Of a stretch of DNA of 46,569 nt, positions 1-46,569 are shown one piece after another. The stretch lies in assembly GCA_017628845.1 (NCBI GenBank), contig JAGBYI010000146.1:1-46569 (forward strand). Reading direction: 5' to 3'. Every line of letters starts with the position of its first letter. The stretch's first letter is position 1. A program made the translations under genes and the position numbers. The stretch comes from Bacteroidaceae bacterium (GTDB taxonomy: Bacteria; Bacteroidota; Bacteroidia; Bacteroidales; Bacteroidaceae). The notes under the pieces were generated by a model. That model was not told the DNA's origin. It did not search any database and was given only the letters and a program-made list of their open reading frames with translations.

Positions 1-1
1 A

Positions 2-3000
2 TTGATGCTTCTGTGCATGGTTGCCACCATAGCAGCCTGGGCGCAGACAGTAATCACTGGTACAGTAGTGTCTGCCGCTGACGGTGAACCCCTCATCGGC
101 GCTTCTGTAAAGGTAAAGGGTGAAAAGACTGTAGCGGTGACCGATCTGAACGGTAAGTTCAAGATCAATGCCGAGGCAGGACAGACCCTGGTGTTCTCTT
201 ACATCGCCATGGAGACCATGGAACGTGCAGCCAAGAAAGGCATGCTCGTGGAGATGAAGTCTACGGAGGAAACGTTGGATGAGCTGATGGTTGTGGCCTT
301 CGGTACACAAAAGAGAAGTTCATTTACCGGTTCAGCAACGGTCATCGATACCAAGGACCTTCAGAAGCATACGGTTACGAATGTGGCCAATGCTTTGGTT
401 GGTAGTGTACCAGGTTTCCAGATGCGTGGTGCAAGTGGTAATCCTGGTGCAGGTGCGGGTTCTATGAGTATCCGCGGTATTTCTTCGCTGTATGCTGACA
501 CAGAACCTCTGATTATCCTTGATGGTGCTCCTTATCCTGCAAACTTGAGCAACATTCCTCAAGAGGATATCGAAAGCATTACCGTCTTGAAGGATGCTGC
601 CAGTGCAGCTCTTTATGGTGCACGTGGTGCCAACGGTGTAATCTTGATTACTACCAAGAAGGGCAAGACCGAGAATGCGGAAATTAGTCTTGATGTAAAG
701 TGGGGTGCTAACAGCCGCTCTGTTCAGGACTATGATGTAATCAAGTCTCCTGCCGAGTACTACGAGACCTATTACAAGGGTTTGTACAACAAGTACTACT
801 ATAATGATGGTATGAGTTCATCAGATGCATGGACAAAGGCCAATGCTGAGATGCTTAGCCAATTGAAGTACAATGCCTTTAGTGTGCCTAACGGCGAACT
901 GCTTATAGGCAAGGATGGTAAGATAAACCCAAATGCAACCTTAGGTGGCAAATACAATTACAATGGAGTTGACTACTATATTACTCCTGATGACTGGGCT
1001 AACGAGGGTTATAGAAGCGGTTTCCGCCAGCAGTACGATCTGAACATGAAGGGTCAGATTCAGAAGGGCGGTGATTATTTCCTCAGTTTCGGATATCTGA
1101 ATGATGATGGTTACATTAAGAATACCAACTACCAGCGTATCAGCGCACGTGCCAAGGCTAACTATCAGGTGAAGAAATGGCTGCGTGTCGGTGCAAACGT
1201 GGGTTACACCAATTCTGTCAACAATGGCGATCCGAACCTCAGCAATGCACTTGCCATGACATCTTACATTGCGCCTATCTATCCTATATATGTGCGTAAG
1301 TACGATGCAAACGGCAATGTGGTGATAGCCACTGACCAATACGGCCACAAGAAGTATGACTATGGTACAGATTACGGAAACTTGATCCGTCCTATCTACA
1401 ATACCTACAATCCTTTTGGTGCAAGTACCTATGACTACAACAAGACCAAGGGAAATACCTTGAATGCAACATTCACTGCTGACATCAACTTCACCGACTT
1501 CCTGAAGTTCAATGCAACAAGTACCGTGACTTATGTCAACAGCGACGCTACACAGTTGTTGAATAGTTTCGAGGGTAGCAAGGTGTCTGTAAATGGTCAG
1601 GTGATCAAGGAGAGTACAAATACAATGCGTACCAACAATGTTCAGACTCTGACTTACTTTGACCGTTTCGGCAAGCACGACATCAACTTTATGCTTGGTC
1701 ATGAGTATTATAGAATGAATACCTCTTTCCTGCAGGCTGTGGGCCAGGGATTGTTCTCTAACGAAATTCCCGAGATTAGTGCTGCTGCCAATAACAAGTT
1801 CTCTTCTACCTCTTACAGCGACATGTACAATGTGGAGGGTTTCTTCGGCAACCTGTACTACAACTACGACGAGAAGTACTTCCTGAGTGCAAGTTATCGT
1901 CGTGATGCCAGCAGCCGTTTCCACAAGGAACACCGTTGGGGCGACTTCTGGAGTGGCGGTATTGCATGGTTGATGAACAAGGAAAGTTTCCTCGCCGACC
2001 AGAAATGGATAGACAACTTGAAGCTGAAGTTCTCTGTCGGACAGCAGGGTAGTGACGGTATCCCCAACTTCTATTATACCGACCTGTACAAGCTTACTCC
2101 TGTATCAGACAAGGAAATGGCTCCTACTTTCGCCCAGAAGGGTAATCCTGAAATCACATGGGAGACAACTACCAACATCAATCTTGGTGTAGACTTCAGT
2201 TTCTGGAACGGACGTCTCTCTGGTACCATGGAGTATTATAACAAGCTGACCAGCGACCAATTGTTCTGGATGTCAATACCTGAAACCATGGGTTCACGTG
2301 GTTACTGGGGTAACATGGGCGACGTGCGCAACAGTGGTGTAGAACTGACCTTGAATGGTTCTGTAATCAAAACCCGCGATATAGAATGGACTTTGTATGG
2401 CAACCTTGCACATAACAAGAACACTATTGTCAGCCTTCCCAAGGACAAGTTCATTGATCCCGCAAACGGTTATAATGGTTGGACCGAGGACAGCAAGTGG
2501 CTGGAAGAAGGCAAGTCCATCTACAATGCATTCTATGCAAAGTATGCCGGTGTGAACGAGAAGGGTCAGGCCCTGTACTGGGTAGATGAGGAGATTGCCG
2601 GCAAGACAGACCGTCCTGGCAAAAATCTCTCTTACACTACCACCAAGTACGAGGAAGCCTCCTTCTATGAGTGCGGTGACCAGATGCCTGCCGTATTCGG
2701 TGGTTTCGGTACTACATTCAGTGCATACGGTTTCGATTTGTCCATGACCTTTGATTACCAGATTGGCGGCAAGATTCATGACTACCGTTATGCCGGTTTG
2801 ATGGGTGCTCCCGAGAGTTCCCAGAATGCAGGTTACAACTTCCACAAGGATGTTGTCAATGCATGGAGCCCATCCAATACGGACAGCAACATCCCCCGCT
2901 TCACTTATGGTGATACTTATGTTACCATACGTAGCGACAGATGGCTTACCAGCGCAAGTTACCTCAACTTCCAGTCATTCACTGTTGGTTATACTCTGCC

Positions 3001-3181
3001 CAAGAAGCTTACTTCCAAGTTGGGTATCAGCAAGGCACGCATCTACTGCTCTGGCGAGAACCTGTGTTTCTGGTCTGCACGTCAGGGACTTGATCCACGT
3101 TCAAGTTTCATAGAGACATCATCAAGCAATACATACAGTCCTGCAAGAACTGTTATGGGCGGTATTCAGGTGACATTCTAA
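2..3181 (+). CDS. SusC/RagA-family TonB-dependent outer-membrane receptor, 5'-truncated by the window edge
   Basis: This is the outer-membrane barrel of a SusC/SusD nutrient importer, powered by TonB-ExbBD; the substrate cannot be told from sequence. The open frame runs into the window edge, and the first visible residues (MLLCMVATIAAWAQ) look like the end of a signal peptide, so the true start probably lies just upstream. After the signal comes a carboxypeptidase-regulatory-like beta-sandwich (about residues 17-95, ITGTVV...GEPLIGASV), then a plug domain with the SusC hallmarks PGFQMRG, SIRGISS, PLIILDGAP and YGARGANGVILITTKKGK. The rest is a beta-barrel ending in the aromatic-terminal strand GGIQVTF. 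About 1059 residues are visible, normal for SusC. The susD-like gene follows 33 nt later on the same strand, so the two form one transcription unit. Family is certain; substrate is unknown. Confidence 0.95.
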   Translation: MMLLCMVATIAAWAQTVITGTVVSAADGEPLIGASVKVKGEKTVAVTDLNGKFKINAEAGQTLVFSYIAMETMERAAKKGMLVEMKSTEETLDELMVVAFGTQKRSSFTGSATVIDTKDLQKHTVTNVANALVGSVPGFQMRGASGNPGAGAGSMSIRGISSLYADTEPLIILDGAPYPANLSNIPQEDIESITVLKDAASAALYGARGANGVILITTKKGKTENAEISLDVKWGANSRSVQDYDVIKSPAEYYETYYKGLYNKYYYNDGMSSSDAWTKANAEMLSQLKYNAFSVPNGELLIGKDGKINPNATLGGKYNYNGVDYYITPDDWANEGYRSGFRQQYDLNMKGQIQKGGDYFLSFGYLNDDGYIKNTNYQRISARAKANYQVKKWLRVGANVGYTNSVNNGDPNLSNALAMTSYIAPIYPIYVRKYDANGNVVIATDQYGHKKYDYGTDYGNLIRPIYNTYNPFGASTYDYNKTKGNTLNATFTADINFTDFLKFNATSTVTYVNSDATQLLNSFEGSKVSVNGQVIKESTNTMRTNNVQTLTYFDRFGKHDINFMLGHEYYRMNTSFLQAVGQGLFSNEIPEISAAANNKFSSTSYSDMYNVEGFFGNLYYNYDEKYFLSASYRRDASSRFHKEHRWGDFWSGGIAWLMNKESFLADQKWIDNLKLKFSVGQQGSDGIPNFYYTDLYKLTPVSDKEMAPTFAQKGNPEITWETTTNINLGVDFSFWNGRLSGTMEYYNKLTSDQLFWMSIPETMGSRGYWGNMGDVRNSGVELTLNGSVIKTRDIEWTLYGNLAHNKNTIVSLPKDKFIDPANGYNGWTEDSKWLEEGKSIYNAFYAKYAGVNEKGQALYWVDEEIAGKTDRPGKNLSYTTTKYEEASFYECGDQMPAVFGGFGTTFSAYGFDLSMTFDYQIGGKIHDYRYAGLMGAPESSQNAGYNFHKDVVNAWSPSNTDSNIPRFTYGDTYVTIRSDRWLTSASYLNFQSFTVGYTLPKKLTSKLGISKARIYCSGENLCFWSARQGLDPRSSFIETSSSNTYSPARTVMGGIQVTF

Positions 3182-3214
3182 AGTTAATACATTCAATACA
3201 AGAGATTATAATAG

Positions 3215-4885
3215 ATGAAAAAGATATTCAAACAAGCCATCTTAGGTTCAGTCGTACTCTTCGGCCTTACCGGTTGCATACAGGAGGCAGAGAGAATGGA
3301 TGGCATAGTGACAGAGGACCAGGTAGCAGATGCTCCCGGTATCTTTGATAAGTTTGTAAACGGTCTGACTGCTGACCTCGTAGGTTCTTTCAAGTTCGGC
3401 TCAAGTTATCCATGGGATTATGGTTATCCCTCTTTCTTCCTTGCTCATGATGTTATGGGCCAGGATGTAGTCGTCGAGTCCGACGGTGATTGGTATTCTC
3501 CATGGTATTCATGTGGTGTCGGTCTTGGCCCTCACTATCTGTACTGTCAGGTTCCTATGACTTACTTCTATGGTTGGGTTAATGACTGCAACAAGGTAAT
3601 CAGCATGTACAAGTCATCTCCCGATGAAGAGAAGAAGTCCGGAGTAGGTATAGCATATGCAATGCGTGCCATGTATTATATGGACATAGCCCAGATTTGG
3701 GGAACATTGCCTTATGCCGCAGACAAGAACGCTCCGACCGCTCCCATACGTAGTGACGAAAATGCCACTACAAAGCATGTGGCACGTGCGACCAACGAGG
3801 AGATGTTCAACTTTATCCTTTCTGATTTGGATAATGCAGAGCGTTTTATTGAAGGTTATACACGCGAAAACGTGTATACTCCTGACCTTTCTGTAGTGTA
3901 TGGTCTTAAGGCCCGTGCTTACCTGCTTATGGAAAATTGGGAGAAAGCAGAGTACTACGCAAAGATGGCCCAAAGCGGTTATACCATGATGTCTGAAGAG
4001 GAGTATCTGAGCAGAACCAACGGTTTCAATACTCCCACATCATCATGGATGTTCGGTCTCACATTTATGGACACTCATGACAATATCACTGCCAACGACG
4101 GTGACTGCAGTTGGGGTTCACAGATGATCTTGGAGGTCCTGAACTCAGAGATGGGCTATGCTGCCAACTATGGCATGCCCAAGCGTATCGATGCACACCT
4201 GTACAGCACAATTCCTGCCACCGACTTCCGCCGCAAGCTCTTCACAGACTTTGCCCTGGATGAGATGGATGATCCCGCTGCCATTATCGCAGAGTTGGCC
4301 AAGCAGTCTGACGTTCCCGAGCAGATTTATGTGTCTATGGCAGAACTGAGCGACAGCAAGAAAATAGGTGGTGTGTCCCTCAAGTTCCGTCCCAAGAACG
4401 GTGAGCACCAGAACCAGTACAAGGCCTGGACTGTATCTGTTCCTATGATGCGTGTTGAAGAAATGAAACTCATAGAGATAGAGGCTGCAGGTATGCAGGA
4501 CGAGGCTCGAGGTATCCAGCTCCTGGAGGAATTCGCCAAGACCCGTGACCCTCAGTATGTCTATGGCAAGCACAAGAGCGATGCCTACTACAATTACTCA
4601 ACCGGTGGCTTCCGCAACGAGGTGTGGTGGCAGCGTCGTGTAGAGCTGTGGGGCGAGGGTTTCTCTATGTATGACATCAAGCGCCTTCAGAAGGGTATTA
4701 TACGCAGCTATGCCGGCACCAACCATGTTGAGGGTTACAGATGGAATGTGGAACAGACTCCCCAGTGGATGGTTCACTGTTTCGTGCAGACAGAGTCAAA
4801 CTACAACAACTTGCTGGTTAACAACCCCACACCTGTATATACCGAGCCAGACTCTCCCGAATTTATTTGGCCTGTTGTGGAATAA
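3215..4885 (+). CDS. SusD/RagB-family surface lipoprotein
   Basis: Surface substrate-binding lipoprotein that caps the SusC-like barrel encoded just upstream. A lipoprotein signal (MKKIFKQAIL...GLTGC) puts the lipidated cysteine at residue 21. The 556-residue mature body shows SusD features: an N-terminal helical segment, YAMRAMYYMDIAQIWG and VYGLKARAYLLMENWEKAEYYA tetratricopeptide-like helices, and the C-terminal RRVELWGEGFSMYDIKRL signature. The ATG at 3215 is preceded by an A/T-rich leader without Shine-Dalgarno, usual in this phylum. Gaps of 33 nt on both sides place it in the middle of a three-gene operon. Ligand not predictable. Confidence 0.93.
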   Translation: MKKIFKQAILGSVVLFGLTGCIQEAERMDGIVTEDQVADAPGIFDKFVNGLTADLVGSFKFGSSYPWDYGYPSFFLAHDVMGQDVVVESDGDWYSPWYSCGVGLGPHYLYCQVPMTYFYGWVNDCNKVISMYKSSPDEEKKSGVGIAYAMRAMYYMDIAQIWGTLPYAADKNAPTAPIRSDENATTKHVARATNEEMFNFILSDLDNAERFIEGYTRENVYTPDLSVVYGLKARAYLLMENWEKAEYYAKMAQSGYTMMSEEEYLSRTNGFNTPTSSWMFGLTFMDTHDNITANDGDCSWGSQMILEVLNSEMGYAANYGMPKRIDAHLYSTIPATDFRRKLFTDFALDEMDDPAAIIAELAKQSDVPEQIYVSMAELSDSKKIGGVSLKFRPKNGEHQNQYKAWTVSVPMMRVEEMKLIEIEAAGMQDEARGIQLLEEFAKTRDPQYVYGKHKSDAYYNYSTGGFRNEVWWQRRVELWGEGFSMYDIKRLQKGIIRSYAGTNHVEGYRWNVEQTPQWMVHCFVQTESNYNNLLVNNPTPVYTEPDSPEFIWPVVE

Positions 4886-4918
4886 TAAGACCAATTACTT
4901 TATATAAAGCGATAAATT

Positions 4919-5794
4919 ATGAAAAAGAACATTATATATGGCATTGGAGCATGTCTGGCTGCGCTTTGCATTTCATCATGCGATCCCAATGCGGATCTCA
5001 TACTTGAGAATGACAAATCCGGAACTGCTGGCGATCCATTTACAACAATCAACCAGTATGCTGTGGGTGGTACATACAATCCCGACAACGATACTCGCCT
5101 GCGTTTCACCTTCAACGATAATGTGGCAGAAGCATATTATCTTGTTGAACTTTCTTCTGAAAAGAGCAAGTTTATAGAGGAAAACGGCGAGCAAGCCTAC
5201 ATGCAGCGTGTTGTGGACAACGGTACTTCCATAACCATTGAAGAGGAGACCCGCTCTGCAGATGTTGTTATTACCGGTATCGCAGGCGAGAATACCATTA
5301 CCGTAGTGTCTGTGGGTAAGGACAAGAAGATGACGGCAAATACCACATTCTTTACTGGCATTACATGGATGGATGTTTGCACCGGTACATACTATACTTC
5401 TGTACTGACCCCCATGGGTATTCCTGCCCAGCTTCCAAACAAGAAGTTGCAGGTGGCTGATGTCAATCCTAACATGTATCGTATCGTTGATCTGTACAAA
5501 TCCGGCTATTCTTTGAAGTTCACCAAAATTGAGAATAGCGGTGTTGATGAAGGCGGTAAGTTTAATATGATCCGTGTACAGATGCAGGAGATAGGTCTGA
5601 ATTATGGTTCATATGGTCCCTTGTATATACAGGACATTGGATACTGGCAAGGTGACGAATCTTTTGTGCTTGCAGGTGGTTATCATGGTGGCATGTATGA
5701 AGATAACAGCATATTCTTCTACCATGCATACTGTATCAGCACTGGTCAAGCATTGGGCTATAACTATGAATACTTTATTCCCGATGCCGAGTAA
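4919..5794 (+). CDS. Lipoprotein of unknown function, third gene of the SusC/D operon
   Basis: I do not recognise a named family. The protein has 291 residues with a clear lipoprotein signal and lipobox cysteine at residue 21 (ALCISSC). The mature part is predicted beta-rich, with many alternating Val/Ile/Thr stretches and aromatic residues near the C-terminus (SIFFYHAY, YNYEYF). It begins 33 nt after the SusD stop and is followed by a strong terminator, so it is the last cistron of the operon. Position, lipidation and beta content suggest an accessory surface-binding protein like SusE/SusF or surface glycan-binding proteins, but that is inference from context. No catalytic motif is visible. 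Confidence 0.8.
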   Translation: MKKNIIYGIGACLAALCISSCDPNADLILENDKSGTAGDPFTTINQYAVGGTYNPDNDTRLRFTFNDNVAEAYYLVELSSEKSKFIEENGEQAYMQRVVDNGTSITIEEETRSADVVITGIAGENTITVVSVGKDKKMTANTTFFTGITWMDVCTGTYYTSVLTPMGIPAQLPNKKLQVADVNPNMYRIVDLYKSGYSLKFTKIENSGVDEGGKFNMIRVQMQEIGLNYGSYGPLYIQDIGYWQGDESFVLAGGYHGGMYEDNSIFFYHAYCISTGQALGYNYEYFIPDAE

Positions 5795-5818
5795 AGCATA
5801 GGTATTAGCAGAATATCT

Positions 5819-5851
5819 GGGGTTGTGTCCGAAAGGGCGCAACCCCTTTTT
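5819..5851 (+). terminator. Rho-independent terminator of the SusC/D operon
   Basis: A 9-bp stem (5819-5827 with 5838-5846, one G-T pair) encloses a 10-nt loop and is followed by five T residues. It starts 25 nt after the last stop codon of the operon. Confidence 0.85.
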
Positions 5852-5863
5852 GATTTTAGGCTT

Positions 5864-5908
5864 TATAGGGTCTTTAGGGTCCTTAGAGCCCTTAGGGTCT
5901 TGGGGGGC
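5864..5908 (+). repeat. Five tandem 9-bp units, consensus YTTAGGGTC
   Basis: Units are TATAGGGTC (5864), TTTAGGGTC (5873), CTTAGAGCC (5882), CTTAGGGTC (5891) and TTGGGGGGC (5900). A degenerate sixth (TTCGGGGAC) may follow. The array lies between the SusC/D terminator and the ABC-F promoter. Function unknown; it resembles the 10-bp TAGG arrays at 7801 and 27704. Confidence 0.7.
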
Positions 5909-5950
5909 TTCGGGGACTGGTTTTCTCTGCTTTGTGGAGGGTGGGGGATA

Positions 5951-6033
5951 GCCCTCCCGAGGACCGGACCGAAAGAACCGGGAACTCTCGCCTCGGTCCT
6001 CGGGACGTCAAAGGCGAGACGTCCCGAGGACCC
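5951..6033 (+). repeat. GC-rich multi-palindromic repeat (element H, copy 1)
   Basis: It contains a perfect 15-bp inverted repeat (5995-6009 with 6018-6032, 8-nt loop). A competing 12-bp pairing joins 5955-5966 to 5994-6005, so one arm can pair with either neighbour. A second copy, in the opposite orientation, lies at 46351-46403; the 20-nt core around AAAGAACCGGGAACTCTC is shared inverted. The rest of the 5795-6126 gap holds the terminator, the 9-bp array and the ABC-F promoter. Confidence 0.75.
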
Positions 6034-6069
6034 AAAACAACCCACTTTAGGCCTATTGCAGGTCCATAG

Positions 6070-6101
6070 TTTGGCAGTTTCCCCAATTATGACTAAATTT
6101 G
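6070..6101 (+). promoter_or_regulatory. Bacteroidales-type promoter of the ABC-F gene
   Basis: -33 TTTG at 6070-6073, 20-nt spacer, -7 TAAATTTG at 6094-6101. The ATG is 26 nt beyond the -7 box, giving a leader of about 20 nt. Confidence 0.75.
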
Positions 6102-6126
6102 CGCACATAAACATAAAGAAAACGAC

Positions 6127-7782
6127 ATGATAACAGTAGATGGACTGACCGTTGAGTTTGGCGGTACGACATTGTTCAAGGACATTTCCTTCCAGATAAA
6201 CGAGAAGGACCGCATTGCCCTGATGGGAAAGAACGGAGCAGGAAAGAGCACCCTGCTGAAGATATTGGCTGGAGTACGCCCTGCCACCAGAGGCACTGTG
6301 TCTGCACCCAAGGACACGGTGATTGCATACCTGCCCCAGCACCTGATGACGGAGGATGGACGCACCGTGTTCGAAGAAACTTGTCAGGCTTTTGCTCACC
6401 TGCACGAGACGGAGGCAGAGATAAACCGCATAAACGAGGAACTGACCGTACGCACCGACTACGAGAGCGACGAATACATGGCATTGATAGAGAAGGTGAG
6501 CGCCCTGAGCGAGAAGTTCTATGCCATAGACATGACTCATTTCGAGGAGGATGTGGAAAAGACTTTGCTCGGTCTTGGCTTCAAGCGCGAGGAGTTTAAC
6601 CGTCCTACCAGCGAGTTTTCTGGAGGATGGCGCATGCGCATAGAGTTGGCAAAACTTCTGCTGAAGGACCCCGATGTGCTGTTGCTTGACGAGCCAACGA
6701 ACCATCTTGATATAGAGAGTATCGGTTGGCTTGAGGATTTCATTCGCGAGAGCAGCAAGGCGGTGGTCGTTATCAGCCACGACCGCAAGTTTGTGGATAA
6801 CATAACCACACGTACCATAGAGGTTACCATGGGCCGCATCTACGACTACAAGGCCACCTACTCCCACTATCTGGAACTGCGCAAGGAGCGCCGTGCCCAG
6901 CAGCAGAAGCAGTATGAGGAACAGCAGAAGATGATTCAGGAGACAAAGGACTTCATCGAACGTTTCAAGGGTACATACTCCAAGACCCTGCAGGTGCAGA
7001 GCCGTGTGAAGATGCTGGAGAAGCTGGAACTCATAGAGGTAGACGAGGAGGATACAAGTGCATTGCGTCTGAAGTTCCCGCCCAGTCCACGCTCGGGCAG
7101 TTACCCCGTGATGATGTCCGACGTGGCAAAATCATTTGAGAATCCCGACACCGGCAAGGTGAAGCAGATATTCAGCGGTGTGAACCTTACCGTGGAGCGA
7201 GGCGACAAGATTGCCTTCGTTGGCCGTAATGGCGAGGGTAAGTCCACACTGGTGAAGTGCATCATGCAGCAGCTGGAGCACGAGGGCAAACTGGAACTTG
7301 GTCACAACGTGCAGATAGGATACTTCGCGCAGAACCAGGCATCGCTTCTGGATGGCGAACTGACAGTGTTTCAGACCATCGACGATGTTGCCAAGGGCGA
7401 GATACGTCTGAAGATACGTGATATGCTGGGTGCCTTCATGTTCGGTGGCGAGGAAAGCACAAAGAAGGTGAAGGTGCTTTCCGGTGGCGAGCGCACACGA
7501 TTGGCAATTCTGAAACTATTGCTTGAACCAGTTAACCTGCTTATCCTCGACGAGCCAACTAACCATCTTGACCTCAAGACCAAGGATGTGCTGAAGCAGG
7601 CTCTGCAGGACTTCGACGGCACTTTGATTGTCGTTAGTCACGACCGTGACTTTCTGGATGGGCTGGTTACCAAGGTGTATGAGTTTGGGGGCGGCAAAGT
7701 GCGCGAGCACCTGTGTGGCATCTACGAGTTCCTGGAAACAAAGAAGCAGGAAGAGCTGAGGAGGCTGGGGATAGAGAGGTAG
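6127..7782 (+). CDS. ABC-F family ATPase (ribosome-associated, duplicated ATP-binding cassette)
   Basis: Soluble twin-ATPase of the ABC-F group, whose members act at the ribosomal E site on stalled or antibiotic-blocked ribosomes; they have no membrane domain. Cassette 1: Walker A GKNGAGKST (34-42), signature FSGGW (164-168), Walker B with catalytic Glu in LLLDEPTNHLD (E189). Between the cassettes is a charged, coiled-coil-like linker (about 240-310). Cassette 2: Walker A GRNGEGKST (366-374), signature LSGGERTR (451-458), Walker B E476. At 551 residues it resembles housekeeping ABC-F proteins (YbiT/YkpA-like) more than Vga/Lsa resistance proteins, but the subgroup is uncertain. It has its own promoter and no co-transcribed partner. 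Confidence 0.93.
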   Translation: MITVDGLTVEFGGTTLFKDISFQINEKDRIALMGKNGAGKSTLLKILAGVRPATRGTVSAPKDTVIAYLPQHLMTEDGRTVFEETCQAFAHLHETEAEINRINEELTVRTDYESDEYMALIEKVSALSEKFYAIDMTHFEEDVEKTLLGLGFKREEFNRPTSEFSGGWRMRIELAKLLLKDPDVLLLDEPTNHLDIESIGWLEDFIRESSKAVVVISHDRKFVDNITTRTIEVTMGRIYDYKATYSHYLELRKERRAQQQKQYEEQQKMIQETKDFIERFKGTYSKTLQVQSRVKMLEKLELIEVDEEDTSALRLKFPPSPRSGSYPVMMSDVAKSFENPDTGKVKQIFSGVNLTVERGDKIAFVGRNGEGKSTLVKCIMQQLEHEGKLELGHNVQIGYFAQNQASLLDGELTVFQTIDDVAKGEIRLKIRDMLGAFMFGGEESTKKVKVLSGGERTRLAILKLLLEPVNLLILDEPTNHLDLKTKDVLKQALQDFDGTLIVVSHDRDFLDGLVTKVYEFGGGKVREHLCGIYEFLETKKQEELRRLGIER

Positions 7783-7800
7783 GTTCCTGGGAGGAGGGAC

Positions 7801-7860
7801 TAGGAGGTTTTAGGAAATCCTAGGCTGTCCTAGGAAGTCCTAGGCTATCCTAGGCTATCT
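7801..7860 (+). repeat. Six 10-bp tandem units with TAGG in phase
   Basis: Exact 10-bp period: TAGGAGGTTT, TAGGAAATCC, TAGGCTGTCC, TAGGAAGTCC, TAGGCTATCC, TAGGCTATCT, followed by another TAG. The array starts 18 nt after the ABC-F stop. The remaining 70 nt before the next gene is A/T-rich with no clear promoter match. Confidence 0.85.
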
Positions 7861-7931
7861 TAGATGAGCTATTCCTGATAGTCTTCTATATTATAATAGT
7901 TTATCAGATAAAAAAAACAAATAACAAAGCC

Positions 7932-9926
7932 ATGAAACACTATTTGTCATCAGTCATCCTGTGCATGAGTTTGCTGCTGTTGGGCTCGTGCCGGGGAGAG
8001 AAGACCGATTATGTGGCATTCCTGTACAAGTACATGCCCATGTCGGATAGCGTGGATTACTCACGTGAGTATTGGGAACGTCAGGTGGCCATGTCCGAGC
8101 GTGCACGTAAAGAGATGCCTTGGGCCAAGCTGGTGCCCGAAACAGAGTGGAAGCACTTTGTGGTTCCTGTGCGTGTAAACAATGAGTCGCTGGACGATGC
8201 CCGTACCGTGATTTATGAAGAACTGGCTCCGCGCATCATGGGCATGACCATGGAGGAAGCAGCTTTAGAGGTAAACCACTGGTGCCACGAGAAGGTTAGT
8301 TACCAACCCAGTGATGGCCGAACTTCACCTCCACTTGCTACTATGGCAAATGCTATCGGACGTTGTGGTGAGGAAAGTACATTTACCGTAGCTGCCATGC
8401 GTGCCGTAGGTATTCCTGCTCGTCAGGTATATTGTCCCAGATGGTCGCACACCGACAGTAACCACGCATGGGTGGAGGTATGGGTTGCTGATGATGATAA
8501 GGGCAACGGCCGTTGGCGCTTTATGGGCGCTTGCGAACCTGAGGCTGTCCTGGACAAGGGATGGTTCAACTGGGCAGCATCCCGTGCCATGCTGGTACAT
8601 ACACGTGTTTTCGGTGCCGACTATGACGGCAAGGAAGAGGTGCTGGGCCGTGACAAGTGCTACACCGAGATAAACTGCCTGCCCACCTATGCTCCCACCA
8701 AGAACCTGAAGGTGCAGGTTGTGGATGCCGATGGCGCTCCCATAGCTGACGCTACCGTGGACTTCCGCGTATACAATTATGCCGAGTTCTATCCTATTGC
8801 CACCCAGAAGACAGATGCAGAGGGTAAGGCAGCCTTCACAACAGGTTTTGGTGACCTGGTGGTGTGGGTAAGCACCGGCGATGCTTTCAGTGCAGTTTAC
8901 GTTCCAGCCAAGCAGGAGGAGGTGAAGATAACTCCGTCGCTCAATGCCGGCAGTGTTTGTTTTGAGGAACTCGATCTCTATGCTCCTGTTTCTGCTTTGC
9001 CAGAGCCCGACCGTAGCATTGTGGATACCGTTAGCGTGAATGGCCGTCGTCTGATGAAGGAGGACAGCATCCGTGTGGCATATCAGGAGGATGCCTTCTA
9101 TTGGGGCGAGGATGAACTCCTGCGCAAGGCACGCAGCAACTGGCAGGTTATAGAGGAGTATCTGGAACAGGCCTCGGATAGCGGATACGCAAGGAACTAT
9201 CTGAGGACGGGCCTGAGCGAGAAGGACCTGCGCGATGTTACAATGGATGTGCTGATGGATGGTGCTACGCGTGTTTCCACGGAACCTCTCAGACCCTATA
9301 TGGAGGAATTGGCAGAAATGCTGCCCTCCGCTCTGACGGCAGATGAGTGGTTGCAGTGGGTGGACGAGAACATCACTGTTGACGACGAGAGCAATCCGCA
9401 GAGGATATTCATGAGTGCCGTCTCTGTGGCAAGGCACAAGGTGACGGATTCACGTAGCCTGGAGGTATTCAAGGTGGCAGGTGCACGTGCCCTGGGTATG
9501 AATGCATGGCTGGACGCTACTGGTGCAGCATACGTGGAAGGCAGTACTCCCGAGGCACAGAATACCTCTGCCAATGGTATCCTTACGGTGAAGGCTGCAG
9601 AGGGCCTGAAGTATTTCACCGACTTTAACCTGGCTCGTCTGGTGGACGGCAGACCTCAGTCGCTGAATTTCGATGACGAGGACCAGACTCTGGGCAATCC
9701 TTTTGCCAATGGTGTGGAACTGCCCGAGGGTGCCTACCTGCTTGTTACCGGTACACGTCTGCTGGGTGGCGACGTCCTGGCTACATACCAGATTGTGCAG
9801 GTAAAGGCCGGTGAATCCGTAACAGTAAGCATTACTCCCCGTCAGAGCGAGAAGAGAGCCAACGGGGACCTGCTGAACCTGCAGGATTCCGACAAGGACG
9901 CCTCGGCAACAAGTGTGCAAGGGTAA
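7932..9926 (+). CDS. Transglutaminase-fold lipoprotein
   Basis: Exported lipoprotein (lipobox LLLLGSC, Cys20) with a transglutaminase-like cysteine-protease-fold domain at about residues 70-210. The catalytic Cys is in GRCGEES (C145) and the His in NHAWVEVW (H178); an acidic partner is expected shortly after, near WRFMGACEPE. A carboxypeptidase-regulatory-like beta domain follows (about 255-325, KVQVVDADGAPIADATVDF). The C-terminal half (330-664) is largely helical, then beta, with no motif I know. Such proteins in Bacteroidales are thought to act as periplasmic or surface peptidases or amidases; no substrate is known. It is a single gene with an A-rich leader and no terminator between it and the repeat-filled gap downstream. 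Confidence 0.85.
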   Translation: MKHYLSSVILCMSLLLLGSCRGEKTDYVAFLYKYMPMSDSVDYSREYWERQVAMSERARKEMPWAKLVPETEWKHFVVPVRVNNESLDDARTVIYEELAPRIMGMTMEEAALEVNHWCHEKVSYQPSDGRTSPPLATMANAIGRCGEESTFTVAAMRAVGIPARQVYCPRWSHTDSNHAWVEVWVADDDKGNGRWRFMGACEPEAVLDKGWFNWAASRAMLVHTRVFGADYDGKEEVLGRDKCYTEINCLPTYAPTKNLKVQVVDADGAPIADATVDFRVYNYAEFYPIATQKTDAEGKAAFTTGFGDLVVWVSTGDAFSAVYVPAKQEEVKITPSLNAGSVCFEELDLYAPVSALPEPDRSIVDTVSVNGRRLMKEDSIRVAYQEDAFYWGEDELLRKARSNWQVIEEYLEQASDSGYARNYLRTGLSEKDLRDVTMDVLMDGATRVSTEPLRPYMEELAEMLPSALTADEWLQWVDENITVDDESNPQRIFMSAVSVARHKVTDSRSLEVFKVAGARALGMNAWLDATGAAYVEGSTPEAQNTSANGILTVKAAEGLKYFTDFNLARLVDGRPQSLNFDDEDQTLGNPFANGVELPEGAYLLVTGTRLLGGDVLATYQIVQVKAGESVTVSITPRQSEKRANGDLLNLQDSDKDASATSVQG

Positions 9927-9937
9927 AGAAAACTGGA

Positions 9938-9985
9938 GGACCCTCCCCAACCCTCTCCTCTATGGGAGGGAGTGATTACAACTGA
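9938..9985 (+). repeat. Type A hairpin repeat, short copy (A1)
   Basis: GGACCCTCCCC, then a C-rich/G-rich hairpin with a TATG loop, then GGGAGGGAGT and the family tail GATTACAACTGA. It begins 12 nt after the transglutaminase-fold gene. Confidence 0.75.
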
Positions 9986-10004
9986 CAATGAGGATCGCCC
10001 ACTA

Positions 10005-10070
10005 GTAGGGACGCTGCGTGCAGCGTCCGAGAACAACAGACAAGGCGGACGCTGCACGCAGCGTCCCTAC
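10005..10070 (+). repeat. REP/BIME-like double palindrome (element D, copy 1)
   Basis: Perfect 25-bp inverted repeat (10005-10029 with 10046-10070) with a 16-nt spacer. Each arm starts with GTAG and is itself palindromic (GGACGCTGC, 2 nt, GCAGCGTCC), so it can form two hairpins or one long cruciform. GTAG plus a palindrome, in inverted pairs, is the layout of bacterial REP/BIME elements. Single-arm copies lie at 12754-12776 and 45461-45486. Confidence 0.85.
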
Positions 10071-10112
10071 AACCTAACAAACAAACAAAATCTTCATTCC
10101 ACAAACATTAAA

Positions 10113-10136
10113 CTCCCGTTCCTGGGAGGGGCTTTT
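10113..10136 (+). other. Small hairpin with T-run just before the fucosidase start
   Basis: CTCCC (10113-10117) pairs with GGGAG (10124-10128), followed by GGG and CTTTTT, only 5 nt before the ATG at 10142. It could be a terminator for upstream transcripts, an attenuator, or the trimmed end of a type A repeat, whose GGGAGGGG-CTT ends also precede other start codons in this window. Confidence 0.5.
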
Positions 10137-10141
10137 TAATC

Positions 10142-11470
10142 ATGAAAAAAACATTCCTTTCATTTCTTTTGGCTCTGGTGGCTTTCACTGGTTTGAAGGC
10201 ACAGGCAGAGTATGTTCCCACTGAGGCTAACTTGCGCTCTCGTGAGGAGTTCCGTGACATGAAACTGGGTATCTTCCTGCATTGGGGTATCTACAGTATG
10301 TTTGCACAGGGCGAATGGTACTTGCAGAATGCAGTGCCCGACCGTTATGAGTATGCCAAGGTGGCGGATGCTTTCTATCCTCACAGGTACAATGCCCGTG
10401 AGTGGGTGCGTGCCATAAAGGCGGCAGGTGCCAAGTATATCTGTTTTACTTCGCGTCATCACGATGGTTTCTCCATGTGGCACACCAAGCAGAGCAAGTA
10501 CAATATCGTGGAGGCAACACCCTACGGTAAGGACGTCTTGAAGGAACTTGCCGATGCTTGCCGTGAGGAGGGTATCCGCCTGCACCTTTATTATAGCCAT
10601 ATCGACTGGATGCGTGATGACTATCCCATGGGCCGTACAGGTGTAAATTGCGGTAAGACTCGTGACAATTCCAATTGGAAGCAGTACTATGACTTCATGA
10701 ATGCCCAGTTGACCGAACTCCTCACCGAGTATGGCGACATAGGTTCTATCTGGTTCGATGGCTGGTGGGACCATGAGGAGGATACAGTACCATTTGATTG
10801 GGAGTTGCCTGCTCAGTACGAGTTGATCCACAAGTTGCAGCCTGCCTGTCTGGTGGGCAACAATCACCATGGTGCTCCTTTTGAGGGCGAGGATATACAG
10901 ATTTTTGAACGCGACCTGCCAGGCGAGATGACCAGTGGTTTTGCCAAGCATGCAGCCAAGGTGAGCCGTCTGCCTCTGGAGACTTGCCAGACCATGAACG
11001 GCATGTGGGGGTATAAGGTTACAGACAACAACTACAAGACCGCTGCCGATATTATCCGTCTGCTTATCAATACCTCTGGCAAGGGTGCCAACCTGCTCAT
11101 GAACATCGGTCCCCAGCCCAACGGCGAACTGCCTGCTGTGGCTTTGGAGCGCTTGAAGGAACTGGGCGAATGGACTTCAGTCTACGGTGAGACTATTTAC
11201 GGCACAGATGCCGGCGACATCAAACCTCAGAAGTGGGGCGTGAGCACACAGAAGGACGACAAGCTTTATCTGCACATCACTGCTCTTGACCAGATCGAGA
11301 AGGACGAGAGCGGTCAGCGTGTACTGCACCTGCCCTTGAAGCGCAAGGTGAAGTCTGTTACCGAGTTCATCGGTGGTGCTAAGGTTAAGTTCAACAAGGG
11401 CAAGGAGCGCATCAGCATTACCCTGCCCGAGAAGGTGGACGTGGTGGATTATGTGCTGGTGGTGAAGTAA
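10142..11470 (+). CDS. Alpha-L-fucosidase, glycoside hydrolase family 29
   Basis: Secreted GH29 retaining fucosidase, releasing terminal L-fucose from host-type glycans. A cleavable signal peptide is visible (MKKTFLSFLLALVAFTGLKAQA). The catalytic (beta/alpha)8 domain has GIFLHWGIYS (about 40-49), FTSRHHDGFSMW with the HHDGF substrate-binding motif, and the nucleophile in SIWFDGWW (Asp206). A short C-terminal beta-sandwich with GETIYGT and DVVDYVLVVK ends the protein. At 442 residues it is a standard one-domain GH29. The acid/base residue is not conserved enough to place by eye. Start chosen at the first ATG giving an intact signal peptide. The GH20 gene 1.3 kb downstream suggests joint action on mucin or N-glycan ends. 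Confidence 0.95.
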   Translation: MKKTFLSFLLALVAFTGLKAQAEYVPTEANLRSREEFRDMKLGIFLHWGIYSMFAQGEWYLQNAVPDRYEYAKVADAFYPHRYNAREWVRAIKAAGAKYICFTSRHHDGFSMWHTKQSKYNIVEATPYGKDVLKELADACREEGIRLHLYYSHIDWMRDDYPMGRTGVNCGKTRDNSNWKQYYDFMNAQLTELLTEYGDIGSIWFDGWWDHEEDTVPFDWELPAQYELIHKLQPACLVGNNHHGAPFEGEDIQIFERDLPGEMTSGFAKHAAKVSRLPLETCQTMNGMWGYKVTDNNYKTAADIIRLLINTSGKGANLLMNIGPQPNGELPAVALERLKELGEWTSVYGETIYGTDAGDIKPQKWGVSTQKDDKLYLHITALDQIEKDESGQRVLHLPLKRKVKSVTEFIGGAKVKFNKGKERISITLPEKVDVVDYVLVVK

Positions 11471-11588
11471 AACGAAGACGAGGACGAGAACTAAGACGAG
11501 GGCTATCCACCCCCTCCGCTTTAATGAACGGAAAACGGACTTGCTTTAGCTTGATGAGCGAAGGCGAATAAAAGTGAAAACGGAAAAC

Positions 11589-11789
11589 TATCCACCCCTC
11601 CCCCTTTGGGACCTCCCCTGTCTCAGGGGAGGAAAGTTAATGGCGAACGCTATCACCCACTTTCTCCCCCTGAGACAGGCGGGCGAAGAGAGCCTTTAGA
11701 AGAATGACTGGATGTCATTTTGTGCTCGCTGAGGGTCGCAATCACCATTGCGACGTGCGGACAACCCCCGCAGGGGGAGGGGGTGGATA
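11589..11789 (+). repeat. Type B repeat with nested F element (B1)
   Basis: A 201-bp unit bounded by near-perfect terminal inverted repeats, TATCCACCCCTCCCCCT at the left and AGGGGGAGGGGGTGGATA at the right. Inside is a CCCTGTCTCAGGGG hairpin and its inverted partner CCCTGAGACAGG, then an F element (11678-11757). The gap 11471-11832 also holds a partial B start (TATCCACCCCCTCC near 11506). No gene or promoter could be identified there. Confidence 0.75.
11678..11757 (-). repeat. Structured repeat element F, copy 1
   Basis: An 80-nt unit aligning end to end with 12621-12700 and 32126-32205. Hairpin 1 (minus strand) pairs 11747-11754 with 11735-11742 (GTCGCAAT/ATTGCGAC). Hairpin 2 pairs 11703-11708 with 11714-11719 (AATGAC/GTCATT). 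The stems differ between copies but stay complementary. Confidence 0.75.
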
Positions 11790-11832
11790 AAACGCTCACC
11801 GCTCATCCGCTCACCGTTAAATATTAAAGACT

Positions 11833-12504
11833 ATGAAGATAGAAGTTTGCTGTCCCGACCTTGCCAGCGTAAAGCGTGCCATAGAGGGTGGGGCAGACCG
11901 TATAGAATTGTGTACCGCTCTTGAACTGGACGGTCTGACTCCCACGAGGGAGGAGATACGACAGGCCGTGTCCATGTGTCATGTCGCCGGTGTGGTGGTG
12001 CATGTGCTCATCCGTTCGCGTGAGGGCAACTTTGTTTACAACGAGGCAGAGGCTGAGCAGATGTCTGCCGAGATAGTGATGGCTCTGGAAGAGGGCGCTG
12101 ACGGTATTGTCATAGGTGCCCTTACCAAGGATGGCGACCTGGATGTGCCTATGTGCTCCAAATGGATAGCCGTTGCCAAGGAGTATGTTGCTACCCAGGT
12201 TGACAGCCGTCCGCTGGGTATTACCTTCCACCGTGCTTTTGACGTCTGTCGCAATCCCATACAGGCATTGGAGGAGATTATTGCCATGGGATGCAACCGC
12301 CTGCTCACTTCCGGGCAAGAACCTTCTGCCGTCAAGGGAATCCCAATGCTGAAGAAACTTGTAGAGGCATCTGCTGGCAGACTATGCATCCTGGCTGGTG
12401 CTGGAGTAAGTGCGGAGAACTACATGCAGATTGTAGCAGAGGCAGGAGTAACAGAAGTGCACGGGTCATTTAAGGGAGGGATACCAAGGAACGAGGAACG
12501 TTGA
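11833..12504 (+). CDS. cutC: CutC family protein
   Basis: A (beta/alpha)8-barrel protein of the CutC family. It is historically called copper homeostasis protein, but the biochemical role is unsettled. The family N-terminus is intact (IEVCCPDLASVKRAIEGGADRIELC), followed by GLTPTREEIRQAV, FHRAFDV, the LTSGQEPSA loop and the glycine-rich LAGAGVSAENY near the C-terminus. The 223 residues are slightly short, with the tail ending GGIPRNEER. It lies between the GH29 and GH20 genes on the same strand, but repeat-filled gaps of over 300 nt on both sides argue against a tight operon. Confidence 0.9.
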   Translation: MKIEVCCPDLASVKRAIEGGADRIELCTALELDGLTPTREEIRQAVSMCHVAGVVVHVLIRSREGNFVYNEAEAEQMSAEIVMALEEGADGIVIGALTKDGDLDVPMCSKWIAVAKEYVATQVDSRPLGITFHRAFDVCRNPIQALEEIIAMGCNRLLTSGQEPSAVKGIPMLKKLVEASAGRLCILAGAGVSAENYMQIVAEAGVTEVHGSFKGGIPRNEER

Positions 12505-12510
12505 AGGGAA

Positions 12511-12557
12511 GGACTCTCCCCCAACCCCTCTACAAGAGAGGGGAGTGGTTACAAACT
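12511..12557 (+). repeat. Type A hairpin repeat, short copy (A2)
   Basis: GGACTCTCCCCCAACCCC, then a hairpin with a TACAAGAG loop, then GGGGAGTGGTTACAAAC. It starts 6 nt after the cutC stop. The 12505-12807 gap holds A2, an F element and a D palindrome, and little unassigned sequence. Confidence 0.7.
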
Positions 12558-12620
12558 TAGGGAGATTAGCGGTGAGAGATTTTATCCATACCCTCCGCGC
12601 TTAGGGCTCCCTCCGAGTCC

Positions 12621-12700
12621 AGCGTCGCACTGGGTAGTGCTCCCCTCATGAGGCACAAAATGACATTGAGTCATTTCTCTCAAGACCTCATTCGCCCCCT
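12621..12700 (+). repeat. Structured repeat element F, copy 2
   Basis: Hairpin 1 pairs GCACT (12627-12631) with AGTGC (12636-12640). A CCTCATGAGG palindrome lies at 12644-12653. Hairpin 2 pairs AAATGAC (12658-12664) with GTCATTT (12670-12676). The 3' flank is CTCAAGACCTCATTCGCCC. Relative to copies 1 and 3 both stems carry paired changes. Confidence 0.75.
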
Positions 12701-12753
12701 CAGAGGGACAGTTGAGAGGTTGGGCTATTAAACCAAAAAACTCTTGCCGACTT

Positions 12754-12776
12754 GTAGGGACGCTGCTCAGCGTCCG
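12754..12776 (+). repeat. REP-like single palindrome (element D, copy 2)
   Basis: GTAG followed by GGACGCTGC, TC, then AGCGTCC. It matches one arm of the double palindrome at 10005-10070 with a short central deletion. It lies 32 nt before the GH20 start codon and may form part of its leader. Confidence 0.75.
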
Positions 12777-12807
12777 AAAGAGAACTAACGATAAAAGACA
12801 TTTATTT

Positions 12808-14469
12808 ATGAAGAAAATAATCCTTTCAATATTTGTTCTTGCTCTGTGTATCTTTTCATGCACACAGGCCGACAAGAAAGGGACGCGCCAGATGGAGTGG
12901 CGTGGACTGATGATTGACGTTAGCCGTCATTTCTATCCCATGGATGTGCTGAAGCGCCAGATTGACCTTATGGGCAACTACGGCCTTAATGTCCTGCACC
13001 TGCATCTTACCGATGCTGCCGGCTGGCGTCTGGAGATAAAGAAGTATCCTCGTCTAACCGACCTCGGTGCATGGCGCACACACCAGACATGGAAAGAATG
13101 GTGGGCACAACGTCCTCGTGCTACTGAGGAGACCAAGGGCAATGAGTGGTTTGCTCCTGCTTTCTCTGATGCACAGAACGGTTTCGGTGGTTTCTACACC
13201 CAGGACGAGATGCGTGAACTTGTTGCCTATGCACAGGAACGTGGCATCACCATCGTACCCGAGATAGAGTTCCCTGCCCATAGCGAGGAGGTGGTGGCTG
13301 CCTATCCTTGGGTAGGTTATAATCATGCTGAACTGGACATGAGCAAGGACAGCACCTATATGTTCATGGCAGATGTGCTTGCCGAGGTGGCGGACATCTT
13401 CCCCTCTCCCTATATTCATGTGGGTGGTGACGAGTCTGCTACACAGAAGGGACTCCAGCCAGAGGCTATGCGCCGTATCCAGAAGATAGTGGAGGGACTG
13501 GGACGCCGCATGATTGTGTGGGATGAGGGACTGACCGACAATCCTGCCGACAGCGCACAGATAATAATGGTATGGCGCAACCCCGATACTGTTACCGAGG
13601 CTATCCGTCTTGGTCATGATGTGATAATGTGTCCCAGCAACTGGTGCTATCTGGACAGTTATCAGGACCGTCCCATGGGACAGCCCGAGGCTATGGGTGG
13701 TTACCGTCCCTTGTCGCACATCTATGAGATGCCTCTTGACAGCGCACTTTGCGCAGAGAAGACCTCAACCGGTCGCCTGCTTGGTATCCAGGCATGTATC
13801 TTTACAGAATATGTGCCCACACCAGAGAACCTTGAGTACCAGATATGGCCTCGTGCCTTGGCCATTGCTGAGCGTGGCTTGGGACGCACACGTACCTATG
13901 AGGAGTTCCATCAGTGGGCGGTAGGTGTGGCAGATAGCATGCGTCAGGCAGGTGTCAATGCATTTGACCTCGCCAACGAGTACGGTCAGCGCCGCGAATC
14001 ACTCCAGCCAGTAGAGCATCTGGCCCGTGGAGCAAAGGTGACATACAACAATCCCTACAACTCTTTCTACAAGGCAGGTGGCGACTCCACCCTCACAGAT
14101 GGCGTATGCGGCACTTGGAACAACAACGACCAGAACTGGCAGGGCTTCATCCGCGATATTGATCTGGTGGTGGACCTTGGTGAGGAGAGCGAACTGTCTT
14201 CTGTGGAACTTTCCTTCCTGCAGATTCTCGGTCCTGAGATATATCTGCCTGCCGAGGTAAGTGTCTCTCCCATGCCGAATGCCGATGTAGCCGAGGCTTC
14301 TGAGACGTTTACCGTGCTCATGGACGCAACTCTTGCAGATGTACCCTTCGTTGTCCAGCCATATACGGTCAACTTTGACTCTGTGAAGAAGACACGCTAC
14401 CTTCATATCACCGCCAAGCGTACTCTACGTCGTGGATGGCTGTTCCTGGATGAGGTGGTTGTAAAGTGA
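12808..14469 (+). CDS. Beta-N-acetylhexosaminidase lipoprotein, glycoside hydrolase family 20
   Basis: Lipid-anchored GH20 exo-enzyme removing terminal GlcNAc or GalNAc by substrate-assisted catalysis. The ATG at 12808 is chosen because it gives an intact lipoprotein signal (MKKIILSIFVLALCIFSC, Cys18); the longer in-frame start at 12712 would bury it behind non-conserved residues. The catalytic barrel begins RGLMIDVSRHFYP, with LHLHLTDAAGWR and EIEFPAHSEE, and the Asp-Glu pair in HVGGDES (D208-E209). The C-terminal 130 residues (HLARGAKVTYNN...FLDEVVVK) form a discoidin/F5-8-type carbohydrate-binding beta-sandwich. About 553 residues. It is compact, having no recognisable GH20b N-terminal domain. 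It complements the GH29 fucosidase upstream. A bidirectional terminator follows. Confidence 0.93.
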   Translation: MKKIILSIFVLALCIFSCTQADKKGTRQMEWRGLMIDVSRHFYPMDVLKRQIDLMGNYGLNVLHLHLTDAAGWRLEIKKYPRLTDLGAWRTHQTWKEWWAQRPRATEETKGNEWFAPAFSDAQNGFGGFYTQDEMRELVAYAQERGITIVPEIEFPAHSEEVVAAYPWVGYNHAELDMSKDSTYMFMADVLAEVADIFPSPYIHVGGDESATQKGLQPEAMRRIQKIVEGLGRRMIVWDEGLTDNPADSAQIIMVWRNPDTVTEAIRLGHDVIMCPSNWCYLDSYQDRPMGQPEAMGGYRPLSHIYEMPLDSALCAEKTSTGRLLGIQACIFTEYVPTPENLEYQIWPRALAIAERGLGRTRTYEEFHQWAVGVADSMRQAGVNAFDLANEYGQRRESLQPVEHLARGAKVTYNNPYNSFYKAGGDSTLTDGVCGTWNNNDQNWQGFIRDIDLVVDLGEESELSSVELSFLQILGPEIYLPAEVSVSPMPNADVAEASETFTVLMDATLADVPFVVQPYTVNFDSVKKTRYLHITAKRTLRRGWLFLDEVVVK

Positions 14470-14557
14470 GACGGCAGATAGGGTCGTAGCAATGGTTCAT
14501 TAGGTTCTTAGGCACTAATGTTATCATGGTCGCGCTAATGACCGATTGTAGATAAAA

Positions 14558-14605
14558 GAAGAATCCATTTCCTTGCCCTCGGGGAGCAAAGGAAATGGAT
14601 TCTTC
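14558..14605. terminator. Bidirectional terminator between GH20 and the decarboxylase operon
   Basis: Perfect 17-bp stem (14558-14574 with 14589-14605) with a 14-nt loop, A-rich upstream and T-rich downstream. It serves the two convergent units. Confidence 0.9.
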
Positions 14606-14651
14606 ATATTATTTGTGGTTTCTCTGTGGTTAATCCCAAAGCGATTTGGCC

Positions 14652-15962
14652 TTAACCCAGGAAGCTGAGCAGAATACCTGCTGCAACTGCAGAGCCGATA
14701 ACACCAGCCACGTTGGGACCCATGGCGTGCATCAGGAGGAAGTTGCGACGGTCCTCCTTCTGACCTTCCTGCTGAGAAACGCGGGCTGCCATAGGTACGG
14801 CGCTAACACCGGCAGAACCGATGAGGGGGTTAATCTTAGAACCCTCCTTGAGGAACAGGTTCATGAACTTGGCCATTAGCACACCAGAGGCAGAACCAAC
14901 ACCGAAGGCAACGATACCTACGCAGAGGATGCTGATGGTCTGGATGTTCAGGAAGGAAGAGGCTGTGGCTGTTGCACCAACGGTGATGCCGAGGAAGATG
15001 ACCACAATGTTGTTCAACTCGTTCTGGGCGGTCTTGCTCAGACGGTCTACCATGCCACATTCCTTCATCAGGTTACCGAGCATTAGGCAGCCGATAAGAG
15101 TACCTGCACTGGGCACAATCAGACTTACGATAACGGTAACTACGATGGGGAAGATGATTTTTTCCTTCTTGCTGACGGTACGCAGCTGGGACATGCGGAT
15201 AAGGCGTTCCTTCTTGCTGGTCAGAGCCTTCATGATGGGGGGCTGGATAACGGGTACCAGAGCCATGTAACTGTATGCCGCAACGGCGATGGGACCGAGC
15301 AGTTCGGGTGCCAGTTTGGAGGTAAGGAAGATGGCCGTGGGACCGTCAGCACCACCGATGATACCGATAGACGCGGCCTGCTCGGGTGTGAAGCTGAAAG
15401 GAATGACATCTGTGAAGGGAATGGTAAAGTCCCACTGGGTAACAATGAATGTGGCAAAGATACCAATCTGTGCCGCAGCACCCAGAAGAAGGCTCTTGGG
15501 GTTGGCAATCAGAGGACCGAAGTCGGTCATGGCGCCCACACCCAGGAAAATGAGACAGGGATATACACCTGCCTTCACACCAATGTACAGCACGTCCAGC
15601 AAACCGCCGTTGGCCATGATGTAGCCGTAGCTGTGGTAATGGGGGCTCTCGGGATTCAGGAACTCGTTGTTCCACATCTCAGAATGGAAAAGGCCTGCGC
15701 CAGGCAGGTTGGCCAGAATCATGCCGAAGGCGATGGGAAGGAGCAGGAGCGGTTCAAAACCTTTCTTGATGGCCAGATACAGGAGAACGCATCCGATGCT
15801 TATCATTACAAGGTTCTTCCATCCGTCACCCTGGAAGAAGGAGACAAAACCCATCTCGTTGACGAAATCGTTCATGCCTTCCTCCATATTGAATGCCATG
15901 GCCGGTGTTGCCACAAGCAGCATGATGACCAATAGGGGGAGATACTTGATATAGTTCTTCAT
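14652..15962 (-). CDS. mmdB: Na+-pumping decarboxylase beta subunit (membrane channel)
   Basis: Integral membrane subunit that decarboxylates carboxybiotin and couples this to Na+ export, completing the methylmalonyl-CoA (or oxaloacetate) decarboxylase. It has 436 residues with a hydrophobic N-terminal leader (MKNYIKYLPLLVIMLLVATPAMA) and about ten further membrane segments. Hallmark regions are visible: GGADGPTAIFLTSKLAPELLG (the Na+/catalytic Asp region), YMALVPVIQPPIMKALTSKKER, PSAGTLIGCLMLGNL, and the C-terminal NPLIGSAGVSAVPMAARVS. It is the last gene of a four-gene minus-strand operon, 17 nt after the biotin carrier. The symbol follows the methylmalonyl-CoA assignment of the operon; gcdB/oadB homologues are very similar. 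Confidence 0.93.
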   Translation of the reverse strand: MKNYIKYLPLLVIMLLVATPAMAFNMEEGMNDFVNEMGFVSFFQGDGWKNLVMISIGCVLLYLAIKKGFEPLLLLPIAFGMILANLPGAGLFHSEMWNNEFLNPESPHYHSYGYIMANGGLLDVLYIGVKAGVYPCLIFLGVGAMTDFGPLIANPKSLLLGAAAQIGIFATFIVTQWDFTIPFTDVIPFSFTPEQAASIGIIGGADGPTAIFLTSKLAPELLGPIAVAAYSYMALVPVIQPPIMKALTSKKERLIRMSQLRTVSKKEKIIFPIVVTVIVSLIVPSAGTLIGCLMLGNLMKECGMVDRLSKTAQNELNNIVVIFLGITVGATATASSFLNIQTISILCVGIVAFGVGSASGVLMAKFMNLFLKEGSKINPLIGSAGVSAVPMAARVSQQEGQKEDRRNFLLMHAMGPNVAGVIGSAVAAGILLSFLG

Positions 15963-15979
15963 AATGAAATGGTTCCCTG

Positions 15980-16687
15980 TTAATCCAGTTCGACAAGTGC
16001 CTGACCGCTCTGTACCTGGTCACCCTCCTTGCAGAGGATAGCCTTCACGATACCGCTGGCCTCGCTGGTAATACTGTTCTCCATCTTCATGGCTTCCATC
16101 ATCAGGACGGTGTCGCCGGTGGAAACGCGGTCGCCCACCTTGACGCTAATCTTGGTGATAGCACCAGGCAGTGGTGCGGTAACGGTCTTGCTGCCTGCTG
16201 CAGGTGCAGACATGGCAGGAGCGGCACTCACTCCGGCGGGTGTTGCAGGAGCAGGCTTGGGCTCCAGAGCAGGAGCCTTGGCAGCAACGAAGTCAGCCAC
16301 CATTTCCACGAGCAGGTCGCCCTGGTTCACGCTCTGACCGTTGCTCACGGCTACGCGCTGGACGGTACCATCCACCTCGGATACGATATCGTTGGCCATC
16401 TTCATGGCTTCAATAACAAGCAGCACATCGCCACGCTTCACGTGCTGGCCTGCAGCCACCTTCACCTCGGTAACTGTGCCGGGCAGTTCGCTTACCACGT
16501 TCTTGGGGCCGCCAGCCTGGCTTGCCACAGGGGCAGAAGCAGCAGGACGGGGACCCTGAGCCTTGTTTTGGGGAATCTCCACCTGATAGGTCTGGCCATT
16601 CACAGTTACCTGCATGTTGCCGCCTTTGAGGTCTTCCACGGTGGCCAGATAGTCGGTGCCACCTATCTTGAATTTGAATTCTTTCAT
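15980..16687 (-). CDS. mmdC: Biotin carrier subunit with two tandem biotinyl domains
   Basis: Carrier that shuttles carboxybiotin between the carboxyltransferase and the membrane subunit. It is unusual in having two complete biotinyl domains. Domain 1 is about residues 63-131, with biotinylation motif EAMKM and Lys96. Domain 2 is about 166-235, with a second EAMKM and Lys201. An Ala/Pro-rich flexible linker (about 132-165) joins them, and another Ala/Pro stretch (42-62) precedes domain 1. The N-terminal 40 residues (FKIGGTDYLATVEDL...VTVNGQTYQVEI) form the usual assembly segment. Typical carriers of this type have one biotinyl domain and about 130-170 residues; here 235. Both lysine motifs are intact, so both may be biotinylated. 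It is flanked by gamma (28-nt gap) and beta subunit genes. Confidence 0.93.
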   Translation of the reverse strand: MKEFKFKIGGTDYLATVEDLKGGNMQVTVNGQTYQVEIPQNKAQGPRPAASAPVASQAGGPKNVVSELPGTVTEVKVAAGQHVKRGDVLLVIEAMKMANDIVSEVDGTVQRVAVSNGQSVNQGDLLVEMVADFVAAKAPALEPKPAPATPAGVSAAPAMSAPAAGSKTVTAPLPGAITKISVKVGDRVSTGDTVLMMEAMKMENSITSEASGIVKAILCKEGDQVQSGQALVELD

Positions 16688-16715
16688 TTGTACGTTATTT
16701 AATGTGTTACACGAC

Positions 16716-17045
16716 TTAGAGTCTGGGGTTCAACTGGGAAGTCCAGTTTTGGTTGTTATGGGTAATGGTGAGCACACGGCTTTCCTGTCTCTTCTCTTCC
16801 TGTTCGTACAGATAGAGAGCCACAGCAACTGCAGCCTTGTCCTCATCGCTGGCATTGGCAAAGGTCTTGGCCTGCTTCTGCTGGTTGTATGCAACCTTAG
16901 CGTTGCTGGCCTTGTTGGCTGTCTTGCGAGCTACAAAACTGAAGATGCCCAATATCCATACCAGAACCAAAAGAATGACGAAGACTACGGCAATGCTGAC
17001 CAGTGCCAATCCCCATGTTTCAGGTGTTACTGCAAGAATATTCAT
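16716..17045 (-). CDS. Na+-pumping decarboxylase gamma subunit (OadG-like)
   Basis: Small membrane subunit that scaffolds the alpha and beta subunits. It has 109 residues with one N-terminal transmembrane helix (GLALVSIAVVFVILLVLVWI, about 12-31), then a charged helix rich in Lys, Ala and Asp/Glu (DEDKAAVAVALYLYEQE), typical of Bacteroidetes OadG-like proteins. The C-terminal tail (ITHNNQNWTSQLNPRL) is conserved-looking. It starts 3 nt after the alpha-subunit stop, implying translational coupling. Confidence 0.88.
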   Translation of the reverse strand: MNILAVTPETWGLALVSIAVVFVILLVLVWILGIFSFVARKTANKASNAKVAYNQQKQAKTFANASDEDKAAVAVALYLYEQEEKRQESRVLTITHNNQNWTSQLNPRL

Positions 17046-17048
17046 AGG

Positions 17049-18620
17049 TTACAGGGGTATGTTGCCATGCTTCTTGGCAGGGTTGGTAAGTTTCTTGTTC
17101 TCCAGTTGAGCCAGGGCTCGAATCACGCGGAAGCGAGTATTGCGAGGTTCGATAACATCATCGATGTAACCGAACTTGGCAGCCTGGTAGGGGTTGGCAA
17201 AGAGTTTTGTGTACTCGTCTTCCTTCTCCTTGATGTATGCCTTTGCTTCCTCCACCTTGCCTTCGTCCTTCAGTGCCTTGGCATCCTTGGCATAGAGCAC
17301 GCTGGCTGCACCGCTGGCACCCATAACGGCAATCTCGGAAGAGGGCCATGCGTAGTTGATGTCGCCACGGAGCTGCTTACAGCTCATCACGATGTGGCTG
17401 CCGCCATAGCTCTTGCGCAGGGTAACGGTAACCTTGGGCACAGTAGCCTCGCCATAGGCATAGAGCAGCTTGGCACCATGCAGGATAACTGCATTGTACT
17501 CCTGTGCAGTACCGGGCAGGAAGCCGGGAACGTCCACGAGGGTAACGATGGGAATATTGAAGGCGTCGCAGAAACGTACGAAGCGTGCGCCCTTGCGGCT
17601 GCTGTTGCAGTCCAGTACACCTGCCAACTGCTTGGGCTGGTTGGCAACGATACCTACAGACTGGCCGTTGAAGCGTGCGAAACCGATAATCAGGTTCTTG
17701 GCATAGTTGGGCTGAACCTCAAAGAACTCTCCATCGTCCACGATACCGGCAATAACCTGATACATGTCGTAGGGCATGTTGGGATTGTCGGGGATGATGT
17801 CGTTCAGGTAGTCCTCCATACGGCCGATGGGGTCGGTGCAAGCCTTGCGAGGAGTCTTCTCCATGTTGTTCTGGGGAATGTAGCTCATCAGCTTCTTGAG
17901 CATAGCGATGGCCTCTTCCTCGTTGCTGGCGGTAAAGTGGGTTACACCGCTCTTGGTGGCATGTACGCTGGCACCACCCAATTGCTCCTGGGTAACAACC
18001 TCGCCAAGAACTGCCTTAACGGGGCCGGGGCCTGTGAGGAACATATAAGAGGTATTCTCCACCATCAGGGTGAAGTCGGTCAGCGCAGGACTATATACGG
18101 CACCACCGGCGCAGGGACCCATGATGGCACTGATCTGGGGGACCACACCAGAAGCCATGATGTTGCGCTGGAATATTTCGGCATAACCTGCCAGAGAGTT
18201 GATACCCTCCTGAAGACGAGCACCGCCAGAGTCGTTCAGACCGATAACGGGTGCGCCCACCTTCATGGCCATGTCCATAACCTTGCAAATCTTGCTGGCC
18301 AACATCTCGGACAGAGAACCTGCACTAACGGTAAAGTCCTGTGCGAAAACATAAACCAGACGACCGTCGATGGTACCGCTGCCGGTTACCACACCATCGC
18401 CCAGATAGTGCTTCTTCTCCATGCCGAAGTTGTAGCAACGATGCTCAACGAACATGTCCATCTCTTCGAAGCTGCCTTCGTCCAGCAGCATGGCGATGCG
18501 CTCACGTGCTGTCAACTTGCCCTTCTCATGCTGCTTGGCAATGGCTTTCTCGCCACCACCGATGCGAGCCTTCTCGCGGAGTTCCATCAACTCCTTGATC
18601 TTTTCTGTTTGATTGCTCAT
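17049..18620 (-). CDS. mmdA: Methylmalonyl-CoA decarboxylase alpha subunit (biotin-dependent carboxyltransferase)
   Basis: Transfers the carboxyl group of (S)-methylmalonyl-CoA to the biotin carrier, yielding propionyl-CoA, the last steps of the succinate-propionate pathway. The 523 residues have the two-crotonase-fold architecture. N-terminal half: [30 protein letters not shown], the first oxyanion region [13 protein letters not shown], and [15 protein letters not shown]-terminal half: [19 protein letters not shown]-like, [33 protein letters not shown] and [14 protein letters not shown]. It is also close to propionyl-CoA carboxylase beta chains; the adjacent OadG-like and membrane beta subunits decide for the Na+-pumping enzyme. 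It is the first cistron, with a promoter at 18711-18718. Confidence 0.93.
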
Positions 18621-18710
18621 TTTGAGTTTTAATGATATATGTTATTACTTCTTTCCTGTCTAATAACAACAATCGCGCGTACTTATTTATTAAATACGCA
18701 CAATCGTTTG

Positions 18711-18718
18711 CAAAGTTA
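18711..18718 (-). promoter_or_regulatory. -7 box of the decarboxylase operon promoter
   Basis: Minus-strand TAACTTTG followed by CA, about 90 nt before the mmdA start. Leader of roughly 85 nt; no riboswitch-like fold recognised. The -33 element is not clear. Confidence 0.65.
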
Positions 18719-18870
18719 ACAATAAATAACGAATGTCTGCCGACATAGTGACGCTAAATTGCCCTGCCAGGCATGTTTTTCCCAAATATTCGCATCGGTG
18801 CATCCAAGTTTGCTCCTTTTTTTATAATTTTGACTTCCAGTCCTAATCTTACACTCGAAAAAACGAATAA

Positions 18871-18901
18871 TTGCTTTTTCACTCACTTAACCGTAAGTTG
18901 G
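18871..18901 (+). promoter_or_regulatory. Promoter of the MATE-PPTase-exonuclease unit
   Basis: TTG at 18871, 20-nt spacer, TAAGTTGG at 18894-18901 (one mismatch to TAnnTTTG). The sequence TTGCTTTTTCACTCACTTAA is nearly identical to the -33/spacer of the first mrp promoter (44125-44144). It places the transcription start at about 18907, which argues for the MATE start codon at 18910. Confidence 0.55.
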
Positions 18902-18909
18902 ACCTTGAT

Positions 18910-20268
18910 ATGGCACAGAGAGTACCTACAGAATTGGGTGAGAAACCCGTTGGGAGACTATTGCTGAACTATGCTTTGCCAGCCATCATGGCAATGATAG
19001 CAAGTTCATTGTATAATATGGTGGACAGAGCGTTTATCGGACACTTTGTCGGCAAGTTGGCATTGGGCGGGCTCACCGCCACATTCCCTTTCATGAACCT
19101 TGGAGCCGCTTTCGGCGCCATGGTGGGAGTGGGTGCATGTACTGTTATCAGCGTCAGGCTGGGACAGAAGGACTATGCCACGGCACAGAACGTACTGGGC
19201 AACACCATTACGCTGAACATTATCCTGGGCACTTTGTTCACCATCGTGTGCATGATGTTCCTGGACCCCATACTGCTACTCTTCGGTGCATCGGACATTA
19301 CCCTGCCATATGCCAGGGAATATATGCAGATAATACTGCTGTTCAACGTTATCTCGCACAGTTATCTCGGCCTCAACGCCATAATGCGTGCGGCGGGCCA
19401 TCCTATAACCGCCATGACACTGACCCTGTGCGGTGTACTGGTAAATGCTGCCTTGGACCCCTTGTTTATCATTGTCCTTGGCATGGGGATACGTGGTGCC
19501 GCCATTGCCACGGTGATTTCCCAGACGCTGGCCCTCGTGGCGGTGCTTATGCTGTTCAGCCGCAAGAGCGAACTGCTCCATCTGAGGCGCGGCATATACA
19601 AACTGAAGGCAATCATCGTTAGGCAGACACTGGCCATTGGCATGTCGCCATTCCTGATGAATGCCTGTTCGTGCCTGGTGGTGCTGCTCTTGAACCGCAG
19701 CATGCAGAAGTATGGTGGCGACGATGCCCTGGCTGCCTATGGCATAGTAAATAGCGTGGCATTCGTGTTCTTCATGGTTGTCATGGGCCTTAACCAGGGC
19801 ATGCAGCCCATAGTAGGCTACAACTGGGGAGCGCACCGCAACGACCGCGTCTGGCAAGCACTACGCTACACTATGGCGGCTGGCACGGTGGTAACTACGC
19901 TGGGTTTCCTCATAGGCATGTTCATACCGGAAATACCGGCTATGGTATTCACTAAGGACGAGCATATCATATCCATGGCGGCGAGGGGTTTCCGCATCTG
20001 CGTGATGATATTCCCATTGGTGGGCGGGCAGATAGTGGTGAGCCACTTCTTCCAAAGCATAGGACATGCTGGAAAGAGCATTTTCCTGAGCCTGTCGCGC
20101 CAACTTATTTTCCTGATACCAGGCATGCTCATCCTGCCCAACTTCCTCGGTTTGGACGGTGTGTGGTATAGCCTGCCCTTTGCCGACACCATGAGTTGCA
20201 TCTTTACCTTGACCATGCTTTGGTGGCAGGTAAGGCATATACGTGCCAAGGAGGTTCAAAAAGCATGA
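18910..20268 (+). CDS. MATE-family multidrug/Na+ antiporter
   Basis: Twelve-helix membrane exporter of the MATE family (MatE repeated twice), exporting organic cations or drugs in exchange for Na+ or H+. The start at 18910 (MAQRVPTELGEKPVGRLLLNY) is preferred over 18871, because that ATG lies inside the probable promoter. About 452 residues. Family features: LLLNYALPAIMAMIASSLYNMVD at the N-terminus, then GLTATFPFMNL, ARE-rich helices, and GLNQGMQPIVGYNWGA at the start of the second half's conserved loop. The C-terminus overlaps the next start by ATGA, so the PPTase is translationally coupled. Substrate not predictable. Confidence 0.9.
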   Translation: MAQRVPTELGEKPVGRLLLNYALPAIMAMIASSLYNMVDRAFIGHFVGKLALGGLTATFPFMNLGAAFGAMVGVGACTVISVRLGQKDYATAQNVLGNTITLNIILGTLFTIVCMMFLDPILLLFGASDITLPYAREYMQIILLFNVISHSYLGLNAIMRAAGHPITAMTLTLCGVLVNAALDPLFIIVLGMGIRGAAIATVISQTLALVAVLMLFSRKSELLHLRRGIYKLKAIIVRQTLAIGMSPFLMNACSCLVVLLLNRSMQKYGGDDALAAYGIVNSVAFVFFMVVMGLNQGMQPIVGYNWGAHRNDRVWQALRYTMAAGTVVTTLGFLIGMFIPEIPAMVFTKDEHIISMAARGFRICVMIFPLVGGQIVVSHFFQSIGHAGKSIFLSLSRQLIFLIPGMLILPNFLGLDGVWYSLPFADTMSCIFTLTMLWWQVRHIRAKEVQKA

Positions 20269-20846
20269 AACTGATTGTAAGGGACAATCTTGACGGATAC
20301 TTGCCGGAGGATTTAGAACGGGACATATCCCAGCTCCCCTCCTGGAGGAGAGAGCAGGCCTTGAAATACAGGCATTTCCAAGGACAAAGGGATTGCACGC
20401 TCTCGTACCTGCTTCTTTGCCAGGCATTAGAAGACGAATTTGGCATAGCGGACAAGCCAACCTTCCTTATAGGCGAGCACGGCAAGCCCTCGTTGCAGGA
20501 ATACCCCAGCATCCACTTCAACATAAGCCATTGCGCCGACGCCATTGCCTGTGCCGTGGGAGACAAGCCCATAGGCATAGATGTGGAGAGTACCGAACGC
20601 AAAATCAGCGATGCCCTGATCAGGCACACAATGAGCCCCCAGGAACAGGAGAAAATAGCAGGCGACCCTATACGCTTCTTCCGTTTCTGGACACAAAAGG
20701 AGGCATTGGTCAAACTACGCGGCACGGGACTACAGGACAATCTGCACGACCTGCTTCTGCCACAGAACACGGCAGACATTGTATTCCACACCGAAGAACA
20801 TGCCGACAAGGGCTACGTCCTATCCATAGCAACATTTAAAGAATAG
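20265..20846 (+). CDS. 4'-phosphopantetheinyl transferase (Sfp type)
   Basis: Transfers phosphopantetheine from CoA to a serine of carrier proteins (acyl carrier or peptidyl/polyketide carriers). The ATG at 20265 overlaps the MATE stop (ATGA); this start gives 193 residues, beginning MKLIVRDNL. Sfp motifs: HFNISHC (about 84-90), Mg2+-binding IGIDVE with D106 and E108, and WTQKEALVK with K145-E146. A compact Sfp homologue at the short end of the family. The window has no polyketide or non-ribosomal peptide genes, so its carrier is elsewhere. Confidence 0.92.
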   Translation: MKLIVRDNLDGYLPEDLERDISQLPSWRREQALKYRHFQGQRDCTLSYLLLCQALEDEFGIADKPTFLIGEHGKPSLQEYPSIHFNISHCADAIACAVGDKPIGIDVESTERKISDALIRHTMSPQEQEKIAGDPIRFFRFWTQKEALVKLRGTGLQDNLHDLLLPQNTADIVFHTEEHADKGYVLSIATFKE

Positions 20847-20857
20847 ATATAAAAGAC

Positions 20858-21610
20858 ATGAAATTCATAAGTTGGAACGTTAACGGCCTGCGCGCCGTTG
20901 TCGGCAAGAACTTCCTGGAGGCATTCAATGCCTTGGATGCCGACTTCTTCTGCCTTCAGGAAACGAAACTCCAGGAGGGGCAGATAGATTTGGATATACC
21001 CGGTTATCAATCCTATTGGAATTATGCCGAAAAGAAAGGGTACAGCGGAACTGCCATCTTCACACGTCACACTCCCTTGTCCGTTAGCTACGGCATGGGT
21101 ATTGAGGAGCATGACCACGAGGGCAGGCTTATCACCTTGGAGATGGAGGATTTCTACCTTGTATGCTGCTATACGCCAAACTCCCAGGACGGACTGAAGC
21201 GCCTGGACTACCGTATGCAGTGGGAGGAGGACCTTCGTTCATACCTCATGCAGTTGGATGCCAAGAAACCCGTTGTATATTGTGGCGACCTGAACGTGGC
21301 GCACCAGGAGATTGACCTGAAGAACCCGAAGACAAACCGCATGACCCCAGGGTTCACCGACGAGGAGCGCGAGAAGATGACCACACTGCTTGACGGCGGT
21401 TTCACAGATACCTTCCGTTTCCTGCATCCCGACGAAAAGGATATCTACTCATGGTGGAGTTACCGCTTCAAGGCAAGGGAAAAGAACACGGGCTGGCGTA
21501 TCGACTACTTCATCACGTCCAACCGCCTACAAGAAAGAATTGTAGAGGCGAGCATACACACCGACATCTTCGGCAGCGACCATTGCCCAGTAGGTCTGGT
21601 GCTGAAGTAA
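20858..21610 (+). CDS. xth: Exodeoxyribonuclease III / AP endonuclease
   Basis: Base-excision repair enzyme (EEP superfamily) cleaving at abasic sites. Motifs in order: ISWNVNGLRAV (N-terminal Asn), FFCLQETKLQ (metal-binding Glu), YTPNSQDG, YCGDLNVAH (catalytic Asp), DTFRFLHP, YSWWSYR, WRIDYF, and the terminal SDHCPVGL (catalytic Asp-His). Full length at 250 residues. It starts 11 nt after the PPTase stop, third gene of the unit. A terminator follows. Confidence 0.95.
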   Translation: MKFISWNVNGLRAVVGKNFLEAFNALDADFFCLQETKLQEGQIDLDIPGYQSYWNYAEKKGYSGTAIFTRHTPLSVSYGMGIEEHDHEGRLITLEMEDFYLVCCYTPNSQDGLKRLDYRMQWEEDLRSYLMQLDAKKPVVYCGDLNVAHQEIDLKNPKTNRMTPGFTDEEREKMTTLLDGGFTDTFRFLHPDEKDIYSWWSYRFKAREKNTGWRIDYFITSNRLQERIVEASIHTDIFGSDHCPVGLVLK

Positions 21611-21633
21611 ACAGAGAAGACACAAAACAATAC

Positions 21634-21676
21634 AAAATCAGCCTCTGTCCCCAACCGGTGGACAGAGGCTGATTTT
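21634..21676. terminator. Bidirectional terminator between exonuclease III and the papain-like peptidase
   Basis: Perfect 17-bp stem (21634-21650 with 21660-21676), 9-nt loop, AAAA before and TTTT at the end of the stem, so it can act on both strands. Confidence 0.92.
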
Positions 21677-21697
21677 CTTATGTCTAATGAACAATGA

Positions 21698-24600
21698 TTA
21701 CTTCACAACCACTTTCTTGCCATCTACAATGTATATACCTGCGGGCAGACCTTCAATAGTCTTTCCTACGTACTGACCTGACAGGGTGTAGACACCTGCT
21801 CTGCCAGCGGTAACACTTTCGTCCTGCCATACGTCTTCAACAGCGGTTATGGTTTCATCTTCAAGCACGTTTCCAAAGTACAGGGAGAAAACACCCTTTG
21901 ACAAGCCCCATGCATCGCCATCAGGACCAAAGCCCGAGCGCACACCATCGTTGCCGTTTCCCGAGCGGTCAATAACATTTCCGCTACTCTGGTTGAAATC
22001 ATAGTATGCAAGCAGGTTGTCACTTTCAACGTATGCCTCTGGACTTTCCATGTGCTGGTTGCACAGGTCCTGGATAGTTTTGGTTGAAATGTATTTTCCC
22101 CAGAAACGGAACTCGTCAATGCGACCATATATGGGAGCGTTTGCACCACCGATAGTGAATTTCTTGATACCAGTTATTTCACTTGAATTGCCTGTCTTAT
22201 ATGATTTGAGAAGTTTGCCGTTGCGTAGGAAACCGATAGTGCCGGTATTAGTGCGAATAATCGCATAGTGGTTCCATTCGTTTGGAATAAAGAAACCATT
22301 CTCTGAAGTTGTTACGCTGCCATTAACATATACTGACATTTCGCCATAGTTGCCGACTTTCAACAGCAGAGTTTCCTCGCTGTCACCGAAGCCCCAGCAA
22401 TTAGTGCCGAAGTGTGAAGGGTTGGCCCAGAATTCAATGGTGAATCCATTCAGAGTGGGCACGGCATTTGTCAAGGTTACCTTGGACGCAGCTTGTGAGA
22501 ACGAAAGACCATTCTCGGAATCATCGTTGGTGACAATCAGAGCACGCTCCTTGGATGCGGAACTGCTGCCCATGTGGTTACTTGCCTTAAGACTGATGTT
22601 GTACTTGCCGGGATATTTTGGAACCCACATCTGCTCCTTGTTGCCTTGTGTGATGATGGTCTTCTGTGCTTCGCCTTCCAGTGTCCATTCGTAATCTGTA
22701 GCGCCATATCGTGAGGTACTGCTTAATTGGACGGGAGTCTCCTTGAGTACAACGGCATCCCTGATAGTGAAATCTGCCAAAGGAGCTACGGCTGTTACAT
22801 GGACAATCTGGCTGCTCTCTGCAATGTGGCCGTCGGCCATGGTTATCTTTAGTGTTACAGTGTAGTCTCCGTCTTTAATGTATGTAGCGCCTGCCTTGGC
22901 TCCATAAACAGTTTCAACTTCTGCACCTGGCAGTATCCATTCATAACTGCATGCACTGGCGTAGTTGTTGGCAATCAAACTAAGATGTTCGCTACACGGT
23001 ATTGTCTCTGCGCTCATTGTAAATGAGGGGTCTATAACAGATGCCTCTGCCACCTCCACCTCAATGGTGTCTGTGAAATTACTACCGGCATAGTTCGTGC
23101 CTCCAACAGCACACATGTATTTGCCAGGTTCCTTGAAGACTACTGTGGGTGCCTCCACGTTCATCTCGTTAATGCCGCATGCGGGAATTGTCCACCATAC
23201 CTTATTTATGGATTCGCTTCTGGTTGCAGTCAAAGTGACAGGAGTGCCTGCAGATATATTCTTAGGCGCATTGATTTTAATGCTTCCTGGCATGATACAG
23301 TATTTAAATTCTAAAGAGGAGGAAACCTGGGGATCCCCGTTTGCCTGAATAGGAGCATGGTTTCCCCCGGCATAATCGCGCATGTAGTATTTGCCATCTT
23401 CACCCATGAATGTGTCACCTTTGTAGTATGCCAGCAAACCTTGTGGCAATACATCACCATAAAACTCCTGATTTCTGATGGCAGTTCCGTAATTGACTCC
23501 AAGAATCTGTTTCTGTGTGCGAGCATGATCCCAGATTCGTATTTCGTCATACTGAGCGTTTTGTGCTTTGTTATTGCCGTTGGAGGCAAATACCATGTCT
23601 CCGAAACCGCCTAAGCCGCTATATGAACTGCTTGTAACGCTTCCTGCTGCCGTTCCGTTTTTATATAAGATCATTCTGTTGCCATTGACAACGATTGCGA
23701 CATGAGTCCATTCGTTAAGTTTGAACTGTGTATTGCTTTGTCCAATACGGTTATAAGTGTCCCATCCGCAAGTGAATGTCCCATTGCTGTTAAAATGCTG
23801 CATATATGTTCCCCAGCCGGGACCTGCTTCGCAGTTCCAGTCTACTAATCTTGTGGGCTTGATGAAGAATTCTATGGTGCATTCCTTGTAGTGGTTGGTA
23901 AATACGTTGGGAATAGTAAAACCAGCGTATTCAAATGAGGATGCAACAGTATTCTTCTGGACGGCAATGGTGCAAGTGGTCTTGTCGCTCTCAGTCCCGT
24001 CTGTATACAGCGCTGTAACGGCATATTCCATACCGCCGTTAACAGAGTAGGTTTTGTCTGTAGTATTGCCAATCTTCACTCCATCCTGGTATATGTTATA
24101 GGACTCAAGTGTATAACTGCTCTTTATGGGGGCATCCCATGTGAGTACGTCATTGTTTAGGGTAAGGTTGGTTATAGGCTCGTATCCTTTTCCGTAAACG
24201 ACGGCAGAGATAATAAGACGGTTGCCCTCCTTGGTTATGTTGAATTTTTCTCCGCCAAGGTCAAATGGGGTGTCTATACCGTCAAGGTCTTTTTCAAGGT
24301 CAAGGATACTTGCTTCGTAGACATTTCCTTGTCCGCTGTTTGTAGTCTTCTTTCTGTTGATGATGAAGAAGTACTTAAGAGGTCTGTTAGTGTCAAAGTT
24401 GGCGCTAAGGTCAGTTAGGTCGTAGCAGAACTCCATTGGATCATAATTCCATCCTGTTGCCCACTTGCCCAACATGGGGATGGCGGGTGCCGGATCAGTA
24501 TTGCCATTGGCGCCGTCACCGGCATAGCGGAAGTGGTGCATATCCATTACTGCCTCGGGTTCTGTGGCATTAATGTCCGAGCTTATGCCCACCTGCAGGA

Positions 24601-25684
24601 GAAGTTCGCTACGATGGGTATAATCCATCTTCAACTTTATAACGCGAGTGGGACGGAAGTTCTTACGAGCGTGATAAAGTTCACCACTCCAGTAACCACT
24701 TGTCATTGCACCTGTTGTGGGGTCACTCACAGGACCAGCATACTTGTAGGGACAGTAGATGAAACCGTCGTTACACCAGTTACCCCAACTGTTTACTATA
24801 ATCCAGGCGCCCTTCTCGTCTTCAGCGAACTTTCCATCTTTGTTAAGGTCAAACTCTATGCGGTCGTCCCAACCAACCATTGTCACGGCATGGTCCACCT
24901 GAGTACCCCAACGGTGTACAAAGTATTTACCGGTAACTCCAGCAGCATCGTTGGCTGGTGTGGAAGGAATGTTAGACCACTGACCACCAGAAGCCACACC
25001 AAGACCGATGAGGCCACCAGCCTTGAAGTCGGTATCACCGGCATGGTTATACAACCACGCCTTGGCGGCGAGACGGCCTTCCTCGGTATCTACGGTCAAA
25101 GGATTTGAGGTAGGACGAAGCATACGGTTGCCTATGGCATTCATCCACTTGTCGTAACCGGTCATCCAACCGAAGTTGTTATATGTCTCCTCCTGATAGC
25201 CAAAGAGAGAACTGTATGTGCGGCCGCCATATACTGCAGCATTAGGCACACCTACGTATTCCACGAAGGCATCCTTGCCAGAGTTACCGTTGGTAAGCAG
25301 CCATACGAAGTGCGAGGGATACTGGTTCTCGGGCAAACTGGCATCGCGGTCGCGCAAGGCATTGATCTCGTGAGTAAACATATAACTGATACGGCTGGCA
25401 CTGCCACAAGAACCGCCATCCTGGTTGAACACGGGAGGGAAGTACTTGGTGTCGGCATTGTTCCAATACTCGGGCAACTCGCTGGCTGCCTTTGCCATGG
25501 CAGCATTTCTGCTCTGCGATTCGCCCTCTACGGGAACGAATTTCATCAGGCGAGGTTCGGCAGGATATGCCTTCTGTGGATCGACGTAATCGGGATACTT
25601 CTCGCGATTAACAGGAACGTCCTGTGCATACAGGCTTGCAGCCACCGAGCAGCAGGCCAACATACATAGTGTAAATTTCCTCAT
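21698..25684 (-). CDS. Secreted papain-like (C1) cysteine peptidase with LamG and PKD domains
   Basis: Large exported peptidase (1328 residues). A signal peptide (MRKFTLCMLACCSVAASLYA) is followed by a short pro-segment and a papain-fold catalytic domain (about 75-335): oxyanion Gln88 and Cys93 in NQDGGSCGSAS, His265 in DHAVTMVGWDD, Asn298 in IIVNSWGNW. Then come a beta region, an Fn3-like segment (about 500-570), a LamG/concanavalin domain (about 580-745), an Ig/PKD-like stretch including two PKD domains (about 800-1045) and a second LamG domain (about 1056-1225). The C-terminus (GVYTLSGQYVG...IYIVDGKKVVVK) matches tails seen on many exported Prevotella proteins; a sorting or anchoring role, for example type IX-like, is inferred. 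Single gene with its own promoter. Likely cleaves host or dietary protein or glycoprotein. Confidence 0.92.
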   Translation of the reverse strand: MRKFTLCMLACCSVAASLYAQDVPVNREKYPDYVDPQKAYPAEPRLMKFVPVEGESQSRNAAMAKAASELPEYWNNADTKYFPPVFNQDGGSCGSASRISYMFTHEINALRDRDASLPENQYPSHFVWLLTNGNSGKDAFVEYVGVPNAAVYGGRTYSSLFGYQEETYNNFGWMTGYDKWMNAIGNRMLRPTSNPLTVDTEEGRLAAKAWLYNHAGDTDFKAGGLIGLGVASGGQWSNIPSTPANDAAGVTGKYFVHRWGTQVDHAVTMVGWDDRIEFDLNKDGKFAEDEKGAWIIVNSWGNWCNDGFIYCPYKYAGPVSDPTTGAMTSGYWSGELYHARKNFRPTRVIKLKMDYTHRSELLLQVGISSDINATEPEAVMDMHHFRYAGDGANGNTDPAPAIPMLGKWATGWNYDPMEFCYDLTDLSANFDTNRPLKYFFIINRKKTTNSGQGNVYEASILDLEKDLDGIDTPFDLGGEKFNITKEGNRLIISAVVYGKGYEPITNLTLNNDVLTWDAPIKSSYTLESYNIYQDGVKIGNTTDKTYSVNGGMEYAVTALYTDGTESDKTTCTIAVQKNTVASSFEYAGFTIPNVFTNHYKECTIEFFIKPTRLVDWNCEAGPGWGTYMQHFNSNGTFTCGWDTYNRIGQSNTQFKLNEWTHVAIVVNGNRMILYKNGTAAGSVTSSSYSGLGGFGDMVFASNGNNKAQNAQYDEIRIWDHARTQKQILGVNYGTAIRNQEFYGDVLPQGLLAYYKGDTFMGEDGKYYMRDYAGGNHAPIQANGDPQVSSSLEFKYCIMPGSIKINAPKNISAGTPVTLTATRSESINKVWWTIPACGINEMNVEAPTVVFKEPGKYMCAVGGTNYAGSNFTDTIEVEVAEASVIDPSFTMSAETIPCSEHLSLIANNYASACSYEWILPGAEVETVYGAKAGATYIKDGDYTVTLKITMADGHIAESSQIVHVTAVAPLADFTIRDAVVLKETPVQLSSTSRYGATDYEWTLEGEAQKTIITQGNKEQMWVPKYPGKYNISLKASNHMGSSSASKERALIVTNDDSENGLSFSQAASKVTLTNAVPTLNGFTIEFWANPSHFGTNCWGFGDSEETLLLKVGNYGEMSVYVNGSVTTSENGFFIPNEWNHYAIIRTNTGTIGFLRNGKLLKSYKTGNSSEITGIKKFTIGGANAPIYGRIDEFRFWGKYISTKTIQDLCNQHMESPEAYVESDNLLAYYDFNQSSGNVIDRSGNGNDGVRSGFGPDGDAWGLSKGVFSLYFGNVLEDETITAVEDVWQDESVTAGRAGVYTLSGQYVGKTIEGLPAGIYIVDGKKVVVK

Positions 25685-25747
25685 AATTTAGGTTTTTAGA
25701 TTAGATTTGATTAGTGTTTCTTACTTGATATACGCAGTTACGCTATG

Positions 25748-25755
25748 CAAATGTA
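25748..25755 (-). promoter_or_regulatory. -7 box of the peptidase promoter
   Basis: Minus-strand TACATTTG followed by CA, about 64 nt before the peptidase start. The 25685-25870 gap is A/T-rich and holds this promoter plus the divergent queA promoter. Confidence 0.65.
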
Positions 25756-25870
25756 TGGATTTTATAGTAACTACAAAAGCAAAAAACAAACTTTAACTTC
25801 CTTATATATATATTATGTATAAATTGTTGTATTTTTCCTTGCCTTAGGCAGATTAGTCGTCAAAAAAGCG

Positions 25871-25878
25871 TACCTTTG
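25871..25878 (+). promoter_or_regulatory. -7 box of the queA-Nudix promoter
   Basis: TACCTTTG, preceded by AAAAAAGCG exactly as at the xseA promoter (36765-36772). The start codon is only 14 nt further, so the mRNA is nearly leaderless. Confidence 0.75.
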
Positions 25879-25892
25879 CACGCAAATTCAGT

Positions 25893-27695
25893 ATGATGGA
25901 GCCTAAGCACATACAAATCAAGGACTATAATTACCCTCTGCCGGAGGAGCGTATAGCGAAATTCCCCCTTGCCCAGCGCGATAAGAGCAAGCTGCTGGTG
26001 TACCGTCACGGAGACATCAGCCAGGATACTTTCTGCCATCTGCCCGAGTATCTGCCCAAGGGTGCGCTGATGATTTTCAACAACACCCGTGTGGTGAGGG
26101 CAAGGCTTCATTTCAGGAAGTCCACCGCTCCGTATTCCGATGGGCAACGCAACACGATGCAAGAGCCTTCGCAACACGACGCGATGGGCATCGCCTCGGG
26201 AGGCACTTCCACCAAGTCCCAGGGGGCACTCATAGAGATTTTCATCCTGGAGCCTGCCCTGCCTGTTGAGTATCAGGAAAACTTCCTCAGCCGAGGCCGA
26301 TGCTCGTGGTACTGTCTGGTGGGCAACCTGAAGAAGTGGAAGACAGGCTCCTTGCATCAGCAGATACAGATTGGCGAGGAAACCGTTACCCTCTCTGCCA
26401 CACGTGGCGAGACACACGGCACCAGTCATCAGATAGACTTCACCTGGGACACTGACCATACTTGGGCAGAAATCCTCGAGGCCACGGGCGAACTGCCCAT
26501 TCCTCCCTACCTGAACAGAAAGACAGAGCAGAGCGACCTCACCACCTACCAGACCGTCTACTCCAAGGTAAAGGGCAGTGTAGCTGCCCCCACGGCAGGT
26601 CTGCACTTCACCCCCGAGGTGCTGGCAGAACTGGACAGCCATGGAATTGAGCGCGAGGAGGTTACCCTGCATGTTGGTGCCGGCACCTTCAAGCCTGTGA
26701 AGAGCGAAGAGATCGGCGACCACGACATGCACACCGAGCACATTGCCGTGAACCGCACAACCATAGAAAGGCTCATAGCACACGGAGGTTCTGCCATTGC
26801 CGTCGGTACCACCAGCGTGCGCACCTTGGAGAGCCTATACTACATGGGACTTCTGGCCATGCAGGGCAAGGAAGACCTCCATGTGGAGCAATGGATGCCA
26901 TACGCCGAACACGCCGAGGCTCTGCCCGACACCTGCCAGGCTCTGCAAGCCCTGCTGAAATACATGGACGAGAGAGCGCTGGATATCCTGCACTCCTCCA
27001 CACAGATAATCATTGCACCGGGTTACAAGTTCCACATCGTCAAGATGATGGTAACCAACTTCCACCAGCCGCAAAGCACGCTCCTGCTCCTCGTTAGTGC
27101 CTTCGTGCAGGGCAACTGGCGAAGCATCTACGACTACGCCCTGGAGAACGACTTCCGTTTCCTCTCCTATGGCGATAGCAGTTTGCTCATACCCGAAACT
27201 ACTCAGGAACTCCTCCCCCTTGTTGACCCTGCCGGCAATGTCATCGGCAAGGCCACACGCACCGAATGCCATAACGGCTCCATGCTCCTGCATCCCGTGG
27301 TGCACCTGCATGTGTTCAACAGCAAGGGCGAACTATACCTGCAGAAGCGTCCCATGTGGAAGGACATACAACCCGGCAAGTGGGACACTGCCGTGGGCGG
27401 CCATGTGGACTTCGGCGAGGACATCCCCACCGCCCTTCTGCGCGAGACTCGCGAAGAACTGGGCATCAATGCCGAGGGTTGCGACCTGATGCAGATGTAT
27501 GAGTTCCATTCCGACCGCGAGCACGAACTCATCTATGCCTACAAAATTGTCTACGACAAGGACATCACTCCCAGCGAGGAGACCGACGGCGGGCGTTTCT
27601 GGTCGTTGCAGGAGATTCAAGACGCCATTGGCCAGGGCATACTGACCCCCAACTTCGAAATGGAGTTCTCTAAACTCTTTGGAAGAGAGAAATAA
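25893..27695 (+). CDS. queA: QueA-like tRNA ribosyltransferase-isomerase fused to a Nudix hydrolase
   Basis: The N-terminal part (about 1-435) is S-adenosylmethionine:tRNA ribosyltransferase-isomerase, which makes epoxyqueuosine in tRNA anticodons. QueA features: LPEERIAKFPLAQRDKSKLL, MIFNNTRVVRARL, ILEATGELPIPPYL, APTAGLHFTPEVL, HVGAGTFKPV, VGTTSVRTLES and TNFHQPQSTLLLLVSAF. The C-terminal part (about 442-600) is a Nudix domain, with Nudix box G503-x5-E509-x7-R517-E518-x2-E521-E522-x-G524, resembling the IPP-isomerase/YfcD branch. Residues about 79-110 are an insertion relative to QueA, with repeat-derived sequence (see 26178). The ATG at 25893 is used; a second lies one codon on. 600 residues against about 350-400 for QueA alone. 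No stop or frameshift between the parts. Confidence 0.88.
   Translation: MMEPKHIQIKDYNYPLPEERIAKFPLAQRDKSKLLVYRHGDISQDTFCHLPEYLPKGALMIFNNTRVVRARLHFRKSTAPYSDGQRNTMQEPSQHDAMGIASGGTSTKSQGALIEIFILEPALPVEYQENFLSRGRCSWYCLVGNLKKWKTGSLHQQIQIGEETVTLSATRGETHGTSHQIDFTWDTDHTWAEILEATGELPIPPYLNRKTEQSDLTTYQTVYSKVKGSVAAPTAGLHFTPEVLAELDSHGIEREEVTLHVGAGTFKPVKSEEIGDHDMHTEHIAVNRTTIERLIAHGGSAIAVGTTSVRTLESLYYMGLLAMQGKEDLHVEQWMPYAEHAEALPDTCQALQALLKYMDERALDILHSSTQIIIAPGYKFHIVKMMVTNFHQPQSTLLLLVSAFVQGNWRSIYDYALENDFRFLSYGDSSLLIPETTQELLPLVDPAGNVIGKATRTECHNGSMLLHPVVHLHVFNSKGELYLQKRPMWKDIQPGKWDTAVGGHVDFGEDIPTALLRETREELGINAEGCDLMQMYEFHSDREHELIYAYKIVYDKDITPSEETDGGRFWSLQEIQDAIGQGILTPNFEMEFSKLFGREK
26178..26207 (+). repeat. 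F-element fragment inside the queA coding sequence
   Basis: GCGAT (26181-26185) and ATCGC (26190-26194) around a GGGC loop, then CTCGGGAGGCAC. It matches 42693-42717 almost base for base (GATGGGCATCGCCTCG shared) and the first half of the F elements. It is read in frame as DAMGIASGG, within an insertion of about 96 nt (26127-26222). Confidence 0.7.
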
Positions 27696-27703
27696 CCATG
27701 AAG

Positions 27704-27730
27704 CCTTAGGACCCCTTAGGCTATCATAGG
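27704..27730 (+). repeat. Three 10-bp TAGG-phased units
   Basis: CTTAGG, CTTAGG and CATAGG recur exactly every 10 bp, just after the queA stop codon, as in the 7801-7860 array. A 33-nt A-rich leader to the next start follows. Confidence 0.55.
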
Positions 27731-27762
27731 AAAACATAAAATCTAAAACATCAAGCAAAGCA

Positions 27763-29040
27763 ATGAAAAAGAACCTCGAAACTATCTGCATCCATGGCGG
27801 ATGGAAAGCCAGCAAGGGCGAACCTCAGCAGTTGCCCATATACCAGAGCACTACCTTCCGTTATGAGACAAGCGACCAGATGGCCAAGCTCTTCGACCTG
27901 GAGGACACTGGCTATTTCTATACACGACTGGCAAACCCCACCAACGATGCCGTGGCAAAGAAGATTGCCGCTTTGGAAGGCGGCGTGGGCGCAGTGCTCA
28001 CCTCATCCGGTCAAGCTGCCAACTTCTATGCCATCTTCAATATCTGCCAGGCTGGCGACCACTTCATCACCTCCAACAACATCTACGGCGGCACATTCAA
28101 CCTCTTCGGCGTAACGCTGAAGAAACTGGGCATAGAGTGCACCTTCGTCGACCAGGACTGGGACGACGAGCGCATCGAAGCCGAGTTCCGTCCCAACACA
28201 AAGTGCTTCTTCGGAGAGACCATCAGCAACCCTGGTTGCCGCATCTTCGACATAGAGCGCTTTGCACGCATAGCACACAAGCATGGTGTGCCCCTCATAG
28301 TGGACAACACCTTTGCCACTCCCATCAACTGCCGTCCCTTCGAGTGGGGTGCCGACATAGTCACCCATTCCACCACAAAGTACATGGACGGACATGCCAG
28401 CCAGGTGGGCGGTTGCGTTGTGGATAGCGGCAACTTCGACTGGGAGGCCCAGCACGACAAGTTTACATGTCTGACCGAACCCGACGACAGTTATCACGGA
28501 CTTACCTACACCACCTCGTTTGGCAACATGGCATACACCACAAAGATGGTGGTACAGCTCATGCGCGACCTGGGCAGCATCCCTGCTCCCCAGAACTCCT
28601 TCCTGCTGAACATCGGCCTGGAGACTCTGGCACTGCGCATGCGCCAGCACTGCGCCAATGCCCTGAAGGTGGCAGAGTGGCTGGAGAAGAACGAGAAGGT
28701 GGGTTGGGTAAGCTATGCCAGCCTTCCCAGCAACCAGGACTATGCCCTGGCACAGAAATATCTGCCCACTGGCACCTGTGGCGTCATTGCCTTCGGTCTG
28801 AAGGGTAGCCGTGAAGAGGCCATCCGCTTCATGGACAACCTGGACTTCATTTCCATCGTTACCCACGTGGCTGATGCCCGCACCTGTGTGCTGCATCCCG
28901 CCAGCCACACACACCGTCAGTTGACTGAAGAACAGCTGCGCGAGGCCGGAATCTCTCCCGACCTTGTCCGTCTCTCCGTTGGCATTGAGAACGTGGACGA
29001 TATCATCGCCGACCTCCAGCAGGCCATGGACAAGATGTAA
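27763..29040 (+). CDS. metY: O-acetylhomoserine sulfhydrylase (Cys/Met metabolism PLP enzyme)
   Basis: PLP enzyme using sulfide (or methanethiol) and O-acetylhomoserine to make homocysteine or methionine. 425 residues. Features: ETICIHGGWK start, PIYQSTTFRYET, YTRLANPTNDAVAKKIAALEGG, SSGQAANFYAIF, NIYGGTFNLF, ETISNPGCRIFDI, PLIVDNTFATP, and the PLP Schiff-base lysine K206 in HSTTKYMDGH. The C-terminus has SIGLEHVDDI-type LSVGIENVDDIIADL. Length and the long C-terminal domain fit MetY rather than MetB/MetC, though cystathionine gamma-synthase activity cannot be excluded. It starts 67 nt after queA-Nudix, possibly in the same transcript. A terminator follows. Confidence 0.9.
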   Translation: MKKNLETICIHGGWKASKGEPQQLPIYQSTTFRYETSDQMAKLFDLEDTGYFYTRLANPTNDAVAKKIAALEGGVGAVLTSSGQAANFYAIFNICQAGDHFITSNNIYGGTFNLFGVTLKKLGIECTFVDQDWDDERIEAEFRPNTKCFFGETISNPGCRIFDIERFARIAHKHGVPLIVDNTFATPINCRPFEWGADIVTHSTTKYMDGHASQVGGCVVDSGNFDWEAQHDKFTCLTEPDDSYHGLTYTTSFGNMAYTTKMVVQLMRDLGSIPAPQNSFLLNIGLETLALRMRQHCANALKVAEWLEKNEKVGWVSYASLPSNQDYALAQKYLPTGTCGVIAFGLKGSREEAIRFMDNLDFISIVTHVADARTCVLHPASHTHRQLTEEQLREAGISPDLVRLSVGIENVDDIIADLQQAMDKM

Positions 29041-29052
29041 AAGAAGACTATC

Positions 29053-29090
29053 AGGCGGGTGCCCGACAGACGGAGCACTCGCCTTCCTTT
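29053..29090 (+). terminator. Terminator after metY
   Basis: 10-bp stem (29053-29062 with 29075-29084, one wobble pair), 12-nt loop, then TCCTTTT. It starts 13 nt after the stop codon. Confidence 0.75.
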
Positions 29091-29126
29091 TGGGATATAC
29101 ATAAACCCTAAATAATATAATAACGT

Positions 29127-30635
29127 ATGTTTAACAATTTCCATGGATTCCATCTCGTTGAGGAACTCCACAAAAGCAATCTGGAGAGAGCTGCCAAGCG
29201 ACTGAACAGCAAGTTCTTCAAGCTCCTGCTGGCCATTGCTGCCACTCTCACCATTTGGCTGCTGCCTGCCGATTCCTTCGGCATTGCCAATCTCACCGTT
29301 GTAGAGCAGCGTATCATCGGTGTATTCGTGTTTGCCACCTTGATGTGGATTATGGAGGCCATCCCAGCATGGACCACCTCGCTTATTGCCGTGGTTATGC
29401 TTCTGTTCATGGTTTCCACCAGCGCGCTGAAGCCCTTTGTTGATGGCTATGATGCCGAGCAGCTGGGCGTTATCCTCAAGTACGAGGACATTCTGCACTG
29501 CTTTGCCGACCCCATCATCATGCTCTTCATCGGTGGCTTCATCCTGGCCATTGCTGCTACAAAGTATGGTCTGGACGCTACCATCGCACGCGTACTACTG
29601 AAGCCCTTCGGCACTCAGTCACGCTTCGTTATGCTAGGTTTCATCATGGTAACAGGCCTGTTCTCCATGTTTGTCAGCAACACCGCCACAGCTGCCATGA
29701 TGCTGGCTTTCCTTGCTCCCGTATTGAAGGCTCTGCCTGCCGACGGCAAGGGTAAGATTGGTTTGGCTCTGTCCATCCCCGTAGCAGCCAACATCGGCGG
29801 TATGGCCACTCCCATCGGCACACCTCCTAACGGTATCGTGCTGAAGTATCTGAACGATCCTGCCGGCATGAACTTGAACATCGGTTTCGGCGACTGGACA
29901 GCCTTCATGTTCCCCCTCACCGTACTGCTTCTGTTCCTCTCATGGATTATCCTGCTGAAGATGTTCCCCTTCAAGCAGAAGACCATCAATCTGGAGATTC
30001 CCGACAATTCACAGAAGAGCTGGCGCACCACACTGGTGTATATCACCTTCTTTGCCACCATACTCATGTGGATGTTTGACAAGTATCTGGGTGTTAAGAC
30101 CAATGCCGTGGCCATGTTCCCCGTAGCCGTATTCTGCGCTACCGGTATCATTGACCGTCGCGACCTGGAGCAGATCAACTGGAGCGTGCTCTGGATGGTT
30201 GCAGGTGGTTTCGCCCTCGGTGTGGCACTGAACAAGTCTGGTCTGGCCTCTCACATGATTGATGCTATTCCCTTCAACACATGGTCACCCCTGTTGGTCA
30301 TCATCGGCTCCGGTCTGGTATGCTATGCTATGAGCAACTTCATTTCTCACACCGCCACCGCAGCCCTCTTGGTGCCCATCCTGGCCGTTGTTGGCATGAG
30401 CATGACCAGCGAACTGGCTGGTGTAGGTGGTGTCAGCACCCTGCTCATCGGTGTAGCGCTCTGCTCTTCCGTGGCTATGGTACTGCCCATCAGTACTCCT
30501 CCCAATGCCCTGGCTCATGCCACTGGTCTCATCGAGCAGAAGAGCATGATGAAGGTTGGCCTCATCTTGGGCTTCATCAGCATGGCCATCGGTTATGTTC
30601 TGCTCATCTTCCTGGGCAGCAACGGCATGATCTAA
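29127..30635 (+). CDS. DASS-family (SLC13) Na+/anion symporter
   Basis: Membrane symporter of the divalent anion:Na+ family, importing dicarboxylates (succinate, malate), phosphate or sulfate. About 11-12 hydrophobic segments over 502 residues, with the two family signatures repeated: SNTATAAMML with IGTPPN in the first half and SHTATAALLVP with ISTPPN in the second. These SNT/SHT motifs bind Na+ and carboxylate. The N-terminal 35 residues are charged and cytoplasmic. The start at 29127 follows an A/T-rich leader. Dicarboxylate transport would fit the succinate-propionate metabolism encoded at 14.6-18.6 kb, but the substrate is inferred. Confidence 0.92.
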   Translation: MFNNFHGFHLVEELHKSNLERAAKRLNSKFFKLLLAIAATLTIWLLPADSFGIANLTVVEQRIIGVFVFATLMWIMEAIPAWTTSLIAVVMLLFMVSTSALKPFVDGYDAEQLGVILKYEDILHCFADPIIMLFIGGFILAIAATKYGLDATIARVLLKPFGTQSRFVMLGFIMVTGLFSMFVSNTATAAMMLAFLAPVLKALPADGKGKIGLALSIPVAANIGGMATPIGTPPNGIVLKYLNDPAGMNLNIGFGDWTAFMFPLTVLLLFLSWIILLKMFPFKQKTINLEIPDNSQKSWRTTLVYITFFATILMWMFDKYLGVKTNAVAMFPVAVFCATGIIDRRDLEQINWSVLWMVAGGFALGVALNKSGLASHMIDAIPFNTWSPLLVIIGSGLVCYAMSNFISHTATAALLVPILAVVGMSMTSELAGVGGVSTLLIGVALCSSVAMVLPISTPPNALAHATGLIEQKSMMKVGLILGFISMAIGYVLLIFLGSNGMI

Positions 30636-30661
30636 TATAGGAAAGACCTTAGTTATATAGA

Positions 30662-30691
30662 GGAGGCTGTATCAGTTGCGATACAGCCTCC
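30662..30691. terminator. Terminator between the DASS gene and the efflux operon
   Basis: Perfect 12-bp stem (30662-30673 with 30680-30691), 6-nt loop, with only a weak T-run. It lies between convergent genes; the downstream 77 nt holds nothing recognisable. Confidence 0.75.
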
Positions 30692-30768
30692 CCTTGTCTT
30701 TAGCCCAAATCGTTCAATAGGCAGTTACACGCTAATGACCGATTTGGGATTATGAAACGTATTTTCGC

Positions 30769-33700
30769 TTACCTTGTCTTCCTCAGGTAGTCGGCGCGTT
30801 TGGTCATGTAGGTGGCTTGGGCCGAGGCGAGGCGGGACATGCTTTCGCGCAGGAGGGTCTGGCTCTCGAGCAGGGTGGAGAGGATTTCCGTGCCGGAGCG
30901 GTACTTGTCCATGGACATGCGCATGTTTTCGGTGGCTTCTGCCACACTGGTGCGGGCGATGTCTATCTGCTTGTAGGCCTCCATGAGCGAGGACCAGGAG
31001 GACTCTATGTCGATGATGAGCTGCTCGCGGGCATCCTGCAACTGGTTCTGCGACTGCTGCAGGGCAAGTTTCTCGCGACGTATGGCATGCGAGCCTCCCC
31101 ACCACGAGGTGATGGGCACGCTGACGGTACCGAATACCATGCCGTTGGTGGTGTTGGTCTCCATCATGGACTTTGCCCCTTCTGAGAGTCCGCCCAGGCC
31201 CACGTTGCTGACGCTGAGCCCCACGGCCACGGTGGGCAGATGCTTGCCACGCTCCATGCGCACCTTCAGCTTGCCGGCTTCCACGCCCTTCTGTGCCAAG
31301 GCCAGTTCCTGGCGGGTGGCCACGGCCTCGTCGGGTGAGATGTAGTAGTTCAGAGGACTTTCAATGTCGGTAAGCGCCATGTCCTGCACATCTATCTTCT
31401 CGCCAGCCATGCCCGTCTGCTGTGCCAGCAGGAGGCACATGACGTGGTGCGCGTTGCCGACGGTGAGGCTGTCGGAGGAGAGGCGCTGGAGTTCCAGGCG
31501 CACACGGAGCAGGTCGTTGCGAGTGGTCACCCCTGCATCCACATAGGACTGCACCTCGCGATAGATGGCATACAGCTGCTCCTGAGCCGAGCGTATGGTG
31601 GCAAGGTTGAGTTTCAGTTTCACTATCTGGTAGTAGTTCTCGGTCACTTTCTGCAGGAGGTCCTTTGTCTGTAGCTCTGCCTGTAGTTCCGCCACCTGCT
31701 TGCCAATGTCGGCCAGGCGGTTGCCGTTGACTATCTGTCCGCCCACGAAGAGAGGCTGCGTCAGTGTGGCCATGGCGGCATAGCCCTTGTCCAGTTCGCG
31801 GATGGAGTAGGGCTGACCTGCCAAGGCGGCAAAGGCGGGGTTAATCTGCCCCAAGGCAGCCAGTTCCTGAGGGTAGTAGCCATCCTGCTTTACCATCTTG
31901 TCGAAGGCATGGAAAGCCAGCAGGTTGGCAGAGATTTCGGGGAAGTACTTGGTGAAGGCCTCCCGTTTCTGCTCGCCAGCCATCTGTATCTGCAGGGTGG
32001 CATTCAGCAGGGTGCGGTTCTGTGTGGCAGCACTTTGCAGGCACTCCTGAAGGGAGACGGTGCGAGGCTGAGCTTGCATGGCAAGGCAGCAGAAGAAGAA
32101 AAGACCCACCCCCAAACTCAGTCCTCGCGTCGCAATGGAGATTGCTCCCCTCACAAGGTACAGAAGCACATTTGGTGCTTCTTCTGAAGACCTCGCTCGC
32201 CCTATATGGAGGGGAGTAGGATGTACTACTGATGGTGCACCGAGTCGGTTGTTACCACTCCCCTCCCTTGTGGAGGGGCTGGGGGTGGGTCCGCTGGGTC
32301 CTTTTTCGTACAGCTTCCAGTACACCACTGGCAGAACTGTGGTGACAAGCAGTAGCATACCTATACCACCGGCAAAGATGGTTATGCCCACGGGCATCCA
32401 GAAACTGCTACCAGCCAGAATCATGGGCACTACGCCCACGGCCGTGGTGGCGGTGGTGAGGAAGATGGGCACCATGCGTCGCTTGCCGGCATCCAGAGCA
32501 GCCTCCCTGGCCGACATGCCCTCGGCCATCTTCTCGTTGGCATGCTCGAAGATGAGTATCTCGTTGCGCATAATCATGCCCATGAGGGTGATGAAGCCAA
32601 ACATGCCCGTGAGGCCAAGCACCTTGTTGGCAATGAGCAGGCCTATGATGGCACCCGGCATGCCCAGGCTGATGGCCACGATGCACACGATGGCTATGGA
32701 GAACTTGCGGAAGTTGAACAGCAGGAAGAAGAAGATGAGCACCATGGCCATGGTTATGCTAACCATGACGTCGGGTGTGGTCTCGCCGTTCTTCTCCGTC
32801 TCTCCTCCCACCTCGGCACGCACACCCTGAGGCAGGTTCATGTGGTCGATGTAGTCGATGAGGTGGTTCTGTATGTCCAGGGCGAAGGTGCCACGCTTGC
32901 CCTCGGCGGTGACCGAGATGCAGCGCTCGCCATTGCGGTGCACTATCTTTGTCTGGCTCCACACGGGCTTCACCTCAGCCACCTGGCGCAGTGCCACGGA
33001 CGAGGCGGTGGGGGTGGTCAGGTAGGTGTTCTCCACATCGCTCAGCTGCATGGCATCCTGCTGGCGGTCCTTCATGACGATGGGCACCTCGTAGGTACGG
33101 CTCTTGCCATCCACATTGCCAGCCTCCCAGATGCTGCCCACCTGCACCTTGCCCGTCTGGAGCATGAGCTGCAGTTCGGCAGAAGTGCGTGTGATGCCCA
33201 TCTGCGCCGACGCCACGGGGTCGAGGCTAACCTGCACCATGGGCGAAGGCATGTCGAAATCCGTGTGCACCCACTCCAGTTCGGGAATCCTGCGCATCTC
33301 CTCCATGAGCATCTGTGCCGCCTTCTGTATGGAATCCGTGTTGTTGCCATAGAAGCGGTATTCATAGGTGGGTACGGGCAGATAGTCCATCTGCTTCCAG
33401 CGCACATAGGCATTGGGCCAGTGGTTGGAGTATTTCGGTGCCAGCTGGTCGAGAAGTTCCAGCGAAGCCTCGTTGCTCTCGGTGTTTACTATAAGCTGGG
33501 CAAAGTTCTTGCCGGCAATCACAGGAGCATAGCTGGTGTGGAAGCGAGGCGAGGAGCAACCCACGAAACTCGTCACACCCGTCACCTTGTCGTTGGACTT
33601 CAGTATGGCGCTAAGTTCGTCGGCAATGAGCCTTGTCTCCTCCAGGCCGCTACCCTCGGGCAGGTACACCTCCACGGCAAACTGGTTGCGGTCGGCAAAG

Positions 33701-35367
33701 GGGAACTGGCGCATCTTGAGCAAGGGGAACAAGGCACCTGTGGCGACTACCAGCACTATGCTTCCCACTATGGTGAGCCATGGGTGGCGGAAGTTCCACT
33801 CCAGAGTCTTGTCGTACCAGTGCTGCACCCAGTCGGTTAAGTCGCGCTTGCCAGGCCCCTTGGCCTTCACACGGCGAATGATGGCAGCATTGAGCAAAGG
33901 GATGATAAAGGCCGCCACCACCAAGGATACCATCAGGTTGATGGTGATGGTGAGGGGGAAGAGCTTGATGACGTCGGCCGCCTCGCCCTTCATGAACTTG
34001 AGTATGGGGAAGAAGATGGCACAGATGCATACCGTGGCCAGAAGCATGGGCCAGAAGTACTGCTGCACGCTCTTCACCGCCGCCTCTCGACGGCCCATTC
34101 CCTTGCCCAGGTACTCGAGATAGCCGTCGATGACCACTATGCTGTTGTCCACTATCATGCCCAGCACCACGATGAGGCAAGCCAGGGTGATGATGTTCAG
34201 CTCTATGCCCAAGGCATACATTATGCCTGTGCTTACGAAGGTGGACAAGGGTATGGTGAGAGCCGCCACGATGGCACTCTTCAGGGGGAAGAGCACTATC
34301 ATCACCGCCACGATGATGAGCATGGAGATGATGAGGTCGCGCAGGAAGTCGCTCACGCTGGTGCCCACCACCTCGGGCTGGTCGGTGATGCGGCGCATCG
34401 TCACATCCTTGGGCAGGCAGTCCTGGCGGAACTGGTTCAGCACCACGTCCACATCCTTGCCAAACTGCACTATGTTGTGCCCCTTGAGCATCTCCAGCGA
34501 GAGGATGACGCAGCGCTTGCCATTGGACTCTATGTAGGCCTCGCTCATGTCGTACTCGCGAGTCACGGTGGCAATGTCGCGCACACGCAGCACCTTGCCG
34601 TCGGGGGCATTGAAGATGATGCGCTCGCCAATCTCCTGCTCGGAACTGATGCTGGGCGCCACGTGTATCTTCAGGTTCTGGTGCGGAGTGGACACCATGC
34701 CGCTCATGGTGGTGAGTCCCTGGCTGGTGAGTGCCTGTACCAAGGCCTGGCGCCCTATGCCATAGGCAGCCAGGCGCTCCTTGTCCACGGTGATGGTAAG
34801 CTGCTCCTTCTTCTCGCCAATCTGCCTCACGTTGCTCACGCTGGGAAGGCGGCGCAGGCGGTCGGCCAGCTCGTCGCTATAGCCCTGCAGCTCGCGATAG
34901 GAGCGCTGGTCGCTCTCCACGGTGATGAGCAAGGCGCTGGTGTCGCCAAAGTCGTCCTGAGCCACCAGTGCCAGCACACCCTGAGGCAGGGAGTACTTGA
35001 ACTGGTTGAGCCCATGCTTCATCTTGCTCCACACGGGGGTGAGGTTGTTCTGGTCCTGCTGGAACTGCACCATCACTATGCACATGCCGTTCTGGCTGGT
35101 GGAATAGGTCTTGCTGCGGTCCACCTCCTTGTAGGTGAAGATGTAGCGTTCCAGAGGCCTTGCCACCTGTTCCTCTATCTCCTCGGCTGTGGCACCAGGC
35201 ATCACGGCAATCACCACACCCTGGCGTATGGTGAAGGGCGGAAACTCGTCCTTGGGCATCACGTATATTGCCCACAGGCCAAAGGCCAGAAGCAATGCCG
35301 TGAGAAAGGCCGTTATCTTATAGTTGTTGATAGGCCATGCTATCCAACTGCTGTTCTTGAAAGTCAT
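30769..35367 (-). CDS. RND efflux pump fused in one ORF to a TolC-like outer-membrane factor
   Basis: Single 1532-residue frame encoding two normally separate proteins. Residues 1 to about 1021 are a complete AcrB/CzcA-type RND transporter: first helix ITAFLTALLLAFGLWAIYVMP, porter domains, central VLGMIVDNSIVVIDGYLEYL, and last helices ITIFAGGIGMLLLVTTVLPVVYW. Residues about 1022-1080 form a Pro/Ser/Arg-rich linker encoded entirely by repeats (32126-32301). Then comes a signal-peptide-like core (LSLGVGLFFFCCLAMQAQ, likely cleavage before Q1100) and a full outer-membrane efflux protein (about 1100-1532) with two OEP repeats. No stop and no convincing ATG separates the parts. R1041 (CGA, 32245-32247) stands where the same repeat gives TGA in xseA. 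The adaptor lies upstream, separated by a repeat. Alternatives: re-initiation at a non-ATG codon, or a sequence error at 32245. Confidence 0.88.
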   Translation of the reverse strand: MTFKNSSWIAWPINNYKITAFLTALLLAFGLWAIYVMPKDEFPPFTIRQGVVIAVMPGATAEEIEEQVARPLERYIFTYKEVDRSKTYSTSQNGMCIVMVQFQQDQNNLTPVWSKMKHGLNQFKYSLPQGVLALVAQDDFGDTSALLITVESDQRSYRELQGYSDELADRLRRLPSVSNVRQIGEKKEQLTITVDKERLAAYGIGRQALVQALTSQGLTTMSGMVSTPHQNLKIHVAPSISSEQEIGERIIFNAPDGKVLRVRDIATVTREYDMSEAYIESNGKRCVILSLEMLKGHNIVQFGKDVDVVLNQFRQDCLPKDVTMRRITDQPEVVGTSVSDFLRDLIISMLIIVAVMIVLFPLKSAIVAALTIPLSTFVSTGIMYALGIELNIITLACLIVVLGMIVDNSIVVIDGYLEYLGKGMGRREAAVKSVQQYFWPMLLATVCICAIFFPILKFMKGEAADVIKLFPLTITINLMVSLVVAAFIIPLLNAAIIRRVKAKGPGKRDLTDWVQHWYDKTLEWNFRHPWLTIVGSIVLVVATGALFPLLKMRQFPFADRNQFAVEVYLPEGSGLEETRLIADELSAILKSNDKVTGVTSFVGCSSPRFHTSYAPVIAGKNFAQLIVNTESNEASLELLDQLAPKYSNHWPNAYVRWKQMDYLPVPTYEYRFYGNNTDSIQKAAQMLMEEMRRIPELEWVHTDFDMPSPMVQVSLDPVASAQMGITRTSAELQLMLQTGKVQVGSIWEAGNVDGKSRTYEVPIVMKDRQQDAMQLSDVENTYLTTPTASSVALRQVAEVKPVWSQTKIVHRNGERCISVTAEGKRGTFALDIQNHLIDYIDHMNLPQGVRAEVGGETEKNGETTPDVMVSITMAMVLIFFFLLFNFRKFSIAIVCIVAISLGMPGAIIGLLIANKVLGLTGMFGFITLMGMIMRNEILIFEHANEKMAEGMSAREAALDAGKRRMVPIFLTTATTAVGVVPMILAGSSFWMPVGITIFAGGIGMLLLVTTVLPVVYWKLYEKGPSGPTPSPSTREGSGNNRLGAPSVVHPTPLHIGRARSSEEAPNVLLYLVRGAISIATRGLSLGVGLFFFCCLAMQAQPRTVSLQECLQSAATQNRTLLNATLQIQMAGEQKREAFTKYFPEISANLLAFHAFDKMVKQDGYYPQELAALGQINPAFAALAGQPYSIRELDKGYAAMATLTQPLFVGGQIVNGNRLADIGKQVAELQAELQTKDLLQKVTENYYQIVKLKLNLATIRSAQEQLYAIYREVQSYVDAGVTTRNDLLRVRLELQRLSSDSLTVGNAHHVMCLLLAQQTGMAGEKIDVQDMALTDIESPLNYYISPDEAVATRQELALAQKGVEAGKLKVRMERGKHLPTVAVGLSVSNVGLGGLSEGAKSMMETNTTNGMVFGTVSVPITSWWGGSHAIRREKLALQQSQNQLQDAREQLIIDIESSWSSLMEAYKQIDIARTSVAEATENMRMSMDKYRSGTEILSTLLESQTLLRESMSRLASAQATYMTKRADYLRKTR
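32126..32205 (+). repeat. Structured repeat element F, copy 3, inside the RND-OMF ORF
   Basis: Hairpin 1 pairs GCAAT (32132-32136) with ATTGC (32141-32145). Hairpin 2 pairs AGAAGCAC (32162-32169) with GTGCTTCT (32175-32182), a different stem from copies 1 and 2 at the same position. It ends just before the hydrophobic core of the outer-membrane factor's signal peptide, where that gene's own start codon should have been. Confidence 0.75.
32246..32301 (-). repeat. Type A repeat inside the RND-OMF ORF (A3)
   Basis: Minus-strand reading is GGACCCAGCGGACCCACC, then the CCCCTCCACAAGGGAGGGG hairpin, then AGTGGTAACAACCGA. It is translated as GPTPSPSTREGSGNNR, nearly the same peptide as the XseA tail (PPHPSTREGSGYN). 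The family tail TACAACTGA is here AACAACCGA, which removes the stop. Confidence 0.8.
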
Positions 35368-35374
35368 AATAGAA

Positions 35375-35550
35375 GACCCCTCCCCGAATACTCGGACCCA
35401 GCGGACCCCTCCCCATCCCTCCCAGGGAGGGAGTATATAGTACTGGGAGTTAGGGATTTTATTAAAGGGTTAATAGATTTGTTAAAAGTTAATATTCAAT
35501 AGTCAGTTGTAACTACTCCCCTCCCTTGTGGAGGGGTATGGGGGAGGGTC
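35375..35550 (-). repeat. Full-length type A element (176 bp, A4)
   Basis: Bounded by GACCCCTCCCC and GGGGAGGGTC. The reverse complement aligns along its length with 38057-38227, sharing the hairpin, GTTACAACTGACTATTGAAT, a TTAACTTTTAACAAATC stretch and TACTATATACTCCC. It starts 7 nt before the RND start codon and ends 3 nt from the adaptor stop, so it fills the adaptor-pump gap almost exactly. Confidence 0.88.
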
Positions 35551-35553
35551 TTT

Positions 35554-36588
35554 CTACTCTTCTACCAAAGTCCCCTCGCTCACCTTCTGGTAGCCGTTGG
35601 TTATTACGCGGTCGTCCTTGTCAAGGCCGGAGAGTACCTCTATGCGGTTGCCCAGTGGCTTGCCCATGGTGATGACTTTTCTGTGCGCCTTGCTGTCTTT
35701 CACCACCCACACGAAGTGCTTGCCGTCGGCAGATTGCTGTATGCTGCGCACGGGCAGGGTCATGCCCTGGATGCTGTCATTGGCATGCAGATACACCTTT
35801 GCCACCATGCCGGGAAGGATGTCGCCCTCGGGGTTGGGCAGGGCAATGCGTATGTCGTAGGTATGTGTCAGCGCATCTGCCACCACACCCTTCTCTATCT
35901 TTCCGCCCTCCAGGGTCTTGTCTCCGATGGCCTCAATGCTGATGCTCGATGTTGTGCCGGGCTTGATGGAGGAAATCTCTTTCTCGGGGATGCTGACCTT
36001 CACCTTCAGGGTCTTGATGTCCAGGATGGTAAGCACTGGCTGACTGGGCAGGGCAGTCTCTCCTGCACTAACCCACTTCTTGCCCACCACACCGTCTATG
36101 GGAGCGTATATGCTGCAATCCTCCAGCATCTTCCTGGCGGCAGAGAGAGAGGCCTCGGCCTGTTCCACCTTGCTCTGCACCTCCACCCACTTCATGTCGG
36201 CCAGCGACTTGTTCTCGTGCAACTGGCGCATGCGCTCCAGGGCATCGGTGGCCTGCTTGTGCGACGCTTCTGCCATGGCCAGGGTGTTCTGTGCCTGGGT
36301 CTTGTCCATCTCGGCAACGAGCTGACCCTTGCGCACGCGCTGCCCCTCGCCAACGCATATCTGCTTCACCATGCCTATGCCGGTGAAACTCACCGCCACG
36401 GAGGTTGACTCCTCCACCGTGCCCACATAGGCGGTGCCTGTCTCCCGAGGCTGGGCGGCAACGCTTTCGGTTGTCACCTTCAGTGGAGCGGTGCCATGCT
36501 GCACCTTCTCTTGCGAGCATGCCACTAGGCAAACTGCCATCAGCAGCATTTGCCACAGGTGTAATGCTTTCATTGTCTTCTTTTTCAT
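35554..36588 (-). CDS. RND efflux periplasmic adaptor (membrane-fusion lipoprotein)
   Basis: Links the RND pump to the outer-membrane factor across the periplasm. The ATG at 36588 is chosen: it gives a lipoprotein signal (MKKKTMKALH...AVCLVAC, Cys24), and the longer frame would start with TTG inside the promoter. About 344 residues: barrel-sandwich half-motif GIGMVKQICVGEGQRVRKGQ, an alpha-helical hairpin (about 95-150, ANTLAMAEASHKQATDALE...), the second sandwich half SIYAPIDGVVGKKWV, then beta-barrel and membrane-proximal domains (VRSIQQSADGKHFVWVV). It is the first gene of the efflux operon; the pump-OMF ORF follows after a 186-nt repeat. Confidence 0.92.
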   Translation of the reverse strand: MKKKTMKALHLWQMLLMAVCLVACSQEKVQHGTAPLKVTTESVAAQPRETGTAYVGTVEESTSVAVSFTGIGMVKQICVGEGQRVRKGQLVAEMDKTQAQNTLAMAEASHKQATDALERMRQLHENKSLADMKWVEVQSKVEQAEASLSAARKMLEDCSIYAPIDGVVGKKWVSAGETALPSQPVLTILDIKTLKVKVSIPEKEISSIKPGTTSSISIEAIGDKTLEGGKIEKGVVADALTHTYDIRIALPNPEGDILPGMVAKVYLHANDSIQGMTLPVRSIQQSADGKHFVWVVKDSKAHRKVITMGKPLGNRIEVLSGLDKDDRVITNGYQKVSEGTLVEE

Positions 36589-36618
36589 ATGTTGTGATAC
36601 TGTTTTGTTTTTCGGGTG

Positions 36619-36626
36619 CAAAGGTA
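36619..36626 (-). promoter_or_regulatory. -7 box of the efflux operon promoter
   Basis: Minus-strand TACCTTTG followed by CA, 30 nt before the adaptor ATG. The 36589-36805 gap holds this and the divergent xseA promoter. Confidence 0.75.
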
Positions 36627-36740
36627 CGCATATAATGTTTATATTGCCTCAGACTTTTAACGTAAATAATGTTCTAATGGGAATATTCAGCAAAGATTAA
36701 CATTACGTGTGGTGGGGTTTTGCGATTTGTCGCGGTGTTT

Positions 36741-36772
36741 TTTGCATGGCGACGGAAAAAAGCGTACCTTTG
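36741..36772 (+). promoter_or_regulatory. xseA promoter
   Basis: -33 TTTG at 36741-36744, 20-nt spacer, -7 TACCTTTG at 36765-36772, 33 nt before the start codon. The AAAAAGCGTACCTTTG context matches the queA promoter. Confidence 0.8.
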
Positions 36773-36805
36773 TATTCACTACCCTTGTATAAAACCTAAT
36801 AACTC

Positions 36806-38104
36806 ATGCAGGCACTATCACTCTTCGAACTCAATGCCATGGTGCGCTCCTTCATAGAGGGGTGTGCCGAGGATGCCTATTGGGTGCATGGCGAACTGCT
36901 GGAGGGCAGGGCAGGATATGGCGGACATTTCTATGGCGAACTGGTGGAGAAGAACGAACTCAGCGGTGCCATAGTGGCCAAGGCCCGCATTACCATTTGG
37001 GCGCGTGTCTACAATATGCTTGCCCTTCGTTTCCAGGCAGAGACGGGGCAAAGCCTGCGTGCTGGCATAAAGGTGCTCTTGAAGGTGAAAGTCACCTTTA
37101 GTGAACTCTATGGCTATGCACTTAATGTCATCGACATAGACGGCACCTACACCCTGGGCGACCAGGCTCGCCGCCGGCAGGAGATATTGAACCAGCTGGA
37201 GAAGGACGGTATCATCAACGACAACAAGGACCTGCCCATGCCCACCTTGCTCAGGCGCATTGCCGTAGTGTCCAGTGCCACGGCGGCTGGATATGGCGAC
37301 TTCTGCCGCCAGTTGCTGGAGAACGAGTGGGGGCTGGCATTCCGTGTGCAGCTCTTTCATGCCGTAATGCAGGGGCAGCATGTACCGGAGAGCATTTCGG
37401 CTGCTCTGATGCAGATAGCCGACGAGAGCGATAACTGGGATGCCGTGGTAATTATCCGTGGAGGCGGTGCCACGAGCGACCTTTCCGACTATGATTCCTA
37501 TGAACTGGCTGCCTGTATAGCTCAGCATCCTCTGCCTATTATAATAGGTGTAGGTCACGACCGGGACGAGACGGTACTTGACCATGTGGCGCATACCTCC
37601 GTCAAGACCCCCACGGCAGCAGCTGCTTTCATCCTGGAGCATCAGTTGGAGCAACTCAGTTTGTTGCACGACCTCCAGCAACGCATCCCCCTTGCCGCCT
37701 CCGCCAAGATGCAGCGCGAGGAGCAGCGCCTGGCTCTCCTTCGTCAGCGCCTCCCCTCGGTGGTGACGCTGCGTTTGCAAAGGGAGTATCAGCGCCTCGA
37801 GCGTTCATTGCTCCTTCTGCCTTTCTCAGCAGCCCGTGTGGTGGAGAAGGAGAAGCATCGTCTGGAACTCCTTTCCCAACGCCTCGATAGCCTAAATCCC
37901 GAACTGCTCCTCAGCCGTGGATACTCCATCACCCTGATGGATGGCAAGATAGTGACCGACATTTCCAATATACTTCCAGGTTCCCAAATAGAAACCCGCC
38001 TGCAGGGCGGCACCGTGCTCTCGCAGGTGGTGGGAGTGGAAACGGAAAACCGACAAGACCCTCCCCCTCACCCCTCCACAAGGGAGGGGAGTGGTTACAA
38101 CTGA
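36806..38104 (+). CDS. xseA: Exodeoxyribonuclease VII large subunit
   Basis: Catalytic subunit of exonuclease VII, degrading single-stranded DNA together with XseB. N-terminal OB-fold (about 1-100, WVHGELLE...GHFYGELVEK), then the catalytic domain: RRIAVVSSATAAGYGDF, VIIRGGGATSDLSDYDSYELA, IIIGVGHDRDETVLD and HTSVKTPTAAAAFILEH. A long helical coiled-coil region follows and the C-terminal LSRGYSITL. 432 residues. The last 15 (DPPPHPSTREGSGYN) are not family sequence: they and the stop codon come from the type A repeat starting at 38057. Confidence 0.95.
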   Translation: MQALSLFELNAMVRSFIEGCAEDAYWVHGELLEGRAGYGGHFYGELVEKNELSGAIVAKARITIWARVYNMLALRFQAETGQSLRAGIKVLLKVKVTFSELYGYALNVIDIDGTYTLGDQARRRQEILNQLEKDGIINDNKDLPMPTLLRRIAVVSSATAAGYGDFCRQLLENEWGLAFRVQLFHAVMQGQHVPESISAALMQIADESDNWDAVVIIRGGGATSDLSDYDSYELAACIAQHPLPIIIGVGHDRDETVLDHVAHTSVKTPTAAAAFILEHQLEQLSLLHDLQQRIPLAASAKMQREEQRLALLRQRLPSVVTLRLQREYQRLERSLLLLPFSAARVVEKEKHRLELLSQRLDSLNPELLLSRGYSITLMDGKIVTDISNILPGSQIETRLQGGTVLSQVVGVETENRQDPPPHPSTREGSGYN

Positions 38105-38227
38105 CTATTGAATATTAACTTTTAACAAATCTATTAACCCTTTAACCAAATTATCATTTCCCGGTACTATATACTCCCGCCCCTTGTGGGAGGGTTGGGG
38201 AGGGGTCCGCCGGTACGGGGAGGGGTC
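38057..38227 (+). repeat. Full-length type A element overlapping the end of xseA (171 bp, A5)
   Basis: Bounded by GACCCTCCCC and GGGGAGGGGTC. It provides the last codons and TGA of xseA (tail TACAACTGA, stop 38102-38104) and ends 6 nt before the xseB start. Inverted relative to A4 at 35375-35550. Confidence 0.88.
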
Positions 38228-38233
38228 TTATAT

Positions 38234-38422
38234 ATGAAATACGAAGAAGCCATTGCCAAGCTCGAACAGATAGCACGTCAGCTTGAGCAGAATCAGTTGC
38301 CCATCGACCAGATTGCCGCTCAATTGCGCGAGGCGCAGGAGTTGGTAAAGTATTGCCGTGAACAGCTCTCCTCCGTGGACGAGGAAATAAAGAAGATAGT
38401 GGGAGAGGAAACGGCAGAGTGA
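38234..38422 (+). CDS. xseB: Exodeoxyribonuclease VII small subunit
   Basis: Small helical subunit (62 residues) required for exonuclease VII assembly. Family pattern MKYEEAIAKLEQIARQLE...LPIDQIAAQLREAQELVKYCREQL is intact. The ATG at 38234 is chosen; a longer frame from 38186 would translate repeat sequence. The 129-nt gap from xseA is almost all type A repeat, unusual for a pair normally overlapping or abutting. Confidence 0.92.
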   Translation: MKYEEAIAKLEQIARQLEQNQLPIDQIAAQLREAQELVKYCREQLSSVDEEIKKIVGEETAE

Positions 38423-38485
38423 CAAAATTCTACTGGTTTTCCTGAAATTCCCTTACATTTGTATTGTCTTTATGGGAGAATTGTG

Positions 38486-38493
38486 TAAATTTG
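38486..38493 (+). promoter_or_regulatory. -7 box of the ilvE promoter
   Basis: TAAATTTG followed by TG, 22 nt before the ilvE ATG. A second possible box, TACATTTG, lies 31-35 nt upstream near 38454. Confidence 0.65.
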
Positions 38494-38514
38494 TGCACAA
38501 AACATCAAAGAACT

Positions 38515-39537
38515 ATGAACGAAATAGATTGGAGTAGCCTGTCATTTGGCTACATGAAAACGGATTACAACGTGCGCTGCTACTATCGCAACGGCGCATG
38601 GGGTGAGATAGAGAATTGCAGTGAGGAGACCATACCCATGCACATGGCAGCCACCTGCCTGCACTATGGCCAGGAGGCTTTCGAGGGTCTGAAAGCATAC
38701 CGTTGCCCCGATGGCAAGGTGCGCGTGTTCCGCTCCGACGAGAATGCTGCACGTCTGCAGAGTACATGCCGTGGCATACTGATGCCCGAACTCCCCACGG
38801 AGAAGTTCAACGAGATGGTGGACCGTGTGGTGCGCCTCAACGAGCGCTTCATCCCTCCCTACGAGAGCGGTGCCAGCCTTTACATCCGTCCCCTCATGAT
38901 AGGTACCAGCGCTCAGGTGGGCGTGCATCCTTCCGAGGAATACTTGTTCCTCATCTTCGTAACCCCCGTTGGTCCTTACTTCAAGGGCGGTTTCTCCACC
39001 AACCCCTATGTCATCATACGCGAGTTTGACCGCTCTGCACCTCTTGGCACTGGTGTCTACAAGGTGGGTGGCAACTATGCCGCTTCTCTGCGTGCCAACA
39101 AGATGGCGCACGACCTGGGCTACTCCTGCGAGTTCTATCTCGATGCCAAGGAGAAGAAGTACATCGACGAGTGCGGTGCTGCCAACTTCTTCGGTATCAA
39201 GGACAATACCTACGTTACCCCAAAGTCTACCAGCATCCTGCCCTCCATTACCAACAAGAGCCTGATGCAACTGGCACAGGACCTTGGCCTCAGTGTTGAG
39301 CGCCGTCCCATTCCCGTGGAGGAACTCTCCACCTTCGAGGAGGCTGGTGCCTGCGGCACGGCAGCCGTCATTTCGCCCATCCAGCGCATTGACGATCTGG
39401 AGAACGAGGTCAGCTATGTCATCTCCAAGGATGGCAAGCCCGGTCCTGTATCCACCCAGCTCTACAACAAGCTTCGTGGCATCCAGTACGGCACCGAACC
39501 CGACATCCACGGCTGGACCCGTGTAGTGATAGAGTAG
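38515..39537 (+). CDS. ilvE: Branched-chain amino acid aminotransferase
   Basis: Fold-type IV PLP transaminase interconverting Leu/Ile/Val and their 2-oxo acids. The ATG at 38515 (MNEIDWSSLSFGY) is downstream of the promoter; the longer frame from 38464 starts upstream of it. 340 residues. Features: MHMAATCLHYGQEAFEGLKAYR, VRVFRSDENAARL, LYIRPLMIGT, PLP lysine K183 in VYKVGGNYAASL, DECGAANFFGI, and SILPSITNKSLMQLA. It resembles the larger (type II) BCATs of Bacteroidetes. Own promoter; not linked to other Ilv genes. Confidence 0.93.
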   Translation: MNEIDWSSLSFGYMKTDYNVRCYYRNGAWGEIENCSEETIPMHMAATCLHYGQEAFEGLKAYRCPDGKVRVFRSDENAARLQSTCRGILMPELPTEKFNEMVDRVVRLNERFIPPYESGASLYIRPLMIGTSAQVGVHPSEEYLFLIFVTPVGPYFKGGFSTNPYVIIREFDRSAPLGTGVYKVGGNYAASLRANKMAHDLGYSCEFYLDAKEKKYIDECGAANFFGIKDNTYVTPKSTSILPSITNKSLMQLAQDLGLSVERRPIPVEELSTFEEAGACGTAAVISPIQRIDDLENEVSYVISKDGKPGPVSTQLYNKLRGIQYGTEPDIHGWTRVVIE

Positions 39538-39551
39538 AAAGAAATAGAAAA

Positions 39552-39663
39552 GGACCCTCCCCCTGACCCATCCGCAAGGGAGGGGAGTAGATTGAACTGA
39601 AAAATTCATCAGTTTGTTGTAACTACTCCCCTCCATACAGGGAGGGGTCAGGGGGAGGGTCCG
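39552..39663. repeat. 112-bp type A element with perfect 18-bp terminal inverted repeats (A6)
   Basis: Ends 39552-39569 and 39646-39663 are exact inverted copies (GGACCCTCCCCCTGACCC). Inner arms AGGGAGGGGAGTAG and CTACTCCCCTCC also pair, giving a long interrupted hairpin. It fills the gap between convergent ilvE and the acyl-CoA synthetase gene and could terminate both. Confidence 0.9.
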
Positions 39664-39675
39664 TTATATCTCCAA

Positions 39676-41355
39676 TCAAGAATACAGATACCTCTTGATG
39701 CTCTGCTTGGGAGTCTTCTCGAAGGGTTCGCTAAGGAACTCGGTGCAGGAGATTTTGCTGTAGGCAGGCAGTTCTGCGTTCAGGGCAAGGACACTGCTGT
39801 TGACAAGTTTGTCAAGTGCCTGGCTGTCCAGACCTGCCTTCTTGCCAGCCTCGTAGTCGGCAACAACGAGTGCCACGATGGCGTTCTTGCGGCCTACGAC
39901 CAGTGACTCCATCACGTAGGGCAGGTTGTTGATCTTGTCCTCTATCTCCTCGGGGTATATGTTCTGGCCGTTGCCGGTGAGAATCATGTTCTTGCAGCGT
40001 CCCTTGATGAAGACGTTGCCCTTGCTGTCCACAACGCCCATGTCGCCGGTCTTCAGCCAGCCGTCCTTGGTGAATGTGGCGGCGGTGGCATCCTCGTTCT
40101 TGTAGTATCCCAGCATGACGGCATCGCCCTTTACCTGGATTTCGCCCAGTATCTTGGTGGGGTTGGCAGAGTCTATGCGCAACTCCAGGGGGTCGGCCTT
40201 CTTGCCGCATGAGTACTTCACGAACTCGCTCTTGTCGCAGTATGAGATAAGGGGGCCGCACTCGGTCATGCCATAGCCTACGACGTAGGGGAAGTTCATG
40301 CGCTTGAGCAGGTCCTCTACCTCGCGGTTCAGCGCTGCACCGCCAAGAATGAGGCCTGTGGTAAAGCCGTTGCCAAAGGCGGTGAGGAGCGATTTCTTTA
40401 TCTTGTTGAGCACGATCTTGTCAAGACCGGGCACTTTCAGGAGCATATTGGCAGGGAAGGCATGTGTGGCGGGGAATACCTTTGACTTGAATATCTTCTC
40501 GATGACCAGAGGTACGGTGAGGAACATGAATGGCTTTACCTTGGCCAGACCCTCCAGCAGACGTGCCGGTGTGGGCTTGCCGGGCATGATGTACACGTGG
40601 CAACCGCCAGCCAGGGGGAAGAGTACGTCGAATGTCTGGCCGAACATGTGTGCCATGGGCAGGATGGCAAAGATGTGGCCGCCCTGTGTGGCAGGAATCT
40701 CGCGGCGAGCAAAGTCGAGGTTCACTGACAGCGAGCGTGCAGGCAGTACAACGCCCTTGGATGTGGCGCTGGTTGTGCCCGATGTGAAGCTGATTTCAAC
40801 CACGGCTTCCATGTCGCGCTCCTCGGGATAGTAGTTTACGAGGTCTGCGCTCAGGCCATTGGGATAGAGTTTTGCAAAGTGCTCCTCCATGGTGTCGTGT
40901 GCAGTGGCCAGTTCCTTCTTCGTTGCCAGGAAGATGCTGATGTCCTTCACGTTGATGATGCCGGCAAAGCCAGGGGTGGACTCAAGCTGCTTGATGTATC
41001 TGTCCTCGGGTTCCAGGCTGTTGAATGCAATGTCGTCGGCTATGAGCAGTTTGCACTCCGAGAAGGCACCCAGTTCTGCCACGGCTCCGGGAATGAAGTC
41101 GGGGAGGAAGGGCACTGAAACGGCCTCGTAGGTCAGTGTGGCAAAGTATGCTATTACCCATTCTGCCGAGTTGCGGGCGTAGAGTGCAACCTTATCGCCC
41201 TTCTTTATGCCGGCTTCGGCAAAGAGGATGTGGTATTTTGCCATTTGCTCGGCCATTTGGCCATAGGTGTAGGTTACGCCGCCATAGTTGGTTACGGCAG
41301 GAAATGCCCAGTTCTCTTTTACAGAGTCATTCAGAAGACTGACAAAGTGTTTCAT
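39676..41355 (-). CDS. Long-chain acyl-CoA synthetase (AMP-forming)
   Basis: Activates a fatty or other carboxylic acid with ATP and CoA. The ATG at 41355 (MKHFVSLLNDSVKEN) is chosen over upstream non-conserved codons; about 559 residues. ANL-superfamily motifs: phosphate-binding SFTSGTTSATSKGVVL, ILPMAHMFG, GGAALNREVEDLL, YGMTECGPLI, DGWLKTGDMGVVD, KGRCKNMILTGNGQNIYPEE, and the C-terminal Lys in TPKQSIKRYLYS. Closest in layout to FadD/FACS enzymes (AMP-dependent synthetase class I); chain-length specificity unknown. The promoter lies about 105 nt upstream. Confidence 0.9.
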   Translation of the reverse strand: MKHFVSLLNDSVKENWAFPAVTNYGGVTYTYGQMAEQMAKYHILFAEAGIKKGDKVALYARNSAEWVIAYFATLTYEAVSVPFLPDFIPGAVAELGAFSECKLLIADDIAFNSLEPEDRYIKQLESTPGFAGIINVKDISIFLATKKELATAHDTMEEHFAKLYPNGLSADLVNYYPEERDMEAVVEISFTSGTTSATSKGVVLPARSLSVNLDFARREIPATQGGHIFAILPMAHMFGQTFDVLFPLAGGCHVYIMPGKPTPARLLEGLAKVKPFMFLTVPLVIEKIFKSKVFPATHAFPANMLLKVPGLDKIVLNKIKKSLLTAFGNGFTTGLILGGAALNREVEDLLKRMNFPYVVGYGMTECGPLISYCDKSEFVKYSCGKKADPLELRIDSANPTKILGEIQVKGDAVMLGYYKNEDATAATFTKDGWLKTGDMGVVDSKGNVFIKGRCKNMILTGNGQNIYPEEIEDKINNLPYVMESLVVGRKNAIVALVVADYEAGKKAGLDSQALDKLVNSSVLALNAELPAYSKISCTEFLSEPFEKTPKQSIKRYLYS

Positions 41356-41461
41356 CGTATGTAAAATGTTATGTTTGCAAGTTGCAGTCAAGGCACTGGT
41401 GTTCGTGTGTCAAATGTCCTTGTATTTGAATGCTTTGCCTTGCAGAGGTTTATTTTGCGTG

Positions 41462-41469
41462 CAAAGATA
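41462..41469 (-). promoter_or_regulatory. -7 box of the acyl-CoA synthetase promoter
   Basis: Minus-strand TATCTTTG followed by CA; leader about 100 nt. The rest of 41356-41829 is A/T-rich to 41580, then repeat-like G/C sequence including 41691-41755. No gene seen. Confidence 0.65.
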
Positions 41470-41690
41470 GTTGTTTTTGGGATATTTTTTGTTCTTTTTG
41501 GCAGAAAAGTGCGCTAAAAGTGTGAAAATGCGCAAAAAGGGACGCTAAACTGCACGTAAATTGACGGATTTGAAGAAAACGGGCGTGGAAAACGGTGAAA
41601 GGTGAGCGGGTTAACGGTGAACGAGGAGTGGTGAGCGGTTCGCCCTACATTCAAGCGGGAGCAGGCTCAACAAAGTCAAAATGGAAAAGT

Positions 41691-41755
41691 GTCCACCCCC
41701 TCCGTCGCTTTGCTCCTCGTCCCGCCTGTCTCAGGGGGACAGTCAGTTACAACCG
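41691..41755 (+). repeat. Type B repeat fragment (B5)
   Basis: GTCCACCCCCTCCGTCGC, then CGCCTGTCTCAGGGGGACAG and the family tail TCAGTTACAACCG. It matches the left half of the elements at 43790 and 45869. Confidence 0.7.
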
Positions 41756-41829
41756 TAATAACGCCATCACCGCGCCAGCCCTTCCCCCCATAGAGGGGGG
41801 GGATGCCTGAAGGGCAGAGGGGCTCTTCT

Positions 41830-42567
41830 TCATCTTTCCCCTTTTATCACCTCTCCTGCCAGCATCATGCCGAAGATGGCGGTGATGTGGCAGAGGGAAC
41901 CGTTTGTCTGCACCTTGTTGAACTTCAGTTCTTCGGTGAGAGTGGTGTCCTCGGTCTTGTTCTGCATGGCTGGCTCCTCGCTGTGGACGCAGAGGAACTT
42001 GCGGCGGGGGAAGGTCTTTGCCTTCTTGAAGCGGTTGCGCACAGCACGTGCCAGGGCATCGCCCTGCACCTTGGAGAACTCCGTCAGGCGCACCTTCGTG
42101 GGGTCTATCCTCAGTGCCGCTCCCATGCTGGAGAGCAGGGTGGGGCGCTCCATGGAGGTGGTGCGTAGGATCAGGTCGCACTTGTCGCGCAGGGAGTCTA
42201 TGCAGTCTATTACGTAGTCGTATTGTTCCAGATGGAAGTCGGGAGCAGTCTCCTCTGTGTACATCATGTTCAGAGCCAGGATGTCTGCCTTGGGGTTGAT
42301 GGAGAGCAGGCGTTCCTTCATTGCCTCCACCTTGGGCTGGCCTATGGTCTCTTGTGTGGCCATGAGCTGGCGGTTCAGGTTGGTGGGGCACACGCGGTCG
42401 CTGTCCACCAGGGTCAGGTGTGTCAGTCCTGCACGGACGAGCCCCTCGGCGCACCACGAGCCTACGCCACCTACGCCAAAAAGTATTACCCTTGCCTCGT
42501 CAAGGGCTTTCATGCCTTCGCGTCCAAGCAGTAGGGTGGAGCGGTTGAAGATTTCTTTCTGTGACAT
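41830..42567 (-). CDS. tcdA: tRNA threonylcarbamoyladenosine dehydratase (ThiF/E1-like)
   Basis: E1-like enzyme that cyclises t6A to ct6A at tRNA position 37 in an ATP-dependent reaction. The ATG at 42567 (MSQKEIFNRSTLLLG) is used; the longer frame starts with TTG inside the promoter. 245 residues. Motifs: nucleotide-binding VILFGVGGVGSWCAEGL, LVDSDRVCPTNLNRQLMA, the DCIDS segment in YVIDCIDSLRDK, and the CsdL/TcdA-specific RLTEFSKVQGDALARAVR. It differs from MoeB/ThiF by lacking zinc CxxC motifs. Own promoter with a short leader. Confidence 0.92.
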   Translation of the reverse strand: MSQKEIFNRSTLLLGREGMKALDEARVILFGVGGVGSWCAEGLVRAGLTHLTLVDSDRVCPTNLNRQLMATQETIGQPKVEAMKERLLSINPKADILALNMMYTEETAPDFHLEQYDYVIDCIDSLRDKCDLILRTTSMERPTLLSSMGAALRIDPTKVRLTEFSKVQGDALARAVRNRFKKAKTFPRRKFLCVHSEEPAMQNKTEDTTLTEELKFNKVQTNGSLCHITAIFGMMLAGEVIKGER

Positions 42568-42597
42568 TTTCTTTCTTGTGTGTCGTTGATGATGGTG

Positions 42598-42605
42598 CAA
42601 AGATA
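42598..42605 (-). promoter_or_regulatory. -7 box of the tcdA promoter
   Basis: Minus-strand TATCTTTG followed by CA, 31 nt before the ATG. Confidence 0.75.
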
Positions 42606-42686
42606 ATGAAAAAATCCGGATTGCAGTGAGGGGGTGGATTACAGATTACGGATTACAACGCCTCGGGGACACGGGTGGCAGAGGCT

Positions 42687-42720
42687 CGTGTTGCGATGGG
42701 CATCGCCTCGTGAGGCACCA
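42687..42720 (+). repeat. F-element fragment (copy 4)
   Basis: GCGAT (42693-42697) pairs with ATCGC (42702-42706) around GGGC, then CCTCGTGAGGCAC. The second hairpin is missing. It is nearly identical to the fragment inside queA. The 42568-43032 gap also holds short GATTACAGATTACGG direct repeats (near 42640; related sequence near 42862 and 45412). Confidence 0.7.
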
Positions 42721-42776
42721 GAGTGTGCAGGTATAGATACAGTCAGTAGATATATTACTAATTATATAATTTATAT

Positions 42777-42795
42777 ATCTATCTATCTATCTATA
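42777..42795 (+). repeat. TATC microsatellite
   Basis: Four perfect TATC units followed by TATA, in an A/T-rich stretch upstream of the chimeric gene. Possibly length-variable by slippage; no link to expression visible. Confidence 0.75.
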
Positions 42796-42939
42796 CCTTT
42801 ATGCCTGTAACACCTTGCTCTGCCTGTTACCGCCTTCCTGGCACCCATGACTATATGTTCTGTAATCTGTAATTGTAATCTGTCAGGGGCATGGAGAGGA
42901 AATACATTGCCGGGTGATGGGGGCTTTGCCGTTTTTTTG

Positions 42940-42947
42940 TATCTTTG
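42940..42947 (+). promoter_or_regulatory. -7 box upstream of the chimeric gene
   Basis: TATCTTTG followed by CAC, preceded by a T-run. Leader about 80 nt to the ATG at 43033. Confidence 0.65.
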
Positions 42948-43032
42948 CACGTGGGCATGCTTTGTATTTGCGTGCGCACACGTGTACGTAATTTATAATG
43001 TATATATAATATGGAGGAAATATGGAGGAAAT

Positions 43033-43548
43033 ATGGAGAATCCTGAAGAATCTTTGGAGTATGTAGAGCGTGTCTGTAATCATTTCTGGCCTGCGAGGGA
43101 CAAATCAGCACCAGCAGAGGAATTGCTGGGAGGGCAAGAAATCCATAATGCGGAGCCAGACAGGCGGCAGTCCCTTGTGCCTCTTTTCTTCAAGAAGGCA
43201 CTGGAGCGTGGCACGCTTCTGAGACGAATGCAGTTCTATGACGATTATCTTGAAGCATACAACAATCATGCGTACAGCAAGCAGGAGAAACTGCAGGATA
43301 TACTGAGACGTTTCGGGCTGGACAACCACAAATTCTGGTTCCTGTGCCTGGCAGTCAGATGGCAGGCCCCACGTTTACTGCTCCTCAGGAGGGTACATAC
43401 CGTATCCGTTTCAAGACCGACTGGAACAGCGTTGATGCCGGTGGCCAGATTGCAGCCGACGGAACATGTACCGGTGCCAACGGTATTCTGGCAAACAGCG
43501 GTACTATCGTTGACGCTACCCTGGAGGTTGTGGATGCTACCGGCATAG
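43033..43548 (+). pseudogene. Truncated N-terminal gene fragment running out of frame into another gene's tail
   Basis: Begins MENPEESLEYVERVCNHFW after a clear promoter and a repeated ATGGAGGAAAT leader. The first 107 residues look like a real helical, charged protein (FFKKALERGTLLRRMQFYDD, KLQDILRRFGLDNHKFWFLC). I do not know a named family. At about 43340-43370 the sequence stops looking coding in this frame and becomes Arg/Pro/Leu-rich to the stop at 43548, because the DNA from there encodes another gene's end in a different frame. So only the 5' part of the gene survives, fused by deletion. A 172-residue chimeric product could still be made. Confidence 0.65.
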
Positions 43549-43667
43549 GCGAACTGAAGGGTGAAAACGGAAAGGCAAAAACTGAAATCTACGACCTCAG
43601 CGGCCGCAAGGCAAATGCCTCTCAGCACGGCGTCTTCATCCAGAACGGCAAAAAGGTTGTGCGTTAG
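43347..43667 (+). pseudogene. C-terminal remnant of a secreted protein with an NGKKVV-type tail
   Basis: In this frame the DNA encodes PTFTAPQEGTYRIRFKTDWN, a beta-sandwich segment (DWNSVDAGGQIAADG...TIVDATLEVVDATGIGEL), and the tail TEIYDLSGRKANASQHGVFI ending GKKVVR. This matches the C-termini of exported Bacteroidales proteins, such as the window's own papain-like peptidase (SGQYVG...VDGKKVVVK). It has no start codon, signal peptide or catalytic domain of its own, so the 5' part has been lost. It overlaps the previous fragment in another frame. A terminator follows. Confidence 0.7.
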
Positions 43668-43724
43668 TGATGAACGATTAGCGACTAAGGCTGAACGTAA
43701 CGTTCAATAACTTTAGTAATAACC

Positions 43725-43774
43725 CAATCCGCAGGCACCCCAGTGATGGCCAGTGTCTGCGGATTGATGTTTTG
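43725..43774 (+). terminator. Terminator after the secreted-protein remnant
   Basis: 14-bp stem (43725-43738 with 43753-43766, one wobble), 14-nt loop, then ATGTTTTG. Just upstream, 43693-43705 is a GAACGT/ACGTTC palindrome. Confidence 0.8.
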
Positions 43775-43789
43775 TGTGGGAGAGTGATT

Positions 43790-44040
43790 TATCCACCCCC
43801 TCCCCCCCTTCGGGGTACTCGCCCCTGTCTCAGGGGGAGAGCCAGTTACAACAAAAACTGCGTTAACCAACTGTCCCTCTGAGACAGGGGGACGAGCGCG
43901 AAGCGCGGAGGGGGTGGATAGTTTACCGTTTCTGTTTCGCCTTTGCGTTCTCCTGTCGCGCGTAGCCAGCGACTACTCCAGCGACAGCGTAGTTTGCATT
44001 GGAAATTCTGCGGCCTTTGCGCTCTTTGCGTGAGATAAAA
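43790..44040 (+). repeat. Composite B+C repeat, copy 1
   Basis: B part 43790-43920: terminal inverted repeat TATCCACCCCCTCC / GGAGGGGGTGGATA, two CTGTCTCAGGGGG-type hairpins in opposite orientation, and the tail CAGTTACAAC. C part 43921-44040: CTGTCGC...GCGACAG around GCGTAGCCAGCGACTAC, then TTTGCGCTCTTTGCGTGAGA. Close copies lie at 45576 and 45869. Confidence 0.85.
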
Positions 44041-44123
44041 GAACGGAAAGGTGAGTGCTTTAGCCCCTTTGGGCGTCGACCTATGCTTCGTTGGCTCGGA
44101 AGTAAAAATAAAATTGTTTTTAT

Positions 44124-44155
44124 TTTGCTTTTTCCCTCACTTAATCGTACCTTTG
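44124..44155 (+). promoter_or_regulatory. mrp upstream promoter P1
   Basis: -33 TTTG 44124-44127, 20-nt spacer, -7 TACCTTTG 44148-44155. It lies within a 60-bp segment duplicated at P2. Confidence 0.75.
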
Positions 44156-44206
44156 ACTATTGTCTAAGGTACTCACACTCGGAAGTAAAAATAAATTTGG
44201 AATTAT

Positions 44207-44237
44207 TTTGTACTTCCCTCGCTTAATCGTACCTTTG
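44207..44237 (+). promoter_or_regulatory. mrp downstream promoter P2
   Basis: -33 TTTG 44207-44210, 19-nt spacer, -7 TACCTTTG 44230-44237. CTCGGAAGTAAAAATAAA precedes both P1 (44096) and P2 (44178), and both share CTTAATCGTACCTTTG. Confidence 0.8.
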
Positions 44238-44260
44238 CATAAACTTTCCCCCTCCTTTCT

Positions 44261-44296
44261 ACTCCCCTCACTTGCAGGGAGGGATGGGGTGGGTCT
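44261..44296 (+). repeat. Type A repeat end before the mrp start (A7)
   Basis: CTACTCCCCTCACTTGCAGG, then GGGATGGGGTGGGTC, ending 14 nt before the mrp ATG and followed by TTAATAT. Same end and orientation as A5 before xseB and A4 before the RND gene. Confidence 0.65.
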
Positions 44297-44310
44297 TAAT
44301 ATAATATAAC

Positions 44311-45411
44311 ATGGAACTGTATCCCAAACTAATAATGGATGCCCTGGCTACGGTACGTTATCCTGGCACGGGCAAGAACATAGTGGAGATGGAAATGGTG
44401 GAGGACGACTTGCGCATAGCAGGCATGCACGTGAGTTTCTCCCTCATCTTCGACAAGCCAACAAACCCCTTCCTCAAGTCGCTCGTAAAGGCTGCCGAGG
44501 CTGCCATACATGCCTACGTTAGCAAGGACGTGGAAGTGGAGATAAAGACCAAGACCTTGCAGGCGCCACGTCCCGACCTGCCCGACCTGCTGCCTGGTGT
44601 GAAGAACATCATTGCCGTGAGCAGCGGCAAGGGTGGAGTGGGCAAGAGCACGGTGGCAACAAACCTTGCCGTGGCACTGGCGCGCATGGGACATCGTGTG
44701 GGTCTGCTGGATTGCGACATCTTCGGTCCCAGCGCTCCCAAGATGTTTGGCATGGAGGATGCTCGTCCCTATAGCGAGAATATCGGCGGACGCGACCTCA
44801 TCATGCCCGTGGAGAAGTACGGCATCAAGGTGCTGAGCATAGGTTTCTTCGTTGACCCCGATACTCCTACCCTTTGGCGTGGCGGCATGGCATCAAATGC
44901 CTTGAAGCAACTCATTGGCGATGCCGCATGGGGCGACCTCGACTATTTCGTGCTCGACACACCTCCAGGTACCTCCGACATACACCTTACTCTGGTGCAG
45001 ACCCTACCCATAACTGGTGCCGTCATCGTGAGCACACCCCAGCAGGTGGCACTGGCTGATGCCAGAAAGGGCATAAACATGTACACCAACGAGAAGGTGA
45101 ATGTGCCCATCCTGGGCCTGGTGGAGAACATGGCATGGTTCACTCCCGAGGAGCATCCCCAGGAGAAATACTATCTCTTCGGCCGTGAGGGCGTGAAGAC
45201 CCTGGCAGAGGAAATGAACGTACCCCTGCTCGGACAGATCCCCGTGGTGCAGAGCATCTGCGAGAATGGCGACGGCGGTACTCCAGTAGCCCTGGAACCA
45301 GGCAGCATCACCGGTCAGGCCTTCCTGCAGCTTGCCGCCCGTGTAGTCACCGAAACCGACCGCCGCAATATCGAGCGCGAGAAGACAAAGATAGTGGAGA
45401 TGAAGAAGTAG
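44311..45411 (+). CDS. mrp: Mrp/ApbC-type P-loop ATPase (iron-sulfur carrier family)
   Basis: Cytosolic MinD-like ATPase of the ApbC/Nbp35 family, implicated in Fe-S cluster delivery. Residues 1-90 are a MIP18/DUF59-like domain. The deviant Walker A is SSGKGGVGKST (about 104-114), followed by LLDCDIFGPSAPKMFG, RGGMASNALKQLIGDAAWGD, DYFVLDTPPGTSDIHLT and GAVIVSTPQQVALADARKG. At VENMAWFTPEEHP (from residue 271), where ApbC/Nbp35 carry a CPxC cluster-binding motif, there is no cysteine. I recall Bacteroidetes homologues as similar here, so this may be a lineage trait. 366 residues, two tandem promoters. Confidence 0.92.
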   Translation: MELYPKLIMDALATVRYPGTGKNIVEMEMVEDDLRIAGMHVSFSLIFDKPTNPFLKSLVKAAEAAIHAYVSKDVEVEIKTKTLQAPRPDLPDLLPGVKNIIAVSSGKGGVGKSTVATNLAVALARMGHRVGLLDCDIFGPSAPKMFGMEDARPYSENIGGRDLIMPVEKYGIKVLSIGFFVDPDTPTLWRGGMASNALKQLIGDAAWGDLDYFVLDTPPGTSDIHLTLVQTLPITGAVIVSTPQQVALADARKGINMYTNEKVNVPILGLVENMAWFTPEEHPQEKYYLFGREGVKTLAEEMNVPLLGQIPVVQSICENGDGGTPVALEPGSITGQAFLQLAARVVTETDRRNIEREKTKIVEMKK

Positions 45412-45460
45412 ATTACAGATTACAGAGAACGGATTACGGATTAAATAATCACTGCCCACT

Positions 45461-45486
45461 GAAGGGACGCTGCGCAGCGTCCCTTC
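45461..45486. repeat. 26-nt perfect palindrome (element D, copy 3)
   Basis: 13-bp arms with no spacer (GAAGGGACGCTGC and its complement), 50 nt after the mrp stop, followed by TATGTTTTC. It may terminate mrp. Core identical to the D elements at 10005 and 12754. Confidence 0.85.
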
Positions 45487-45575
45487 TATGTTTTCTACTA
45501 TCGCTTACTCGCAGTTTTCACCTTTGACTTCAGCCCCTTCGGGCGTCGACCTTCGGTTCCGTTTTCCGTTTACTT

Positions 45576-45830
45576 TGTCCCTCTGAGACAGGGGGACGAG
45601 CGTGAAGCGCGGAGGGGGTGGATGGTTTTCCGTTTCCGTTTCTGTTTTTCTTTGTGTTCTCTGTCGCGCGTAGCCAGCGACTACTCCAGCGACAGCGCAG
45701 TTTGCTTTGGAATTCTGCGTCCTTTGCGCTCTTTGCGTGAGATAAAATAATAGCGTTTTATTTTCACGCGGAGAGCGCAAAGAGCGCAGAGAATTATTGC
45801 CTTTCCTATTTCACGCTTGCGCTGGAGAGG
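45576..45830 (+). repeat. Composite B+C repeat, copy 2 (B part truncated)
   Basis: Right half of B (45576-45623, TGTCCCTCTGAGACAGGGGG to GGTGGAT), then the full C part (45625-45748), then a tail TAATAGCGTTT...CCTATTTCACGCTTGCGCTGG to about 45830. The tail contains an inverted version of the C end (GAGCGCAAAGAGCGCAGAGAATT). Confidence 0.8.
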
Positions 45831-45868
45831 TCGCAAACTTTGTTACGACAAGAGTGCGCAGAGAGTTC

Positions 45869-46186
45869 TATCCACCCCCTCCCCCCTTCGGGGTACTCGC
45901 CCCTGTCTCAGGGGGAGAGTCAGTTACAACAGAAAACCTGCGCTAACCAACTGTCCCTCTGAGACAGGGGGACGAGCGCGAAGCGCGGAGGGGGTGGATA
46001 GTTTTCCGTTTCTGTTTTTCTTTGCGTTCTCTGTCGCGCGTAGCCAGCGACTACTCTAGCGACAGCGTAGTTTGCCTTGGAATTCTGCGTCCTCTGCGCT
46101 CTTTGCGTGAGATAAAGATAATAGCGTTTTGTTTTTCACGAGAGCGCCGAGATTTATTTCCTATTTCACGCCTGCGCTGGAAGGGG
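45869..46186 (+). repeat. Composite B+C repeat, copy 3
   Basis: B part 45869-46000, nearly identical to 43790-43920; C part 46001-46117; tail to 46186, matching 45749-45830. Arranged as a direct tandem with copy 2. Confidence 0.85.
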
Positions 46187-46569
46187 GAGGCTTCCTCCTT
46201 ATTTGCCTACGCTGCCACAGGAAGAGTCTCTAATGTTAGAGTATGTGGCGGTGCGTATGGAGAAAAAAGCGGACAAGACAGTGTTTGCGAGTGGAATTTG
46301 TGCGGCTTTTCGGTAGACCTCGCATGTGTCCTCCCGACAATTCATTGCTGTCCTCCCGAGGACCGGCCCGAGAGTTCCCGGTTCTTTCTCCTCGGTCCTC
46401 CCGTATCCTTTGCCGAATGTTCCCGTGAGGTGTCTTTTCCTGATTTCAGTAGACGTTTTTTTGCTTCATTAGCTGAAAAGATTTACACCTTTTCTCTATC
46501 CATACTGTTGATGTTTACGGTATCCTTGATTCCATGCTGTTGTTGTTGACACTTTCGCTCAGATGGGAC
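46187..46569. other. Gene-free tail of the window
   Basis: No convincing coding frame or promoter. Contains element H copy 2 and otherwise unassigned sequence, probably still repeat-rich intergenic DNA. Frames here (for example 46022-46549) read through repeats and look non-coding. Confidence 0.6.
46351..46403 (-). repeat. GC-rich palindromic repeat (element H, copy 2)
   Basis: Outer arms TCCTCCCGAGGACCGG and CCTCGGTCCTCCCG are partly complementary. The inner core is the reverse complement of that at 5971-5990 (GAAAGAACCGGGAACTCTCG). Confidence 0.75.

Follow-up and report, generated by a model that had tools for sequence, protein, structure and literature searches.

A palindromic repeat joins an RND permease and an outer-membrane factor in one reading frame within a genus of Bacteroidaceae

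Main finding

A whole RND permease and a whole TolC-type outer-membrane factor (OMF) are encoded by a single open reading frame in the DNA of a gut bacterium of the Bacteroidaceae, and the linker between them is a copy of an interspersed palindromic repeat that also supplies the beginning of an internal signal peptide. The DNA analysed, hereafter the window, is a stretch of 46,569 nucleotides (GenBank assembly GCA_017628845.1, contig JAGBYI010000146.1). The fusion is conserved in related species and recurs within the genus, and in one pair of fused species the substitutions across the junction are of the coding type. We propose, with a probability of roughly 0.7, that one chain is made, that the internal signal restarts export, that signal peptidase cuts the chain, and that pump and duct would be equal in amount.

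The fused ORF and its operon

The ORF at 30769-35367 on the minus strand starts with ATG, encodes 1532 aa, and is free of stop codons across the RND/OMF junction. An earlier note, made from the sequence alone, had described an RND transporter, a linker, and an OMF in one open frame, and Pfam recognized both domains in it. ACR_tran (PF00873) matched residues 18-1018 with 520.2 bits against a gathering cut-off of 28 and was covered from position 11 to 1019 of 1021. OEP (PF02321; 135.1 bits, gathering cut-off 22) matched in two stretches, the better of which is 1346-1527; similarity to outer-membrane efflux proteins covers the 430 residues at the C-terminus. The features of the locus are as follows.

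35554..36621, minus strand: periplasmic adaptor (membrane fusion protein) of the same pump, upstream of RND, TIGR01730
35501..35550, minus strand: partial second copy of the linker repeat, between the adaptor and RND genes
32305..35367, minus strand: RND permease part, residues 1-1021, ATG start (ORF and Pfam/NCBIfam profiles)
32103..32291, minus strand: repeat-derived linker, a 189-bp interspersed palindromic repeat copy with 12-bp inverted ends, in frame
32071..32115, minus strand: internal signal-peptide core LGVGLFFFCCLAMQA, residues 1085-1099, with the candidate signal peptidase I (SPase I) site A1099-Q1100
30769..32070, minus strand: outer-membrane factor, TolC/OEP type, residues 1100-1532 and stop codon (ORF and Pfam)

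The adaptor gene at 35554-36621 scored 209 bits with TIGR01730 (cut-off 94.9), and an adaptor gene also adjoins the RND gene in relatives. The operon is a complete tripartite pump made from two genes, not three. The RND part of the window scored below the curated cut-offs of TIGR00914 (CusA/CzcA heavy-metal RND; 266.3 against 701.45), TIGR00915 (HAE1-type RND; 283 against 940), NF033617 (448.6 against 1250), and NF000282 (350.6 against 1250), and the OMF part scored below that of TIGR01844 (TolC family; 86 against 225.15). The solved chain closest to the RND part by sequence is MexK. Rfam and tRNA scans of the window gave no matches. Elsewhere in the window, a 600-residue ORF at 25893-27695 combines a queuosine-synthesis domain (PF02547) with a C-terminal NUDIX domain.

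Distribution of the fusion in the genus

The earlier note had proposed a search for homologues with the same fusion. The search took in 139 genomes of the genus, and the locus was read in 94 of them. Each locus was called fused or split from the junction DNA itself and not from open-frame length, since pairs separated by a stop (L012 and G004, for example) could also be listed with long open frames. Eight genomes were fused, 83 were split, and three had no adjacent OMF match (L014, L191, and L196). Identity to the window ranged from 48 to 100% at the RND end and from 32 to 100% in the OMF; because of this wide range, some of the split loci may be paralogues. The fused loci form two groups, A (the window genome G000, G089, G075, and G094) and B (G017, G156, G021, and G147). 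Where assembly names are available, the fused junctions come from separately named assemblies, and those of G075 and G094 are identical to the junctions of assemblies RGIG4159 (roe deer colon) and RGIG8676 (water deer colon), respectively. The second RND-OMF pair of the window's genome (G000:C53, L201) is split, and its RND is 54% identical.

The repeat-derived junction is common to all four group-A species. Their linkers, counted from YWK to MQAQPRT, are 81, 54, 69, and 63 residues long, in frame, and stop-free; the G089 frame, like that of G147 in group B, was read from a partial ORF at a contig or locus end (698 and 933 aa). A stop or frameshift hidden in the junction, which the earlier note had considered, was seen in none of the four, as there is neither a TGA nor a frame-restoring indel. 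The difference in linker length is one 18-bp unit between G075 and G094 and 27 codons in all between the window and G089. At the start of the G094 (L062) and G075 (L063) linkers, the first repeat half gives way to TKRKTENGKRKTA together with one or two 18-bp units (ENSDYS), so the same fusion is held open by filler DNA of another kind. In group B the linker is shorter, and the Pro closing the hydrophobic core is equidistant from YWK in all four species. PSRPPRGEG, common to G017 and G156, looks like a piece of the repeat.

The number of origins was examined on a tree of 89 sequences (RND end and OMF) built by a quick method (LG+G4, SH-aLRT only), with a long-branch warning that concerned four other rows, meeting in pairs. 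On this tree the fused state requires six changes, at least four of which are forced by well-supported branches. A single origin of all eight fusions was rejected (AU p 1e-40). Group A is compatible with one clade (p 0.83), the constrained tree outscoring the free tree. Group B as one clade was not rejected (p 0.135), although split species are interspersed in the free tree. By this phylogeny at least two fusions occurred, and re-splits or exchange are possible in group B.

Repeat origin of the linker

Perfect 12-bp inverted repeats bound 32103-32291 (189 bp), and the repeat part of the linker amounts to 63 codons (residues about 1026-1089). Searched against the genome that contains the window, 32100-32295 gave 66 matches (E<=10), self included, some of them full-length and many covering one half or less. 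The earlier note's reading of a linker of about 60 residues made of repeats is borne out by these figures. The shorter G089 version of the repeat gave 56 matches at E<=0.001, and the motif CCCTCCACAAGGGAGGGG occurs five times in the window with at most three mismatches, against 0.09 expected. With its 189 bp, its perfect 12-bp ends, and tens of partial or full copies, the repeat is short, multicopy, and bounded by terminal inverted repeats, as a MITE is.

Other copies in the window lie between the adaptor and RND genes and where the exonuclease VII gene ends. This gene, for the large subunit (36806-38104), has a repeat-coded tail, DPPPHPSTREGSGYN (window 38057-38106). Dense direct repeats of up to 114 nt at 96% identity fill 43797-46120 and look like another repeat family.

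In all 30 repeat loci examined (three copies counted twice), at least one of the six frames was open through the repeat copy. Since the copies examined are all open in some frame, a read-through insertion is not improbable. The openness of the repeat alone is unremarkable; it is the conservation in other species that lifts the fusion above chance.

The internal signal core and the start of the OMF

The OMF N-terminus of a split sister (L061) is MKRLFPTLVFFLASITIQAQPKN, and the corresponding chain of the window is LGVGLFFFCCLAMQAQPRT. LGVG is encoded by the repeat end, TTGGGGGTGGGTC, and from about the CTT TTC that follows the original signal sequence continues, so that the first codons of the core LGVGLFFFCCLAMQA (TTG GGG GTG GGT CTT) fall within the repeat or at its end. 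Comparison with the sister shows that the OMF has lost its start codon, its basic n-region, and its initial hydrophobic residues to the repeat. The earlier note had suggested the loss of the start codon; the comparison upholds this and extends it to the start of the signal peptide. The replacement supplied by the repeat reads TRGLSLGVG in the window and HRGRGLGVG in G089, G075, and G094, and may have come about by insertion or by recombination between the repeat and the gene.

The core occupies residues 1085-1099 and is followed by Q1100, where the earlier note had placed the A-Q boundary. The same core and Q are found in G075, G089 has one Phe fewer, and G094 reads LTMQA-Q; the signal core and the A-Q site are therefore retained in all four group-A species. 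The cores of the fused loci match the hydrophobicity of those of eight hand-picked split relatives.

Peptides of the types TPLxxREGxGVG and GEGxG stand directly behind the signal peptide in the split OMFs L120, L126, L137, L139, L098, L077, and L202. Compared as peptides, the OMF N-termini of L120, L126, and others resemble the translation of the repeat, as if such repeats entered the start of the OMF gene again and again.

Selection on the joined frame

dN/dS was computed by the Nei-Gojobori method for nine pairs. In the RND and OMF parts it was 0.05-0.22 over all nine pairs and 0.07-0.22 in the three group-A pairs. For the linker and signal, the group-A values were 0.38 (window-G089), 0.11 (G075-G094, with four changes only), and 0.52 (window-G075, with an uncertain alignment), and the group-B values were 0.36 (G017-G156), 0.40 (G017-G021), 0.23 (G156-G147), and 0.98 (G156-G021); two saturated pairs were not computable.

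These values bear on the reading of the locus as an assembly error or a decaying pseudogene, which is very improbable. The window does come from a draft of 223 contigs with 84.6% completeness, and repeats are prone to misassembly. However, the same type of junction is present in the genomes of three other species, and the parallel CusA fusions described below are one CDS in finished records. An assembly artefact was rejected on the basis of the other species' genomes, and the low dN/dS of the RND and OMF parts in the three group-A pairs speaks against decay.

The pair G017-G156, picked after the alignments had been seen, was compared frame by frame. Over the 26 codons from the RND end through the core, which include the signal core (coding under any model), the fused frame gave pS 0.52 and pN 0.06 (Fisher p 2e-5), and the differences at the three codon positions numbered 5/0/10. 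The other two frames, both of which contain stops, gave pS/pN of 0.16/0.16 and 0.00/0.25 (p 0.014, in the opposite direction). The 27-base palindromic part is unchanged between the two species; the comparison thus speaks for translation of the joined frame but draws nothing from the repeat-like piece. The linker substitutions between the window and G089 pointed weakly in the same direction (pS 0.14, pN 0.06).

Candidate internal starts

A separate initiation, mostly non-AUG, might provide most of the OMF, the joined frame being incidental; we regard this as unlikely. Candidate starts in the window are a TTG at 32115-32113, a GTG at 32109-32107, and a GTG at 32154-32152 (residues 1085, 1087, and 1072, respectively), and the GTG at 1072 would put an n-region with two arginines ahead of the core. 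The TTG and GTG that the repeat codes in LGVG are present in all four group-A species, and an ATG lies 33 residues before the core in G075 and 27 before it in G094. Normal-looking signal starts would also arise in G021 from a TTG directly before NKAVVV (giving MNKAVVV...) and in G147 from a GTG before PVPKTTATALV, nine residues ahead of the core (giving MPVPKTTATALV...). On the other hand, with the frame open, any ribosome completing the RND part will produce the fusion regardless, a start at 1085 or 1087 would be without a basic n-region since the basic residues lie upstream, and the conservation of the group-A TTG and GTG is expected because they arrive with the repeat. Moreover, two of the four group-B species, G017 and G156, lack any ATG, GTG, or TTG from the end of the RND part up to the signal core, and their linker and core evolve as coding DNA. 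Extra internal initiation may nevertheless occur in group A, G021, and G147. A hairpin acting as a block to internal initiation was not supported: the predicted GC-rich hairpin directly before the TTG was no stronger than those of shuffled sequences (z -1.0 and -0.2; 0.1 for the group-B piece) and favours neither view.

Proposed polyprotein

In the reading that we prefer, a palindromic repeat of the genome's own MITE-like family, lying between the RND and OMF genes, has displaced the stop of the former and the start of the latter, and the ribosome would make a single 1532-aa chain from the joined frame. The C-terminus of 12-helix RND pumps is cytoplasmic. The RND part would insert with its C-terminus in the cytoplasm, where the repeat-coded linker would stay, and the rebuilt signal core (upstream basic residues, then LGVGLFFFCCLA) would act as a second export signal. 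A cut by SPase I after about A1099 would release the OMF into the periplasm and on to the outer membrane. We infer the restart of export, the cleavage, and the equal amounts from sequence and topology; the topology, which the earlier note had judged to allow a polyprotein, fits other Bacteroidota RND-OMF fusions that have an internal A-Q or a lipobox-type Cys. Pump and duct would be made in equal number. PMC4446572 describes an RND trimer that carries an adaptor hexamer, over which the OMF trimer sits (3:6:3 RND:adaptor:OMF), and equal synthesis of pump and duct would fit such an assembly.

The chain might instead stay uncut, the core remaining in the membrane as a 13th helix that tethers the OMF to the pump. 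The core is hydrophobic enough to remain in the membrane, and position -3 of the candidate site of the window is Met, which is atypical of SPase I sites and a poor residue for the enzyme; the split relative L003 reads AMHA-Q and thus has Met at -3 too. However, only about five residues separate the core from the conserved OMF start, too few to span to the OMF, which is held above the adaptor, beyond the reach of some five residues from the inner membrane. A tethered, uncut OMF is therefore improbable, and the A-Q or lipobox-type Cys sites retained in parallel fusions likewise argue against it.

We lean slightly towards a broader view, in which Bacteroidota would repeatedly make RND and OMF as a polyprotein cut by leader peptidase (by lipoprotein signal peptidase in the AcrB-NodT case), with 1:1 output. 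The repeat of this genus would create such a polyprotein in a single step, its end giving both the open linker and a basic-then-hydrophobic signal start. If the polyprotein is real, it would be a route for building a two-membrane machine, would set subunit ratios by natural means, and would require internal signal peptides to be recognized after twelve membrane helices. It would also be a recent example, with both split and fused species among the relatives, in which a short repeat has given rise to a functional protein junction and to part of a signal peptide. Many RND-OMF fusions are contained in genome records.

Comparison with known systems

The RND-OMF fusion architecture itself is already known, being common in the CusA/CzcA pumps of the phylum and annotated there as one CDS. 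Four CusA-type RND-OMF single frames of 1441-1447 residues were obtained from a survey of the order (identified by Pfam in three and by TIGR00914 in L220, which scored 1151.8 against the cut-off of 701.45). Together with six more, which were the best matches to one query and are thus related to each other, they give ten CusA-type fusions, all of which have a hydrophobic stretch ending in A-Q between the domains. When 296 genomes of the phylum were searched with a CusA-OMF junction query, the matches listed included, by hand count, at least about 125 stop-free ones extending 100 residues or more into the OMF side, in at least about 95 genomes. On finished Pontibacter and Flavobacterium plasmids, the fusion is one CDS named CusA/CzcA, with the OMF part unmentioned.

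These CusA/CzcA-OMF proteins of Bacteroidota (TIGR00914 and PF02321; WP_025603792.1 of Pontibacter and WP_264563277.1 of Flavobacterium) resemble the window protein in that one ORF contains RND, a short linker, an A-Q core, and OMF, and the adaptor gene was adjacent in the two records examined, as in the window. In contrast, the window protein belongs to a different RND subfamily (266 against the TIGR00914 cut-off of 701), its gene order is adaptor-RND-OMF, its linker comes from an interspersed repeat, and its distribution is patchy, close relatives being split.

An AcrB-type RND and a NodT-type OMF are likewise joined through an internal signal in one frame. All five stop-free fusions of this type among the loci read (L230, L238, L246, L247, and L250) have a Cys at a lipobox position of the internal signal, whereas the window has an A-Q site; most of the other loci retrieved with the AcrB-NodT query were split. 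In L230, the one locus of this type that was scored, the RND exceeded the cut-offs of TIGR00915 and NF000282 and the OMF that of TIGR01845. Because a lipoprotein Cys is useful only after a cut by lipoprotein signal peptidase, the AcrB-NodT fusions would argue for cutting at internal signals generally.

A literature search, which left most subscription papers outside, found no paper describing natural RND-OMF fusions as polyproteins, and an RND-OMF fusion is described in none of the accessible parts of PMC8277102, PMC4827864, PMC4026382, PMC4446572, PMC13082787, and PMC4943939. As for the repeat, the MITE-like Rickettsia palindromic elements and enterobacterial RU/ERIC elements (PMC10969869, PMC2759123) are short palindromic multicopy repeats that remain open and contribute peptide sequence to genes; the abstract of PMC2759123 refers to proteins in which signal-peptide and transmembrane motifs are predicted. 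Unlike these in-gene elements, the window repeat connects two entire genes and provides the opening stretch of an internal export signal. What is new here is the other RND subfamily, the linker and signal start built from a repeat, and the patchy and recurrent occurrence of the fusion within one genus.
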